From contig NC_067204.1 of the NCBI RefSeq assembly GCF_026262505.1, positions 11,674,522 through 11,738,521 on the forward strand: 64,000 bases of DNA. Direction: 5' to 3'. The notes under the pieces are model-generated. The model saw only the letters and a program-made list of their open reading frames with translations, searched no databases and was not told the DNA's origin. This DNA is from Trichomonas vaginalis G3. Its lineage: Eukaryota; Parabasalia; Trichomonadida; Trichomonadidae. Both the position numbers and the translations under genes were made by a program. Positions 1 through 64,000 of the stretch are shown here, piece after piece (the stretch's first letter is position 1; each line of letters starts with the position of its first letter).

Positions 1-126
1 ACGTTGTTAAACCAATTACTGAAATAAAAATTTTTTCATCTGTTGAAGAATTTAATGACTATTATGCTAATAATAAAAAATTATTTGAAGAATTGACAAC
101 ATGTAAATTGAATAAAATGTTTAAAG
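1..126 (+). pseudogene. Maverick-type hypothetical gene, upstream piece cut by the window edge and an insertion
   Basis: An open frame enters from the left edge (codons from position 3) and runs to position 126, rich in Lys, Asn and Glu. It then meets a mobile element. The same frame resumes at 10021 after a 10-bp direct repeat and runs to a stop at 10195-10197, so the two pieces are halves of one gene split by an insertion. Composition and the neighbouring small genes recall the hypothetical genes of T. vaginalis Maverick/Polinton elements. That assignment is from memory of the families, with no hallmark enzyme (integrase, DNA polymerase B, ATPase, protease) inside the window. No function can be given. 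Confidence 0.6.
117..126. repeat. Left copy of a 10-bp target-site duplication (ATGTTTAAAG)
   Basis: The ten bases ATGTTTAAAG lie immediately before the first base of the left terminal element. An identical copy lies immediately after the right terminal element at 10021-10030. The duplication begins at an in-frame ATG codon of the interrupted gene, and removing the intervening DNA plus one copy restores an open frame. A 9-10 bp duplication is the size generated by Mutator-like transposases. Confidence 0.85.
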
Positions 127-788
127 GGCAAACCCAAATTTTAGCTAAAAGTGACAGGGAAAAAAAACGTTTAGTATTAAAAAAAAGACCGATGAGAGCT
201 TCGTTCGAAATATAGAGGGAACTGAGAATGCGCAACCATTCTCAGGGAATATTGGATGCTATTTCCGTTCCCTCTGTATGGAAAATTGAGGTTTTCAAAG
301 GGAGTTAAAATAATATCAAATTTATACTAATTTACTTCAAAATACAAAAGTATTTGACAGCTAAAATTAGTTACTTTAGCAAGCCTATCAATACCCTTTT
401 ACGATTATTGCTACTTTTTCGAAATAAAATAAATTTATTATCAAAAACCTTTTTTTTCTTAGTAAAAATAAACGAAATTTTTTACCTTATGAACTTTTGA
501 TGGAAATATGCAAATTTAAAATAATAAAGAAAGCCGCGAGCGAAGCGATCGGCTTAGTTCGAAGATTTTGATTCAAATCTTTGCTGATCTGTAATTCGCG
601 GAAGCCGCGAGCGAATCGAGCGGCTTAGGTCTAAGATTTTGATTCAAATCTTTGCTTATATTCCTTAAATTCTTTATGAAACTCGCAACAGTTCCATAAA
701 AAATTTTAAATTCTAAACTGTCGAAATTACCGATCGGTAATCACACCCTTCACGGGTGTGTCACTTTTAGCTAAAATTACCCCTACTC
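127..788. mobile_element. Non-autonomous MITE-like element, copy 1 (662 bp)
   Basis: Nearly identical to 9239-10020, in the same orientation. The ends carry an imperfect terminal inverted repeat: the left end contains AATTTTAGCTAAAAGTGA and the right end its inverse, TCACTTTTAGCTAAAATT. The very terminal bases (GGCAAACCC and CCCCTACTC) do not match well as inverted repeats. Inside are a hairpin-forming segment around 211-290 built on GAGGGAAC...GTTCCCTC, and two approximately 70-bp units near 530-655 containing GAAGCCGCGAGCGAA. There is no convincing protein. Size, inverted ends and a 10-bp duplication suggest a Mutator-like MITE. Confidence 0.75.
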
Positions 789-1373
789 GAGTAAAGTCGT
801 TCAAAAAAATAATTCACTAGTCTCATCACACTTTTCAATGCTCGATTTTTAAAAACCGTTTAAAAATGGAGCTTATATTGAAATAGTGTAGAGACTAAAA
901 ATTACCACAGATAGATCGCTAAGGTAAAATCCTATTAAATATGTTTTTAAGTATATTCTTATTATCTCCCATAGTTTTGATCAATTTCAAAATATTGTGA
1001 GCCTATCTTTTATTTAATGTATTCAAATTGAACTAATTTTATAGAAATAAGTGCATTTCACATCCCATGTCCAATACTCTAAAATTGGTAAAGTAGTGAA
1101 AATTCATAAGTCAATTCATTAGGATAACTAGCCTTTCTTATATTTTACATGATGGTTAGAAATATAATAATATCAGGGAAAAATTCTATTTGGCCAAATT
1201 TATTGAATTCAATTTTTTGAAAAATTCAATGCCTCGCAAATATACGTTTTATTTTTTAAAGCGAACAAAGTTAAAATTTTATCATACTATAATAAGAATT
1301 AATATTTCCTTCCATTTTTTGATCTCAAAATTTTGAATGAGATTTGAAGTTTTTATAGACAGTATTTTTAAAC
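789..1373. other. Intergenic, no gene seen
   Basis: AT-rich DNA between the left terminal element and the adenylyl cyclase start. All frames are short and broken, and no clear TCAYT/A initiator stands close to the ATG at 1374. Confidence 0.6.
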
Positions 1374-4300
1374 ATGGCTGAATCTTCCGTTTCCAAGTCA
1401 GTTTCAGCCACCAGTCAATCGCGGGAGAAATTCTCAGACATAGTAACAGCAAAGGGAAATGTTCTCGACAAAGTTTTCCCTCTTTTCGAACAGATGATTC
1501 AACAAGTTAAACTACCAGCTTGGATTATGGGAATTGTCATGTTCTATCTCCTATGCCAAACACTCTCCATTTGTTTCTGGGTTTATACACCTGTTTATCA
1601 AAAAACAACTCAGCCGTGGACAAATGTTAACAAATATTTTGTCCAAATATTCGCATTTATTGATCCGGTTAATTACAGCACATCAATACAGATATGGATG
1701 ATTGTAGATATCGCAATTGGAGTATTTTCTATACTTTGGATCTTATTCACATTATATCTTAATCATTTGTTTTATACAATTTATGTTCCGGTGCTATACA
1801 TTTCATTTATTCTCATTGATATTGTCGTTCCAATATTGATAGTCCCATCAGCTTACGTAGCGGCGCATGGAATTGTTGGACTTAAAGGTCATTCTGGCAT
1901 AGAATATGTTTTGGAAATAGCTCTTGGATTAGTTGCATTCGCAGTTTACACCTGCGTCTTCTTACTTAGCTCCATTCTTAAGGCAAGATCAGTTGTTTTA
2001 TCTAATTTCCCCTTCCCAATGTTCGAATATGATGCAGTTACAACATGGATCATTATTACAGCAGCTTGTGCCGTACTCTCAGCTATTTTCAACTACTTCG
2101 ATAGCTGGTTTTACACATTAGGTGGTATTATTCACATTTTAATCACAGTTTATGTACAACTTCGTATCTACTATCTTCCTTTCTATGATCTATGGCGCAA
2201 CGTTCTCATGATGGCCTTCTGTTTAGCAACAGTTGTACTTAATATAAATTATTTCGTCATCGCATATGTCGATAAGTTCAAATTCAACTACACAATATTT
2301 GTATTCATAATAATATTGATATTGGGCTATATAGGTGGTACAGGTGCCATTACAAAAGTTTCAGGAGATTTCAGAAAAGCATTAACATACCAAGAAGACG
2401 TAACAAATGTTCCTGAATACTTAGATTCACTCAAGATCAATAAGAACTCACACCAAGCTAACATGTGGATCATTGTTGGTTTAATCTTTAACAGTGATTA
2501 CTTTGTTGATGGTTCTTTAACCGATTACTGCCTTAACTGCCCCAATTTGGATGGAGCTCTTTCAATGTTACTCCAAGTTGTCACATTATTCCCATTCGAG
2601 TCCCGTAAAATGGATGTTCTTTTCAAGAGAGTCATTCAGAAGCATAAACTCGGTTTTAGCGACAGATTCTTGATCTACCAGTGCTTCAGAATCAAGATGA
2701 AGAGATTAGTTTCAGATACAAAAGACACTCTCGAGATGTTCAACAAGCTAAAGAACAAGAATGAAGTTTGCAAGAACACAATCAAAGCATTTTGGGACAA
2801 GAATGAAGCTCATTCAGCATATATCTCAAGTTTGAGCCTTCTTGTTAATGATTTAGATCAATTATTCAAAGCATCATTAATGAGCAATCCAAACAACTTG
2901 AGACTTATTACAGAATACTCCAATTTCTTGGCAGAATGCAAAGGAGACTTCGATAATTCAATCAAGGAAAGTATCAGAGCAGAATTGATTGGTGATGGAA
3001 AGAACTTCAATGTTGATGTTTCCTTTAGATCTTTGGTCAACAAATTCCCAAGATATCTCAAGGACAAAGTCTTAGATGCAAAAGGACACAGAATTCTTAA
3101 ATCAGGAAAAGAAGCTAAAAGTGGAAGCCAGAAATCAAGTTCTAGCGCTAATTCTGGTTCTACAGGTGCAAGTTTCGATTCAAATTCTGTTGACTTTGAA
3201 AGACAAGAAACAGTTTCAAAGAAGATATTGAGAGATGCAAAAGTTAGATTGGCATTCCATCATGGTATTCAAGACACAAGGCCTTGGGAATATAATGCAA
3301 TTATTATGCATATAGTTGCTAGTACAGTTATCATCCTTGTTGCTTATATTGGCTTCTATGCATATGTCAGAATCAACATGAAATGGAGAAGAAAAAGTTA
3401 CAAAGATCTTTCTTATATCGGCTATGCAACATTTTACACAATCTATGCTAATGTTTACACAATGTCAAAGTTCGCTGCTGACTCAAATAGAATGGATCCA
3501 TCAGGAAAAATCCTTGGTAACATTTCTATCGATGATGTTGTTGTAAAAACATTGATTCCATTAGATATCTCACTTCCAATGAAGACATATGTTTGCATGA
3601 ACAGATCTCGTTACTACCTTAGCTTATTGTTAAATAAATTGGCGGATAAGGCTCTTGAAGGCGACGATCCTTATGATATCGCTTACGTATTAATTCAAAC
3701 AAACTCTACATTCAAAGTTTGTGATCAAGCAAGTCCAGATTACGCGATCAGAGCAAGTTTAAAGGCTGAATTAATTGTTTTCAGTTACTTGCATAACTAT
3801 ATTGCTGGTTTGTACAATGAAAACAAAATGCCAGCAAATCTTTATGCATCCAATGATTATTGCCAGATTTTGTCAAATATCCCAACCATTTCAGAAAACG
3901 TCGATATAACATTCCATTCAATTCTTAATTACTATATTGATAAAGCAAATTATTATGATGGTATATTCATTGCTTGGCTTGTATTTGGTTTAGTTGCAAT
4001 GGCAGTTATTTGTGGAATTCCACTTTTCGTCATTGGTTTCTTATACAACAGAAGAATCACAAAGATGTGCCAGATTTTGCATCAATTACCTCCACCTGTC
4101 AAAGAAGATGCCAGAAGGGCATTGATGTTGAATCAAGATCTCAACAGTGAAAACAGTGCAGGAACAACAGAAGTCAAATCAGCATTCTTAGTTGTAATAA
4201 GAATCATTTATTATATTGCTTTAATTGCTTGTTTGATTGTTTATGCTTTGTTTGTTATCACAACAACAAAAATGAACTCCAATCTTACAAAGATTCTCAG

Positions 4301-4592
4301 ATGGTACTTCTATTCATGCCAGAGAATCACAATGGCTTCACAATGCGGTAACAATGCTATTCAGATGATTTTCTTGAATGGATCATTACCACAAACAATT
4401 GTGAACACATCACAGTTAAGAGATAATGAGATTTCAATGCTTGACAAGTTCATGGACTCAGAAAGAACATTATTATATGGTAATGACGAAGTTGAAGGCA
4501 GTGTTGGCTTCGATGAAGAGTTGGATCACTTGCATCTTGAAAGTTACTGCGATTTACTTGCGATTAGGAAGAGAACCAAAGTCAATACATGA
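1374..4592 (+). CDS. Multi-span receptor-type adenylyl cyclase, N-terminal part (frameshifted)
   Basis: This is the membrane part of a large class III nucleotide cyclase whose catalytic half continues in another frame from about 4561. The ATG at 1374 is the first in frame. The 1072-residue product has a cluster of about seven hydrophobic spans in residues 50-330. A soluble stretch with a Ser-rich linker near 590-605 follows, then further spans near 635-660, 865-895 and 945-975. This is the usual layout of the expanded trichomonad cyclase family: many membrane spans, then PAS, then one catalytic domain. The last dozen residues are out of frame: a one-base change near 4555-4565 diverts translation to a stop at 4590. 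Whether this is a true mutation or a sequence error is unknown. The gene lies within the composite block 127-10020. Confidence 0.85.
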   Translation: MAESSVSKSVSATSQSREKFSDIVTAKGNVLDKVFPLFEQMIQQVKLPAWIMGIVMFYLLCQTLSICFWVYTPVYQKTTQPWTNVNKYFVQIFAFIDPVNYSTSIQIWMIVDIAIGVFSILWILFTLYLNHLFYTIYVPVLYISFILIDIVVPILIVPSAYVAAHGIVGLKGHSGIEYVLEIALGLVAFAVYTCVFLLSSILKARSVVLSNFPFPMFEYDAVTTWIIITAACAVLSAIFNYFDSWFYTLGGIIHILITVYVQLRIYYLPFYDLWRNVLMMAFCLATVVLNINYFVIAYVDKFKFNYTIFVFIIILILGYIGGTGAITKVSGDFRKALTYQEDVTNVPEYLDSLKINKNSHQANMWIIVGLIFNSDYFVDGSLTDYCLNCPNLDGALSMLLQVVTLFPFESRKMDVLFKRVIQKHKLGFSDRFLIYQCFRIKMKRLVSDTKDTLEMFNKLKNKNEVCKNTIKAFWDKNEAHSAYISSLSLLVNDLDQLFKASLMSNPNNLRLITEYSNFLAECKGDFDNSIKESIRAELIGDGKNFNVDVSFRSLVNKFPRYLKDKVLDAKGHRILKSGKEAKSGSQKSSSSANSGSTGASFDSNSVDFERQETVSKKILRDAKVRLAFHHGIQDTRPWEYNAIIMHIVASTVIILVAYIGFYAYVRINMKWRRKSYKDLSYIGYATFYTIYANVYTMSKFAADSNRMDPSGKILGNISIDDVVVKTLIPLDISLPMKTYVCMNRSRYYLSLLLNKLADKALEGDDPYDIAYVLIQTNSTFKVCDQASPDYAIRASLKAELIVFSYLHNYIAGLYNENKMPANLYASNDYCQILSNIPTISENVDITFHSILNYYIDKANYYDGIFIAWLVFGLVAMAVICGIPLFVIGFLYNRRITKMCQILHQLPPPVKEDARRALMLNQDLNSENSAGTTEVKSAFLVVIRIIYYIALIACLIVYALFVITTTKMNSNLTKILRWYFYSCQRITMASQCGNNAIQMIFLNGSLPQTIVNTSQLRDNEISMLDKFMDSERTLLYGNDEVEGSVGFDEELDHLHLESYCDLLAIRKRTKVNT

Positions 4593-6096
4593 TATGTATG
4601 CATGTGGTTCTTTGGATGCACAAATTCAGATGCTTAAGTTCTTTGTCGATGAAGTTATTAAGAACTTAAAGTTCTTCCAAGGAAACATGATGAGTGAAGT
4701 TGCTGCAAACTATGCACACATTTTGCGTTTCCACTTCTATCCAAGTGTTATCAGAGCAACAAAGAGAATTTCTCATATAATGAAAACCACATATGATAAC
4801 ACAATGACAAAAAACATCATTTTCCTTGCAGCAGGATTTGTTTGTTTGATTTTTATTTTTGTATTACCATGGTTCTTCAGAAACGTCATGATTCAGAATT
4901 ACCGCATTTTCTTGATGCTCTTGAAACATCTTCCAATGCAAACAATCATTGATACACCAGAAATCCTCGAGTTCTTCACAGGCAAGAAGAAAGCCAAAGT
5001 TGAAAGAATGTCAACATCAAAGTCAATTGTTTATGGTGCAAGTGAATGCATCATTATCACAAACGCTTCAAGTGTTATTGAAATCATCAATAACTCTGTT
5101 ACAGCAAACATCGGTTTAACTCCAGATCAAATGCTTGGTCAGCAATTTGCCAATTTCGTTGGTACTGATGATCAACAGCGTCTCAACCAACAGATTGATA
5201 TGATGACAAGTGGACAAGGATCAGCATTCTGGGAAGACCATCTTACTTTGTTAAATGATAAGAATGATTTCGTTCCATTCACAGTTAACTTGATTGGAAT
5301 GAAAGATGAAGGTTCAAATGAAATTAAGAGCTTCGTTTTCATCTTAAGAAACGAAACAGAAGAGATCCAGAAGAGAAAGGCAGCAGAAGAAGCTAAAGCC
5401 AAATCAGAGAAGTTGTTGTATCAGATCTTACCAAAGGATATCGTTGTAAGACTCAACAGAGGTGAAACAGATATTTCATTCACAATTCCATCAGCAACAA
5501 TCTTCTTCATTGATATTGTCAAATTCTCCAATTATGCTGCAACATTAACACCATCAGAAATCATGGCAAACCTTTCATTGGTGTTCGCAACATTTGATAA
5601 GATTGTTGCCGAATATCCAATCATCACAAAGATCAAATTAATCGGTGATGTTTACATGGCAGCTGCTGGTCTTTTCTGCACAGAAGAAGATGATCCAAAG
5701 AAACATGCAGAAGATGCATGCAGAGCTTGCTTGAGATGCCAGAAGGCCATGGAAGACATCAATGTTAAACTCAGCGCTTCTCTTGAAGTCAGAATTGGTG
5801 TCAACTCTGGTGGTCCACTCATTGGTGGCGTTTTGGGTTCTGATAAGCCAACATTCGATATCATTGGTGATCCAATCAATGTCGCTGCTCGTCTCCAGAG
5901 TACAGATATCCCAGGATGTGTCCAAATTTCTAGTGAAACAAAGGATTTGATCGAAGGTTTGGACTTCATCGTTGAAGAAAGAGGTCAAATTTATCTCAAA
6001 GGCAAAGGTGAAAGACTTACTTACTTCGTTAACTTTGCAACTAAGTCTGACCAAGAAGCCTCATTTGTTATGGCTCTTAATTCTACAACTGAATAA
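4561..6096 (+). CDS. Adenylyl cyclase C-terminal part: membrane span, PAS domain, class III catalytic domain
   Basis: This frame (open from an internal ATG at 4426) directly continues the protein that breaks near 4560. Numbering from 4426, there is a membrane span at 129-151, a PAS-like sensor at about 200-315 and a linker helix rich in Lys/Glu. The class III cyclase domain spans 355-540. Both metal-binding aspartates are present (D363 in FIDIVKF, D408 in IGDVYM). So are K404 and D478, the pair typical of ATP rather than GTP specificity, and the transition-state residues N485 and R489 (INVAAR). Catalysis of ATP to cAMP is therefore expected if the full protein is made. A single catalytic domain implies homodimer function. 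Confidence 0.87.
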   Translation, partial: RLGREPKSIHDMYACGSLDAQIQMLKFFVDEVIKNLKFFQGNMMSEVAANYAHILRFHFYPSVIRATKRISHIMKTTYDNTMTKNIIFLAAGFVCLIFIFVLPWFFRNVMIQNYRIFLMLLKHLPMQTIIDTPEILEFFTGKKKAKVERMSTSKSIVYGASECIIITNASSVIEIINNSVTANIGLTPDQMLGQQFANFVGTDDQQRLNQQIDMMTSGQGSAFWEDHLTLLNDKNDFVPFTVNLIGMKDEGSNEIKSFVFILRNETEEIQKRKAAEEAKAKSEKLLYQILPKDIVVRLNRGETDISFTIPSATIFFIDIVKFSNYAATLTPSEIMANLSLVFATFDKIVAEYPIITKIKLIGDVYMAAAGLFCTEEDDPKKHAEDACRACLRCQKAMEDINVKLSASLEVRIGVNSGGPLIGGVLGSDKPTFDIIGDPINVAARLQSTDIPGCVQISSETKDLIEGLDFIVEERGQIYLKGKGERLTYFVNFATKSDQEASFVMALNSTTE

Positions 6097-6798
6097 TTAT
6101 AATTGTTTTATATTTAAACTTTATTATTCATGCTTTTTGATTAATCATTTTACATTTTTATGACTTGTTATAGAAATATCCTCTTTCCTCTGAGCAAAGA
6201 ATAAGATTAAGTTGTATTTTCATCTGATTTTGAATTATTATGATTGGAGAATCATTGGAATTAATGCCATCATGGAAAAATCTCTATTTGATAAACTATT
6301 TATGAAATGACTAATTATATTTCTGATGATATTTTTCTTGAGATCCTTTTTGCGATCAATTGCAAAATAAATGAAAATGCATTCTATAAAAATGTATTTT
6401 AAGAAAAAGGATATAGACAAATTGTAAAAGAAAAAAGGAATTTTGCATAATCAGATTGGAATTTCTATTTCTTGTCAAGAAAGTATTGTATTAAGCTAAA
6501 ATTTTAATTGATTATATCAATAATAACCTGTATCCAATGAAGCCATATTAGTTATTCTGGTGTTGGGGTTATTTTGTAATGTAAAATTTGACAGTGCAAT
6601 TATTTTGTCAAATTGCTCAATTTGCGGTTATCGCCTTAAAGCGCGTGTTCGTTCTCGACTAGAAAATAGTGCCCATATAGTTAACGAATTTTAACTCCTG
6701 TAATAAAACATTCAATAAACTCTTAAATTCACTGAAAAAATAAATTGAATACTTTTATCGTAATTCCTTAAAAAAATAACTCATTCAAAATCCTTACA
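6097..6798. other. Intergenic, no gene seen
   Basis: AT-rich spacer between the cyclase and lyase genes with no supportable reading frame. A short more GC-rich patch near 6620-6665 has no recognised function. Confidence 0.55.
6781..6786 (+). promoter_or_regulatory. Putative Inr (TCATTC) of the lyase gene
   Basis: TCATTC fits the trichomonad initiator TCA(+1)Y(T/A). Its A lies 16 bases before the ATG at 6799, in the normal range for the very short 5' leaders of these organisms. Confidence 0.5.
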
Positions 6799-7536
6799 AT
6801 GATGTTTTCTTCTTTGTTCATCAGAAAAAACACATATGGCTATGATACCACGAAGATAAGTAAGTATTCAGAGAATCTAAATAGAGGTGTTGTCGCCGTG
6901 CGTGCAGGAAACAAGGCTTTTATTTCATGGAGATTTTTAATTACTGACGATGATGATATTGCTTTTAATGTATATAGAATAGATGAGAATGAAACTATTC
7001 TTAAATTAAACTCAGATCCTATTACAAACGTAACACATTTTTATGACACAAAACATGATAAAACCAAATCTTTCAAATACTTTGTTGGCTCAATAATTAA
7101 TAATATAGAAGTAGAAAACAGTTCATATTTCGAGTTAAAGGCTAATCAGGCAGATCTTCCATGTATTAGAATTCCAATCCGAAATGGAACAAGGTTTAGA
7201 ACTGTGTGGGTAGGTGATTTAGATGGAGATGGAAATCTTGACTTTGTTCTTGCTATAGATGCTGATGAAATTCAAACTGTTGAAGCATATTTACACAATG
7301 GAACTTATCTTTGGACATTAAATCTAGGTCCTAATAGTATTAATAAGTATATGATCGAACCAGGATCAACAACTGTTAATGTTGGCCAAATTGACGGAAT
7401 AAACATTTATGATTTAGATGGTGACGGGAAATCTGAAGTTTATATTCGAATTGCAAACAATTTCACGTTTGGCGATGGATATGTATTCACTCGTGATAAT
7501 GATATAGATCAATGGATTGCTTGTGTCGATGATTGA
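6799..7536 (+). CDS. PL11 family rhamnogalacturonan lyase, N-terminal part (frameshifted)
   Basis: First segment of a family 11 polysaccharide lyase, which cleaves the rhamnogalacturonan-I backbone of pectin by beta-elimination. The product shows the family's N-terminal beta-sandwich (NRGVVAVRAG, ISWRFL, FNVYR). It then has calcium-binding beta-propeller loops: GDLDGDGNLDFVLAID near residue 140 and YDLDGDGKSEVYIR near 208. The start is the ATG doublet at 6799/6802, behind an initiator-like TCATTC. No clear signal peptide is visible, which is odd for a membrane-anchored enzyme and may mean the N-terminus is also damaged. The frame breaks at about 7530, where GATTGACAGG appears to lack one G, and continues in another frame to 8869. 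Confidence 0.82.
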   Translation: MMFSSLFIRKNTYGYDTTKISKYSENLNRGVVAVRAGNKAFISWRFLITDDDDIAFNVYRIDENETILKLNSDPITNVTHFYDTKHDKTKSFKYFVGSIINNIEVENSSYFELKANQADLPCIRIPIRNGTRFRTVWVGDLDGDGNLDFVLAIDADEIQTVEAYLHNGTYLWTLNLGPNSINKYMIEPGSTTVNVGQIDGINIYDLDGDGKSEVYIRIANNFTFGDGYVFTRDNDIDQWIACVDD

Positions 7537-8869
7537 CAGGTAAAATTACAAAAAGCAAAACTTCCGAACTTTTTCCCACAATATGTCCAATGGGTACTTT
7601 GTTTGGTGTTGGTTGGCTGTCCCTTGAGAAACCATCTTTAATAGTTGTATTCAAAAACAGAGATGATAAAAAGAGATTTTACAACTATGTTGCAGCTTTC
7701 TCATTCACAAACAACATGTTTAAGATGGATTGGAACTGGACAGATTCATATCAACCTGATATTAACTATCCTGAAGGTCATCACTTTAGAATTGCTGATG
7801 TTGATTTTGATGGAATTGACGAAATCCATGAAATCGGTTATGTTCTAAATGGAAATGGAACAATCAGATTTAATCTTGGAACGCAAAGAATTATTCATGG
7901 TGATAGATTCTATGTTGCAAAGTTTAATAATGAAGATACAACAATGAGCGGATATGGTATACAACAAAATAATCCTGACTTAATTGATGAGTATTTCTAT
8001 AATGCTTCTACTGGAGAAATGAAATGGATTCATTATGGAACAACAGTTCATGATGTTGGAAGAAGAAATGCTGGTGATTTCGATCCAACTGTTCCAGGAT
8101 TAGAAGTCTTTTCATTCCAAGGAATGTACAATGCAAAAACGAATACAAAACTTGCTGACAATTTTACAAATACATTTTGGCCAAGTAATAATGTATATTG
8201 GGATGGAACATTAAATCCTGCTTGTTATGATAGAGGACATCTTAATAAATGGAATTACAAAACTAAAAGAGGAGATCGTTTATTCACAGCTAATTACGAT
8301 TTCAATAAATATTATGGACAATTTCCTGCTGAAGATGAAGGTGGTCATTATCCGCTGTTTCATGGAGATATACTTGGAGATTGGAGAGAAGAGTTCATCA
8401 TGGCAGCTTCCAATTTTAGCGAGATCGTTATATTTACAACAAATTTAGACACTGATATCAAAATGACGACATTATGGCATGACCCTGGAATGAGAGCATC
8501 AATGACATTGAATGGATATAAACAAAGCCATATGCCATTGGAATATATCGGAGCAGAATCAAATTTGACTGAAAATAGAAGGCATCTCAAAGAATATCAT
8601 AAATTAAGGGCAGAAAAATACCTGCTCAAATACCTTCACCAACAATTGAATACTCAAGCAGCTCTTCATCAACAATTACAAACAACGTAACTCAAAGTCC
8701 TTCTGATAAGAGTGATTCAAATAATACATCGAAGAAAACTGCTGCAATTGTAGTTCCTTTAGTTATTGTGATTGCATTGATTGCTATTGCTGCATTCTTC
8801 GTATGGAGAGTTTATAAAATTAGAAAGCAAAATAGGGATGATATAGTTGAATCAACATTAATTGTATAA
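7533..8869 (+). CDS. PL11 rhamnogalacturonan lyase, C-terminal part with membrane anchor (second frameshift near 8616)
   Basis: Continues the lyase with further family signatures: IADVDFDGIDEI, RNAGDFDPTVPGLEVFS, LGDWREEF and LWHDPGMRASM, the strongest family markers in the window. A second one-base loss near 8616, in a run of A, diverts the frame to a stop at 8690. In the corrected frame the sequence continues through a Ser/Thr/Asn-rich linker, a membrane span of about 23 residues (AAIVVPLVIVIALIAIA...) and a short basic tail, ending at TAA 8867-8869. The enzyme would thus face outward, tethered to the surface or a vesicle membrane. PL11 is chiefly bacterial, so lateral acquisition is likely (inference). 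Two frame breaks make it a pseudogene unless the sequence is in error. Confidence 0.82.
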
Positions 8870-9238
8870 TTTTATATTTTGTTTTAAATATATATTATTT
8901 TCGATTTCAAATGTTTTATATTGTTTAAAGCATATTGGATTTTCTCTGTGGAGGCGCGTAATTGCTTTTATGAATGAATGATTTCAAAAATTATTTAATT
9001 TTTTTTTTGACTAGCTCCTGAATTGGGATCATAAAATCACAATTTTATATTGAAATGCTTGAATATTTAGTGCTCGTATATCATTCATATGTCAAACGTT
9101 TAAAATTGATTGTTAATGAAGGATACTGAAGCTATTTATAATTCAAAATATGAGTTTCATGAGTAGTGTTATTAATGATCTTATATGAAGACAGCATCTG
9201 GTAAACAAATTTTGGAATATTTTAGTTTGAATTTTGAC
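8870..9238. other. Intergenic, no gene seen
   Basis: AT-rich 3' flank of the lyase gene up to the second terminal element. Nothing recognisable. Confidence 0.55.
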
Positions 9239-10020
9239 GGCAAACCCAAATTTTAGCTAAAAGTGACAGGGGGAAAAAACGTTTAGTATTAAAAAAAAGA
9301 CCGATGAGAGCTTCGTTCGAAATATAGAGGGAACTGAGAATGCGCAACCATTCTCAGGGAATATTGGATGCTATTCCCGTTCCCTCTGTATGGAAAATTG
9401 AGGTTTTCAAAGGGAGTTAAAATAATATCAAATTTATACTAATTTACTTCAAAATACAAAAGTATTTGACAGCTAAAATTAGTTACTTTAGCAAGCCTAT
9501 CAATACCCTTTTACGATTATTGTTACTTTTTCGAAATAAAAGTAAAAACAAATTTATACTAATTTACTTCAAAATACAAAAGTATTTGACAGCTAAAATT
9601 AGTTACTTTAGCAAGCCTATCAATACCCTTTTACGATTATTGCTACTTTTTCGAAATAAAATAAATTTATTATCAAAAACCTTTTTTTTCTTAGTAAAAA
9701 TAAACGAAATTTTTTACCTTATGAACTTTTGATGGAAATATGCAAATTTAAAATAATAAAGAAAGCCGCGAGCGAAGCGATCGGCTTAGTTCGAAGATTT
9801 TGATTCAAATCTTTGCTGATCTGTAATTCGCGGAAGCCGCGAGCGAATCGAGCGGCTTAGGTCTAAGATTTTGATTCAAATCTTTGCTTATATTCCTTAA
9901 ATTCTTTATGAAACTCGCAACAGTTCCATAAAAAATTTTAAATTCTAAACTGTCGAAATTACCGATCGGTAATCACACCCTTCACGGGTGTGTCATTTTT
10001 AGCTAAAATTACCCCTACTC
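9239..10020. mobile_element. Non-autonomous MITE-like element, copy 2 (782 bp)
   Basis: Matches copy 1 (127-788) almost base for base, differing by a few substitutions plus one internal tandem duplication of about 120 bp. The segment containing TTTGACAGCTAAAATTAG occurs near 9465 and again near 9585, which accounts for the whole length difference. Inverted ends (AAAAGTGACA near the left, TGTCATTTTTAGC near the right) and the GAAGCCGCGAGCG internal repeats are as in copy 1. Near identity implies recent spread or homogenisation between the two copies. An 88-codon open frame at 9466-9732 simply reads through the tandem duplication and is not regarded as a gene. Confidence 0.78.
9993..10000 (+). 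promoter_or_regulatory. Inr-like TCATTTTT inside the right terminal repeat, facing outward
   Basis: The right inverted repeat of copy 2 holds TCATTTTT. Its A at 9995 lies 26 bases before the ATG at 10021, which opens the downstream half of the interrupted gene. Copy 1 has TCACTTTT at the equivalent place (761-768), and the left ends carry the mirror motif. The element could therefore supply a start site to adjacent DNA. This is inferred from motif and spacing only. Confidence 0.4.
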
Positions 10021-10197
10021 ATGTTTAAAGTTGATGGATTCAAAATTTCAAAAATAAAAGGAGTGGTTAGTTTGAAATCTATTCCTCAATCAAGAATCAC
10101 CTCATTAATGAAAATTGATGATTTAACAAAAAGAATAGAAGAGATTGAAGAAAGAATGAATCAAATAATTGATTTCATAAATTCAAATAATCATTAG
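10021..10197 (+). CDS. Small 58-residue ORF: downstream half of the interrupted Maverick-type gene
   Basis: ATG at 10021 to TAG at 10195-10197. The first ten bases are the right copy of the target duplication, and the ATG is the same codon that occurs at 117-119 in the upstream half. The C-terminal half is a short amphipathic helix rich in Ile/Glu/Met (DDLTKRIEEIEERMNQ), likely a coiled coil. Joined to 1-126 it would be the C-terminus of a longer protein. On its own it could be expressed from the Inr-like motif in the adjacent element. The stop is 4 bases before the convergent stop of the next gene. No function known. Confidence 0.55.
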   Translation: MFKVDGFKISKIKGVVSLKSIPQSRITSLMKIDDLTKRIEEIEERMNQIIDFINSNNH

Positions 10198-10201
10198 TTT
10201 C

Positions 10202-10684
10202 TTAAAGTTCTATGTTGAACTCATCAAATTCTTCTTCTTCATCATTACCATTACCATTACTTTTAGCGAGTTTATTTACTCTTTCAACTTTATCTTTTGA
10301 TAGTCTATCGTTTAATTTTTTCTGAAGTTTTTCGTTACCAAGTTCTAAAATTTTACATGGATGATATTTAAACCCGTTAAATTCTTTTTCCTCAGTTTTA
10401 ATCATTAATCTACAAAGAACTTTAGTGAGGTGGTTTTGTTGTTTAAACCATTTATCCTTAATATTTGTTATAAATTCAATATCCGGAATTAATTCCCAAA
10501 TTTTTGAATTTTCGATTAATTTACCATCAAATGCAAAAGCAATAGGTTTAATATTAAACTTACCTTTATAAAATAAACTTTGTACGCAATCATCAAAATA
10601 AACGTCTACTTGTTTAACCTGGGTGAGAATTGGTGAAAGTTTATCCATTAATTGATTCACAGTCACGAATTTTGATTCACTCAT
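10202..10684 (-). CDS. Maverick-type hypothetical protein, 160 aa
   Basis: Complete frame with ATG at 10684, 160 residues. It has no membrane span or recognised domain. It begins with a predicted helical stretch (VNQLMDKLSPILTQVKQ), has a Trp/Phe-containing core, and ends in an Asn-Gly run and an acidic tail (DEEEEFDEF). It lies tail-to-tail with the 58-residue ORF and in the same direction as the next gene, 65 bp apart. That compact, gene-dense arrangement is what one sees inside Polinton/Maverick elements. I do not recognise the family. The element assignment rests on context. Confidence 0.6.
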   Translation of the reverse strand: MSESKFVTVNQLMDKLSPILTQVKQVDVYFDDCVQSLFYKGKFNIKPIAFAFDGKLIENSKIWELIPDIEFITNIKDKWFKQQNHLTKVLCRLMIKTEEKEFNGFKYHPCKILELGNEKLQKKLNDRLSKDKVERVNKLAKSNGNGNDEEEEFDEFNIEL

Positions 10685-10748
10685 TTCTTACGAATTAAAA
10701 AAATAAATTATTCAAAAATGTAAGACATGAATTTTTAAAGTTTATTTT

Positions 10749-11339
10749 TTATTCATGAAAATAATTATTTCTAATTTCTTTTACTCTCTCGTACATACTA
10801 GATTTAAAGAATTCGGAACTTTTACCATAATCTCCTAAATGTTTTCTTATCCCTAACGTGTGCCAGTTATTATATGAAACTGAATAAACTTTATCTTTAT
10901 CTTTACACCTTTCATCACTTCCAATATATTTATATCTCAGTTTTGATTTAGCATTTTCATATTCATTAGCGTTTAATAATTCACAATCTTCCTTTTTAAA
11001 TTGATGTTTAAGATATTCAGGATTTAATACTCTACGTTTATATGCTCCTAACTTAGTTCTAAAGGTTTTTCTACAAAATTTAGGAATTCCATCCTCTTTA
11101 ATGTCATCAATGATTTCCATTTCATTATTTTCAATTTCTTCTTCTCGTTTATGAGGTCTTTGATTATGACTCCATTGATTCCATGAAATTAAATATTCTT
11201 TATCATTATATTTATACCTCATTAGCTTATTTTGGCTTTCATATTCATTTAATAATTCACAATCTTCATTTTTAAATTGAAGTTTAACCCATTCAGGATT
11301 TAAACAATGTTTAATTAATCGCGGAATATCTGACATCAT
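10749..11339 (-). CDS. Maverick-type protein with two copies of a ~60-residue repeat, 196 aa
   Basis: ATG at 11339 (a second ATG follows at 11336). The protein is an internal duplication. Residues about 5-63 and 94-163 share the pattern: leucine-asparagine-proline-glutamate, KxQFKxEDCELLN, then LRYKY or LMRYKY, then a Tyr/Trp-rich end (SWNQW / SYNNW). This resembles the short cysteine/tryptophan repeats that accompany endonuclease or DNA-binding modules in large DNA viruses and Polintons, though no catalytic motif is present here. The linker is acidic (EEEIENNEMEIIDDIKED). It is probably a nucleic-acid-binding accessory protein of the element, which is an inference from shape and context only. 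Confidence 0.6.
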   Translation of the reverse strand: MMSDIPRLIKHCLNPEWVKLQFKNEDCELLNEYESQNKLMRYKYNDKEYLISWNQWSHNQRPHKREEEIENNEMEIIDDIKEDGIPKFCRKTFRTKLGAYKRRVLNPEYLKHQFKKEDCELLNANEYENAKSKLRYKYIGSDERCKDKDKVYSVSYNNWHTLGIRKHLGDYGKSSEFFKSSMYERVKEIRNNYFHE

Positions 11340-11634
11340 CTATATATAGCTTCTTTTATAAAAGATAAAAAAATAAATTATTTTAAAATTAATGTTAATT
11401 TTTTAATGTGTTTAGTATATAAATATTTTAATGTATCGTCTATATATAGATGTAACAAAAGTGCATACTCTTAAACAACCGTCGGATTTCCGGGTGAAAT
11501 CGTGACACACTTTCGTCTTTCGTAGGCAGTGGTGGTTGTTACAAAAGGTAACTTCGAATGTAGCGTGAAATCTGCAAAAAAAATTCTGAAATTTGAATGG
11601 AGAACACAAAAATTGAATAGTTTACGTCAATAAA

Positions 11635-11735
11635 AAAGAGAAAAATGAAGCCAATGTGTCTCGAACCTAGGACTTAGAGCAGCAATCACACTGTTTATCA
11701 CATTACACTACATGCATCTCTCACGTCAGTGAATG
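11635..11735 (-). other. Degenerate tRNA-like segment with A-box and B-box-like motifs
   Basis: On the minus strand a B-box-like GGTTCGAGAC (11658-11667) follows an A-box-like GTAGTGTAATGTG (11699-11711) at a spacing normal for tRNA promoters. A run of T (TTTTT) occurs just downstream and could end Pol III transcription. I could not fold a proper acceptor stem or T-stem, so this is not called a tRNA gene. It may be a tRNA relic or the head of a tRNA-derived repeat. Confidence 0.3.
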
Positions 11736-11912
11736 AGATCAACTATATGATAACTTTTTCCCCATTATATTCTTGTGGAAAAGTGACAAATAGCAACTTT
11801 GACCCTCTCTCAAAATTTTTATATCATCTATATATAGAAGATGTGAAAATATACCTTCATCTATATATAGACGTAACAAAAAAAGTCACTAAACCCTTCA
11901 ACATATACTACT

Positions 11913-12085
11913 GATGAATAGTATATAAATTCTATTAAAATGGATTTGATCCAAAAAAATATATAAAATTTGATCATAAATAAAATCGTTTTAAATTACT
12001 TCTTCATTTAAATTATAACAATTATTTTTGGTTTTATATTTTTTTGGATCAAATCCATTTTAATAGAATTTATATACTATTCATC
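11913..12085. repeat. Inverted repeat: 56/54-bp arms around a 63-bp loop
   Basis: Left arm 11913-11968 begins GATGAATAGTATATAAATTC. Right arm 12032-12085 is its reverse complement, differing only by a 2-base indel in the A/T run. The loop is AT-rich and non-coding. Such a perfect hairpin could be a small foldback/MITE or a structured transcript. No clear target duplication was seen at its edges. Confidence 0.8.
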
Positions 12086-12948
12086 TATTAGTAAACACTA
12101 CCGTATATTATTTTTAAGCTATCTTATTTTTTGAAATTTTATTCAAATCTTTGGTCGCAAGAAGAATTGCATGATAAATAAAAACATTTAATCAAAGTCA
12201 ATTTTATTTTTCATATTCAAATGGACTGAGTGTTAACATTTAACATTTTTTGCTAATTGTCGTCAAAAATTAGGCGTAAAGCAAAAATTGATATTTCATA
12301 TGGTTTTATGATAGATAAGCATTATATTCCCACTCATTATATTCGTAAATTTTGAGGTTTATCCTTCACTTTTAAGATCATTGAATTTGATTTTTATATA
12401 AAATAGTTATATATTAGAAAATAATATGAGTTTATGTGATATTATTTTTCAGAAGATTTTGTGTTCTTCTTCAAAATTTTATTTTTTTATTAAAAAGAAT
12501 CTTTACAAAATATACATTTACTTTAATTAATATTTAAAAACGTGCTCTATCAAAAGTTCCAAAAATTCAATATTTTAGCTTTTCTGAGGTGTCACTTTTG
12601 ATGAATTTCTGTTTACAACACTATTGAAAGCCGTTTTCAGCAGGATGGGACTATCTTTAATGGATTTATTTTTCCTTTGATGATAAATTTCAAAAATATC
12701 TCTGAAATAAGTTTGTTGATATTGATATTATAAATTTTATTGCATAAAACATAAAAGGCTATAGTGTGCGGCATAAAATCAAAACAATTTATTAATATAT
12801 AATTAAAATAATGACGAAAATAAAAATAACATAGTAAAATAATAAAAATATGTATTCTTCTGATCTTTCTGTATAGATTACGGTTGCATCCTATATAAAA
12901 TCAAAAAAAAGATTATATTATTCTTTGAAAAAGTCTAAACAAATACTA

Positions 12949-13605
12949 TCATTTTGTTGCGGAATCATCTCGATTTGGTTCTTGTACAGAAGCAGGAGAT
13001 GGCGGACCTATAGGGCGTTGAATTGAAGGAGGACCTATTGGTTTTTGAATTGAAGGCGGTCCAATAGGTTTTTGGACAGGTTGTGGACCGATCTGCTTTG
13101 AAACAGAAGGCGGACCGATCGGTTTTGGTATTGATGGAGGACCAACTTGTTTTGGAATGGAGGGCGGCCCAATTGGCTTTGGTATTGTAGGTGGTCCTAC
13201 AGGTTTTGGAATTGAAGGAGGTCCAACAGGCTTTGGTAAAGATGGAGGAATAGTTGGGAGAGTAGGTGGTCCAGAAGGGCGTGGTACTGGTGGAGGGATT
13301 GGAGGAAGTGTTGAAGATATAACTGGCTTCGGCATAACAGGAGGAATAGGTAATGGTGAGATTGAATTTGTTGGATTTGGTTTTGGTAATCCCTTTGGCT
13401 GTGGTGTGTTTGGTAAACCTGATGTATCTTCTGTTTCATTTGTTGAAAATCCTCCATTTTTGAAAACTTCAGGAATAAATCTGTGATAATAAATAGAAAC
13501 TGCAGCTAAATGCTTAAATCCATTTAGATGGTCTCTTCGCGATCTTAAGCTGTTATGTACTAAATAAACATCGCAATATGGGCAGTAGCATCTTTTTCTC
13601 CCCAT
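12949..13605 (-). CDS. SNRPC: U1 small nuclear ribonucleoprotein C (U1-C) with proline-rich repeats
   Basis: The N-terminus carries the U1-C type matrin zinc finger: CYCPYCDVYLVHN...RRDHLNGFKH. Its zinc ligands C8, C11, H26 and H32 have exactly the family spacing (3, 15, 6). U1-C stabilises pairing of U1 snRNA with the 5' splice site. The start is the ATG at 13605; the upstream in-frame GTG at 13614 is not a plausible start. The C-terminal two thirds are low-complexity Pro/Gly/Ile repeats of about eight residues (IGPPSIPK and variants, roughly ten copies), comparable to the Pro/Met-rich tail of other U1-C proteins but more regular. At 218 residues it is longer than the human protein (about 159). 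Trichomonads have few introns but keep U1 snRNP, so this fits. Confidence 0.85.
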   Translation of the reverse strand: MGRKRCYCPYCDVYLVHNSLRSRRDHLNGFKHLAAVSIYYHRFIPEVFKNGGFSTNETEDTSGLPNTPQPKGLPKPNPTNSISPLPIPPVMPKPVISSTLPPIPPPVPRPSGPPTLPTIPPSLPKPVGPPSIPKPVGPPTIPKPIGPPSIPKQVGPPSIPKPIGPPSVSKQIGPQPVQKPIGPPSIQKPIGPPSIQRPIGPPSPASVQEPNRDDSATK

Positions 13606-13877
13606 TTTTGTCACTTTTTTACATGATTTTTAACTTTCCATCTCCATTATCTCAAAGCAGAAAGAGAATTGTGTAAAGTCATCATAAATAATATTTCTCT
13701 ATATATCAAAAACTACCTGATAATATTGAAAAATTGGTTTCATTTTAATAATTTCATCAATATTTTATCAAATTTTTTACAAAATGATACAATTCATTGA
13801 AAATCTTTTTAAAAAACTTTAAAAAGTTAGAAGAAATGTGTTTTGTTTAGGGATAAAAAAAATTTATACCTATTTTT

Positions 13878-16715
13878 TTATTTGAGGTATAAATCGAGAA
13901 CCTTCTGAACTGCAGCAGTAATCTGAGGAGATGTTCCCTTGATCTGAACGTTGCACTTTCCGTTTTCGATGAAGAATCTGCAGAGGATACCCAAAACACC
14001 ACCTTCAGCGTTGATAATTCCAGCACCGCAAACGTTGCCCGGTGGAACTTGCAATGGCAAAACAGGGACCTTGAAGACAGATGTCATTACCTGCTTCATC
14101 TGGTTTGTTGGGTCTCCAACTGGGTTGAATGAAGCAGTTGCCTGTTGAGCAGGAGAAGTCAACTGTCCCCAGCGAGCGAAGAAGTTGTTGTAGTCCATGT
14201 TGAATGGAGCAGTGAACTTGAAGATGTTGAATGGCAAGTCTAAGACCTCGTTGTGGCTCTGTTCGCTCCATGTGTATCTGAGTGTGTATGACGGTGGGTC
14301 GATGAATGGTTGCCTGACTCTCAAAGCGAACTGGAAAACAGTCATCTCTCCGCGGTTGATCTGTGTCGCGCCTGGTTTGGACTGGACAGCAAGGAATGGA
14401 ACTGGTGGAATGTGGACACCGACGTTTGTGAGGATTCCTCCTGTCTTGTTCTGGATGTTGAATGAAAGAATGGCGTTTGGATGGTTGACTTGGATCGAGA
14501 GATTGACAGCGATGTTGGCATCTTCGAAGCAGAGACCTTGGTCGTTCGCCAAGAAGTGCTTCTTGATGGCTTCCTTGTCGTTGAGTGGTGCTGGGACATT
14601 GGTGACTGGTGCGGCGCTGAGTAAGTCTGTGACGGCGTTCTGTGGTGTTGCTGGAGCGCCAAGTCCGAAATCTGTTGGCTTGGCAACTGGTTTCGGCTGT
14701 GCTGGTGCTGGTGCTGGAGAGCCGAGGCCAAGGAGATCCATTGCGTCGGCGTTGTTCTTTGGCTCTGGTGCTGGAGCTGCTGCTGGTGCTGCTGGGGCGG
14801 CCTTTGTAGGAAGCTGTGTAACGAACTTGGATGGGTCTTCCTCGTTCTTGTCCTCTTCGTCTTCCTCTTCGAGGCCTTCTTCGGCCTGTTCGAGCATGAC
14901 CTTACGTAATAAGGAGGACTTCTTGTTCTCGAACGGTGGAATTGGCTTGAAGACGGCTTGCATGACTTGTGGTGGGGCGTTGAGAATTGTAATGTATTCG
15001 ATTGCACGCTGTTGGATGTCGATATTTGTGGAGGATGTCAATGTCTGGATGAATTCAAGGACTGTCTGCTTGCCTGGTGGGTACTTGGCACCGATCTTGG
15101 CAAGAGCTGTGATGATGATGCCCTTGGAAATGTCAGATGCGATCTTGTACTTGGCAATGAGTTCCTGGATGACTTCTTCTGGTCTGATATCGGTGATTTG
15201 GATGTATTCACCAACAAGCTGGGCTGTAAGAGCGATAAGTCTGTCGTGTGGGTTGTTTGCGCACATTGATCCGAAAGATGTCATTGTTGCGTATCTCTGG
15301 AGTGACTGGACGTTGGAGACGACCTGGATAACACGGTGCCAGACACCATCGGAGCACTCATCACCGGCCATTGTGATCAATTGAAGAACAACATCAACGA
15401 ACCAGGCTGGATCTTCAGCGAACTGCTCGGCCATGACGGCGATCTTGAGGCAGAGTGGTTCTCTCATTGTAATGTCTGCGAATCTGAGGTAGTTCAAGAG
15501 TTCGTGGACAATTTCTTCGGCTGACTCCTTTGTGCAGACAGCGAAGAGTAATGAAAGTGTTCTGCGGCGGATGGAGTTATCTGGGTCACGAAGAGCAAGG
15601 TAAAGTGTCTGTCTGTGCTGGTCAAGAGATGGAATGATCGAAGGATTGGCCTGGACAAGACGTGTAAGTGACTCGAGAGCTAAGTAGCGGACGTTGGAAA
15701 GCTTGGCGTTAAGGAATCCACCAAGGATTGAAGCGGAACGCTGCATAAGTTGGTTGGAGAATTGGCGAGCAATGATGAAGTTGATTGCTTCGAAGAGTAA
15801 GATGAGGTTGGAGTGGACTTCCTTGGCAGCAAGGGATACATCTGTCTTCTGGAGGCAGTTGTCGAGAATTCTTGTAATTCTGTCGGTTTCTGACTCATCC
15901 CAGTTAGTCTTGTATTGGATAATACGCATGTACTTGAGGATAAGCCATGGAGCTGGGTTGCGGCCGTATAAGTAGTCTGGAGAAACAGTTCCATCGAAGA
16001 AAATCTTTCCGAGCTGCATGAGAGCTGTTGGAAGGACAAGAGCCATCTTATCGGAATAACGCTGGAGGAGGATCAAGATAAGGGAGGCTGCGGAAAGCTG
16101 GACACCATAGTTCATGCTGAATAAGAGCTGATTGAGGCCTTCGATGAAAGTTGGCTCGAGCTGGATGACGGATGGTGTTTCGCGGTAAAGACGGCAAAGA
16201 GCAAGGCATGCTGTCTTCTTAACGAAGTCGGAGTTCTTTGGATTGATCAAAGCCTGAAGAATTGGGCCTGAAAGTGCTTCAGCAATTTCGCGGCCACCGA
16301 TGTTAGCAGCAGCGGCGATAGCAAGGCACTGGCCTGGTTCGTTTTCTTGATTACGAATTTCTTTACGGAAATGCTCGATGAACATTGTGACAAGGTCGTA
16401 GTTACCATTTAAGTAAACACCGAGTGTGATGTAACCGATCTGCTTTTCAGAAAATACGTTTGAAGCAACCAATTCGACCATTTGTGGGAAACCGAAGTCA
16501 AAGGAGTAGCCGAGAAGGTGGATATAAAGAAGCTTAGCTACGTATTTCTTACGGCTGTAACCATTGAGGCCGGATTTGCCGAAACTCTGGCGAATCTTTG
16601 CGAGTTCTTTCTTAACACGGGCAACTTCTTGTTCCTTGGACTGGCACTCGAGAATTTCAGTAATGAAGTTCTTGAGACCATTGATGTTACCTGTAATAGC
16701 ACTAATAAGACTCAT
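13878..16715 (-). CDS. Beta-adaptin, large subunit of a clathrin adaptor complex (AP-1/AP-2 type)
   Basis: A 945-residue protein with the full large-adaptin plan. A helical-repeat trunk covers residues 1 to about 600 (NVRYLALESLTRLVQANPSI, LRDPDNSIRRRTLSLLFAVC). An Ala/Pro-rich flexible hinge covers about 610-705 and contains clathrin-box-like DLLGLG and DLLSAAP. A C-terminal beta-adaptin appendage with immunoglobulin-like and platform subdomains follows to residue 945. It acts in coated-vesicle formation at Golgi/endosomes or plasma membrane. AP-1 and AP-2 beta cannot be told apart by eye. The gene is clearly more GC-rich than its surroundings with strongly biased codons (AAG, GAG, CTC), as expected for high expression. 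The start ATG at 16715 begins the normal conserved N-terminal region. Confidence 0.9.
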   Translation of the reverse strand: MSLISAITGNINGLKNFITEILECQSKEQEVARVKKELAKIRQSFGKSGLNGYSRKKYVAKLLYIHLLGYSFDFGFPQMVELVASNVFSEKQIGYITLGVYLNGNYDLVTMFIEHFRKEIRNQENEPGQCLAIAAAANIGGREIAEALSGPILQALINPKNSDFVKKTACLALCRLYRETPSVIQLEPTFIEGLNQLLFSMNYGVQLSAASLILILLQRYSDKMALVLPTALMQLGKIFFDGTVSPDYLYGRNPAPWLILKYMRIIQYKTNWDESETDRITRILDNCLQKTDVSLAAKEVHSNLILLFEAINFIIARQFSNQLMQRSASILGGFLNAKLSNVRYLALESLTRLVQANPSIIPSLDQHRQTLYLALRDPDNSIRRRTLSLLFAVCTKESAEEIVHELLNYLRFADITMREPLCLKIAVMAEQFAEDPAWFVDVVLQLITMAGDECSDGVWHRVIQVVSNVQSLQRYATMTSFGSMCANNPHDRLIALTAQLVGEYIQITDIRPEEVIQELIAKYKIASDISKGIIITALAKIGAKYPPGKQTVLEFIQTLTSSTNIDIQQRAIEYITILNAPPQVMQAVFKPIPPFENKKSSLLRKVMLEQAEEGLEEEDEEDKNEEDPSKFVTQLPTKAAPAAPAAAPAPEPKNNADAMDLLGLGSPAPAPAQPKPVAKPTDFGLGAPATPQNAVTDLLSAAPVTNVPAPLNDKEAIKKHFLANDQGLCFEDANIAVNLSIQVNHPNAILSFNIQNKTGGILTNVGVHIPPVPFLAVQSKPGATQINRGEMTVFQFALRVRQPFIDPPSYTLRYTWSEQSHNEVLDLPFNIFKFTAPFNMDYNNFFARWGQLTSPAQQATASFNPVGDPTNQMKQVMTSVFKVPVLPLQVPPGNVCGAGIINAEGGVLGILCRFFIENGKCNVQIKGTSPQITAAVQKVLDLYLK

Positions 16716-17109
16716 CCCTAAATTTATAAAAAACGATAGAATTCGCCGATAGATTGAAAAATTGAGGTTTCACTTGCTCTTGTAGATGCTTATTAAATAT
16801 TAACCTATATCAAATTGATTTTTCCTCTTAAATTGGCAAAACGACCATTATTGGATGACCGATATTTGTTGTTTGTGAAATGAGTAAATGCAAGTTATAA
16901 AAAGTAGTAAATTACATCAATGACTAACTATTCTAGAGTCCCCGATGGATTTAACTCAATAATTTTTATATCGTATTTCAATATCTAAAATTATAGACTT
17001 GGGACCAGACTAATATTTAAAACTTACGTGTGTATAAAGTAATAAACTTAGTATCATGTTTCAAAAAGAAGTATAAAATTGTAATGTAAAATTTTAATAA
17101 ACAAAACAA
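16716..17109. other. Intergenic, no gene seen
   Basis: AT-rich upstream region of beta-adaptin. No open frame of note and no obvious TCAYT/A initiator close to the ATG on the minus strand. Confidence 0.5.
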
Positions 17110-17319
17110 CTAAATTTGGGGTACTATCAGTCCTGCGCCTAGCTTAAACACAGATTTGATAATAATACCTTTGTGTGGTTCCTTTACATCTTCGCAATCG
17201 TCTGGTTGAGAATCGGTAGTTTCTTCTTTGACTTCGCGGTGTGCTTCCTCGTGCTCTGGATCCATGTAGGGATTACGTGCTCTTCTGAAGGCTACAAAAA
17301 GAAGGAAAAGTAAAAACAT
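17110..17319 (-). CDS. Small hypothetical protein with N-terminal hydrophobic segment, 69 aa
   Basis: Complete frame with ATG at 17319, and an in-frame stop four codons upstream. Residues 1-11 are hydrophobic (MFLLFLLFVAF) and followed by basic RRAR, like a membrane anchor with cytoplasmic-side arginines. Then comes an acidic, charged tail (NPYMDPEHEEAHREVKEE). This resembles the C-terminal anchor-plus-tail of trichomonad surface proteins, so it may be the 3' remnant of a larger membrane protein whose ectodomain has been lost. Upstream sequence shows no continuation in the same frame. Isolated position and short length keep confidence low. Confidence 0.35.
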   Translation of the reverse strand: MFLLFLLFVAFRRARNPYMDPEHEEAHREVKEETTDSQPDDCEDVKEPHKGIIIKSVFKLGAGLIVPQI

Positions 17320-18382
17320 TTGAAAATTTTACAACTATGCAATTTTTTCTGAGAGAACGATTGTTTGACTCTACCGGAGATTTTGAATCATTTCATAGAA
17401 GGTTTCATTATGACATAAGATCTTTCACCATTATGGTAAATGCTGGCTGATGTCAAATACTCAAAAAAAGGAAAGAATTGATTGACGATGTGGAGAATAA
17501 GTAATACATCCATATTTGCTCATTGCCATACACGTAAGTGATAATGTGATAATGAAATCATCCATGTTACTTATTATCCTTGAACTTCGACTATGATTTC
17601 AATTCAATGTATGATTCTATCCTATCTGAAGTAGCCACTAAGCATTATTACATGGATATTGTATAAGGTTAATGAATTTTTTGAAAATATATATCATAAT
17701 AGGAGAACAAATATCATTTGGAAACTATCTTAATGATATAAGCTTTATAATGACTATTCGTGACAAAAAAAGTCAACAACGAGATGATTAAACTTAAATG
17801 GCCAAATTTAGCTAAAGATTAGAAGAATAATATGCCTAAAACCATAATTTAGAACATGTGATCCGTGACAATTGATTATAATAGCAAAACTTTGATTTAA
17901 AAGTGTCACTAATTGGCATATATATCTTGAATTCGAGGAATATTATTTCAAAAAACATGATTTATATGCTAATTTCTATACCAATATATCAACTTATCCT
18001 ACTAGTTTCTAAGTATAATTACAGTTCTTCTTAAATCATAGATTGAATTTTCCAAAAAAAATTCGAAAATTCCAAAATGAAATGAAAAAATACGATTTTT
18101 ATTATAAAATTCTGATTTTGAAATATTTTTGGAAATGCGATCATGATTTAAAATTGATACTTATACGAATTTATTCATTAAAAACTCAATCACAATGTTA
18201 TTTTCGATAATAAGAATTTTTCAAAAAATTGGACTTAGTTTCCATAGGATTTATTCGAATCTTTTTCTTGTTTGCTCCAGGTCTGTTCCATTTTACTATT
18301 AAAAATTGAAAACTGAGTGACTAACTTGGGAAAAAATTTACAAAATTTTGAATTGAAATTTTAAGAACACATTTCTAACATC
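17320..18382. other. 1.06-kb intergenic region, no gene seen
   Basis: AT-rich, all frames broken. I looked for relics of a surface-protein ectodomain upstream of the 17110-17319 ORF and found none. Confidence 0.55.
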
Positions 18383-18748
18383 ATGTTAAGCGGATTTTCT
18401 CGTAGTATAATGGGATATGGAGCATTCACATCAGATAATGCATTCAAGCAGAAAACAGCTGATACGTTGTTTTCTCTTTGCGACTATTTTCAGTCTAAAT
18501 ACGAAAGCAAAGGCGATGAATTCTTTGCAGAAGCGAACGATGACTCTCTCACCTTGTCAATGAAGGGAAATCAATTCCTTCTTAGCCGTCAATTACCAGG
18601 ACATCAGATTTGGGTCAGCTCACCAGTATCTGGCTCCCTTAAATTCGATTACGATAACGAAAGGAATGATTGGTTTGATCATAAGATCAAAGATCGTTCC
18701 CTTAAGGTTTGTTTAACAGAAGAATTACAGACTGCTTTCGGTTGCTAA
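18383..18748 (+). CDS. FXN: Frataxin, hydrogenosomal iron-sulfur cluster assembly protein
   Basis: 121 residues. The frataxin fold is visible as an N-terminal helix with an acidic ridge (TADTLFSLCDYFQSKYE), followed by sheet strands with QIWVSSPVSGSLKFDYD (the conserved QIWLSSP-type strand) and NDWFDHK. Frataxin helps Fe-S cluster synthesis on the IscU/IscS complex. The first residues (MLSGFSRSIMGYGAF) look like the short Met-Leu-Ser, arginine-containing presequences of trichomonad hydrogenosomal proteins, implying import into the hydrogenosome. The ATG at 18383 is the only one that gives this presequence. The neighbour is convergent. Confidence 0.9.
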   Translation: MLSGFSRSIMGYGAFTSDNAFKQKTADTLFSLCDYFQSKYESKGDEFFAEANDDSLTLSMKGNQFLLSRQLPGHQIWVSSPVSGSLKFDYDNERNDWFDHKIKDRSLKVCLTEELQTAFGC

Positions 18749-18844
18749 AAATAGATTTATGTTATTATCTAATTTTTTTTCTAATTGGAATACCAAATAT
18801 GGTTAAATAGTAAAATATTAAATAATCGTAAACAAACAATAGAT

Positions 18845-20074
18845 TTATGGTTTTGATTTGATAAGTTGTTGTTCTTCTGCTCTTCTCTCATCAATATTAT
18901 GCATCTTAATATTGGCAGCTCCAAACAGGAAAGGTGTAAGAATATTAAGTTGAGAGAAAACAGATCCAGTAACGCTTTGCCGAAGAATTTTGGAAGATAA
19001 GTCAGAAGTGAAGGCAGAAGAAGCTTCAATTGCATCGTTAAGACCAACAACTTCCTTAGAGAACTCACGTAAGCCATCATTAATCGCTTCATCAATGAAT
19101 CCTAACGATTCAATTACATCTCCTTCACCAAGAGCCGGACCGCGCTCTTTAATAAGTTCCCTCTGTTTAATTTCTTCTTGCTGGTATGCCAAATCCGAAA
19201 ATCTCTTATAAATATTCTCGGTATCGATTCCAAGCCGCTTCTTAAGAACAGAAAGATCGAAATTGTAAAGAGGGAAACCTTCTTCATCTACAGGTTGCAT
19301 AGATCTGCTGACAAGAGGTTCTATGGTTGTATAATATTCTCCAGTAAATGTAGCGTTTCTGATTGGGTTAAATTTAGATGTAGTATCACGTGATGGATAT
19401 GCTACGCGTAATAATGGTCGAAGTGACTGCTTTGGCGCTGAAATTGATTTGAAAGGCTTTAATAAAAATGAATCTGCTCCAACTGCATTTGCTGCTATCT
19501 GTTTTAATGCAAATTCTTCATCTTCCATACGTGAGAATGTTCTTTTTCCGGATGGGTGAGTAAATAATGGCTCTAATTCGGCATCAAAATCTGGAAGAGG
19601 AATATGCAGCTGCATATGATTAATAACGGATCCTAGAACACTATTGACCTTATCTTCGTTCTTCCGATGCTTAACTTTTGGTTTATGAGAAATATAAATC
19701 GGATTTATTTTTTCTGTAACTTGATTTGCTAAGAAATCAAGTGAAGGCAGTATGCTAATATTAGATAATACTCGAAATGCTGAGTGAGTTGCAATTTGAT
19801 CTTCTGTTTCAGGAATATCGTTATGTTTAATTAAATTTCGGAAAGGATCAAAAGATTTAGATGTAATTGATTTAATTGCCCTAACAGATAAATTAAATTG
19901 TGTTTTCTCCATTACTTTATGTGCAGAAGGTCCAGCAAATTCATCTAATTTTTGATGAATTGAATCTGTAAGATCTTCTCTGCCTTTTTGAACTTCTTTA
20001 TTCTTTAAGAACATTTTCATTGCGAACCAGTTATAGCGCGCAAGGGATTTTTGCTTCCGCGCTTTCCTATCCAT
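18845..20074 (-). CDS. Conserved-looking hypothetical protein, 409 aa
   Basis: Complete frame with ATG at 20074. The protein is largely helical and soluble, with a basic N-terminus (MDRKARKQKSLARY), an internal basic patch (SHKPKVKHRK) and no membrane span or recognised domain. The middle section is proline- and aromatic-containing (DFDAELEPLFTHP, YPSRDTTSKFNP), while the last 130 residues look like amphipathic helices (LAYQQEEIKQRELIKERG; FIDEAINDGLREFSKEVV). It converges with frataxin, stops about 96 bp apart. I cannot assign a family or function. Confidence 0.7.
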   Translation of the reverse strand: MDRKARKQKSLARYNWFAMKMFLKNKEVQKGREDLTDSIHQKLDEFAGPSAHKVMEKTQFNLSVRAIKSITSKSFDPFRNLIKHNDIPETEDQIATHSAFRVLSNISILPSLDFLANQVTEKINPIYISHKPKVKHRKNEDKVNSVLGSVINHMQLHIPLPDFDAELEPLFTHPSGKRTFSRMEDEEFALKQIAANAVGADSFLLKPFKSISAPKQSLRPLLRVAYPSRDTTSKFNPIRNATFTGEYYTTIEPLVSRSMQPVDEEGFPLYNFDLSVLKKRLGIDTENIYKRFSDLAYQQEEIKQRELIKERGPALGEGDVIESLGFIDEAINDGLREFSKEVVGLNDAIEASSAFTSDLSSKILRQSVTGSVFSQLNILTPFLFGAANIKMHNIDERRAEEQQLIKSKP

Positions 20075-20451
20075 ATTTTAAACTTTCCGTTAGCAACGAT
20101 TATTGAAAATTCAGGATTTTTTTTGATACATGTGGTTTTATGGAAAAACTAATATACTATAGCTTTCCAGCTATTTTCCTTTCCTAAAACATCTCAATAT
20201 CTATTTTGTTGATCAAATTTGCATTCAATTGTGTTTTCAGCATCATTTTCGACATGCGGTATAAGTCTGCACTGATTTTCTTCAAACATACAAATCTCAT
20301 CTACCTTGAAACTTATAATTTTGGAATTTCTATAATTTTTTTGGAGTTAATTTCGAACTTTAATAGATCGGATCCATTGATTTTATTGTTGCACAGCTAA
20401 ACATTGTTAATTCTATTGCTGATATGTTAGGGAAAGTGTCAAAACAAAAAA
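20075..20451. other. Intergenic, divergent promoter region
   Basis: Separates the minus-strand hypothetical gene from the plus-strand ankyrin gene. AAAGTGTCAAAAC lies just before the ATG at 20452 and resembles motifs before other genes in the window. A 64-codon open frame at 20206-20400 is judged chance. Confidence 0.45.
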
Positions 20452-21450
20452 ATGAACAATAAACGCTTTCGTCATGTGACTGGTATGACAGATCTAAAAC
20501 TAAATGAATGCCTAGAAGATACATCAAATGTATTTGATATTATTTTTCATTTGGACGAAAAAAATTTTGATGATTCAATTCCAAATATTTTAGAGTATTT
20601 TAAGAAACATCAAAACCATCTTAATTCGCTTGAAAAATGCACACAGAGTATTACTGTTCTTAAAATGCTGCATAAAACTCACATTTATGCCAGACTTTAT
20701 AAAATCATTCTTGAAAATTTTCAATTTGAAGCAGATAAAGACTGTCAAAAGATATTAGACCATGTAGAAAACAATGCATTTAAACATATAGTTATCCTCA
20801 AATTTCTTGCATCAGATGATTTAGAGAATTTCCAATCGGCAACACAAAATTTGGATCATTTGGAAGAGTTTTACTTAAATTACGCAGCTCGATTCGGATC
20901 TATAAAGATTGTTAGATATCTTCTAATGAACAATTTAAAGGGCAATCCTGATCTTAATGAAGATGCTATTATAAGCGGTAATAGCGAAGTTATTCGACTT
21001 TTGCAACAAAACGGAGTTTCTTATGATGGATGTTTAAACATTGCCATTTCATATCATCACCATGAGATTTGTGATTGGCTTATTGATAACAACTTTTGCG
21101 AAGATGTTACTGTATCTTTCTGTTTACTGAATTTTAATATTAGAGCCGCAATTTTTCTTATTAAAAATGGTTTTGACATCAATAAAGAATGTCAGGTAAA
21201 TTTAATGAATAAGAAGATGATCTTTAACTCTCTTTACATTGCTATTAGAATGAATTGGTATGATGTTGTTAAATGCCTAATAGAAAATGGTGCCAATGTT
21301 AATCTAGATTATGAAATTCATTATTTTTCTCATGAAATTCTATATTGTTATTTATTGGGTTCATTTTGTAATTATAGAGTTCTCTTTCTATTTATGAAAT
21401 ATATCCAGTTCTTACTATTTTCTCATTATGTTCATTATCATTATTCATAG
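20452..21450 (+). CDS. Ankyrin-repeat protein, probably truncated by an internal disruption
   Basis: 332 codons from ATG 20452. The first 140 residues match the helical N-terminal domain found before ankyrin repeats in the large trichomonad family (TQSITVLKMLHKTHIYARLYKIILENF), followed by DUF3447-type degenerate repeats (YAARFGSIKIVRYLLMN, GNSEVIRLLQQNGVS). One clear ankyrin unit follows (LYIAIRMNWYDVVKCLIENGANVN). After residue about 288 the sequence stops looking like ankyrin and becomes Tyr/Phe-rich, ending at 21450. A proper ankyrin continuation appears about 180 bp downstream in another frame, so the last 45 residues are probably read-through of inserted or decayed DNA. The protein likely once mediated protein-protein contacts. 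It is now probably a pseudogene. Confidence 0.65.
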   Translation: MNNKRFRHVTGMTDLKLNECLEDTSNVFDIIFHLDEKNFDDSIPNILEYFKKHQNHLNSLEKCTQSITVLKMLHKTHIYARLYKIILENFQFEADKDCQKILDHVENNAFKHIVILKFLASDDLENFQSATQNLDHLEEFYLNYAARFGSIKIVRYLLMNNLKGNPDLNEDAIISGNSEVIRLLQQNGVSYDGCLNIAISYHHHEICDWLIDNNFCEDVTVSFCLLNFNIRAAIFLIKNGFDINKECQVNLMNKKMIFNSLYIAIRMNWYDVVKCLIENGANVNLDYEIHYFSHEILYCYLLGSFCNYRVLFLFMKYIQFLLFSHYVHYHYS

Positions 21451-21496
21451 AATTCATTTTTATTTTTATACGGAAATTCTTTTTTAAATTTATAAA

Positions 21497-21679
21497 ATTG
21501 AATATGTTTCTCCTCTTTACGCTGCAGTTGAACACAAATTTAATGATATTGTGCAAATTCTCGTTCAAAACGGAGCAGATATCAACAAAAATTCCTTTCA
21601 TTTAGGTGAAATTTTAACTCCTGTTCAAATCTCATCTGATAATGAAGATATGCTGAAGATATTATTCCAACATCAATAA
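21497..21679 (+). pseudogene. Ankyrin-repeat relic, detached 3' end of the preceding gene
   Basis: In a different frame from 20452-21450 the sequence reads as one and a half ankyrin repeats (SPLYAAVEHKFNDIVQILVQNGADINKN, then TPVQISSDNEDMLKILFQHQ) and stops at TAA 21677-21679. It fits exactly as the continuation of the repeat that breaks at about 21317. The roughly 180 bases between have no ankyrin character and no trichomonad splice signals. Confidence 0.6.
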
Positions 21680-21735
21680 ATAATAAATATTTTTTCCCCT
21701 GATTACGTCTGAAACACATTTTTCTCGTTTAATCC

Positions 21736-21891
21736 ACAATTGACGAATATATCTCAGATGACGAAACAGAATGGGCTATTTCATCAGACGAAAGTAAGAG
21801 AATAATCATTAAACCTGCATTATACGATTCTATTGTGCAAATAAACAAATTAAAAAATATCTATTTTTTTCTCTCACATATAACATCATAA
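21736..21891 (+). pseudogene. Short coding relic of unknown origin
   Basis: About 50 open codons without an ATG read as a normal-looking protein segment (DEYISDDETEWAISSDESKR, then IIIKPALYDSIVQINKLKNI). The composition is unlike random AT-rich DNA, but the segment is too short to assign. The rest of 21680-21962 shows nothing. Confidence 0.3.
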
Positions 21892-21962
21892 AAAAATACT
21901 TATTAAATCTCTTTATGAACAATTAAATCTTATTTGTTAAAGGAAGCATGAATGAATAAATT

Positions 21963-23423
21963 TTAAGCTTTATTAATGTTTATGAAAAGATTAGTGAGAT
22001 GGAAGAATTTAGATTCATAACAAACATTGTTATGAATAGTTTTAGGAATATAGAGTGGAATACTGATGTTTTCAATTGAGATGTATTGAAGAACATCAAT
22101 TGTTGTTTGATCTGAAAGTTTAATTGTGTTATCAAAGTGAACATGAACTGACTTTTCTCCAAAAAAAACTTTTGATGAGTTTGTTAAAACTGTTTGACTT
22201 GTAATATATAAATTACTTCCAAATGGATATGAATTAGTATGGATAGAACTTTCATCCAAAATAAACTTTCTTGGAATGAAGAAGTTTATTGGATTTTCAT
22301 TGCTGTTAAATGCACCATCCCCAATATATTCTATATTATTTCCAGATATAATAATATTTGTTAATGATGAGCAATGATAAAATGCACCATCTCCAATGTA
22401 TGTTACACTTTCTGGGATTGTGATATTTGTTAATGATGTACAACCAACAAATGCAGCTTCTCCAATGTATGTTACACCTTCTGGGATTGTGATATATGTT
22501 AATGATGTGCAAGAATAAAATGTACTATAACCAATAGATGTTACACTTTCTGGGATTGTGATAAATGTTAGGTTCGTGCAATAAGAAAATGTACTACTTC
22601 CAATCCATGAAATATTGTTGTGAAGTTGAATAGATGAAATATTTGCATTAAAAAAGCACCAATCGGAAATATTTGTAACATAATTAGGAACAATATATTC
22701 ACTCTCTGAATATGATTCAACAACTTTAAATAATGTTGAATTATCTGTTCCTGTAAATAAAGATTTAGAATCACTCTTATAATATTCATTTTCAGGATCA
22801 ACTGTTATATTTTCTAAATATTTACATCTATTAAATACTTCAGAAGATATTTCATTAAGTGATTTTGGAATAAAAATTTTTATAAGATTTGTCCCAAAAA
22901 AGCAACCTGAATCTAATTTTTTTAATTTAGAATTTTTTGAAATATTTATGGTCGTTAATCCACTACCACTAAATGCACCTTCATAAATAATTTCTACAGA
23001 ATCTGGTAAATCTATTGATGATAGAGCTAGATTAATATAAAAGCATTTTCCCCCAATACTTAAAATGTTTTGAGGAAGTTTAATTGATTTTAAACCATAA
23101 GATTTATAAAAGACTGATTCATTAAGTAATGTAAGATGATTACAATTACTGAGATCGGCTGATTTTATTTTTGTCCAATAAAAGCTATAATTACTAATAC
23201 TAATAATTTCACTGTCTTCTTCAAATTTAATTGATGTGATCTTCCAATAACAATTCTTGAAGGCATAATCATATTCACTTTTGCTATATATTTCTTTGAC
23301 AGTTCGAGGAATAACAACTTCACCACTTAATTCCGATGAACAATTAATAATAACTTCTTCACTTTCATCTCTGTAACCAAATGGTTCAAAACTAGTAATT
23401 TGATGAAGAATAAAGAAAATCAT
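21963..23423 (-). CDS. BspA-like leucine-rich-repeat surface protein (TvBspA type)
   Basis: 486 residues made largely of Treponema-type LRR units of about 23 residues, with the signature LTxITIPEGVTxIGxxAFxxC. At least twelve units are recognisable. The five central ones (22380-22600) are so alike in DNA that they form a tandem array of about 69-bp units. A short hydrophobic N-terminus (MIFFILHQITS) may act as a signal sequence. There is no C-terminal membrane anchor, so this member would be secreted or is truncated. BspA-like proteins are a very large family in T. vaginalis and are linked to host-surface binding. The start at 23423 is the only ATG before the repeats. Confidence 0.85.
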   Translation of the reverse strand: MIFFILHQITSFEPFGYRDESEEVIINCSSELSGEVVIPRTVKEIYSKSEYDYAFKNCYWKITSIKFEEDSEIISISNYSFYWTKIKSADLSNCNHLTLLNESVFYKSYGLKSIKLPQNILSIGGKCFYINLALSSIDLPDSVEIIYEGAFSGSGLTTINISKNSKLKKLDSGCFFGTNLIKIFIPKSLNEISSEVFNRCKYLENITVDPENEYYKSDSKSLFTGTDNSTLFKVVESYSESEYIVPNYVTNISDWCFFNANISSIQLHNNISWIGSSTFSYCTNLTFITIPESVTSIGYSTFYSCTSLTYITIPEGVTYIGEAAFVGCTSLTNITIPESVTYIGDGAFYHCSSLTNIIISGNNIEYIGDGAFNSNENPINFFIPRKFILDESSIHTNSYPFGSNLYITSQTVLTNSSKVFFGEKSVHVHFDNTIKLSDQTTIDVLQYISIENISIPLYIPKTIHNNVCYESKFFHLTNLFININKA

Positions 23424-24034
23424 GTTTAAACAATATTATTATCTTTTGATTTTTATATAAAACAGAAAGATTTAATTTGTCAATTTGTGAAAAGATTAAA
23501 TTTTGAATAAATAATGTATCAATAAGTACTAAAACACGGAATAATATATTGGATAGCTTGCAATTTTGTAAGTTGCTTCGTAAATCCATGAAAATAGCAC
23601 GAATTAAAAAATTTGAAGGTATATAGAAGAATAAATCAAAGATAGTCAATATACATTATGATGTATGACTATAATATTGAGGATTTCGATATGTTCTTAG
23701 TTTCGAAAATGAAAAATCGAAATTTGTAAAGGTCAAACTTATATTTATTAGCAAAAGAACTGTTTAAAATTGTTTGATGATCATATTAACGAAATTTCAT
23801 TGTTGATGAATGTTGGGATTTAATAAATAGAAGTTGAAAAGTCGAAACAATGACTGAATTTGCTTTCGAAGTGTAACATTTCGAACGTAGACTAAATGTT
23901 AGTCAGTGATACACTCTGATGTATAGATTTGCAAGAATTCGTAAACAATCATAAAAAAAGGAAATTTATACTGGCGCTGCACACCCCAAATCTAGTATTC
24001 AATTTATTTATCACTTTTTTGACAAATCAGAAAA
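23424..24034. other. Intergenic, divergent promoter region
   Basis: About 600 bp between the divergent BspA-like and ankyrin genes. Apart from the initiator at 24011, nothing recognisable. Confidence 0.5.
24011..24016 (+). promoter_or_regulatory. Putative Inr (TCACTT) of the small ankyrin gene
   Basis: TCACTT matches the trichomonad initiator. Its A lies 22 bases before the ATG at 24035. Confidence 0.5.
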
Positions 24035-24634
24035 ATGAATGCATTAATTGATCAGGCTTGGGAAGCTGCAAGATTAAATAATGTCGAGAAATTAAGAAGC
24101 ATTGTACCAGGAAGTTTGTCGCCAGATGCTAAAAAGATATCAGAAAAAAATCATTGCCATTCACTTTTAATGTGCGCTGCTGCATATGGAAGCGTCGATT
24201 GCGCAAAATATTTATTAGAATCACATGCAGATCCTAATTTAAAGAATTTTACAGGCTTTACAGCTTTACATTGGGCTGCTTTTACAAATCGTGTTGATGC
24301 TGTCGACATTTTATTACAATTTGGAGCAGATATTGAGGAACGGACAGATGATGGTAAAACACCATTCCATATTGCAGCATTTCGTGGACATCGTGACTTT
24401 ATGGAATATTTAATGAGAAAAGGAGCAGATATTAATGCCGTTGATTCTAACGGCTGGAACGCGATTCACTATACAATCATTTCTAAAAATCGAGCAGCTG
24501 CAGAGTGGCTTGTTGCAAATAAAGTTTCATATAACTTTGTTGATTCCAAGAAGCAATCCTTACTACAGTTTTCACAATTAAATGGAAACTGGTTTGGAGA
24601 ATTTGTAGCATCCAATGCAAATTCATCATTTTAA
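24035..24634 (+). CDS. Small ankyrin-repeat protein, 199 aa
   Basis: A short intact protein with about five ankyrin repeats. It has an N-terminal half-unit, then HSLLMCAAAYGSVDCAKYLL, then FTALHWAAFTNRVDAVDILLQ. The next two are KTPFHIAAFRGHRDFMEYLM and WNAIHYTIISKNRAAAEWLV, followed by a divergent C-terminal cap. It lacks the DUF3447-like N-terminal domain of the long ankyrin proteins elsewhere in the window, and its repeats are more canonical. It is presumably a cytosolic protein-binding adaptor whose partner is unknown. The start is supported by an initiator 22 bases upstream. Confidence 0.85.
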   Translation: MNALIDQAWEAARLNNVEKLRSIVPGSLSPDAKKISEKNHCHSLLMCAAAYGSVDCAKYLLESHADPNLKNFTGFTALHWAAFTNRVDAVDILLQFGADIEERTDDGKTPFHIAAFRGHRDFMEYLMRKGADINAVDSNGWNAIHYTIISKNRAAAEWLVANKVSYNFVDSKKQSLLQFSQLNGNWFGEFVASNANSSF

Positions 24635-25084
24635 GTACAGATTTAATTGGAATTTGACAAATATTCATATACTCATTTCGGTTATTACCATCTTTATATA
24701 ACTGTTGTTTCCGCTTAATAATTTAATGTTTATAATTTGAAATTTCGAAATAAAACTAAATTTCGTTATGTTTGGTAAATTAATAGTTATTAATTCATTC
24801 TAGTAAATAAGATACCAATACAATTTATCTATTTCCTTGTAACATTATAAATTTATCAATATTTGATTTAAAATGTGCAGATTTTTGTTATTACGGATTG
24901 AGACATCGATAAAATAGAATGATATTTTATCAATGATGCTATATTCACACAAACATTCAGTCTAATTTTTCCATTTATTGAAGATAATCATAAGAGAATG
25001 GAGGTTAATCCTCTTTCATTCACTCCTTTTTTCTATTTTATTTCAGTGCATGAAAGATTTTTGCTTGTACAATGCGATTAAGTG
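24635..25084. other. Intergenic, no gene seen
   Basis: AT-rich spacer. An upstream ATG at about 25074 opens only an eight-codon frame before the true start at 25085. Confidence 0.5.
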
Positions 25085-25960
25085 ATGAGATTACGTGACA
25101 AATTTCATAAATTGTCAGATTTGCAAATAATGGAAGAACTTGCGGACTATTACTATCTTGGATTCTATCAGAAAGTTGCGACTGACGGATCTAAGCCAGA
25201 AATTCCAGAAGAAGGACAATTTATGGTTTATAGATCAAATCTTGCTCTTGGAAAAGTCGATTATGTGATAAATCAAACAAGAAGAGGCGATTCACCTATG
25301 GCAAAAGGAATTAACATTTTAGCTAATGTAATGAAAATGGAAGATAATGATACAAAGGTTAAATATATTACAGATAATTTTGATATTCAAGCGAAAAACG
25401 GAAGTCAGTACTACACAATCTGCATTGCTATTTGCTACTTATTATGCAACAAACCCGGCGATGCTCTTGAACTAATTCACGATCTTAAACACCCAGAAGC
25501 AGGAATGATACGAATTCAAGCATTATTAGCACTCGACAGACCAGAATTAGCATCCGAGGAAATTCCTAACATTAGTAACAAAGCATTATCTGATATTGCA
25601 CAAGGAGTTGTCGCAATTCGTACCCAAGAAAATCTTAATAAGGCAATCAACGATCTTCTTGACCAACACGATAGATACTCTCAATTAGTATCACCTCTAC
25701 TTGATAGTTTAATCGCTACTTGCCGTTTTCTTCTCAATGAGAAGGAACTCGCAATTGGAGACCTTGCACAGGACGTAAACCAGTTTCCAAATGATCCTAA
25801 TGTTATTATTAACGATTTTGTTCTTTCAATTCCTTCAGCAGACGCAAAACAAATTTCAGATAAAGTTGCGTTAGTTAATTCTACGAAATGCCAGTATTCC
25901 AGCAATATTGCTCAAATGTTGGAACAATTCGACCAAAAGGCAGCTGAAATTGCTGAATAG
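25085..25960 (+). CDS. COPE: Coatomer subunit epsilon (epsilon-COP)
   Basis: 291 residues, close to the usual length of epsilon-COP (about 300). It is an all-helical TPR-like solenoid with family landmarks. These are the N-terminal YYYLGFYQKV, MVYRSNLALGKVDYVINQ, the central YLLCNKPGDALELIHDL...ALLALDRPELASEEI, and a long C-terminal helical pair ending in LEQFDQKAAEIAE. Epsilon-COP stabilises alpha-COP in the COPI B-subcomplex for Golgi-to-ER transport. I take the ATG at 25085 as the start because the in-frame codon at 25082 is GTG. Identification is by pattern over the full length, not a single motif. Confidence 0.75.
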   Translation: MRLRDKFHKLSDLQIMEELADYYYLGFYQKVATDGSKPEIPEEGQFMVYRSNLALGKVDYVINQTRRGDSPMAKGINILANVMKMEDNDTKVKYITDNFDIQAKNGSQYYTICIAICYLLCNKPGDALELIHDLKHPEAGMIRIQALLALDRPELASEEIPNISNKALSDIAQGVVAIRTQENLNKAINDLLDQHDRYSQLVSPLLDSLIATCRFLLNEKELAIGDLAQDVNQFPNDPNVIINDFVLSIPSADAKQISDKVALVNSTKCQYSSNIAQMLEQFDQKAAEIAE

Positions 25961-26326
25961 ACTAAAAATTATATTATTTTTTATTTTTTTATTAAAATTT
26001 ATAAGATATTAGGGATCTGGAGCTCCTCAAACAGTGGAATAAGGCTGCTAGCAAACATTTTTTTTAAAGTAAGTCCCCAACAATAACAGGGGATGCCAAA
26101 AAATTGCTTTACAAAATGGTGGCTAATTTTGTAGTCCTCCCTAAGATATTAAGGGTTCATTACAACGATACGTAAACATCATAAACCAAAGTCCATGAGT
26201 TTACTAATTTTTGGTCTGAAAGTATGCAAAGTAAAAGTAATACCATAAATATGAGTCCTTTTCTCAGGCTAGAAATGGTGAGGGCACACTTAGAAAGACT
26301 CAGAAAGTACTCATTATTGAAATAGT
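25961..26326. other. Intergenic with possible coding scraps
   Basis: Contains short protein-like stretches (DLELLKQWNKAASKHFF near 26015) without start codons. They may be the lost 5' part of the broken coiled-coil gene that follows, or unrelated debris. Confidence 0.35.
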
Positions 26327-27652
26327 TTGACAACAAAAGAAAAACAAATTTCTGAAGAAAACAAGAAACTTTTGGCTGAAAATGGAGAAATTAAGAATAA
26401 AATCACTGTCTTAACTAAACAGAATGAAGAATTAAATGACAATTTATCAAAATCTAAGGAAAGTTTTGATAATTTGAACAACGAATATCAAGAGTATAAA
26501 AGAACAAATAACAAACAAATTGATGAATTAAATCACCAGATAAATGACCAGAAAGTCGATATAATGAATCTTTCTAAAGTCATTGAGAAGAAACAAAATA
26601 AGATATAAGAGATGAAGGAAGTGATAAATCAAAGCGTAAATATTAAGGATTTCGAAAAACTTAATAAAAAATATTTGGCCGTCAAAAATTTGTATGAAAA
26701 ATCAGAAAAGAAAGTTTTATCAACAGCAATTGACCAAGGAACAATAAGAGAACAACAGATGTCAGAGTTCTTGTCTAAAATAGAAACCCAACAGAAAGAA
26801 ATCGATGACTTGAAAGACAAAATCCAAAACAAAGAAGATTTTATTCGAAAATTGCAGAGACAAATTGCAACAGATGGTCAAAAATTGGAAGAAATAACTT
26901 CTCAACCTTTCGTTCCTTTGATTGAATTAACTAATTTGAGGCAAGAAATGCGCGAAAAAGAGAAACAACTCAATGAATCACTTGCCAAAATCAAATTTTT
27001 GGAAGAAAAGAAAGCAAATGATAAAGCGGATTATGAAGTTGAAAAAGCAAGATTTGACAAAGAAAGGAAATCACTTAAAGAGCTTGTAGACATGATGGCA
27101 AAGAAAGTAGACACATTAAATAGTGTTACAACTAAAATGACTGTATTCCATTCAATATTAACTAATCAAAACACAATGGAACAAAACAGTCAAACAATTC
27201 TTGAAGTACTGTAAAGTCCTTTGAATGAGTTGTTCTCTCATTTCGGTCTTCAGGAAATAGAAACATCAGGGCGCGTTGTAACATTAACAATAAGTTCTGT
27301 GAATGAAGATTTCGATGAAAAACCTTATGTCGATGAAAAAATCTCCAAAAAGATCGACGAAGTACTTACTGTTATTGATAATCTTCCAGTTAAAACAGTG
27401 AACTTGAAACCTATTGAAGGGGCTTCACCTTTGTTAAAACTCACTCAGATTTCAGCAAGATTGAAACAAATTTCATCAACAATGGTTGATAGAGATTCAT
27501 TAATTCAACGAATGTCTAAACTAGTCGAAAGTCAACATCAAGCTGTTGTTAGAATAAGCGAATGTCCAAAAGATGAAACAATTCTCAAACTGTCATCTAC
27601 AAATCTCGAAGAAAGCAATAAGATTCTGAAAGATATCGCAAAGTGCAAATAA
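26327..27652 (+). pseudogene. Coiled-coil protein gene broken by two in-frame stops and lacking an ATG
   Basis: A single frame of 442 codons is interrupted only by TAA at 26606-26608 and TAA at 27212-27214. The three segments (93, 200 and 143 codons) read as one continuous coiled coil, Lys/Glu/Asn/Gln-rich with heptads such as LTKQNEELNDNLSKSKE, RKLQRQIATDGQKLEEI and LEEKKANDKADYEVEKA. They end in a less helical C-terminal part (VTLTISSVNEDFDEKPYVD). The first codon of the open stretch is TTG and an in-frame stop lies just upstream, so the start is missing. Two nonsense changes in the same frame, with no frameshift, point to a young pseudogene or stop readthrough. The original function was probably cytoskeletal or tethering, and this cannot be specified. 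Confidence 0.65.
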
Positions 27653-27656
27653 TTAT

Positions 27657-27705
27657 TTTGTTGTGGTTTTATATATTTTGTTGTTGTGGTTTTATATATT
27701 TTTGT
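27657..27705. repeat. Tandem duplication of a ~24-bp unit (GTTGTGGTTTTATATATTTT)
   Basis: The unit TTGTTGTGGTTTTATATATTT occurs twice in direct succession just after the coiled-coil pseudogene. Function unknown. It is probably slippage. Confidence 0.6.
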
Positions 27706-27747
27706 TTATAAATTATTAGAATTGTATTTAAAATGCAAAAAAAAATT

Positions 27748-28023
27748 ATGAGCTATAATATACCTAAGGCTGAATCACTTGTCCTTCATACACAATTCGA
27801 ATCATTGGATGGTATTTGATATATTTGGTTTTTCTACAGATCACAAGAAAATTCCATATTTGTTAGCAGTATTTCTGGATCCAAGATCGATGTAATTGTT
27901 CCTACGACCTTCAAGAGCAACAAACTCTACATTACATTAAACTTACAAGCAAATAATACGATAAAATCACAAAAAATGTTAATTTATCATACAACGATAG
28001 TTTGTACGAATGTATTCATATGA
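27748..28023 (+). pseudogene. Short relic ORF with one in-frame TGA
   Basis: ATG at 27748 opens 23 codons, then TGA. The same frame stays open for a further 67 codons to TGA at 28021 and has a protein-like composition (SIFVSSISGSKIDVIVPTTF, then KLYITLNLQANNT), as if from a beta-rich protein. It is either a decayed gene fragment or chance. I do not recognise the family. Confidence 0.35.
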
Positions 28024-28366
28024 ATGAACAAAATCATAATAAAAATTCAAAGTTAAAAATCATAAAATTATTCCGAATATTTTTGAGAATAAGCACATGA
28101 GTGTTAAATAACATATAAATAAAATGTTTCCTTTTGAAATTTGGTATATTTCAAATTGTGATTCAAATTTAGATGATATTTTTGGATTTAAATGTGTTAT
28201 TTTATACATATAAAATTAAAAATGAACATCTGAACCTTGATGATATTCATTAATGAATTCTTGATAAGAATAGAAAATTAATATTTTGAGTCGCGAAGCA
28301 TGTTAAAAGTGCAATAAAAGTATATATACATGCACATAATATGTTCATACTCAAAATATTACTTGA
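28024..28366. other. Intergenic, nothing seen
   Basis: AT-rich sequence between two gene relics. Confidence 0.5.
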
Positions 28367-28543
28367 TCATGTACGTCCATCTTCGTCTTTAGCATTGATA
28401 TCTGCTCCATTTGAAATAAGAATTTCGGCTGTTTCTTTGCTATTATCATTGGCTGCCCAATGAAGAGGGGCCCATCCATCTTCGTCTTTAGCATTGATAT
28501 CTGCTCCATTTGAAATAAGAATTTCGGCTGTTTCTTTATTATA
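28367..28543 (-). pseudogene. Isolated ankyrin-repeat fragment (two near-identical repeats)
   Basis: On the minus strand, out of any ATG frame, the DNA reads KETAEILISNGADINAKDEDG, then WAPLHWAANDNS and a second copy of the first 21 residues, ending at a stop at 28367-28369. The two repeat units are virtually identical at the DNA level (99-bp period), as in recently amplified ankyrin arrays. There is no start and no flanking ankyrin sequence, so it is a dislocated scrap of a larger gene. Confidence 0.75.
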
Positions 28544-28582
28544 TACAAAAAAAACTTATTTATTTATGTATATTTAATTTAT

Positions 28583-31500
28583 TTATTTAGCATTTTTCTT
28601 TATTTTTTGTTTATATTCTTTGAGAATCATTTGTTCTTGTTTTGTTAAACCAGATTTCTTTGCCAATATATTCTTAAGTTTCTCTTCCTTATCTGCTTCG
28701 ATTCTTCTTATCAACATATTCTTCTGTAGTTGGAAGTTTTCCTTAAGCATATCAATGAAAGAAAACTTATGCAAATTCTCTGGTAACTGGTCGTCATCAT
28801 TGAATTTGTAATCTTTCAATTTATCGAGAGTTTCTTGTGAAACTAAGTCATGTGATTTCAACTTCATTGGCAATGTGAACAAGAACAACAATATCTGTTC
28901 AATAACATAACACAAAACAATATCAATGAAACAATACAAAGCAAGTAAATTCCTGAATCTTAATGTCGGGAATTTGACAAATTGGAAATAATTAATTAAT
29001 GTTTCATCACTATTAAACAACAAACCAAAAAGCAAAACAAATGTTGCAATGCAAGACCATAACAAAGCCTTGTTGCTTGCGAAAGGTGTCATGAATGGTT
29101 TTCCTCTATAGTTAGATATAAACGTTGCCAATTGTTGCGCGTTTGAAATGAAAAACATCGCAGTATTCATCAAAGAAGGTGAAAAAACAACTTTCGAATC
29201 GAATTCTGGTGTTTTATAACCAGTTTCGAATACCAAATTGCGAGTTAAAACAAGGAAAACTAAGTGTACAGCGAATTGGCAAAGAACTGATGTAACCAAA
29301 TACCAATTAAACTGGGATCTAAATGGTCTTTCCGGTGACAAATTTCTGACAGGTTTTGCCATGGAAACTGACATATAAGAAAATGTCATTGTTACAGCGA
29401 AAATTGTCATCTGGAACTCTCCGAACTTCACGTTATTTATGAACAAAACAGATGATGTGTAAGCAGTGATCAATGATGTTAAACTGAGCAGCTTAAACAA
29501 GTCAATTGTTCCAGACAATGTTGCACGTCCAAATCTGATAATATCTGTGCAAGCAGAGATTGTTGATCTCTTTGAAACAAATGGAGAAGCAACAGAAGCA
29601 GCTCCAAGCTTTGGTCTGTATGTTTCATCGTCAACAGCTGTATCAATGGAGTTCTCCAATAATCCGACACCGCAATTGGCTTGTTTCAACGCGTTGACGT
29701 CATTTGTTCCATCTCCACACATCATCGTGTTGAAACTGAGATTTCCAAGTGTGTGGACAACAAGTTCTTTGTTTTCAGGAGACATTCTAGCGAAAACATT
29801 GACTTTTCTGCAGACGTCATTCAGCTCTTTTTGTGATAATTTCTGTAAACAATTTCCTGTATAACAGACACATTTTTCGTCATATTTTTCATCAGCAATT
29901 AAATTGTCGAATTCCTCGCAATTTATTATGTGCAATCTCTTCGCAACATGACAAGCTGTTAATGGGTCATCGCCTGTAATAATAACAACCCTGTGCGTGC
30001 TCTTCAATAACAAGGCAATCGTGTCTTCTGTGCCTTTCTTTAATGGCGCAGAAAAGATGGCAAAACCGCAAAATGTCAGTTCACTTTCACATTGTTCTCT
30101 TGTCAAAGAAATCAATGATGATTGCGAAGGAAGTGTTTTATGAGCCAATGCAAGAACTCTGCAACCTTGTTTTGTGTATTTCTTATATGTTTCGAAGTAA
30201 TTTTCAGGAATTTCTTTGAGTAAAGTTGAAATTACTTCCGGAGCTCCTTTTGTAACAACTTCGAAACCTTTTGAAGGCGACATAGTTGTTAAAACAGTTG
30301 TCATTCTTCTCAACTGTGCAGAGAAATGGAAGATCTTGGAAATCTGGAACTTGCATTTCTCATTTTTAATGTTTGTTTGCGTTGTAAATTTGAAATCCAA
30401 CGCTGTGAAAGCAGCAGCTTCCAATTGATCACCAACCAATCTTTTGTTTGAACCAAACACTAATGAATTGCATCCGCCAACAACCATTTGTGTTTCGCAT
30501 GACAATGATTCACAATCAGTCGTGAAATTGCCTGTGACACTGTTAATTGTTTGTTCTGTCACTTTTTCATTATTTATTTCATCAATTCCTAATAAATTGT
30601 AATCTTCTGCAGTCAATGTTCCTGTTTTATCGAATGCGCAAACAGAGATAGTTCCTGCGAAAGGAATTCTAAATGGTTCGGTGCAGAAAACCTTTAATCT
30701 TGACAATGCAAGCAAAGAAGAGTTAACTTGTAAAGTTAAATGCATTGGAAGATCAGAAGGAATTGTACTCGTGATGATTTTAATGATATTAACAATCAAA
30801 GCGAATGTGGAGATAGAGGAATTGCCCCAGCCGAAGTATACAATATAAGCAGAAGCAACTAAAGCGAAGAATGTCAAGAAAAGAATCAATTTCGTGGAGT
30901 CATTTGATTCATATGAAATTCTTTCGCTAGCAAACAAAATTGTTCTTAATAATGAACCTTGTGAACTTCCTAATCCTGTTGCAAGTATGTAGGCAACTGC
31001 GCCAGGCTGGTCTGTAAAGATATGTGCCTTTTCTGGAAGAACTTGTTCGATCCTTGTTCCGCCAAATAAAATGTATCTTTTGTCTGACGAAAAATCAAGT
31101 TTGTGGTCTGGATCGAGCGTTTGGACGCATTCTTTCACTTGTGGAGTACTCTCGCCTGTTAACATGGCTTCGTTGACAACAACACGGCCACTTAGGAGTA
31201 ACATATCCGCTGGACAAATAATTTCGGAATTTAATAGGACAATGTCGCCTGGAATTAGTTTGTCGCTGGGCAGATTCTTCCATAGACCATCACGAAGTAC
31301 TCTGATTTGGATTGGCTTAGTTTCAATGTCACGTAATTCGAGCATATTTGATTGTCTTGTTCTAACTGTGTTTGCTTCGACCAGAACAAGTGAGAGAAGT
31401 GTAAGAAGTGGATACATAATGTAATCGTCCAACATCCATGCTGAAATTGAAACAATTTGAAATAGAAAAATTGGGGTCGTAAGATGTTCTTTCAGGAGCT

Positions 31501-32089
31501 CTTTGAAGCTTGGTACTGGTATGCTGGATGCGTTGGAGCCAAAATAGGCCTCTTTTTCTTTAGCGTCGCTGGATGATAAGCCTTTGCTTTCTAAGTAGTC
31601 TTTGATCAATTCATTCTTTGGGTATTTCAAAGATTTGAACGTACCATTTACGTATTCGCGCCGCTTTTGTTGATATATTGCATATGTATGGTCAGTGCGA
31701 ATAAATGGAACGATTTCTGCATGACCGCGATGCAATTTTGGATAAAATATAACATGAGTTGCATCTGATTCTTTTGCTGATGTATAAAATACAAGAACTT
31801 TGAAATCAATTACCCAAATTGTAAATAAATAAAATAATATGTGGAAAGCTATAAAAACAAATGGACACAATACTTTAAATGTGTGTGGTTCGAGCATTGT
31901 GACATTCAAATGATCAGTGAAAAATGAAAATGTTGTATTTGTTATTTCAGTAGGTGGAGAGGGGTCGTAAGCTTCCGATAAAAGCTTCATGGATGGAAAC
32001 AATATGAATGCGTAGATTAAAATGGCTATTAAAAGATCAAATCTTTGAATTAATGGACGTGGTTTGATTAATTTAAATTTTAGTACCAT
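28583..32089 (-). CDS. SPF1: P5A-type ATPase (ATP13A1/Spf1), ER transmembrane-helix dislocase
   Basis: About 1168 residues with all P-type ATPase landmarks. These are TGES in the actuator domain (about residue 312), the phosphorylation motif DKTGTLT (about 487), TGDDPLTACHVAKRL, and the hinge motif GDGTNDVNALKQA. The region before the phosphorylation site (NSSLLALSRLKVFCTEPFRIPFAGTISVCAFDKTGT) matches the P5A subgroup specifically, as does the lengthy N-terminus with two extra hydrophobic spans. P5A enzymes extract mis-inserted helices from the ER membrane. In membrane helix 4 the P5A core reads STIPSDLPMHL where most family members have PPELPMEL. The start is the ATG at 32089, and the in-frame GTG three codons upstream is ignored. 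The C-terminus is basic. Confidence 0.88.
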   Translation of the reverse strand: MVLKFKLIKPRPLIQRFDLLIAILIYAFILFPSMKLLSEAYDPSPPTEITNTTFSFFTDHLNVTMLEPHTFKVLCPFVFIAFHILFYLFTIWVIDFKVLVFYTSAKESDATHVIFYPKLHRGHAEIVPFIRTDHTYAIYQQKRREYVNGTFKSLKYPKNELIKDYLESKGLSSSDAKEKEAYFGSNASSIPVPSFKELLKEHLTTPIFLFQIVSISAWMLDDYIMYPLLTLLSLVLVEANTVRTRQSNMLELRDIETKPIQIRVLRDGLWKNLPSDKLIPGDIVLLNSEIICPADMLLLSGRVVVNEAMLTGESTPQVKECVQTLDPDHKLDFSSDKRYILFGGTRIEQVLPEKAHIFTDQPGAVAYILATGLGSSQGSLLRTILFASERISYESNDSTKLILFLTFFALVASAYIVYFGWGNSSISTFALIVNIIKIITSTIPSDLPMHLTLQVNSSLLALSRLKVFCTEPFRIPFAGTISVCAFDKTGTLTAEDYNLLGIDEINNEKVTEQTINSVTGNFTTDCESLSCETQMVVGGCNSLVFGSNKRLVGDQLEAAAFTALDFKFTTQTNIKNEKCKFQISKIFHFSAQLRRMTTVLTTMSPSKGFEVVTKGAPEVISTLLKEIPENYFETYKKYTKQGCRVLALAHKTLPSQSSLISLTREQCESELTFCGFAIFSAPLKKGTEDTIALLLKSTHRVVIITGDDPLTACHVAKRLHIINCEEFDNLIADEKYDEKCVCYTGNCLQKLSQKELNDVCRKVNVFARMSPENKELVVHTLGNLSFNTMMCGDGTNDVNALKQANCGVGLLENSIDTAVDDETYRPKLGAASVASPFVSKRSTISACTDIIRFGRATLSGTIDLFKLLSLTSLITAYTSSVLFINNVKFGEFQMTIFAVTMTFSYMSVSMAKPVRNLSPERPFRSQFNWYLVTSVLCQFAVHLVFLVLTRNLVFETGYKTPEFDSKVVFSPSLMNTAMFFISNAQQLATFISNYRGKPFMTPFASNKALLWSCIATFVLLFGLLFNSDETLINYFQFVKFPTLRFRNLLALYCFIDIVLCYVIEQILLFLFTLPMKLKSHDLVSQETLDKLKDYKFNDDDQLPENLHKFSFIDMLKENFQLQKNMLIRRIEADKEEKLKNILAKKSGLTKQEQMILKEYKQKIKKNAK

Positions 32090-32432
32090 TTTTGACACTT
32101 TTTCGTGCTAAAAAAATTTATTCTCTCCGAATCTTTAGGTGAGTTCTTTCTACGAATCAATCATGTTCATGATAGAGAGATATAAAATTGGGCAAATAGC
32201 CATTAAATAAATATAGATTGAATAGATTTCATAAATGATCATTAATTGCAACAAATGAACATAATCATGGATTCAAAAACATCTAGAACTATGGATGGCA
32301 TATCTAAATTTGATCAAGCAAATCATATTGAAAAGAAATCGAAATTTTCATCCACAAGATTTTAATTTAAATTAACGTTTAGGTTTATCTAATGTATGTT
32401 AAAATATTTATTCGTCAAAACAAAAACTATAT
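32090..32432. other. Intergenic, nothing seen apart from an upstream motif
   Basis: On the minus strand GAAAAAGTGTCAAAA immediately precedes the ATPase ATG. The rest is AT-rich. Confidence 0.45.
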
Positions 32433-33056
32433 TTAATTAGTTTGAAATTCTATTGTACTGAAACCTAAAGCAGGTGAAATACCAAGGATCCTGCAAAGCT
32501 CCTTTTTTATTTCTTCTGAAAATTGAGCTGTATGGAATGAAAGAACTCCATCTTCTATTGTATAACCATTATTTTCGTTTGTTTGTTGAACAACTGGAGG
32601 GGCTTCTGGTTGCTGTTTTTTAGGTACTCTTCTTGGCCTTTGTGACGGTGGCTGTTGCTGATTGTTATTGGTTGGTGGTACTTCTGGCTGTGCTGGTATT
32701 GTTTCTTGTATTGGTGCTGCAGGGAGGACATCAGGAGCAGCTTGAAGTTCTGGAGTATTCTGTGGCTGCTGATTTTCTTCTGTTGTTGTTTCTTGAATGC
32801 ATTTCTTAAACAAATCAATTGAAAATGGCTCTTTAATCTCTTTTTGGTATATTGCTTGAATGAAATTATAAACGTATTCAATTTGCTTTGCTTCTATTAT
32901 AGTATTTGTCTTATCACTCTTAAAAAATGGAAAACCTACGCGTGATCCACCATTTTTGATATAATTTACAGCAGATGTAAAGACACTGAGGTTTGCACCG
33001 TAGTAGCCATTTTCCAGTTTCTTGATCTCTAAACTTTGAAGAAAAGCTTCAGTCAT
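32433..33056 (-). CDS. Hypothetical protein with Gln/Pro-rich linker between two folded ends, 207 aa
   Basis: Complete frame with ATG at 33056. Residues 1-90 look folded and alpha/beta (LENGYYGANLSVFTSAVNYI, VGFPFFKSDKTNTIIEAKQI). Residues 90-165 are low-complexity Gln/Pro/Glu with a basic patch RPRRVPKKQQ. Residues 170-207 form a short conserved-looking end (YTIEDGVLSFHTAQFSEEIK). A nuclear protein with a basic targeting signal is plausible, but no family is recognised. It is head-to-head with the TIPIN gene, start codons about 160 bp apart, so the two may share a promoter region. Confidence 0.7.
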   Translation of the reverse strand: MTEAFLQSLEIKKLENGYYGANLSVFTSAVNYIKNGGSRVGFPFFKSDKTNTIIEAKQIEYVYNFIQAIYQKEIKEPFSIDLFKKCIQETTTEENQQPQNTPELQAAPDVLPAAPIQETIPAQPEVPPTNNNQQQPPSQRPRRVPKKQQPEAPPVVQQTNENNGYTIEDGVLSFHTAQFSEEIKKELCRILGISPALGFSTIEFQTN

Positions 33057-33192
33057 TTTTTTGGTGGCACTTTTGATTTCATTTTTGTCGAATTCGAGAA
33101 TTTTGCTGAAGGAAATTTACCACGAAAATATGCATGAAATTGATCTAATGGGCTTAAAATTGTATTTTTAGTCGAATTCTATTACCTTTCGA

Positions 33193-33198
33193 TCATTG
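33193..33198 (+). promoter_or_regulatory. Putative Inr (TCATTG) of the TIPIN gene
   Basis: TCATTG fits TCA(+1)YT, with its A 22 bases before the ATG at 33217, within the 160-bp divergent spacer. Confidence 0.45.
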
Positions 33199-33216
33199 TG
33201 TACGTTAAGAAAAGAA

Positions 33217-33840
33217 ATGTCTGCTCCAAAACCAAGTGAAAAGGAACAAAAACAAGAAAATGACGAGAAACAGGAAAAACAAGCTGCTAATAGCGACGAA
33301 GAACAGCCTCTGAAACCGAAAAAAACAAGAAAATCATACAAATTCGATGTTAATTTCTTAATGGATGAAGATATCGGACTTACAAAACTTTACAAGCATC
33401 TACAATCATTCGATCCAAATCTTTACCCAGATCAACCAGAAGAAGCACTTGAAAAAATTTTAATTATCTATAAGAAATGGATGCATAGATTATATCCTTC
33501 TGATTTTGATGAAACAGCAAGGAGAATTGCAAAAGCTCCTTCAGCAAAAAGAATAGTTCGTGAATTTATTTATGAAGTAAATGGTGGAGATCCATATATT
33601 TATGATGAAGGAGATGAATTCGGCGAAGTTCTATTCCCATCATTACATAAAAGGGCGACAAATGAAGAAAATCCTGCTCCTGTTGAAGAAGAACCAAAAC
33701 AGAATCCTCCCCCCGAAAGCACTACACCAAAGGAAAAGGCTACAAACTTCCTCAGCGACCAAGAGTCAGACAATGGAGATGCAGGTGATTCCCAAGATAT
33801 TCCAGATATTCTTGATCTTTTCTCTTCTCAAAGAAATTAA
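33217..33840 (+). CDS. TIPIN: TIPIN/Csm3/Swi3-like replication fork protection protein
   Basis: 207 residues from the ATG at 33217; the longer reading from TTG at 33196 is not a credible start. Residues about 40-125 match the Swi3 domain. Within it are FDVNFLMDEDIGLTKLYKHL, then a spaced aromatic-leucine pattern (ILIIYKKWMHRLYPSDFDETARRI) and a basic end (SAKRIVREFI). Members pair with Timeless/Tof1 to stabilise stalled replication forks and couple helicase to polymerase. The N-terminus is Lys/Glu/Gln-rich and the C-terminus is acidic and Pro-rich, both typical of this family. The call is based on domain pattern. The partner is not in this window. Confidence 0.75.
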   Translation: MSAPKPSEKEQKQENDEKQEKQAANSDEEQPLKPKKTRKSYKFDVNFLMDEDIGLTKLYKHLQSFDPNLYPDQPEEALEKILIIYKKWMHRLYPSDFDETARRIAKAPSAKRIVREFIYEVNGGDPYIYDEGDEFGEVLFPSLHKRATNEENPAPVEEEPKQNPPPESTTPKEKATNFLSDQESDNGDAGDSQDIPDILDLFSSQRN

Positions 33841-34181
33841 TTTCCTTATTATGAATCTGTGAGCATTACATTAACTTCTTTTATAATAAAATTGTTATTT
33901 TACTTATAATAATTAAATTTTTGCAGCAGAGAATGATTTAGGCTTCAATGGGTCGAATTTTTCAATTTTTTTTTCAGTCAATTCTATCAGCGCTTCGCGC
34001 CGATTAAATTAAGAAAGTACATAAAGAACAGATGTTTATATTTGAGACAATGCATTTCTAGGCAGAATTCAATTGTTTAACTTTTTTGAAAATGATACAG
34101 AAGCATAAAATACATTTCAATATGAAAAAAATTTCGAAAAATAATGTATTTAGAGCGTTTTGTTATTATAAATGATAATAG
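33841..34181. other. Intergenic, convergent 3' ends
   Basis: AT-rich spacer between the TIPIN gene and the end of the long ankyrin gene. Nothing recognised. Confidence 0.5.
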
Positions 34182-36155
34182 CTACTTAGTTGCGCCAAGC
34201 GAGACAAGATATTCTGCAATTTCCATATTTTCCTTTGCAACAGCACAAACTAATGGAGTGGCATTATGGTCGTTATTTGCATTAATATCAGCTCCGTGTG
34301 ATACAAGAAGTTTTACAACTTCTAGATTATTTTCTAAAGTTGCAAAATGCAATGGTGCAAATCCCTTTTTATTTTTAATATTTACATCAGCTCCATGTTC
34401 AATTAGAGTAACTAATGATTCTTTGCAATAACGGAAAGTTGCTTTATGTAACGGTGTATTACCATCATCATCAATACAATTAATATTAGCACCGTGTAAA
34501 ATTAATAGTTCAAGTGCTTCTCTATTATTAGATTCAGCTGAACAATGTAAACATGTATATCCTCTTTTGTTTGCATTATTAAAATCAACTCCGTGCGAAA
34601 GAAGAAATTCAACATATTCTTTGGATTTAGGTACGTTCAATATATAACTGCGAGGGTTTGTCTTTCTATATCCAGGCATTAGATTCGGAACCGGTGATTT
34701 ATTGTTAGAATTAATTGCAATAAAGAGTGGAGTTTCTCCATTATCATCACGTGCATTGATATCTGCACCGTGAGATAAAAGTAGTTCTGTAAATTTTGTA
34801 TCTGCCTTTTCTGCTAAAATGTGAAGAGCAGTTTGACCTTTCTTATTTCCTCTGTTAACATCAGCATTATTCTGAAGAAGAAATTCGCATATTTCTTTGC
34901 TTCCCTCTCTGGCACTATAATGAATGGGTGTTTCTCTACTTGCATTACCTATATTGATATCTGCTCCATGTTGAAGAAGGATTTCAGCAGTATCCGGCAA
35001 GTTATAAAGTGCTGTAAAATGAAGTGGAGCTGATCCATTCTCCCCCTTTGAATTAACATCAATTCCATAAGAGATAAACATATTGACTATCTCATTGAAA
35101 CCAAGCCATGAAGCATAATGAAGATAAGTGTTACCCTTTTCAAATTTCTCATTGATTGATGCTCCTTTGGAAACAAGAAGTTTTACTCCGTTCCTGAAAT
35201 CACTCATTACAGCGATATAAAGAGCATTGTAACCGCTTTTTGATTTGATATCGATGTTATCAATATGATTTATAAAATATTCAAGCAAAGGAACAGAAAA
35301 TAGTTTTGGTGAGTGAACAAAGCATGTTGTGTAATCCTTTGTATTAACTAAGTATGCACAAAATGCTTCAATGCAATTGAATTTGCAGCATTGATCAAGA
35401 TTTATATCGATTTTGTGCTCCCTCATCAAGAATGTGACAAAGTCAATGTTGTGTGAAATAATTGCATATTTCATGCATTTGTTATCAGGTTTTTGAACTT
35501 TCATGCATTCATTCATGATATCTGGTTTTCCACTCAAAAATGACAGTTGAAGGCATTCTGGAGTGATTTCAGGTTCAAATTTCGTAATAATAAACTTGAA
35601 ACACTTAACGGCACCATAGTAACAACAGAGTTCAAGTAAACTGTATTCGTGATTTTTCTTCGGATAGAAATCGTGTTGTAATGTCACATTTTCATCGAAA
35701 TCATCTTTGCTTGCTAATGAAACAAACTGTTCAAGATCATCTTCCATGATTGCTTTGTAAATCGAGTACTTTTCGTGAATGTCAAGTGTATAATTTTTAT
35801 TTTCAAACTTTTCGAAAGAATTTCTGCTATTTTCCTGGAAAACAATACCATATTCCTTGAATACCATGTAATCGAAAATGGGAGAAATGTTTTGTACACG
35901 TTTTGGATGGAATTCTTCATACACTTTTTTGAAGATTGTCCAATAGGATTTGAAGAAGCGTAGATTATACTTTGATGCAAGTATTATTTGTTCAATGAGT
36001 TTTTCAGGTGAATCTATTTGTTCTTTAAGGTTGATGTAAATTTTGTTGATTTCGTTTTCATTATTAGTATTTAACTGGTATAGAGCCTTTAAAGAATCTC
36101 TTGAGTCTTTGCAAAGCCACATTAGCTGATTGTAGTTAACATTTCTTCCTTTCAT
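34182..36155 (-). CDS. Long ankyrin-repeat protein with DUF3447-like N-terminus (copy A)
   Basis: 657 residues, intact. Residues 1-130 form the helical N-terminal domain common to hundreds of trichomonad ankyrin proteins (MWLCKDSRDSLKALYQL, KYNLRFFKSYWTIFKKV). Residues 130-300 are DUF3447-type degenerate repeats (LLELCCYYGAVKCFKFII, KYAIISHNIDFVTFLM). Residues 300-655 hold about ten canonical ankyrin repeats (GNTYLHYASWLGFNEIVNMF, TPIHYSAREGSKEICEFLLQ), one of them with an extended loop near 505-525. No catalytic or membrane segment. It is a likely scaffold. The gene and about 280 bp upstream of it have an inverted, closely related copy at 56340-58586. Confidence 0.88.
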   Translation of the reverse strand: MKGRNVNYNQLMWLCKDSRDSLKALYQLNTNNENEINKIYINLKEQIDSPEKLIEQIILASKYNLRFFKSYWTIFKKVYEEFHPKRVQNISPIFDYMVFKEYGIVFQENSRNSFEKFENKNYTLDIHEKYSIYKAIMEDDLEQFVSLASKDDFDENVTLQHDFYPKKNHEYSLLELCCYYGAVKCFKFIITKFEPEITPECLQLSFLSGKPDIMNECMKVQKPDNKCMKYAIISHNIDFVTFLMREHKIDINLDQCCKFNCIEAFCAYLVNTKDYTTCFVHSPKLFSVPLLEYFINHIDNIDIKSKSGYNALYIAVMSDFRNGVKLLVSKGASINEKFEKGNTYLHYASWLGFNEIVNMFISYGIDVNSKGENGSAPLHFTALYNLPDTAEILLQHGADINIGNASRETPIHYSAREGSKEICEFLLQNNADVNRGNKKGQTALHILAEKADTKFTELLLSHGADINARDDNGETPLFIAINSNNKSPVPNLMPGYRKTNPRSYILNVPKSKEYVEFLLSHGVDFNNANKRGYTCLHCSAESNNREALELLILHGANINCIDDDGNTPLHKATFRYCKESLVTLIEHGADVNIKNKKGFAPLHFATLENNLEVVKLLVSHGADINANNDHNATPLVCAVAKENMEIAEYLVSLGATK

Positions 36156-36732
36156 TCGATATTTTTACAATTACGACTTTTTATAATATACTATTTTAAT
36201 GTCTTAATTTGAAGTGCAACTAATGTGCAACATATTTTCTGTTTTTAGAGTCGGAAAAGACAAACTTGAAAATCAATCTGAAGAATTTAAAGGAGTTAGA
36301 GCATGAAATATTCATATTAAATTATACTAGTATAGTAATTCTTTATAAACATGGAGTAAACCCATAACTATGCTTTTTGAAAAAATTGGAATTTATATGA
36401 GAAATAAATTTGTATTTTGAAATTAGAAACGCAAACTACATTCTGCATAATGGCTAATACCAAATGATTTAGGATGATATTGCGCGTAAAATGTTTTCAA
36501 ATTGAAGGCTCTACGAGTGCTGTAATTCTCCTTTTTTTAATGGCTAATAACTTAGTGAATACCCAAAGTCAAGAGATCAGAGTATGGCCAAATGAAACAG
36601 TAGCTCCAAGTGAATAAAACAAAAAAGATCAATTTTCGATTTTCTCGCAAGTTTTTTTTTTGGTATCTAGAGAAGAATTTTCCTTTCTCTTTTTGCAAGC
36701 TTTTTATAAAATATATTTTTTGACATTTTGAA
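36156..36732. other. Intergenic, the first ~280 bp duplicated at 56340-56620
   Basis: The part next to the ankyrin ATG (about 36156-36440) recurs in inverted orientation upstream of the second ankyrin gene, with shared blocks such as TATACTAGTATA and CATAGTTATGGGTTTA. The remainder up to the next gene is AT-rich and featureless. Confidence 0.65.
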
Positions 36733-38063
36733 ATGAATCGAACAAAGATTGTTTTATTGGTGCCGATGCATCTGTTTTTCACATATTTAATACTGTATAT
36801 AGGAACGATGATAGATTTGAAATCTTATTCTTCATTAATCCATACACAAGCAGCGCTTTAAATCAGAATACAAAATATCCTCCAAATTTGGCTGGCCCTA
36901 TATATCCTCAAGGAATACCAATACTTAATCTTGTTAAATTCCAAACAATGCTAACAAATTACAAAGTAGAAAAATGCATATTTTCTCAATTGCTTGTTAC
37001 ATCAGGTTCTTATCTTAACTTTGCTGCACAATGCCTTGCTGCGGGATGCCAGGTAATTTCTCATAACTTAGATCTTACTAGACTTACTCCTCCGAAGCCA
37101 TTAGCTTCATATTTTTCAGATAGCCAGTTTGATTATGAAATTCTGAAGAAGATTATCGATGTATATACAAAAAGCAGCAAGCTCATACCAATTGTTGCTA
37201 TTTCTGGACCACTCAGCGGCTTATCTGGCGAACCCTTCAAGAGATTCAATGATGCAGGCAATTTTGTTAAAAGCAAGTTGATATTAGACGATCATACACG
37301 TAATATATGCGAAAACTTGTTACAAAGTTCAATTCCAATTATTTTTATTTATGATTTCGATAAATTCTGCCAAAATGCAGTTCGTGATAACAGCTTTGAC
37401 ATGATTATCCACTTAGGATTTAACTCATTACCTTGTTTCTTCAAGTCTCACTTACAAATTTATTCTTGTGATGATTTCACTTTTCCAGAAGACATTTCTC
37501 ATCATAGTTCATCAATTATTGCAGAACAAAGTGATCTTATCATATACGCGTACCTCAAATCCCCTGATGGCATCAACAAATTTAAGCATAAAATTGATTC
37601 ACGCAAATATACATCATTAAATGTCAATTTCTCTGTTCAATCTGATGTATTGCTATCTAGTAAGCCAATCCTGCTTGTCGATGATCCATATCCAACAAGA
37701 AACTGCACAGCTGTCAGATCAATTTCGAAAGGAATCGCTGAACAATTACATGTCCAGATTTATGAGTTGCCAAAGACATCTGATCCGAATGTTATTGGTT
37801 CAATCTTCTTTGAGCCAACAGAAAAAGAATGGCCAGCGTTGATTCCGCCAGAATCTGTCGACCAACTCAGAATTGCCCAGTTCGCTGATGCAATGAAGAA
37901 AATCGATGTTGATACTGTTCTTTCCAGCGCTCAGAGGAGTTTACCTCCTCAAGCTTTGGTCGGAAAGAAGCTCGCTCAGGTTAAGTTTGACGTCGACACA
38001 ACTCCTATCACAGAGGATTTCCTGGAGCTTCCTGCAAGCGCTTTCATCAAACAGAGATTTTAA
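36733..38063 (+). CDS. Degenerate cyclic-2,3-diphosphoglycerate-synthetase-like GTPase homologue (frameshift near 36762)
   Basis: The long frame (open from 36732, first listed codons from 36888) lacks a usable ATG. An ATG at 36733 in another frame encodes MNRTKIVLL, which joins GADASVFHIFNTVYRNDDRF if one base is missing near 36762. The N-terminal domain (GADxxxFHxFNxxxRxD...KYPPNLAGPIYPQGIPI) is a clear match to the prokaryotic GTPase family annotated as cyclic 2,3-diphosphoglycerate synthetase. The last 150 residues also align in outline (PILLVDDPYPTRN, GSIFF...). However, the expected P-loop (GxGKSQ) is replaced by AISGPLSGLSGEPF and the WDGGNND motif by IHLGFNSL. It is thus probably a non-catalytic relative. 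The homology comes from remembered family consensus. Confidence 0.65.
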
Positions 38064-38442
38064 TAAACTTTTTTTTGTGCTTTTGGATTTGTCATAATTT
38101 TTAAAATACTTTTTTTATTTGTGTGTATTTGGGATTGTTCTACTGATATTTTGGTTTATTTCTTTTATTACCGATGATTTTCTGTGGAATATCTTATAAT
38201 ATAGTTATTAATAAACACAAAATTAGATCATTCAATAACATCTCTAAAAGAAAGAAATAAATAACACTGGATAGAAAACATTAAATTTTATATTGATCAG
38301 ATGGGGTTATTAGTCAAGTGATGAGAAAGAAATTCTTAATTATTGACTAGCAATGATGATAATAAACCTTTGACAAATCTAACATAGAGTTATTGATTCG
38401 ATGAAGTGATTTTTTTAAAAAAACTACCAAATAAAATAAAAG
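38064..38442. other. Intergenic, nothing seen
   Basis: AT-rich spacer between two plus-strand genes. No initiator-like TCAYT/A close to 38443. Confidence 0.5.
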
Positions 38443-39846
38443 ATGGATATAGTCACTATTAAGTATTCAGAGATTGAGCGCTGCAATGATATTAAAACTA
38501 AGGAACCATTTACATTTATTATAAATGGCAAAAGAATAGAATTATCAAAGTATATTTCAATAATGATTTCAGATTTAGTACATGATGAATATTTACGCGA
38601 CAGCTCAGTCAAATCAGTCAATAAATGTTTAAATCTATCATGCAACAATACCATAGACGTAATATCTGAGTTTTTCAAAACCGGAATTCTCAGATACGAG
38701 AACAAACAAGAACTTTATAGAGATATAATCGAAGTAGCCAAAACTTTTCGTATTAGATTCTTGACTGATAAGTTTTGTGAGTTTGTTATGTCGACTTACA
38801 AGGAAATTAATGAGGAAAACTTTATTGACATATATGATTGTTCTGCAATACAAAATAACGAAAATAAGATGAATGAGTGTATTTCATTCTTCGCATCACG
38901 AATGTTTGATCTCAAAGAAGAATATAAAATCAAAACTATAAAAAGATGTGGATACGACTTTTTTGAGAGAGTTTTGACTTCAAAATCTCTCAAAATTGCT
39001 AATGAAGATTCATTAGTTAACACAATTATGTCATTGAGCGAATATGATAATTCATTCTTTTCTCTTCTTATGCACGTGAGAGTAGAATATTGCAATAATG
39101 ATGCTATCAAATCAATCAAGAATTTTTCAGTAAAACATAATTTAGAGTCTATCTCAAACGAGGTATTCGAACGCGCCCTTTTAAATCGTTCACAAATTCA
39201 TCATAAACTCCAGCATTCTGGTGCCAGCTATTTTGCTTTGGATGCTTATCCTAGTAAATTAAAATATTCGAATATCGAAGAACTTCATCATATTGATAAA
39301 TCCCATGAAAACATGAGAAAATTACGAAGCTTGAGAAAGTCAAAAGACGATTTCAAACAAATTTATGAAGCTCTTAAAAATGCTTCAGATGAAGGAGATC
39401 TTTCAACTATCAAATTTGCGGTTGATGAAAAATACACTGATGTTCGTGATGCAGAAAACAAAAATATGATACTTGAAGCAGCATGGAATAATAATTTAAC
39501 TCTTTTAAAACATTTGTTGATCTGTGGTGCTGATATTAAAAGTAGATCTCATAGTAATAGAACAGTTCTTCATTATTTTTGCCAAATGGGAAATCTAGAA
39601 GGTATTAAATATGTCCTCAACTATATAGATATCAACGTTAAAAATGATAAAAATTACACACCTCTAAATGATGCGATTGAAAACTCAATAGGAAACTGTG
39701 AAGAAATCTGTGAATATCTTAGTTCACAACCAAATATAGATAAAAGTAGTAAAAATAGTGATAATGAAACTCCTCTTCAATGTGCAGTTCGTCTTGGAAA
39801 ACAAAAAATTGCTGAAATTCTTCAGAGAAATGGATTTACTGAATAG
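38443..39846 (+). CDS. BTB/BACK-like protein with C-terminal ankyrin repeats, 467 aa
   Basis: ATG at 38443. Residues 1-125 have the shape of a BTB domain (EPFTFIINGKRIELSKYISIM, then ISEFFKTGILRYENKQELYRDIIEVAKTF), and 130-240 look like a BACK helical bundle (NFIDIYDCSAIQNNENKMNE). Residues 310-467 are ankyrin repeats (MILEAAWNNNLTLLKHLLICGADI, TVLHYFCQMGNLEGIKYVL, TPLQCAVRLGKQKIAEILQR). Trichomonads and amoebae share this BTB-ankyrin architecture. BTB-BACK proteins often act as cullin-3 adaptors, which is an inference here. The frame is intact and ends at TAG 39844-39846. Confidence 0.75.
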   Translation: MDIVTIKYSEIERCNDIKTKEPFTFIINGKRIELSKYISIMISDLVHDEYLRDSSVKSVNKCLNLSCNNTIDVISEFFKTGILRYENKQELYRDIIEVAKTFRIRFLTDKFCEFVMSTYKEINEENFIDIYDCSAIQNNENKMNECISFFASRMFDLKEEYKIKTIKRCGYDFFERVLTSKSLKIANEDSLVNTIMSLSEYDNSFFSLLMHVRVEYCNNDAIKSIKNFSVKHNLESISNEVFERALLNRSQIHHKLQHSGASYFALDAYPSKLKYSNIEELHHIDKSHENMRKLRSLRKSKDDFKQIYEALKNASDEGDLSTIKFAVDEKYTDVRDAENKNMILEAAWNNNLTLLKHLLICGADIKSRSHSNRTVLHYFCQMGNLEGIKYVLNYIDINVKNDKNYTPLNDAIENSIGNCEEICEYLSSQPNIDKSSKNSDNETPLQCAVRLGKQKIAEILQRNGFTE

Positions 39847-40188
39847 TTAAAATATGATATTTTTTGTGGGGTAAAATATTGTTTGATTTACATTCACCTA
39901 ATATTTATTAGCCAATGTAGATAGTTAATACTATTAGAAGTTTCTTATTCTGTTCTTCAGGTAATACATGCATCCACACAAATCTCCCTTAAAATGTTTT
40001 CGATAGATTATAATATATTGTAATATATGATAAAAATCCAGTCTTATGCTTATATACTACCTAATGACAATCATTTTCTAGATTATGGAGGCTTAAATTT
40101 CGTTCTGAAGAAAAATTAAAATTCAAGATCAAATAAATATATATATTTTTGCAATAACATACATGATTAACTTTACATAAACAAAAAT
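39847..40188. other. Intergenic, convergent 3' ends
   Basis: AT-rich. Nothing recognised. Confidence 0.5.
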
Positions 40189-41292
40189 CTAATATGGTTT
40201 TGAACGATACAACGAGAATAAGCCTCGACATAAAACATGATTTCTCAGTGGTCTTCTTGGATATTGTAATCTTACATTAGATCTACCTGTTACAGCAATA
40301 GGAGCTTTTATACAAGGGAAATTCCTCTTTCGGATCACGTTGTACTTATTTGAGATAATTTTAAGTGTTTTCTCGGTATCCATTTGCAAAGTTGTGTTAA
40401 ACTTTGCTGATGCTGCCAAACTGATATTATCTAACGATTCCTCATGGAAAATGTAAAATTGAGATCTAAACTCTGCCACTGGATTTTGATCATCCATCTT
40501 ATACAGCCATCTTGAGTTTAAACAATCTTCGATGTTCCATCTATTTTCAGGGTCTATTTCTAATAATCCTTGAATAACTTCTTTAATTTCAGGAATTACA
40601 GTAAGAGGAATCGTAAACTCTCCATTCCTTATCATTTTTAACAGTCCTTCTTTATCTGCTCTTTTCCATGGAAGAGTTCCTGTTACCATTGAGTATAAAA
40701 CAACGCCAAGACTCCACATGTCACTTATGAATGGATTGTATTCGTTACCAGAAATACATTCCGGGGATACGTAGTACTTTGTTCCGCAAGTAAGATTCGT
40801 TAATTCGTTTTCCTCGAAATATGCTGATATTCCGAAATCACCGATCTTGACATTGTTACATTCATCAAGAAATATATTCTCCGGCTTGATATCTAAATGA
40901 GCTATTTTCATTCCATGAATATGAGATAAACCAACTAAAATCTGATAGAAGATTTCGCGCGCTTGCTCATTGTTCGTTCCATGACCCTTAACTAACATGT
41001 TAAATAAGGTACCACCAGCACAATATTCCATGATGATATAATAATTTGTATTATCTTCATAGATTTCATAGAGTTGGACTATGTAGGGACTATTAATATA
41101 CTTCATAATGCGCACTTCATTCTTAAAATCGTACCTACAATGTATATGGCCTTCCCGATTTTTATAAACAACTTTACAGGCATAATTTTCCCCTGTTTTA
41201 GTACTTGTAACCTTGTAGACATCCGAGAACTCACCCGATCCGATGTGCTCTATAAATCGATAGCTGAATCCGTCAGGTGGATCTGGGAACAT
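40189..41292 (-). CDS. Serine/threonine protein kinase, CAMK-like
   Basis: 367 residues with a complete kinase domain at about 10-264. The glycine loop is IGSGEFSDVYKV (17-28), the ATP-anchoring lysine is K40 (YACKVV) and the helix-C glutamate is E59. The catalytic loop is HLDIKPEN (132-139), followed by DFG (152-154) and an activation segment ending SPE. The usual HRD arginine is Leu133, so activation-loop phosphorylation may not be the control point. The GTKYYVSPE activation segment and the helix-rich lower lobe fit the CAMK/CAMKL group that is greatly expanded in trichomonads. The C-terminal 100 residues are basic and have no recognised domain. Substrates unknown. Confidence 0.88.
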   Translation of the reverse strand: MFPDPPDGFSYRFIEHIGSGEFSDVYKVTSTKTGENYACKVVYKNREGHIHCRYDFKNEVRIMKYINSPYIVQLYEIYEDNTNYYIIMEYCAGGTLFNMLVKGHGTNNEQAREIFYQILVGLSHIHGMKIAHLDIKPENIFLDECNNVKIGDFGISAYFEENELTNLTCGTKYYVSPECISGNEYNPFISDMWSLGVVLYSMVTGTLPWKRADKEGLLKMIRNGEFTIPLTVIPEIKEVIQGLLEIDPENRWNIEDCLNSRWLYKMDDQNPVAEFRSQFYIFHEESLDNISLAASAKFNTTLQMDTEKTLKIISNKYNVIRKRNFPCIKAPIAVTGRSNVRLQYPRRPLRNHVLCRGLFSLYRSKPY

Positions 41293-41891
41293 AAATTATG
41301 CTCTCAAATCAATAAAAAATTGTAATGTTCGGAAAAAAATTTTCGAAATTTGAAAAGCATTTGTCGGGAATACATCAAAATAATTACGCAACGCTGATAT
41401 TTTTATCAGATAATATTTCCCAAAACAATAATTTTGCTCAATTCTATCAAAAATAAATCATTTTCATATTAATATCAATTACTTCTTAATTAATATTATG
41501 AAATCATATATAAAAAAGTTCTCAAAATTTCAATCTCAAAATTTATCAAGCCAAAAAGGTGGTTCTGGGATAAAAAACATTTCATTATCCATCGTTAAGA
41601 ACATTATGAATGTGTATGTAAACTCATTGGTAAATCTATTATGACGACACTAACACTTGATCCGCCAATTTCTCTTATGCCAGATCTGAAAAAATTGATT
41701 ATGTTCACCATCATATATAAAATATGAGCTGATATCTAGAGTAATATAAAATTCATGATGCACTTAAGCTCAACACAAGAAATTTTTGATTTTATTAAAT
41801 AATATACAAATAAACAATATTTATAATAAACATTAATATTACATACAATTCAAATAGATATTATGCATATAAGTTGATCATGTTTGGAGGA
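41293..41891. other. Intergenic, nothing firm
   Basis: A 28-codon frame from ATG 41641 reads MTTLTLDPPISLMPDLKKLI, but it is too short to support. The rest is AT-rich. Confidence 0.45.
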
Positions 41892-42479
41892 TCATTGATT
41901 CACAACTAAGCCTTCAGATGGAAACATTGAGGATTTCAAGAAATTGATGTTAAGAAAATTCGAGATTCCATTATCTCTAACAAATTCATGAATTGAAGGT
42001 AAGGAAAATCCATGAAAAGCAGGTTTCTGTGTATTTCTGGAGGGATCAACTTCGCTTATGGCATATATGGTTTTTTCAGACTCGGGCTCGGATTCTTCTT
42101 GATGTTTTTTGGGAATAAGGTGAAATTGTTGGGCAATTGCAACTCCTTTGCTCACTAATTGAGACCATCTGTTTTTAATATTTGCAGATGAACGATGTGG
42201 GAAGAATTTAGCTATGTGTATCCATTTTTTGCCAAATAATTTTTGTTTTTCGATCAAAAGCTGATCTTCTTGAGGAGTCCACTTGTCATTAGCTAAACCA
42301 GGAGCTAGATAATTGAGGTATCTCTCTCTGCATTGTCTTGGAGACCTTGTTCCCATTATTGAAGAAATTGTTTTCCAATCTGTTGAATATATCTGCACAA
42401 GGCTCTGCAAGTGAACATCTTCTTCTGGAGTAAAAACATTTCTCTTCAGCTTTATCTTCTGACTATCACACTGCGACAT
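41892..42479 (-). CDS. R2R3 Myb-like DNA-binding protein
   Basis: 195 residues from ATG 42479; the upstream in-frame TTG is ignored. Two Myb/SANT repeats lie near the N-terminus. R2 (about 12-61) reads FTPEEDVHLQSLVQIYSTDW...RSPRQCRERYLNYL, with Phe replacing the first core Trp. R3 (about 64-112) reads WTPQEDQLLIEKQKLFGKKW...RSSANIKNRWSQLV, with all three core Trp. The C-terminal 80 residues are unstructured. Several Myb proteins of this type control transcription in T. vaginalis, including iron-regulated genes. The target of this one is unknown. Confidence 0.87.
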   Translation of the reverse strand: MSQCDSQKIKLKRNVFTPEEDVHLQSLVQIYSTDWKTISSIMGTRSPRQCRERYLNYLAPGLANDKWTPQEDQLLIEKQKLFGKKWIHIAKFFPHRSSANIKNRWSQLVSKGVAIAQQFHLIPKKHQEESEPESEKTIYAISEVDPSRNTQKPAFHGFSLPSIHEFVRDNGISNFLNINFLKSSMFPSEGLVVNQ

Positions 42480-43520
42480 GATAAATTTTAAATTCAATAG
42501 GATTCAAATAGCGGACGAAAATATAAATTGAAATAAAATTCATCCATTGAATTTAATCGATCAAAAATTTTTTAATTCGAATAGAACATCTATAATAAAT
42601 ATAATATTTAAAATATAAAATTTTCAAACAATTCAAATTGAATCCCATTGAATTTTAATTCCCAATAAAAGAATAATAACAAGAATAAAAGAGATAGCGT
42701 TCTTTTTCAATTTCTGCTAGTTCCGATCAATTTGAATGATCCAATTTTGATAACCTCAGAATTGAAGAACAGACCAAAACAATTATCAATTAATTTGAAG
42801 CGAATCGCAGATAATTATTCTTGCAATCATCTGTATCAACATAATTAAAGCGAGAATTAAAATAATGTGTTTTGGATAAATTTTTTATTCAATTTTATCT
42901 ATATTTGAATGATAAGTGGGTCACGAACAACAAAGGTCTGAGAAAAAACAAAAAGATTGTTCTGCACAGAAAGTTGAAGAGCTTATTAATTTGATCTTTG
43001 AGCGACTCAGTGAAAAAAACATACCAGGAGAATTTTCAAAAAGAAGATATAGATAATTTAAAGGATTCGGTTATTCGTGAGCTATATTCAAGATAGAAAA
43101 ATCAACATTGAGCGGAGTATTTCTAAATTTTATCTGAATTCTCGAATTTTAGTGAGTTTATAAATTATCTTCTTATCAAATAAGTTTTATTTAACCAATC
43201 GCAAAATATTGTTACTACAATTCAGTGTGTAATATGGTTATCTCAAATAATTGCCCAAATTATGAATATTGACTTGTTTTATATGAACTTAAAGCCAACA
43301 TTCTTCGATAAACACCATAAGTATAAGTAATATGAAATATAAATTAAGAAAATCGGTTGTTGGATTGCTAGTGAAAAGAAATTATGACTATTTAAATAAA
43401 AAAATATTCATTTATTGCATTATAATGAATCATCTAGTGTAAACTTCACTAATAGCTATTTTTAAAGCTATGAGCGTTATTTATGCATTATACATTCATA
43501 TTTTTAAAATAATTTCAAAT
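42480..43520. other. 1-kb gene-poor region with a possible coding relic
   Basis: Between about 42920 and 43100 short overlapping open stretches read like charged protein (QKVEELINLIFERLSEKNIP; KEDIDNLKDSVIRELYSR) but change frame and lack starts, suggesting a decayed gene. Nothing else stands out. Confidence 0.35.
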
Positions 43521-44113
43521 TATACAATTAAGGGTTGGTGTATAAGCAACACCCGATTTTTATCTTCGAATTCTATTCAATTTGAATGCAATATTATGGC
43601 ATGTGTGATCCAATCAAAACCAAATTTAGTCTTTCATCGCGATTATAGAGAAATTCATAAAAATTCTGTGCTAATGTAACCAGAGAAATCGTCTCGATTT
43701 CTTGTTCTTCTTCATTCATATGGCAAGTCACTGCGCAAAAGTTTCCAGAATCCAATCGTTTTAAACGCCGATATCAATTTTTATGGAAGAGAAAACGAGA
43801 TTGCAGCATTTTTTATTGCATTAGCAAAATACATCGAAGTATACCAAGACGAAAAAGTCGAATACGCAAAGTTCCTTGAAATTGCGCAGAATATTGCGAA
43901 AGAAGACCATTTCAGCAATAATCTCAACCAAGAATTAGTGAATGACTTCGCACAGCAAGCCAACATCATAATTGCTCAAATGTGCTCAACAATCGCAGCT
44001 ATTGTATCCCAAGAAATCGTAAAATGCTTAACATCAAAATTTACCCCTATTCGATCATATTTTACCCTTTTTGCTAAAGCAGATTCGAATTCGAAAGTCG
44101 ACAAATTCGAAAT
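43521..44113 (+). pseudogene. Ubiquitin-activating enzyme (E1-type) relic, upstream piece
   Basis: One frame, interrupted by TAA at 43677-43679, reads as the inter-domain part of a ubiquitin-like E1. The segment MACVIQSKPNLVFHRDYREI corresponds to the GGIVTQVKxPKxxxFKxLxEAL stretch. After it come HSYGKSLRKSFQNPIVLNAD and the hallmark AAIVSQEIVKCLTSKFTPI, equivalent to the AAQEVxKxxSGKFTPI signature of the inactive adenylation half. The frame then runs into a foldback element whose 9-bp target duplication starts at 44105. Beyond the element the same frame continues at 46228. The gene has no start, an internal stop and no catalytic cysteine region, so it is a fragment. Confidence 0.75.
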
Positions 44114-46227
44114 AAGGGTTTCGTTTTGCTAAAATTGTCACTTTTATAGCATATTTGTTTTTGGATGTTTTGCGAAACCAAAAAAAACTATGATATACAA
44201 TGTGTGTGTAAAGAAAATACTTTATTTACTAGTTAAAAAATCATTTGGTATTGATCAAGTTATTTTTTCTGGATAAGATATTATATGGATAATTGGATAG
44301 AAAATACAATTATATAATCTTGTACCTGGTTTAATTAAGCTAATTGTCATCAGAAACTTGTAATTTTTATGAATTTCAGATTTTCTTTTCATTACTGCTT
44401 TTCTTAATAGGTCAAGTTCTTATTTACGTTATAAAGTATGATATTTACAAATATCAAGTTATCATGTTTTTTGAGAAATTATGAGAAACAAACAAAAATG
44501 AAAAAGATAGGAATAGCAATGAATAGTGATGTGGGTATAGAAAATGTAAGAGATATGAATGCAAAGCAATCAGTATTTAGGACATTGACCATAGATTTCG
44601 AAAAAAAAATGCTGCATATTGAGCGAAAACTATGATTATATTATAAGGCTGTCATTTAAAGCATAATGAAACTATTCCCTTTTCATTTTAATCGAATAAG
44701 ATAGTAAAGATTTTTGAATTAGCTAGAAACTGATGAGATGTTTTCACAAATCAGATTTTTAATCTCTATAATGCATAATTCACTCAATATCTCAATTTTG
44801 ATATTGCGAGATATTTTTGCTATCGGTTTCGCAATTTTGACACAATAGCAAGAGGGTTCTATAAGCATTATTATCAACGTAGAGTCTGAATATCATATCA
44901 GAAAATGTCGCAAATCTAACATTTACCCGACCAAATAGCAAAAATAATTGAATACTTTTCGCCAAAACTTTAAAAATCGATAAAAATATGAAATATAGAT
45001 ATTAAAGAGACTTTTTATATAATATTCATAAAGATTTTCCAAAAATATGATACCGCAAAATTAAAAAAGTGACGTCTTGAGTGGGGTCAAAGGTCGAAAT
45101 TGCTAGCTAAATGTTTTTTAGCTAAATTGCGTATTGTACGTTTTTTTCGCAAAACGAAACCCTTATGAATATTATATAAAAAGTCTCTTTAATATCTATA
45201 TTTCATATTTTTATCGATTTTTAAAGTTTTGGCGAAAAGTATTCAATTATTTTTGCTATTTGGTCGGGTAAATGTTAGATTTGCGACATTTTCTGATATG
45301 ATATTCAGACTCTACGTTGATAATAATGCTTATAGAACCCTCTTGCTATTGTGTCAAAATTGCGAAACCGATAGCAAAAATATCTCGCAATATCAAAATT
45401 GAGATATTGAGTGAATTATGCATTATAGAGATTAAAAATCTGATTTGTGAAAACATCTCATCAGTTTCTAGCTAATTCAAAAATCTTTACTATCTTATTC
45501 GATTAAAATGAAAAGGGAATAGTTTCATTATGCTTTAAATGACAGCCTTATAATATAATCATAGTTTTCGCTCAATATGCAGCATTTTTTTTTCGAAATC
45601 TATGGTCAATGTCCTAAATACTGATTGCTTTGCATTCATATCTCTTACATTTTCTATACCCACATCACTATTCATTGCTATTCCTATCTTTTTCATTTTT
45701 GTTTGTTTCTCATAATTTCTCAAAAAACATGATAACTTGATATTTGTAAATATCATACTTTATAACGTAAATAAGAACTTGACCTATTAAGAAAAGCAGT
45801 AATGAAAAGAAAATCTGAAATTCATAAAAATTACAAGTTTCTGATGACAATTAGCTTAATTAAACCAGGTACAAGATTATATAATTGTATTTTCTATCCA
45901 ATTATCCATATAATATCTTATCCAGAAAAAATAACTTGATCAATACCAAATGATTTTTTAACTAGTAAATAAAGTATTTTCTTTACACACACATTGTATA
46001 TCATAGTTTTTTTTTTGGTTTCGCAAAACATCCAAAAACAAATATGCTATAAAAGTGACAATTTTAGCAAAACGAAACCCTTAATATTCATAAAGATTTT
46101 CCAAAAATATGATACCGCAAAATTAAAAAAGTGACGTCTTGAGTGGGGTCAAAGGTCGAAATTGCTAGCTAAATGTTTTTTTAGCGAAATTGCGTATTGT
46201 ACGTTTTTTTCGCAAAACGAAACCCTT
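44114..46227. mobile_element. 2.1-kb foldback (Mutator-like) element with 9-bp target duplication
   Basis: The ends are AAGGGTTTCGTTTTGC and GCAAAACGAAACCCTT, bounded by direct copies of ATTCGAAAT (44105-44113 and 46228-46236). Inside, 44114-45030 and 45164-46082 are near-perfect inverted arms of about 0.92 kb, differing by two bases in an A/T run. Identical 65-codon frames lie in both arms (44438-44635 plus, 45559-45756 minus). The spacer of about 145 bp between the arms is repeated in direct orientation at the right end (46083-46227), and every junction carries the same terminal motif. No transposase gene is seen. A 9-bp duplication fits Mutator-like elements. Confidence 0.82.
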
Positions 46228-46318
46228 ATTCGAAATATACAAGAAACTCTTTGGCAGCGAGCTCCATGAAAAACTAGCCAATTTGCAGAACGCCGTGAGA
46301 AATATAAACATTTATCAA
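46228..46318 (+). pseudogene. Ubiquitin-activating enzyme relic, downstream piece
   Basis: After the foldback element, the frame that stopped at 44113 resumes with KLFGSELHEKLANLQ, equivalent to the E1 segment (VFGxxLQEKLxNLxxFLVGAGAxGCE) that opens the active adenylation domain. The match fades at about 46300. With the element and one target duplication removed, both pieces form one uninterrupted frame running on into the TRAPPC10-like frame. Confidence 0.6.
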
Positions 46319-49027
46319 ATGATTTCAGACAAACAAAAAGAAGCAAGTCAGCCAAAGAACACACAACAATCCTCTACAAGAATAACACCTCCTCAACCAC
46401 CTGCTTCCCTTAAAAGTCCGATTATTCATACAAATCGTGTTGTCAAAGTCACAATCAACGACCAAGAGCAAGTTTGGAAAGAGCTTGCAAGGAATCTATT
46501 CTCAGACTACAGATTTCCGATCCCAGCTTCTCTTGCAAAGATGAATTTCAAACATGAAGGGGCTACAGTCTTTTTAGAATTCATTCCCGAGACACAAGAT
46601 TACTCAAAATACGTACAAGTCGGCGCAGATCCATACCAAAGACCTTACGTATCAATCTACGCCGTCAGAGCCAAATCCGCCCAAAATCTTCCTCCTTCCA
46701 CAGTTACAGGCATTCAGAAATGGATCACAGAGGCCTCAATTGTCGGAAACAGTTGGAGAGTTTTCATTTTCCAGGAGGATTCGTCGTTTTTCCAGTCTTC
46801 AAAAACAATAAATAAAGGAGAATTAGTTTCAGACCAAATGCAGATGAATAACGTTATCATTATACCATGCAAGAAGTCAAAACTATCTGACCAATCAGCC
46901 GAACAAGTCAAATCAGCCATGTCTTCCGCAGTTATTGAATCATTTGCAAAATATGATCAGGATACACGTGCTAAAATCAAACGTAAAGCTGGTAAAACGG
47001 ATGCTGTTAACTATCTCAAGGCTTGGCGTGGTCTTTTACTTAACTATTACGGTTATTATGAAGATGCCCTCGCATCTTTCCTTGATGCTTATCAATCGGC
47101 GTTGGAAACATTACCAACAGTACCTCTTAAGCCATTTAACATGAAATGTGTTACTACTTACCCATTTGAAAGTATGAATGATAGTATATCCATTTTATAT
47201 TTCGCTTTGCATGGTATTTTTTCGATTTATTTCACTCGCGTTAAGTTTGATGAGATGTTTAGGTTCTTCTTAACCTTCTGGGGCCTCGTTCAAGAGAAGA
47301 ATAAAAAAGAAGATGTCGAAATTTGGGCTGAAGAAAGTTTAAAGAGCTTCTTAACCATCCCAGAGATAGCTAATAGCAATACTATTAACTATAGAATCCT
47401 TGAAAGACTGTTTTACCTCACTCTCCAGAAAAATACCAAAGATGTTTCTCAGATTCGCAAGCGTTTGCTCTTTGTTTTACCTAGTAACATGGTCAATACT
47501 CGCATTGCAATAGAAGCAAGGTACGCAAACTGGGCTGCAGAAACAAAATCTGAGATGCCAGAAGTTGACACGAAAACGATAGCTTGGAAATTCGGAGCCA
47601 TAGAAATGTTATTCAATTTCGACGACGCTATCGAAAACGCAAATACTCGGGAAATTGAGAGGATTACAAAAATTATTTTAACCGATAAATCTGCTGTAGA
47701 AAATAAGCAGAAAATATTCCAGAAGATCCTTGACCTCAAAAAGGATATCAAAATCCTCAAACCTTTCTCTGTTTCCAAATTTGTCAAATGTAGTCAGTTC
47801 GGAAGTGAAGTTGAGCAAGGCGAGAAGATGGATATCAGTACAAAACTCGTAATGCCACCATGGTTTAACTCTCAAATCGACCAAATTGATGTTGAATTTA
47901 CAAATTCTGACGGAAACTATCAAATCGAGTCGATTTACAACCCAGAATCAGAATTTTCCAAGATTACAACATCGTTTACCTTGGTTGGTGACTGGATTGC
48001 TACAAGTATTCGTGCTAAAATCCAAAATGTAACTTTCGAGTGGCCAGTTAAGGATAAATTCGCCAGATTTACAGTTATTCCGATCCGCAAACCTCCTATT
48101 ACAGTCGTCTTCCCTGTTCTGACCAGTCTAAACAAGGAAATGATTTTTGATTTCACTGTAGACTTCAGGGAGAGGCTTAACAAGGAGATAAACATCGAAA
48201 TGAAGTTCGACAAAGACGATATCGTCATACCAGACCAGACAGGAATCTGCGAAACCAACGGTAAAAAGACATTTTTCAGAATTTCCAACGGAAACATCCT
48301 GTTTTCGTTCGAAAAAGACTGCACACTCGATGATTGCATCAGTTTGGCAGGTCTAGAAATCAAATGCCCCATTGCTTTCATCATGAAAAAGCAAATTGAA
48401 GAAACAAATTTAGTAATTACTTCAAGATTCGATCAATTGAAGTTCGAAACCGAAATTCCTGCAACGTTCTGGTTCCCAATCGATGTATACATCCGCATGA
48501 AGACCGAGAAATTCATGCATGTTCGATTATCAAACACAAGTGATATAGATTTGAGAATTGAACAGTGCAGTATCGGTAACTCCAAGTGGGAAAACATCCA
48601 TTTGGAGGGCGGAGAAGTAACATTCTTGTTATGCGAAAATTCCGAAGATCAAATCTTGAAATTAACTGTTTCTGAACCTTTGGGATCACGTATTTACAAT
48701 GAATGGAATCTTGGCAACCAAAAGATTGGTTTGCCAATGATTGACTGCGAAATCGGAGATTCGAAACTTGTCGAAGGCGAACCAAGCACTTTGACAATGA
48801 AACTACCTGAATGCGACCTTGAAATCAATGAAGTGAAGAGCATTGCGATGGCAACTGCAATTAAAAGGCATTTTCCAGGAGGAGAATTGGAAATCGACTT
48901 CATTCCTCTGAAATACGGCTTCATAAGAATGCCTACTATAACAATAGATGAAGATGAGTTCATCCTCAATCCACAGTATATCTACGTTGAAAAATCTAAC
49001 GTTCCTTCTTATATTCCTTTTGTTTAA
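46319..49027 (+). CDS. TRAPPC10: TRAPPC10/Trs130-like subunit of the TRAPP tethering complex
   Basis: About 902 residues from the ATG at 46319, the first ATG after the E1 relic. The frame itself is open further upstream through the element end. Features match TRAPPC10. An N-terminal region includes WRVFIFQEDSSFF and is followed by a helical-repeat middle (KAWRGLLLNYYGYYEDALAS, LERLFYLTLQKN). The beta-rich C-terminal half ends FIPLKYGFIRMPTITIDEDE...PQYIYV, like the last strands of TRAPPC10. The subunit belongs to TRAPPII, an exchange factor for Rab11/Ypt31-type GTPases at the late Golgi. It is distant from animal and fungal homologues, so TRAPPC11 or another TRAPP subunit remains possible. 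The foldback insertion lies only 92 bp upstream and may affect its promoter. Confidence 0.6.
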   Translation: MISDKQKEASQPKNTQQSSTRITPPQPPASLKSPIIHTNRVVKVTINDQEQVWKELARNLFSDYRFPIPASLAKMNFKHEGATVFLEFIPETQDYSKYVQVGADPYQRPYVSIYAVRAKSAQNLPPSTVTGIQKWITEASIVGNSWRVFIFQEDSSFFQSSKTINKGELVSDQMQMNNVIIIPCKKSKLSDQSAEQVKSAMSSAVIESFAKYDQDTRAKIKRKAGKTDAVNYLKAWRGLLLNYYGYYEDALASFLDAYQSALETLPTVPLKPFNMKCVTTYPFESMNDSISILYFALHGIFSIYFTRVKFDEMFRFFLTFWGLVQEKNKKEDVEIWAEESLKSFLTIPEIANSNTINYRILERLFYLTLQKNTKDVSQIRKRLLFVLPSNMVNTRIAIEARYANWAAETKSEMPEVDTKTIAWKFGAIEMLFNFDDAIENANTREIERITKIILTDKSAVENKQKIFQKILDLKKDIKILKPFSVSKFVKCSQFGSEVEQGEKMDISTKLVMPPWFNSQIDQIDVEFTNSDGNYQIESIYNPESEFSKITTSFTLVGDWIATSIRAKIQNVTFEWPVKDKFARFTVIPIRKPPITVVFPVLTSLNKEMIFDFTVDFRERLNKEINIEMKFDKDDIVIPDQTGICETNGKKTFFRISNGNILFSFEKDCTLDDCISLAGLEIKCPIAFIMKKQIEETNLVITSRFDQLKFETEIPATFWFPIDVYIRMKTEKFMHVRLSNTSDIDLRIEQCSIGNSKWENIHLEGGEVTFLLCENSEDQILKLTVSEPLGSRIYNEWNLGNQKIGLPMIDCEIGDSKLVEGEPSTLTMKLPECDLEINEVKSIAMATAIKRHFPGGELEIDFIPLKYGFIRMPTITIDEDEFILNPQYIYVEKSNVPSYIPFV

Positions 49028-49402
49028 AATTTTTACTTTTTTTTTGACAAATTCAAATAAAAACATCAATAACTTATTCAAACACTGATCTCTTGAAAAC
49101 TCCGTTCGTTCGGTAACAATTGGAAGCATTATTATTATTTGCTGAGTGGAAAAGATCTTTCATGAATAATGGAAAGCATAGAAGCACAAATGTTTCAGAA
49201 TTGGGCCACATGCATTCTGCTTATTTGGAGCAGCCATGCATTATTGAGGACCAAATTCATCCATGAAATTTATTTTGGATGTTGTATATGAAATATGGTC
49301 AGGAGTTTCACCCCTATTGATTTTTAAAATTGTCACTTTTTTATCCAAAATTTATGGAATAGCAAAATTCCCTTTTATAAGGGGATAAAAACTATTTCAT
49401 AA
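49028..49402. other. Intergenic with an orphan initiator-like site
   Basis: GTCACTTTTTTATCC at about 49335 resembles an Inr, but the next ATG opens only two codons. This may be the leftover promoter of the ATG-less ORF that follows. Confidence 0.35.
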
Positions 49403-50443
49403 ATCTGTTTTGGAATTGAATATTATTCAATATTTATTAAACATCAACTTACCAATGCAATACAAATTGAAATTCACGAAGATTGGACAGAATTTTATTC
49501 AAGCACAGAAACATACGAAAATTATGCAAAGCATAATAATAAACTTACAGCAAAAGAAAACAGTTATTATATTTCATCATGCTTTTTCACTCAAGTAAAC
49601 ACAAAAGGTTCAGTTTACTTAGATACACAAAAAAATACAATCAAATTCCTCATTGATACTACAACATTTAATAACTGTAGTAACAATGGCGATGGTGGTT
49701 GTATTTTCTATCAATCTGAAGGCGAATTTGTTCAAGATCGCGTCTGCAGTTTCGCTTCTAGAGTAAACTCATATGATTTTGAAGGTGCTTACTGTAAAAT
49801 TGATGTTAGTGAAAATAATACCTATAAAAATTATATTTTTGAATCCTCTATTAGTAAAAGTGGAGATGAAAGACTCTTAGGAATTAAAAATCTTTATTTA
49901 ATAGACGGCCAAATCGAAATTAAATCAATCAACATTTCATTTTCGAAAATATGCTATAGAGATTTTTATGAAGTTGATTCATTTTCAAAAGGATCAAATT
50001 GTTCATTTTCCACTTTTTCTAATTCAACAATTGGAAGTGGTAATTATAAATTCAATCACAAAAATTCTCAAGAAACTTTTGAAATTCGAAATTGTAACAT
50101 TTTAAATAACATTGGAGTAATTCTTTGGGGACAATCTCCAGTTAATATCAAAAATAGTAGTTTTATAAATAACAATGTTCCTGGTGGTTATAATGATTTT
50201 TCAGGTACAATTACATTAGATGGATGTTACATTGATAACAATTCTCCAGAAACAGAAGAAGAAGTTACCTTTATAAATACTATCACAAATGAATTTACTC
50301 ATAATCTTTCTCATTTTTCAACTGCTCTTTGTCATGCAGATATTCCTATTATTTATGAAATCAAAGAAAACATTCAACATAGTGAATATATTTCTTTTCT
50401 TTGTGTTTTTCTTTCATCACTAAACATCTCACTTAAATCTTAG
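49403..50443 (+). pseudogene. ATG-less 346-codon ORF: right-handed beta-helix (Pmp-like) surface-protein relic
   Basis: A frame stays open from just after TAA 49400-49402 to TAG 50441-50443 without a single methionine codon. The protein is plainly real in composition: beta-helix repeats rich in Asn/Ser/Cys with FNNCSNNGDGGCIFYQSEG near residue 95, then NISFSKICYRDFYEVDSFSK. Further on are FEIRNCNILNNIGVILWGQ and ITLDGCYIDNNSPETEEE. This is the layout of the trichomonad polymorphic-membrane-protein-like surface family. The 5' end with signal peptide is missing, and there is no C-terminal membrane span. The untouched frame suggests recent truncation. Confidence 0.65.
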
Positions 50444-50872
50444 TCTTATTATCATGAAATACAAATATTTTTTCGAATTATTTCTATATATTTTTGAGAT
50501 TTCTTAATTTTTCACTTCTCTGCCTATGAAATTTATACCTATGAAATAAATTGCTTATCCTGATTTATATGTCTGCATATAATTATGATTCGTTTTTATC
50601 CTTTTATGAATTGAGAAAACAAAACTTGTTGAATCTGAGTGTATATGTAAAATTGGTAAATGCAATTCAACTGTTTGCTCGTGAGTCATTGCGTAGATGT
50701 TTCATGAAATAAATTAATGGTGATATTTAATATTTATCAGAATAAAGTGATCTTAAATGTTAATTAACAATTTATAAGATGGAAATTTTATTGTGAAAGG
50801 AAATATTAAAGAGAAATTTTGAATAATTTTAAAAAATAAGTTTGATATTGATTAGTTCATACAAAACGTTTA
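50444..50872. other. Intergenic, convergent 3' ends
   Basis: AT-rich with no recognisable feature. Confidence 0.5.
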
Positions 50873-51682
50873 TTATACAATCAAAATAAAGATGAGAGCA
50901 AATACAAATAATACTGCAAATATCTTCAAAATAAACCATTTGTTATTTTTCACTTTTTCTGCGTATTTTTCCATTTGGGACTGACCTTCTTTCATATTAT
51001 TCAATGCTTCCATCGTATTCTCGTCAATTCTTACAATATTATAGTTACTATCTGCGATAATTTGAGATAAATCATTAAACATCTGTAAAATCGCGCTAGT
51101 TTGCTGTTCGACACCACGTACTAATGAGGCTCTTTCGTTTAAATGTTCCATTTCTACTTGTTGCATCTGATTAATTGGAATTTCTATTTCATCATCAACA
51201 TTATATGATGTTGTGTACTGCGCAGATGCTGATCTTACATATCCATTCTGTTTTCTTCGCTCTGCAGTCGCTTTTACTCTTTCTGTAGTTTTATTTACTG
51301 ATTGTTTAAAGATATTCATTGTGTTTTTAAGCTGCCTTCTTAGTGTAACAGCAACAGCTTTAGCTTGTCCGTTAGTTGACGGAGTACTTTCGAGAGCATC
51401 TATTTGCGTTTGGATGTATTTGAATTCTTCTCCTAAAGTGTTAATAAGTCTTTGAATTTTTGGATCATTTTCGTTTAATATGTTATCAGTATTGACTAAA
51501 CCATCAAGTTCGTTCACGAATTTGATTGCTTCTTCAAGTCTCATGTTGACTTCTTTTGAATGATTATAAAAGTCTTGCATTTGACGCGAAGGAGGGTTTA
51601 ACCTTCTACTCTTAGTGGGACTCGCTGTTATTGATACAGTTGCTCCTTGTAAATACTTGTGAAATTCTTTGGTCCTATCCAT
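50873..51682 (-). CDS. STX5: Qa-SNARE, syntaxin-5/Sed5-like
   Basis: 269 residues. The N-terminus MDRTKEFHKYL matches the Sly1-binding peptide DRTxEF that marks syntaxin 5/Sed5. An Habc-like helical region follows (about 35-130). The SNARE motif spans about 180-240 (ERASLVRGVEQQTSAILQMF, NYNIVRIDENTMEALNNM) and a C-terminal membrane anchor covers 249-269. It mediates fusion at the ER-Golgi and within the Golgi. By alignment to the syntaxin pattern VxEQxExxxRID, the central zero-layer Gln is replaced by Ser in IADSNYNIVRID. An Inr-like TCATAA lies just upstream of the ATG on the minus strand. Confidence 0.85.
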   Translation of the reverse strand: MDRTKEFHKYLQGATVSITASPTKSRRLNPPSRQMQDFYNHSKEVNMRLEEAIKFVNELDGLVNTDNILNENDPKIQRLINTLGEEFKYIQTQIDALESTPSTNGQAKAVAVTLRRQLKNTMNIFKQSVNKTTERVKATAERRKQNGYVRSASAQYTTSYNVDDEIEIPINQMQQVEMEHLNERASLVRGVEQQTSAILQMFNDLSQIIADSNYNIVRIDENTMEALNNMKEGQSQMEKYAEKVKNNKWFILKIFAVLFVFALIFILIV

Positions 51683-52135
51683 AAGATTTATGATTAAAAT
51701 TATTTCCGTATTCTTCTCAATTTTTGATAGAGTTTATTTAAAAATTCGGAAATAAAATTAATTAGATCGCAATGAAAATTTTGCATCAATTATAAAAGAG
51801 GCTCCTCCAAAGCATCTGAGAGTTATACAATATCAGTTGCATATTAAAATATCGATTATCATAGTTTTATTATGATTTCGATGTATGGTTCTGATGTTAT
51901 TCATAAAATGCCCATGATATTTGCTGTTTTAAGTTGATGTGTGATGAAAGTTGAAGCTTGTAATGCTGAATTCATGAATAAGATATGAATATAATAAATT
52001 CATGAACCTGAACGGAGGATCTTAGTGTATTCATGAAGCAATGAAGTTATGCATAGTCTGATAGCATATAGGCTTTTTTTCTCTAATTTCGCTGCACGCC
52101 ACTAAGTTGTCAAAAAAGAAGTGCACGTTTAGAAA
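51683..52135. other. Intergenic, divergent promoter region
   Basis: About 450 bp between two divergent genes. GTTGTCAAAAAAG near 52108 resembles the motif before other starts. Otherwise nothing seen. Confidence 0.45.
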
Positions 52136-54565
52136 ATGTGCGATCTTCACTATACGTGCGAGAGTCTTTTTTCAAATAAAGATTCTCCACAACAATACGA
52201 TAATATTCTATTACAGTTCTTTAATGCCACAAATTTGGATGGCATTACAGTATCATCCTTCGTTAATGATCCAGATTTTCCAACGTTAGTTCAATGTATT
52301 CTTTTTCCGATAATGAGATACGCAATACCAAGTCCATCTGAAGGTAAACCACAAAAAATTGTTTTTGAATGCATTCATTTCTTGACTCAATTATCTTATA
52401 CAAACCCATACATTTTAAACATCATCGCAGCAAATGTACCATTCGATAGTATAATAAAAACATTCTTTGAAAGTATTAGCGGAACAAATGACGTAGAAAA
52501 TGGAGGAGGTTCAATCTTGATACCAGTACTGAAGCTCCTTTCCATACTTTCAACATCACGAGATATAAAATTAGAAAATGCAGATTCAATTTCTCTACTT
52601 TTTGATACAATGTCGTTATTATATTCAATCCCAGAAGTTTCTCACTTAAGTGTTTCTATTACTGCAGGATTTATTCGAAACTCTCCTACGGCGATGGCAT
52701 ATATCAAGCATACAGCCGATTTACTCACTCTCAAAAATCAAATTGGAGATCAATTAACTTCAGATGATCCAGCGATTGTAGTTTCAGCTTTATGCTTACT
52801 GACTCTTCTATTTCCGACACAAGTTACTCCAAAGACAGCTTTCAATGTTGCTGTTAGTTCATTTTCAGGCCAAACATCTCCTTTAGTTCCATTTCTTGCA
52901 GCAACAATAATCCTTGATCTATCAGAACAAGTAGATATCACAACGCAAGATATAGCATATCTTCTCAAAGCCGCAATGAATGGCGGAATGACTGCTTTCA
53001 TCATTTATAATTTGTTAACTGATTTAGGTTCTTTCCATGAAATTATCATCAAAACAATACATGAAACAAATTGCTTCTTTACTTTAATAGATACAATGTT
53101 AGATGCAAAAGATGGTTATGTAACAATTAGTGGTTCTCATTTCCTCTCATTTTATTTCCAGCATAAAGAAGACTACGTTTATTCAAGTGATGTTGTTGAA
53201 CCATTTAATAAAGCAATTAAGATCGCATTGACATCACCGAAATACAAGACAATAGAACAAAGAGAAGCAGCAATATCATTAATGAGAATCATGATTCAAG
53301 CACCAGAATCTGTTACTTATGTTTTATCTTCAATACAATCTCATGAAGAAGATTTATTCATTGATTTCCAAAGACAATGTGAATTAAACAATAGCTACAT
53401 AAGTCTGCAATATTTCTTATTGATATACGAATGCAGTGATTTTCTTCCTCATTTCAGACCAAAGTTAATTGATTTTCTCGCTGAAACTCCTTTCACAGCT
53501 CTTTTAGTTCATGTTTTATCTGATGCAAGAAATAGAATTGCTCTCACTGATGCATTAAGAGCCCACTACATTATTGCAAGTGGTTTGCAAGAAGATATTC
53601 CATCACAGAATTCACCTTTCTTTGAAGGAGTTGTTTCATCTCTTTTATTATTGAATACAAAGAGATATAATGAGAGAACAACAGCTAAAGCACGTCTTGC
53701 TGAGATTATTTCGAACTATCATCAACAAATCATTGCATTAGAAGCAATTAGAGATTCTACTGAAACGCAATTGCAAGAATTCCAAGCAGAGCATGATGAA
53801 AGTAATGCCGCTTTGAAACAGGAACTTCAGGAGAAAAAGAGTGTTCACGAAGAAAATATCAGATTATCATCATCAATAAAGAGAATGATTGTACAACTCA
53901 AGAAAACAAAAGAAGAATTTGCAGTCGCAGATGAAGAAAATGTAATGCTTCAAGCCAGAGTTAAGAACTTAGAAGATATGGCTGTCGGAGCAAAAGAAGT
54001 ATCAAGCAACTTTAGAGAGAGATTATTAGCATATACAGCTGCTGAATCTAAACTTAGAAAGCTCAGAAAAGAAAATGAAGAATTAATTGATGAATTGAAG
54101 AAACAAAACAGAGAATTTGATAAAGGAAAGAAGAAAACAGATAGTTATAAAAGAAGATATGATACGCTTAAGCAGGAAATCTTAGGCCATAAAACAAAAG
54201 CTAATGAATTACAAGGAAATCTCGATACTCTCAAAGATGAATGTGAGAAATTGACAGAAAAATGCGAAGAATATCAAAGAAAAGTCAAAGCACATCAAGA
54301 AATGGATGATAAGAAAGATACAACAGAAAATAGAATGATTGAAGAACTTAAAGGCGAAATAGAACAAGCTAAACGTGACCAAGAACTATCTCAAAGAAAA
54401 ATTGATGATAAACTATCAGTTGTTAACCAAGTCCAAGAAAGAATCACAACGCTTGAACAACAGATCGGATATTTCAATATGCTAATCAGATTAATTCATA
54501 AATCAACAGCTGGTCCAGATGCTCTTCCTAAAGAAGCTGTGAAGTACATGAAGAAGCAGAAATAA
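52136..54565 (+). CDS. Armadillo-like head plus C-terminal coiled coil protein, 809 aa
   Basis: Intact frame. Residues 1-515 are helical repeats of ARM/HEAT type without charged low-complexity segments (LIPVLKLLSILSTSRDIKL, AIVVSALCLLTLLFPTQVTP). Residues 530-780 form a long coiled coil (LIDELKKQNREFDKGKKKTD, DTLKDECEKLTEKCEEYQRK), and the last 30 residues are less helical. This head-and-tail plan recalls the vesicle tether p115/Uso1 and the phosphatase regulator CIP2A. The spacing and the absence of a recognisable acidic tail leave the choice open. It is probably a homodimeric, cytosolic scaffold. Confidence 0.8.
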   Translation: MCDLHYTCESLFSNKDSPQQYDNILLQFFNATNLDGITVSSFVNDPDFPTLVQCILFPIMRYAIPSPSEGKPQKIVFECIHFLTQLSYTNPYILNIIAANVPFDSIIKTFFESISGTNDVENGGGSILIPVLKLLSILSTSRDIKLENADSISLLFDTMSLLYSIPEVSHLSVSITAGFIRNSPTAMAYIKHTADLLTLKNQIGDQLTSDDPAIVVSALCLLTLLFPTQVTPKTAFNVAVSSFSGQTSPLVPFLAATIILDLSEQVDITTQDIAYLLKAAMNGGMTAFIIYNLLTDLGSFHEIIIKTIHETNCFFTLIDTMLDAKDGYVTISGSHFLSFYFQHKEDYVYSSDVVEPFNKAIKIALTSPKYKTIEQREAAISLMRIMIQAPESVTYVLSSIQSHEEDLFIDFQRQCELNNSYISLQYFLLIYECSDFLPHFRPKLIDFLAETPFTALLVHVLSDARNRIALTDALRAHYIIASGLQEDIPSQNSPFFEGVVSSLLLLNTKRYNERTTAKARLAEIISNYHQQIIALEAIRDSTETQLQEFQAEHDESNAALKQELQEKKSVHEENIRLSSSIKRMIVQLKKTKEEFAVADEENVMLQARVKNLEDMAVGAKEVSSNFRERLLAYTAAESKLRKLRKENEELIDELKKQNREFDKGKKKTDSYKRRYDTLKQEILGHKTKANELQGNLDTLKDECEKLTEKCEEYQRKVKAHQEMDDKKDTTENRMIEELKGEIEQAKRDQELSQRKIDDKLSVVNQVQERITTLEQQIGYFNMLIRLIHKSTAGPDALPKEAVKYMKKQK

Positions 54566-55081
54566 TAATGTATTTTGTATTATTAATTTACTATTAAAAT
54601 TTTTGTTATGTTTATTTTCAAAATTCCTAGCATTTTTGTTCAGTTATCACATAAATAAAGGATTTGATCTCAATGGATGAAAGAAATCTAACAAAAATTA
54701 GTAATCCACAATAAGTATATTACAACGCTTTGCTGATTATGCAAGCACAAATTCCTAATTATATTTAATAATTAGAATATTTTCATGATGAATATAAAAT
54801 TATATTCACTGAGAACGAGAAAAACTCCATTCAATTCTAACGCATGGCATAATGATTTACTGCCAACTCATTAGAGGCTTGTTAAACGATTATCAAAATG
54901 AGAGTGTGAAAAGAGATTTAAGAATAAACAATTGATCTTTATAATTATATAGAGAATGAGATATAAAGCATCAAGAATCTTTATGATTCGAATAAAATAT
55001 CTACTCTTTTGTCGATATAAAAAAATTAAAAAATTATTTTCAATTATACAATAAAAAATACTCCATAATTTATTCACACGC
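54566..55081. other. Intergenic, convergent 3' ends
   Basis: AT-rich. A 68-codon minus-strand frame here has no protein-like pattern and is rejected. Confidence 0.5.
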
Positions 55082-56203
55082 CTATTGAGGGATTTCCCAA
55101 TTCATAATTGCTCCAAACGCTGTAAGGATATTCGCCATATACAAGCCACTCTTTGAATTAACTTCGATTTGAGTTGTATAGTCATTAAAGAAATTAGCAA
55201 TATCAGGGAGGTTCGGAATGTCAGCCAAAACAAGAATCATGATAATAATCGGCATAATATCTTCTTGACCTAAAGAAACGTCAGCTCTGTATTGGGATAA
55301 CGGTTGTTTTTTATCTGTACGGTTATACATGACTGTAACTAACTCTTCGAAAACAATATCGTGAAGAACTGAAATGTGGTAAAATAAATCGTCTGGAATT
55401 TCATCGAATGCTAAGTAGTTTGCTGCGTCGACAGTATGCTTGTATAATGTTGGCTGTTTGTTCAAGGGAACATCAAATGTTCCGCTTGGTAAGAATTTTT
55501 CACGAATCATGAGGTCAGAAGGTGGCCGCGAGCGAAGGTAAGATACTTGCTTGATGAATTTCTCATCTGTTGGATGATAAGGGAAAATTGAACCTGCAAA
55601 CTTGAAATATGTCTTCCAAAGAGCTCTTGATGAGAATGCTTGTATCTGTGGTTGTGCTTCTGTGATACTATATGCTTCCTGTAGATAAGATGCGCAGTTT
55701 TTGGAGAAATCCAAAATTTGATAATACGTTTTTGCTGGGTCTAGCTCATCAAGGAACTTATCAATGAACGGCTTCAGGTGATCATCACTGAAAAATATCG
55801 ATTCTTCAAATGTATACTGCTCTCTCCAGTGATACTTCATTGTTTGTGATTCTAGTTCGAATGGAGTAACAGAAATGATCTTTCTGAGAGTATCTGATGA
55901 TTCTGTTGATGGTTTTGTAGCTATAATTAAATCATATATTTGATTAAAACGAACTGCAGCATTTTGGAATTTAAAAGTGTTGGGACCTTCGTTTTTGATA
56001 TCATCAAAAAGTACTAGAATCGTCCTGATACTGTTTGGTAAATAATTGAAGAAATAATATCGACTTGAAATTGTTAAAAAATACTTTAAATGTGCGATAA
56101 TGGTATCAATAGGAATTGATTGCTTCTGCGAAAAATAATCTTTGACGGCATCCAGCCTATCAAGAATAATATCATTTTTCTCAATTACAACACTGTCTGC
56201 CAT
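55082..56203 (-). CDS. VPS9-domain protein, probable Rab5-family exchange factor
   Basis: 373 residues. The C-terminal third carries a VPS9 domain: FHISVLHD...VFEELVTVMYN, then the core GQEDIMPIIIMILVLADIPN, FNDYTTQIEVNSKSGLYMAN and ILTAFGAI. The catalytic Asp/Pro pair (DIMP) and the distal Tyr (GLYM) that contact Rab switch regions are retained. The N-terminal 230 residues are helical and without known domain, resembling the helical bundle that precedes VPS9 in Rabex-5-like proteins. It would activate a Rab5-type GTPase on early endosomes. No ubiquitin-binding finger or Ras-binding domain is seen. Confidence 0.82.
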   Translation of the reverse strand: MADSVVIEKNDIILDRLDAVKDYFSQKQSIPIDTIIAHLKYFLTISSRYYFFNYLPNSIRTILVLFDDIKNEGPNTFKFQNAAVRFNQIYDLIIATKPSTESSDTLRKIISVTPFELESQTMKYHWREQYTFEESIFFSDDHLKPFIDKFLDELDPAKTYYQILDFSKNCASYLQEAYSITEAQPQIQAFSSRALWKTYFKFAGSIFPYHPTDEKFIKQVSYLRSRPPSDLMIREKFLPSGTFDVPLNKQPTLYKHTVDAANYLAFDEIPDDLFYHISVLHDIVFEELVTVMYNRTDKKQPLSQYRADVSLGQEDIMPIIIMILVLADIPNLPDIANFFNDYTTQIEVNSKSGLYMANILTAFGAIMNWEIPQ

Positions 56204-56620
56204 CTCTTTTTTAGGTTCGCAGTAACGATACGAACCTTAATGTCACGTTTTTGAAGATATTAATGCGACTTTTTGAGTCTATTTTAAGGGCAATATCATC
56301 TTAAATCATTTTGTATTAGCCTTTACACAGCATATAGTCTGCGTTTCTAATTTCAAAATACAATTTTATTTCTAATTTTAATTCCAAAATAATTTAAAAA
56401 GCATAGTTATGGGTTTATTCCATGCCTATAAAGAATTATTATACTAGTATAATTTAATATGAATATCTCATGCTCTAACTCCTATGATTTTTTCAGAAAG
56501 ATTTTCAATGTTAGCTTTTTCCCATCCTAAATTTAGAATAAAATGTTACCCATTAGTTGCACTTCATATCATTACATCCAAATAGTAGATTATTAAAAGT
56601 CGTAAATTTTAAATTATCGA
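56204..56620. other. Intergenic, ~280 bp duplicated from 36156-36440
   Basis: The half nearer the ankyrin gene matches, in inverted orientation, the region upstream of the ankyrin gene at 34182-36155. TCATTA at 56569 could be an initiator but lies 50 bases from the ATG. Confidence 0.6.
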
Positions 56621-58586
56621 ATGAAAGGCGCGAACATTGACTTCAATCAGCTAATGGAACTTTGCAAAGACTCAAGAGATTCTCTAAAAGCTCTATACCA
56701 GTTAAATACTCATGACGAAAACGATATCAATAAAATTTACACCAATCTTAAAGAACAAATAGATTCACCTGAAAAACTCGTTGAACAGATAATACTTGCA
56801 TCAAAGTATAATCTACGCTTCTTCAAATCCTATTGGACAATCTTCAAAAAAGTGTTTGGAGAATTCCATCCAAAACGTGTACAAAACATTTCTCCCATTT
56901 TCGATTACATGGTATTCAAGGAATATGGTATTGTTTTCCAGGAAAATAGCAGAAATTCTTTCGAAAAGTTTGAAAATAAAAATTATACACTTGACATTCA
57001 CGAAAAGTTCTCAATTTACACAGCAATCATGGAAGATAATCTTGAACAGTTTGTTTCATTAGCAAGCAAAGATGATTTCGATGAAAATGTGACATTACAG
57101 CACGATTTCTATCCGAAGAAAAATCACGAATACAGTTTACTTGAACTCTGTTGTTACTATGGTGCCGTTAAGTGTTTCAAGTTTATTATTACGAAATTTG
57201 AACCTGAAATCACTCCAGAATGCCTTCAACTGTCATTTTTGAGTGGAAAACCAGATATCATGAATGAATGCATGAAAGTTCAAAAACCTGATAACAAATG
57301 CATGAAATATGCAATTATTTCACACAACATTGACTTTGTCACATTCTTGATGAGGGAGCACAAAATCGATATAAATCTTGATCAATGCTGCAAATTCAAT
57401 TGCATTGAAGCATTTTGTGCATACTTAGTTAATACAAAGGATTACATAACATGTTTTGTTCATTCACCAAAACTTTTTTCTGTTCCTTTGCTTGAATATT
57501 TTATAAATCATGTTGATAACATCGATATCAAATCAAAAGGCAATTACACTGCTCTTTATATCGCTGTATTGAGTGATTTCAGGAACGGAGTAAAACTTCT
57601 TGTTTCCAAAGGAGCATCAATCAATGAGAAATTTGAAAAGGGTAACACTTATCTTCATTATGCTTCATGGCTTGGTTTCAATGAGATAGTCAATATGTTT
57701 ATCTCTTATGGAATTGATGTTAATTCAAAGGGGGAGAATGGATCAGCTCCACTTCATTTTACAGCACTTTATAACTTGCCAGATACTGCCGAGATCCTTC
57801 TTCAACATGGAGCAGATATTAATATAGGCGATGAAAATGGAGAAACTCCCATTCATTATAGTGTACAAAAGAAAAATAAAGAAATATGCGAATTTCTTCT
57901 TCAGAATAATGCTGATGTTAACAGAGGAAATAATAAAGGTCAAACCGCTCTTCACAAAACAGCAGAAATGGCAGATACAAAATTTGCAGAGTTACTTTTA
58001 TCTCACGGTGCAGATATCAATGCACGCGATAATAATGGAGAAACTCCACTCTCTATTGCAATTGATAAAAGCAATCTAATACCGATTCCGTGGGGCTTGG
58101 TAAGACCTAAAAGTGATGAAAAAGAAACTCCTCATCCTGATTATTCCGAATATGTTGAATATCTTCTTTCGCATGGAGTTGATGTTAATATTGCAAGCAA
58201 AAGAGGAATTACATGTTTACATCGTCAAGCTGCATCTAATAATAAAAAAAAAACTTGAACTATTAATTTTACACGGTGCTAATATTAATTGTATTGATGA
58301 TGATGGTAATACACCTTTACATGTTGCAACTGCCTCTTCTTGCGAAAAAACATTAATTACTCTAATTGAACATGGTGCTGATGTAAATATTAAAAATAAA
58401 AAGGGGATTGCACCTTTGCATATTGCAGCTTTAAAAAATAATCTGAATGTTGTAAAAATTCTTGTGTCACACGGAGCTGATATTAATGCAAATAGCGGCA
58501 ATAATCCCACACCATTATTTTGTGCCATTGCAAGGGAAAATATGGAAATTGCAGAATATCTTGGCTCTCTTGGTGCTACTATGTAG
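56621..58586 (+). pseudogene. Long ankyrin-repeat protein with DUF3447-like N-terminus (copy B), frameshifted
   Basis: Closely related to the gene at 34182-36155. Residues 90-390 are almost identical, while residues 1-60 and the ankyrin repeats after 400 show many differences. The first frame stops at 58256-58258, just after a run of nine or ten A (near 58240-58252). The ankyrin repeats then continue in another frame (LELLILHGANINCIDDDGNT, GIAPLHIAALKNNLNVVKIL) to a stop at 58584-58586, the position equivalent to the end of copy A. A one-base slip in the A run therefore breaks an otherwise intact gene, as mutation or sequence error. Confidence 0.85.
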
Positions 58587-58925
58587 CTATTATAATTTAT
58601 ACAGGTTTGTCGTGCCTTAGACGCGTATTTTGGGGGACTATAATAAAAATTTTTTATTTTGTTTTATTATTTTTTTATCACTTAGAAGAATGATGCGATT
58701 ATTGAAGCGATTTAATCTCATTCATTTTGCAAATTTGAAATTTGATTATTTCATTCATTTGAACTATATCAAAATGATTTAAATCGAATCAATCTAATTT
58801 AATAATATTGATTTTAAATTAGCTCAAAATTATCTAAATTAATTTCTTACATGATTGAATGAGGCTCAAATCTTTTAAAAAAATAATAAATTTTTTAAAT
58901 AACGACTCTATTTTTAAAAAAGTAA
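58587..58925. other. Intergenic, convergent 3' ends
   Basis: AT-rich, nothing recognised. Confidence 0.5.
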
Positions 58926-59501
58926 TTATTTGGCAACAACAACCTTAGCAGCACGAAGAAGTCTGTCACCAATCTTGTAGCCTTCTGTTGTGCAATCGAT
59001 AATTGTGCCAGAAGGAGAAGATCCGCGTGTATCAACCATTTGGATGGCATCATGTAACTTTGGATCGAATTTTTGACCCTTTGATACGATTTTTTCGACT
59101 TTGAAGCGCTTGAAAATGTTATGGAATTCAGCATCAACGAGTTGAACTGCAGCGATAGCATCTTTGACGGCCTGCTTTGTTCCACTGTTGATTATACGTG
59201 TCATGTTATCTGCAACAGGAAGTAAATCCTTGGCTAATTTAGTAACTGCGTATGTTTCCATTTCTTGTTCAAGACGAGCAAATCTACGTCTAGCATTCTC
59301 AACTTCAGCAAGAAGGAAGAGATTTCTGTTGTGCATATCCTTGATTTCTTTCTCTAACTCTTCATATGTTGGTTTTGGTTTTTCTTCTGGCTTCTTTTCT
59401 TTAGCAACTTCCTTTTCGGCGGCCTTTTGGGTTGCTTCTGCTGCTTTTTCAGCAAATGTCCTCATAAAAGTAGAGGGTAAGCAATCAAGAGAAGAAAGCA
59501 T
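58926..59501 (-). CDS. MGE1: GrpE nucleotide exchange factor, hydrogenosomal (Mge1 type)
   Basis: 191 residues from the ATG at 59501; the upstream part of the frame opens with TTG and is ignored. The N-terminus MLSSLDCLPSTFMRTFAEK looks like a short hydrogenosomal presequence with an arginine near the expected cleavage site. A Lys/Glu/Pro spacer follows, then the long GrpE dimerisation helix (EELEKEIKDMHNRNLFLLAE, VENARRRFARLEQEME). The C-terminal beta-wing follows (FDPKLHDAIQMVDTRGSSPS, EGYKIGDRLLRAAKVVVAK), with the family motif ending GYxxxDRLLRxAxVxV. It releases ADP from the hydrogenosomal Hsp70 during protein import and folding. Confidence 0.92.
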   Translation of the reverse strand: MLSSLDCLPSTFMRTFAEKAAEATQKAAEKEVAKEKKPEEKPKPTYEELEKEIKDMHNRNLFLLAEVENARRRFARLEQEMETYAVTKLAKDLLPVADNMTRIINSGTKQAVKDAIAAVQLVDAEFHNIFKRFKVEKIVSKGQKFDPKLHDAIQMVDTRGSSPSGTIIDCTTEGYKIGDRLLRAAKVVVAK

Positions 59502-59721
59502 GAAATTTTGCTCCAGCCAACTTAATCCATTTTTGCGCAATTAGATGTGTGATTGCATGTGCAATTTAAATCTGTTTTCATTACTCGATTCTGAAGATGA
59601 TTCAAAAAAATTATTTTGAAATGTATTGAATTTGTGAGAATTTCTATGATTTCTTAATAGCTTATATTTTGTGTATCTTAATTTATAGATTTTTATGTAA
59701 AATTTAAATATTCGTATTTTG

Positions 59722-59758
59722 TCACTTTTCAAAATTTAGGATGTTGAAAAATGAATAA
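59722..59758 (+). promoter_or_regulatory. Putative Inr (TCACTT) followed by a five-codon upstream ORF
   Basis: TCACTT at 59722-59727 fits the initiator, with its A 27 bases before the ATG at 59751. An earlier ATG at 59741 opens a frame of five codons (MLKNE) whose TAA at 59756-59758 overlaps the first codons of the main gene. An uATG inside so short a leader is unusual. Confidence 0.45.
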
Positions 59759-61067
59759 ACCTAATACTTTGAGACTTGAGGATCGTATGCTAAATGGTCT
59801 TTCAGCAGATGGTAAAGCCAAACTCAATAAGTTATTTGAACTAATTAATTCATTTTGTGAAGATTCAAATAATGAATCAAAATTTAAAGAATATCTCAGT
59901 CAAGTTATAGAATTAAGAGATATAATATGTTCATTTGATTCAAAAGTAATATCAGATATAAGTAATTTAGGATTTTTTGATATAATTATTTCACATCTTG
60001 GAAAAAGCTGCATACAAGATGAAATATTATCGGTCTTAACTCTATTTATTGCGAATTGTCCTGATTCGCATAATGAAATAATAAAAGAACAGACAATTAA
60101 TTTCTTATCAACAGTTATCATGAATGAAGAAACAAAAGAATGTACTATAATAAATTGCATTGGTTTAATATCAGAAATCATATCAATATCTGAAGAATAT
60201 TATACTTTTATAGAAAAATCAGAAATTTTAGATCAAATTTTTGATTTCTATTATTACAATATTGATGAAGATCTATTAGATGCTATTTTCAAGCTTTTCT
60301 CTATTAGTACAAGCTATGAATCTTCAAAATTCTTAAATATCGAACATTTTCAGATTTTAGTTGATTTCGTTCATGAAAACTATTCACTTCATTCAAAATA
60401 TCTATTGTCGTTGATAACAAACTTTGTTCAAAACAGAAGAGATGCAATTAATGAGGTTGAATTTGAAAATATTCTTCCAACATTATTAGAAACAGATGTT
60501 AATGGAAATGAAGCAATACTATTGGATTTCTTACAGAAAATGTCATGTTCAATAGATTTTTGTGATTTACTTTTTGAAAATGGTGTGATTCATATTCTTA
60601 TCCTTTTAATTGAAAAGAAATGCAATCTCCATATTATACTATTAGTTATTAGCAACATTCTATCATGGAAAGAAGAAAATATAATTCAAATTTACTCAAA
60701 TGAACAAATTAGAGAATTTATATTTGAAACACAATGCAATGGAAGCTATAATGAATCATTAGCAGCCTCGTTTTGCATAATCCAGCTGCTGAGGATTGGC
60801 CCTGTTGATATAATAATAGAATTAGTTAATTTACAAAATATAGATATAATTTTTGATTTGATATCAAATGGAGAAGTTAGATTAACAATACTGTTTCTAA
60901 ATTCTATTATAAGGATTTCAGAAATCTTAGAAAAACAACAATTTTTAAATTTGATTTCAGAAAATCAGTTGAATGAGCTAATGGTATCTGCTCAAACCGA
61001 TGATAATGAAAAAGTAAGAAGTCTAGCGGAAATAGTTCAAGAAAATGTTATTTCAAGAATTTTTTAG
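59751..61067 (+). CDS. Armadillo/HEAT-like helical repeat protein, 438 aa
   Basis: Intact frame with an all-helical product rich in Ile/Leu/Asn/Glu: FFDIIISHLGKSCIQDEILSV, LLDAIFKLFSIS, NLHIILLVISNILSWKEENI. The regular alternation of hydrophobic helices of about 40 residues per unit fits an armadillo-type solenoid, the form of many trichomonad proteins of unknown role. There is no importin-beta-binding domain and no Trp-Asn ladder typical of importin alpha. It is therefore not called a nuclear import receptor. No paralogue in this window. Confidence 0.75.
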   Translation: MNKPNTLRLEDRMLNGLSADGKAKLNKLFELINSFCEDSNNESKFKEYLSQVIELRDIICSFDSKVISDISNLGFFDIIISHLGKSCIQDEILSVLTLFIANCPDSHNEIIKEQTINFLSTVIMNEETKECTIINCIGLISEIISISEEYYTFIEKSEILDQIFDFYYYNIDEDLLDAIFKLFSISTSYESSKFLNIEHFQILVDFVHENYSLHSKYLLSLITNFVQNRRDAINEVEFENILPTLLETDVNGNEAILLDFLQKMSCSIDFCDLLFENGVIHILILLIEKKCNLHIILLVISNILSWKEENIIQIYSNEQIREFIFETQCNGSYNESLAASFCIIQLLRIGPVDIIIELVNLQNIDIIFDLISNGEVRLTILFLNSIIRISEILEKQQFLNLISENQLNELMVSAQTDDNEKVRSLAEIVQENVISRIF

Positions 61068-61592
61068 TAATTTGTATTTTTATGTAATATTAATGCCATG
61101 AATTGCATTATGTATTTGTATATAGCTGTTCTGTTTATCTTAAATATTGATTTTATTCTATTTTACAAACAAATTTTTTTACTTTGCGTAGTTTTTAATT
61201 TATTATACAAATTCATGGAATATACTTTGAGTTTGTCACTATGTAATAGCATATAAGAAATATTTTAGTTGGTAAATTTCGATTTTCGATCAATTCAATT
61301 ATTTTCGATCAATTCAATTATTGATGAATAGATTCTCAGATATTGTTGTGATTAGCATGTTGTTCGAGTGTGATTAGTTCTGTGTGTTGTTTTCACGGTT
61401 CCTGAAAGCCCTAAAACAATAGATATGAAATGACACTTTACTCATCGATTTTATCGTCAAATTTTCTTATGTCTTTAGAACAATGATGACATGAAGTTAT
61501 CTATTCTTGAGTATTTCAAAACGATAAATTTGACAAAATGGTCAATCGAAAAAAACGATGAATTGAATAGCTGACACTTCACTTTTCGTAAA
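61068..61592. other. Intergenic with a short tandem repeat and an initiator
   Basis: ATTTTCGATCAATTCAATT is repeated in tandem at about 61280-61320. TCACTT at 61579-61584 lies 12 bases before the next ATG and is a good initiator candidate. Otherwise nothing seen. Confidence 0.5.
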
Positions 61593-62126
61593 ATGTTCGA
61601 GAAGCAAAAGACCATTGGCGAAGGCTGCGACTACGCAACACTCGAAGAAGCCTTCGAAAAGGCTCCTGCAGGCACCCATTTGCTTATCAAGCCAGGAGAA
61701 TACCACTTTGATCATGAACTCGTCTTCAACAAATCCTTTGCCCTCCAAACAGACGATGATGAAAAGCTTGCAACTCTTATTGCCCCATCAATCAAGTTCA
61801 ACATGGAACCATCCTGCTTTGCCGTCTTTTCCAGAGTCAATTTCGATGGATATTGTCAATTCCTCAACGGATGCACAGCATCCTTCGAAGTTTGCGACTT
61901 CACATCCAAGAAGACAGATGAAAACGCTATTATCACTGTCAATAATTCAGCTCCAACATTCAGATTCTGCAAATTCCATGATTTCCCTAAGTATGGTATA
62001 GATTATGTTGAGGGAAGAGGTGGCATCTGCACAGACTGCGAATTCGTCAACATTGGTTGCGAGGGAGATCCTATTAAGATTACTCTACCATCAAGACCAT
62101 TCCATGAACACAATAAGAAGTTATAA
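61593..62126 (+). CDS. Small right-handed beta-helix protein, 177 aa
   Basis: The protein opens with the pectin-lyase-like pattern seen in beta-helix proteins such as SHCBP1. Residues 8-36 contain GEGCDYATLEEAFEKAPAGT and then LLIKPGEYHF. Short strands with the stacked-aromatic pattern follow (SCFAVFSRVNFDGYCQFLNG, APTFRFCKFHDFPKYG, and a final CDCEFVNIG-like turn). No catalytic residues of polysaccharide lyases are apparent and there is no signal peptide, so a cytosolic binding role is more likely. Codon use is richer in C/G than in neighbours, hinting at good expression. TCACTT sits 12 bases before the ATG. Confidence 0.75.
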   Translation: MFEKQKTIGEGCDYATLEEAFEKAPAGTHLLIKPGEYHFDHELVFNKSFALQTDDDEKLATLIAPSIKFNMEPSCFAVFSRVNFDGYCQFLNGCTASFEVCDFTSKKTDENAIITVNNSAPTFRFCKFHDFPKYGIDYVEGRGGICTDCEFVNIGCEGDPIKITLPSRPFHEHNKKL

Positions 62127-62499
62127 ACTAATAGTTGTACCATGATTAGTTATTTGATGAATTTTCTAATATCATGATTTCAAAATCTCAAATTTCATAC
62201 GTTTGCAAGGGATAAATAAAGAATAATAGTGTATAATTTTCATTTTTCTTTTATTATGCTTAGATTTTGAACTCAATTTCCGATATTTTATTCCAAACTT
62301 CTTTTTTTCACAGATTGGATAAAAAATGATAAGAAAGAGAATTAATATATACATTACTGAGTTTATTCATATAACAAGAATCTCAGATGAGTAATTATTT
62401 AAAAACTACCCAACTAAATATATGAAATTCCGTATATTTATTTCATGAACAATTTTTGGACAGTAGATTTGACGAATAAAGGTATAATAGACACTGAAA
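62127..62499. other. Intergenic, convergent 3' ends
   Basis: AT-rich. A 60-codon minus-strand frame has no protein-like pattern. Confidence 0.5.
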
Positions 62500-62895
62500 T
62501 TAGATCATTGCTAGCTTATCTTTATTTTCTGCGAGCTGTCTATCGTATTCTTCCCATGAGCGTATTTCAGCGTTAAGTTTTTCAAGTTGCTTCTGCTTTG
62601 ATTCGATGAGATTTTGAATATCCATCTGAGCTTTCTTGCGAGATTCAATTTCTTCTTGCACACGATTTCTGAGGGCAATTGACCTGAGTTTTTGATCTTC
62701 GACGCGACGGCTTTGTGTTTCCATGAATTCTAAGAACTGTTTAACAGCACCCATAAAATCATTAACTTCAGTTGAAAATTGATCGCAACCTGCTTTGAGT
62801 TTCTTTGTTTCTTTGAATTGTTCTGGCTCGATGACTCTGATTTTATAGTCATTTTCTGGATCAAAGATGACTTTCTGTGCTGGAGAAGCTTCCAT
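62500..62895 (-). CDS. IFT20: Intraflagellar transport protein 20 (IFT20)
   Basis: 131 residues from the ATG at 62895, almost exactly the normal IFT20 length (about 132). The longer reading begins with TTG and is ignored. The protein shows IRVIEPEQFKETKKLKAGCD, then FMGAVKQFLEFMETQSRRVE, LRSIALRNRVQEEIESRKKA and a coiled-coil end with QLEKLNAEIRSWEEYDRQ. That corresponds along its length to IFT20 (RVLDPE...ELKEECKDF...KAIGARN...EAQ...LQALIAEK). IFT20 is the IFT-B subunit that links Golgi-derived vesicles to flagellar transport, consistent with a flagellated protist. Confidence 0.82.
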   Translation of the reverse strand: MEASPAQKVIFDPENDYKIRVIEPEQFKETKKLKAGCDQFSTEVNDFMGAVKQFLEFMETQSRRVEDQKLRSIALRNRVQEEIESRKKAQMDIQNLIESKQKQLEKLNAEIRSWEEYDRQLAENKDKLAMI

Positions 62896-64000
62896 TTTTA
62901 ATTTATAACGAATATTATTTGACAAATTTACAACATAAGGCAATAAATATGATCAATAGATAGCAGAAACTATATATTCATAAAATATTGGAGCAATAGA
63001 CTCTACTCAAATAATAAAAGTTATATAGATATGACTTTGAAATAATCGATTATGCTCAATGCAAAGATAAATACCGATCAAGCTTAAGCATTTAAATATC
63101 ATAGATCTGTTTGTTTAAAAAAACAGGTATTTTGTCACATAATGTAGGATATCTAAGATTTTGATATTTGATTATTGATGAATTTTTAGTTAAATCATTG
63201 CTAAAATAAGAACTTAATGTTTGAAATAAAAAAAATTGAAATGAAATGTTATGAAATGATATAAACTGCTTGCCCTAAGGTGGATAATAGTCAAATTTTT
63301 TTTACATTTTTAGTGAGCGGAACAGAGACACAACACGCTTTGAAATCACAAGATGCATGGCTTAAATGATTAGAGATCCAATAATATTGCATCTCTTTAT
63401 GCTCAAACAGATCCTATTCTGAATTACCCAAAAATATTGCAACCGTTATGCATTGCTACCAAATTTCTCTACTGTCCACTTAACATACTCATGCTAGGAA
63501 CTCCAAATTCTTCAATTATTTACTCTAAAAACTTATAAACGTTCATCCAAATCAAGCAGAATTTCTCCTCGAACAGACATTGCAGAAACTTACGAATAAG
63601 TAATTGTTAGTCATATCAAATGATGCTCCTTTTCAGCTACTTGTTTCTCTTATAATTGTTCTCATTAGTAAATCATAACTTTAACTTTTGGAGTTTCTCC
63701 AAAAATAGATACTACCAATATATCCGAGCTACCTGGATGCTAGTTTTCTTATATCTCGGATAGTGTGAAAAATTTAATTATAATATCTCATAATTTCCAT
63801 TTAATGAGTTATATCAAAAATCCACTCCGTCATTTCGATTTTTTAGGTCTTTTTGGACCTTGCTGCATTATTTATTTTTATCTATTTTGTTTTGTTGTTT
63901 CTAAATAAATTATTTAAGTTGGACGAAAGGTGGACAATAGTATTGAATATGAAAAGGTGGTTATTTTTGAGAGAACTCATTGAATTCCTTTCAATATTGT
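62896..64000. other. 1.1-kb gene-poor right end
   Basis: Mostly AT-rich. From about 63378 to 63537 some 50 codons without an ATG read ASLYAQTDPILNYPKILQPL and may be a coding scrap. No other feature was seen before the window edge. Confidence 0.4.

Follow-up and report, generated by a model that had tools for sequence, protein, structure and literature searches.

Two host genes on contig C2 of the Trichomonas vaginalis genome lie between two short transposable elements, and the whole arrangement appears to have entered a Maverick-like repeat as one unit. The window analyzed here is a 64,000-nucleotide stretch of that contig (C2:11674522-11738521), and the genome searched comprises 180.9 Mb in 86 contigs. 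The left element, c1 (window positions 127-788, plus strand, 662 bp), and the right element, c2 (9239-10020, plus strand, 782 bp), run in the same direction and enclose 8,450 bp, here called the block (789-9238, plus strand). The best explanation, and in our judgment the probable one, is a composite insertion (macrotransposon) in which a MULE transposase joined the outer element ends to a new target, since an outer-only 10-bp duplication, exact element ends and an empty target site fit such an event directly. The first-pass annotation proposed that the block had inserted as one unit. Good support for this comes from the empty sites, from the 10-mer found only at the outer borders and from a second copy of the block.

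The two elements are near-identical and are framed by a perfect repeat at their outer borders. Alignment of 127-788 with 9239-10020 over the whole length agrees with the earlier description of two directly repeated elements: c2 contains two 120-bp tandem units, and c1 and c2 are set apart by one such internal unit and a few substitutions. Each starts with GGCAAACCC and ends with CCCCTACTC, and an inverted 20-bp core, AATTTTAGCTAAAAGTGACA, lies near both ends, forming part of the left terminal repeat of c1 (127-156, plus strand) and deviating by one base in the right copy of c2. No ATG-started open reading frame of at least 120 amino acids is present in c1 or c2. The perfect 10-bp repeat ATGTTTAAAG occupies positions 117-126 and 10021-10030, representing the left and right copies of a target site duplication, and occurs nowhere else in the window, as the first-pass annotation had claimed. 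Its further observation that the inner flanks share no duplication also holds: the two flanks of c1 share no more than 6 of 8 bases, and the left flank of c2 (9229-9238, plus strand) reads GAATTTTGAC. Element ends are exact at all four borders of the composite. The arrangement departs from a bacterial-type composite transposon in that the end elements encode no transposase of their own. Pack-MULEs carry host sequence as cargo inside one element; the present structure resembles them in combining host sequence with MULE ends and differs in that two complete elements, rather than one pair of terminal repeats, bracket the cargo. A model in which the block and c2 moved alone from a terminal-repeat-like GAGTA at 789 was also discarded because the 10 bp preceding 789 belong to the end of c1 and differ from the right flank.

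The elements belong to a large family whose usual target site duplication is 10 bp long. Scanning the genome for the left end with at most one mismatch yields 458 places (224 forward and 234 reverse), 100 of which were listed with positions. Flanks were compared in a non-random sample consisting of the best c1 matches, some close pairs and part of the exact-match list for contig C1; after removal of rows with identical flanks and length, it contains 57 complete copies, together with 18 left ends lacking a recognized right end. Flush exact duplications are found in 30 of the 57 (20 of 10 bp, eight of 9 bp and two of 8 bp, with two of the 30 counted after a one-base shift), so that 28 carry duplications of 9-10 bp. 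These duplications fix the element borders and identify 10 bp as the usual length. The remaining 27 complete copies have no flush matching flanks, though their bodies are nearly identical; these rows include c1, c2, the element at the second copy of the block (with a repeat displaced by 6 bp), one copy matching in 8 of 10 positions and one locus counted twice because of an inverted duplication. The similarity between c1 and c2 is no greater than that of either to other family copies, and the use of body variants as a test of transposition versus recombination was abandoned because the family is too uniform.

Within this sample, the outer flanks of c1 and c2 form a unique match. Among 4,215 comparisons of flush left and right 10-mers between element-family loci, agreement in all 10 positions occurs once, between the left flank of c1 and the right flank of c2, while 9 of 10 is never reached and 8 of 10 is seen seven times. 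Widening the match to 8-11 bp with a one-base shift adds two cases, both of low complexity, and the best result in 4,371 comparisons for inverted pairs is 8 of 10. Six further close pairs (at C6:15.36 Mb, C2:5.81 Mb, C1:7.90 Mb, C2:2.79 Mb, C2:7.95 Mb and C2:2.125 Mb) have no matching outer flanks in direct or inverted comparison, though some of their right ends were not recognized. The outer flanks also fail to match for an element 21 kb from the one at the second copy of the block, which was considered as a composite partner. The first-pass annotation had looked toward other loci with element pairs and outer-only duplications; a second composite, direct or inverted, is absent among the sampled copies, which represent part of the family.

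The insertion site is found empty in other copies of the surrounding repeat. The left flank (1-116) belongs to a multicopy, Maverick/Polinton-like repeat. Window positions 1-126 have at least 41 matches, all 100% identical and 40 of them extending across 1-126 (40 of 957 candidates scored), and positions 10021-10700 have at least 41 matches at 97-100% identity (40 of 1,046 candidates scored). The right flank (10031-10700) is part of the same repeat and contains a DUF4108 open reading frame (10202-10684, minus strand). An upstream open reading frame in a repeat copy (L024:4819-5646) resembles the Pox_A32 packaging ATPase (E = 6.6e-5; 22.9 bits, just above the cut-off at 22.8), and four more upstream open reading frames gave no firm domain match. 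Overall, the flanking high-copy repeat fits a Maverick/Polinton. In three of three other host-repeat copies (L026, L027 and L028) the site is empty and holds a single 10-mer, by which the sequences matching 1-126 and 10021-10400 overlap exactly. A fourth copy shows the same overlap at C2:6062421-6062430 as judged from coordinates. In a fifth, diverged copy near the second copy of the block, 1-126 is matched at 99% and 10034-10402 follows 30 bp on at 81%; no element is present at the site in this copy, whose right flank is alignable only from 10034. The empty sites with one 10-mer indicate that the Maverick copy in the window took one insertion between its two 10-mers. Both the predicted empty site joining 1-126 to the right flank and the claim that the outer flanks form one open reading frame once the block is removed are thereby borne out, the latter by a 110-amino-acid frame spanning the empty site in a natural repeat copy (L027, 2030-2362, minus strand). 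Close spacing of two elements is in itself unremarkable, since by our own arithmetic chance alone should place about 10 pairs of elements within 10 kb of each other among 458 left ends. If the block merely lay between two unrelated solo insertions, however, each would own a duplication, and neither does, while the outer flanks match in 10 of 10 positions; this explanation is also contradicted by the empty sites, and we regard it as ruled out for practical purposes.

The block carries an adenylyl cyclase gene and a rhamnogalacturonan lyase gene. The 5' part of the cyclase gene is a 1,072-amino-acid open reading frame (1374-4592, plus strand), and its 3' part (4426-6096, plus strand) encodes PAS and cyclase catalytic domains (PF00211, E = 2.2e-39; PF13426, E = 4.2e-16). 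The second gene, with a 5' part at 6799-7536 (plus strand; PF18370, E = 3.4e-19) and a 3' part at 7590-8690 (plus strand; PF21348, E = 2.4e-37), encodes a rhamnogalacturonan lyase by these domains and not the pectin lyase that had been named, while the adenylyl cyclase assignment stands. Both genes are frame-broken in the window, possibly because of assembly indels. Upstream of the first frame-breaking indel, the cyclase sequence shows 25 non-synonymous and 6 synonymous substitutions and no stop, giving no sign of purifying selection. Separately, among nine paralogue loci of the lyase and cyclase (L011 and L013-L020), three lie no more than 1.5 kb from a family left end; two of these are copies of one duplication and one holds a 55-bp fragment only. 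These loci are too few for use in linking the paralogues to the elements.

A second copy of the block, anticipated by the first-pass annotation, lies 2.07 Mb from the window copy on contig C2, in the opposite orientation (C2:9601323-9609873, minus strand). It differs from the window copy by 41 mismatches in 8,437 aligned positions and is the only near-identical copy found, the next match having 76% identity. Both cargo genes are open at this locus, encoding single proteins of 1,606 and 591 amino acids. The first 10 bp of the block (789-798, plus strand) lie there in native sequence, with no element at base 789. About 475-500 bp of native sequence extend to the left before a high-copy repeat begins, and this stretch has no other match among 40 of 1,024 candidates scored, a result dominated by the neighboring repeat. 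Its reading as an interrupted gene was dropped, the 46-amino-acid frame at this edge having no Pfam match and no relative in the genome. At the right edge, an element of the same family starts at exactly the base where c2 starts. The 9 bp preceding it, AATTTTGAC, recur 6 bp past its right end, so that the element looks inserted at that place, and a 16-mer across this right end occurs once in the genome. Retention of this copy indicates that the block was duplicated, with its right edge at an element in the source. The simplest reading is that the C2:9.60 Mb locus is the source and the window copy is derived from it. The source-site element and c2 differ in four structural modules (the tandem units, the middle, the internal repeat and the right part), and c2 is thus not its plain descendant.

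Divergence between the two block copies is unevenly distributed. Of the 41 mismatches, 39 are located in 789-4549 and two in the other 4.7 kb. Indels follow a different pattern, with one of 108 bp in the first half and one of 10 bp plus seven of 1-2 bp in the second, where small indels outnumber mismatches. To account for this unevenness, either the two loci must later have exchanged sequence on the c2 side, or the assembly must be unpolished there. An inverted duplication elsewhere in the assembly contains 9 mismatches and 29 gap openings across 6.1 kb, and given this indel-rich example the broken frames of the window copy are not taken as proven. Such indel excess, seen in both the block's second half and the inverted duplication, points to unpolished stretches and would be in line with a misassembly, by which a real solo element in the Maverick and an element-flanked block elsewhere were misjoined through their shared 0.7-kb repeat. 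That repeat is short for long reads, assuming that the 86-contig assembly is a long-read one, and two elements with exact family ends, bordered by a matching outer 10-mer where other repeat copies are empty, are not what a misjoin is expected to yield. The c1/789 junction is moreover found nowhere else in the assembly (a 15-mer across 788/789 occurs once in the genome), and a real source would still be required. We consider a misassembly improbable.

Ectopic homologous recombination, the second route suggested in the first-pass annotation, is the main alternative, although we think it unlikely. A source copy, or a circle of block and element, would have recombined into a resident solo element that already had the 10-bp duplications on both sides in the Maverick, leaving two hybrid elements. 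The unlikeness of the c2 body to the source-site element would be expected if c2 derives mostly from the resident, and c2 is next to the half of the block that has almost no mismatches. The many family copies with near-identical bodies and no flush flanks suggest in addition that exchange at elements may be common. Recombination, however, requires an extra earlier solo insertion together with a source carrying an element at 789, or it leaves the exact c1/789 junction unexplained; an element is missing from 789 at the second locus, and apart from c1 and c2 no copy in the sample has a flush 10-bp flank partner.

The case for a composite insertion combines the structure of the window with that of the source. 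Two transposon ends bracket a duplicated chromosomal segment, the duplication is confined to the outside at an otherwise empty site and has the length typical of the family, and a transposase-coding MULE family shares the left end. The junction of c1 with the block is unique, and the second copy gives way to native sequence at 789 and to an element at 9238. On the other side stand the missing element at 789 of the second locus, the different body of its right-hand element, the lack of a particularly close relationship between c1 and c2, the single occurrence of a composite in the sample, and the divergence of the block halves, for which an extra later exchange or uneven assembly is required. 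The c1/789 junction fits end joining, and the difference between the bodies of c2 and the source-site element can be explained by gene conversion or by recombination into a resident element.

A MULE family with the same left end provides a candidate source of transposase. Some family copies share the left ca. 346 bp and continue into a longer common interior with a MULE open reading frame. The coding frame is at least 455 amino acids long and matches PF10551 (MULE; E = 2.6e-7; 31.4 bits, with the cut-off at 27.6); the 2.9 kb of the coding element that were examined do not extend to its right end. A 283-amino-acid part of the transposase has at least 137 matches (137 of 830 candidates scored). 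The first 33 loci among the matches listed show a rounded 100% identity over the query, which suggests a recent spread of the family, and the tail of the matches represents a distant family at 32-40%. On contigs C1 and C2 there are 32 transposase hits, five of which fall outside the range of the 100 listed left ends. For 16 of the 27 in-range hits, corresponding to 13 loci (three seen in two pieces), a left end lies 378-1164 bp away in the expected orientation, compared to a mean of 0.085 such pairings under 200 position shifts. The left end adjoins 16 of 20 close hits (63-100%) versus none of seven distant ones (33-35%). Judged by sequence, c1 and c2 are most likely short non-autonomous derivatives of this family. 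Another high-copy MULE near some copies (L093, also in L034) lacks the termini of the element and was set aside as a partner because the transposase is found beside the shared left end.

In the proposed composite insertion, a transposase recognizing only ends would bring together the left end of c1 and the right end of c2, two ends of separate elements, and would have to be supplied in trans, since c1 and c2 have no open reading frame of their own. The paired outer ends would then join one 10-bp target in the resident Maverick-like repeat, bringing in 8.45 kb of contig C2 with both genes. We infer the acting enzyme, the source locus and the origin of the c1/block junction, for which two routes may be considered. 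In the first, c1 would have inserted earlier at base 789 in a source haplotype outside this genome, an event that would leave GAGTAAAGTC on both sides of an element at base 789 of the C2:9.60 Mb locus. In the second, as in maize, the free end of an excised element would be joined to the broken source flank; this route works without a left element at the source and leaves the source copy in place, as observed. Extending the replication-linked maize route to MULE elements is an argument by analogy. It is conceivable, if rather doubtful, that in this parasite host genes are regularly duplicated and moved by pairs of short MULE elements, whether through macrotransposition or through composite insertion at replication, in which case many of the copies with mismatched flanks could be remains of other such events.

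Bacteria offer the classic examples of composite units with a transposon at either end; in eukaryotes, to our knowledge, such units have seldom been documented. The Ac/Ds elements of maize are hAT elements. Both Ac/fAc composite insertions and Ac macrotransposons are reported from maize, with element ends inserting during replication, flanking DNA being recopied and the breaks being joined (PMC4270019, PMC9910405). As described there, the maize cases resemble the present one in that termini flank a segmental duplication with an outer target site duplication, the source can stay and the target is on the same chromosome (up to 1.7 Mb from p1 in maize); they differ in having 8-bp duplications, in coming from a plant and in their discovery in genetic screens (PMC4270019, PMC9910405). 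MULE-type ends, a 10-bp duplication, a single-celled organism and the lack of a flank on the c1 side distinguish the T. vaginalis unit. In Acinetobacter, a MITE-flanked blaPER-1 unit likewise has two same-direction short elements without open reading frames and an outer direct repeat, and its author, in the sections available, left transposition versus homologous recombination undecided (PMC3934969). It resides on a bacterial plasmid, with a 5-bp repeat and identical 439-bp elements, and the comparison given in those sections includes no source copy, in contrast to the one made here (PMC3934969). The Ising transposing element of Drosophila, as far as the excerpt describes it, similarly moves chromosomal segments between two DNA transposons, these being foldback elements and the segments hundreds of kb long (PMC6431247). 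MULE transposons are known from T. vaginalis itself as TvMULE families; two listed TvMULE2 duplications are 10 bp, and the terms MITE and composite are absent from the main text of that report (PMC2725143). The assertion of an undescribed mechanism is therefore too strong in general in view of the maize, Drosophila and Acinetobacter cases, at least as these sources present them (PMC4270019, PMC9910405, PMC6431247, PMC3934969). A composite unit in Trichomonas or with MULE ends was not reported in the literature searched, which consisted mostly of papers other than subscription articles and preprints. The kind of event is known from these three systems; what sets the T. vaginalis case apart is its element type, its host and the survival of a second copy together with the empty site.

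One genome thus keeps the composite unit, a second copy of its cargo, the empty site and a near-identical transposase family. If confirmed, composite insertion would represent a concrete route for copying whole host genes to new places, Maverick-like elements included, in a protist whose gene families are very large, and would be extended from maize Ac/Ds to MULEs.

The two copies of the block carrying the adenylyl cyclase and rhamnogalacturonan lyase genes differ unevenly along their length. Comparison of positions 789-9238 of the window with the second copy (C2:9601323-9609873, minus strand) places 39 of the 41 mismatches within the first 3.8 kb, which points either to sequence exchange between the two loci at a later time or to uneven polishing. 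To the left of the second copy lies a repeat of about 530 bp (C2:9610370-9610900) that is inverted in arrangement and has at least 40 further copies at 98-100% identity. On contig C5, a paralogue of the lyase gene and a truncated element of the short MULE-derived family are duplicated together at 99% between L014 (28.22 Mb) and L015 (34.17 Mb). The next open reading frame at L014 encodes a putative GP63-type metallopeptidase of 776 amino acids.

Family elements contain an internal tandem unit of 120 bp, present in one to at least nine copies and differing in number among elements (e.g. L077). Distances from the left element end to the MULE transposase match likewise vary in steps of about 120 bp.

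An inverted duplication with arms of approximately 6.1 kb is found at C6:15358000-15371000 (L029 and L030), each arm containing one family copy without a target duplication. Alignment of the arms gives 29 gap openings against 9 mismatches. The family copies at L008 and L042, located on separate contigs, have a left flank in common for 15 bp that diverges beyond this point, while their right flanks are unlike.

Flank comparison across the sampled family, a non-random set of 57 complete near-identical copies, identified 27 without flush matching flanks. This count takes in both copies bracketing the block (127-788 and 9239-10020) and the source-site element at the right edge of the second block copy; loci include L008, L031, L042, L046, L052, L053, L057, L059, L064, L066, L070, L072, L074, L075, L078, L079, L083, L087 and L088. 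The proportion of copies lacking such flanks suggests that exchange or rearrangement is frequent at elements of this family.
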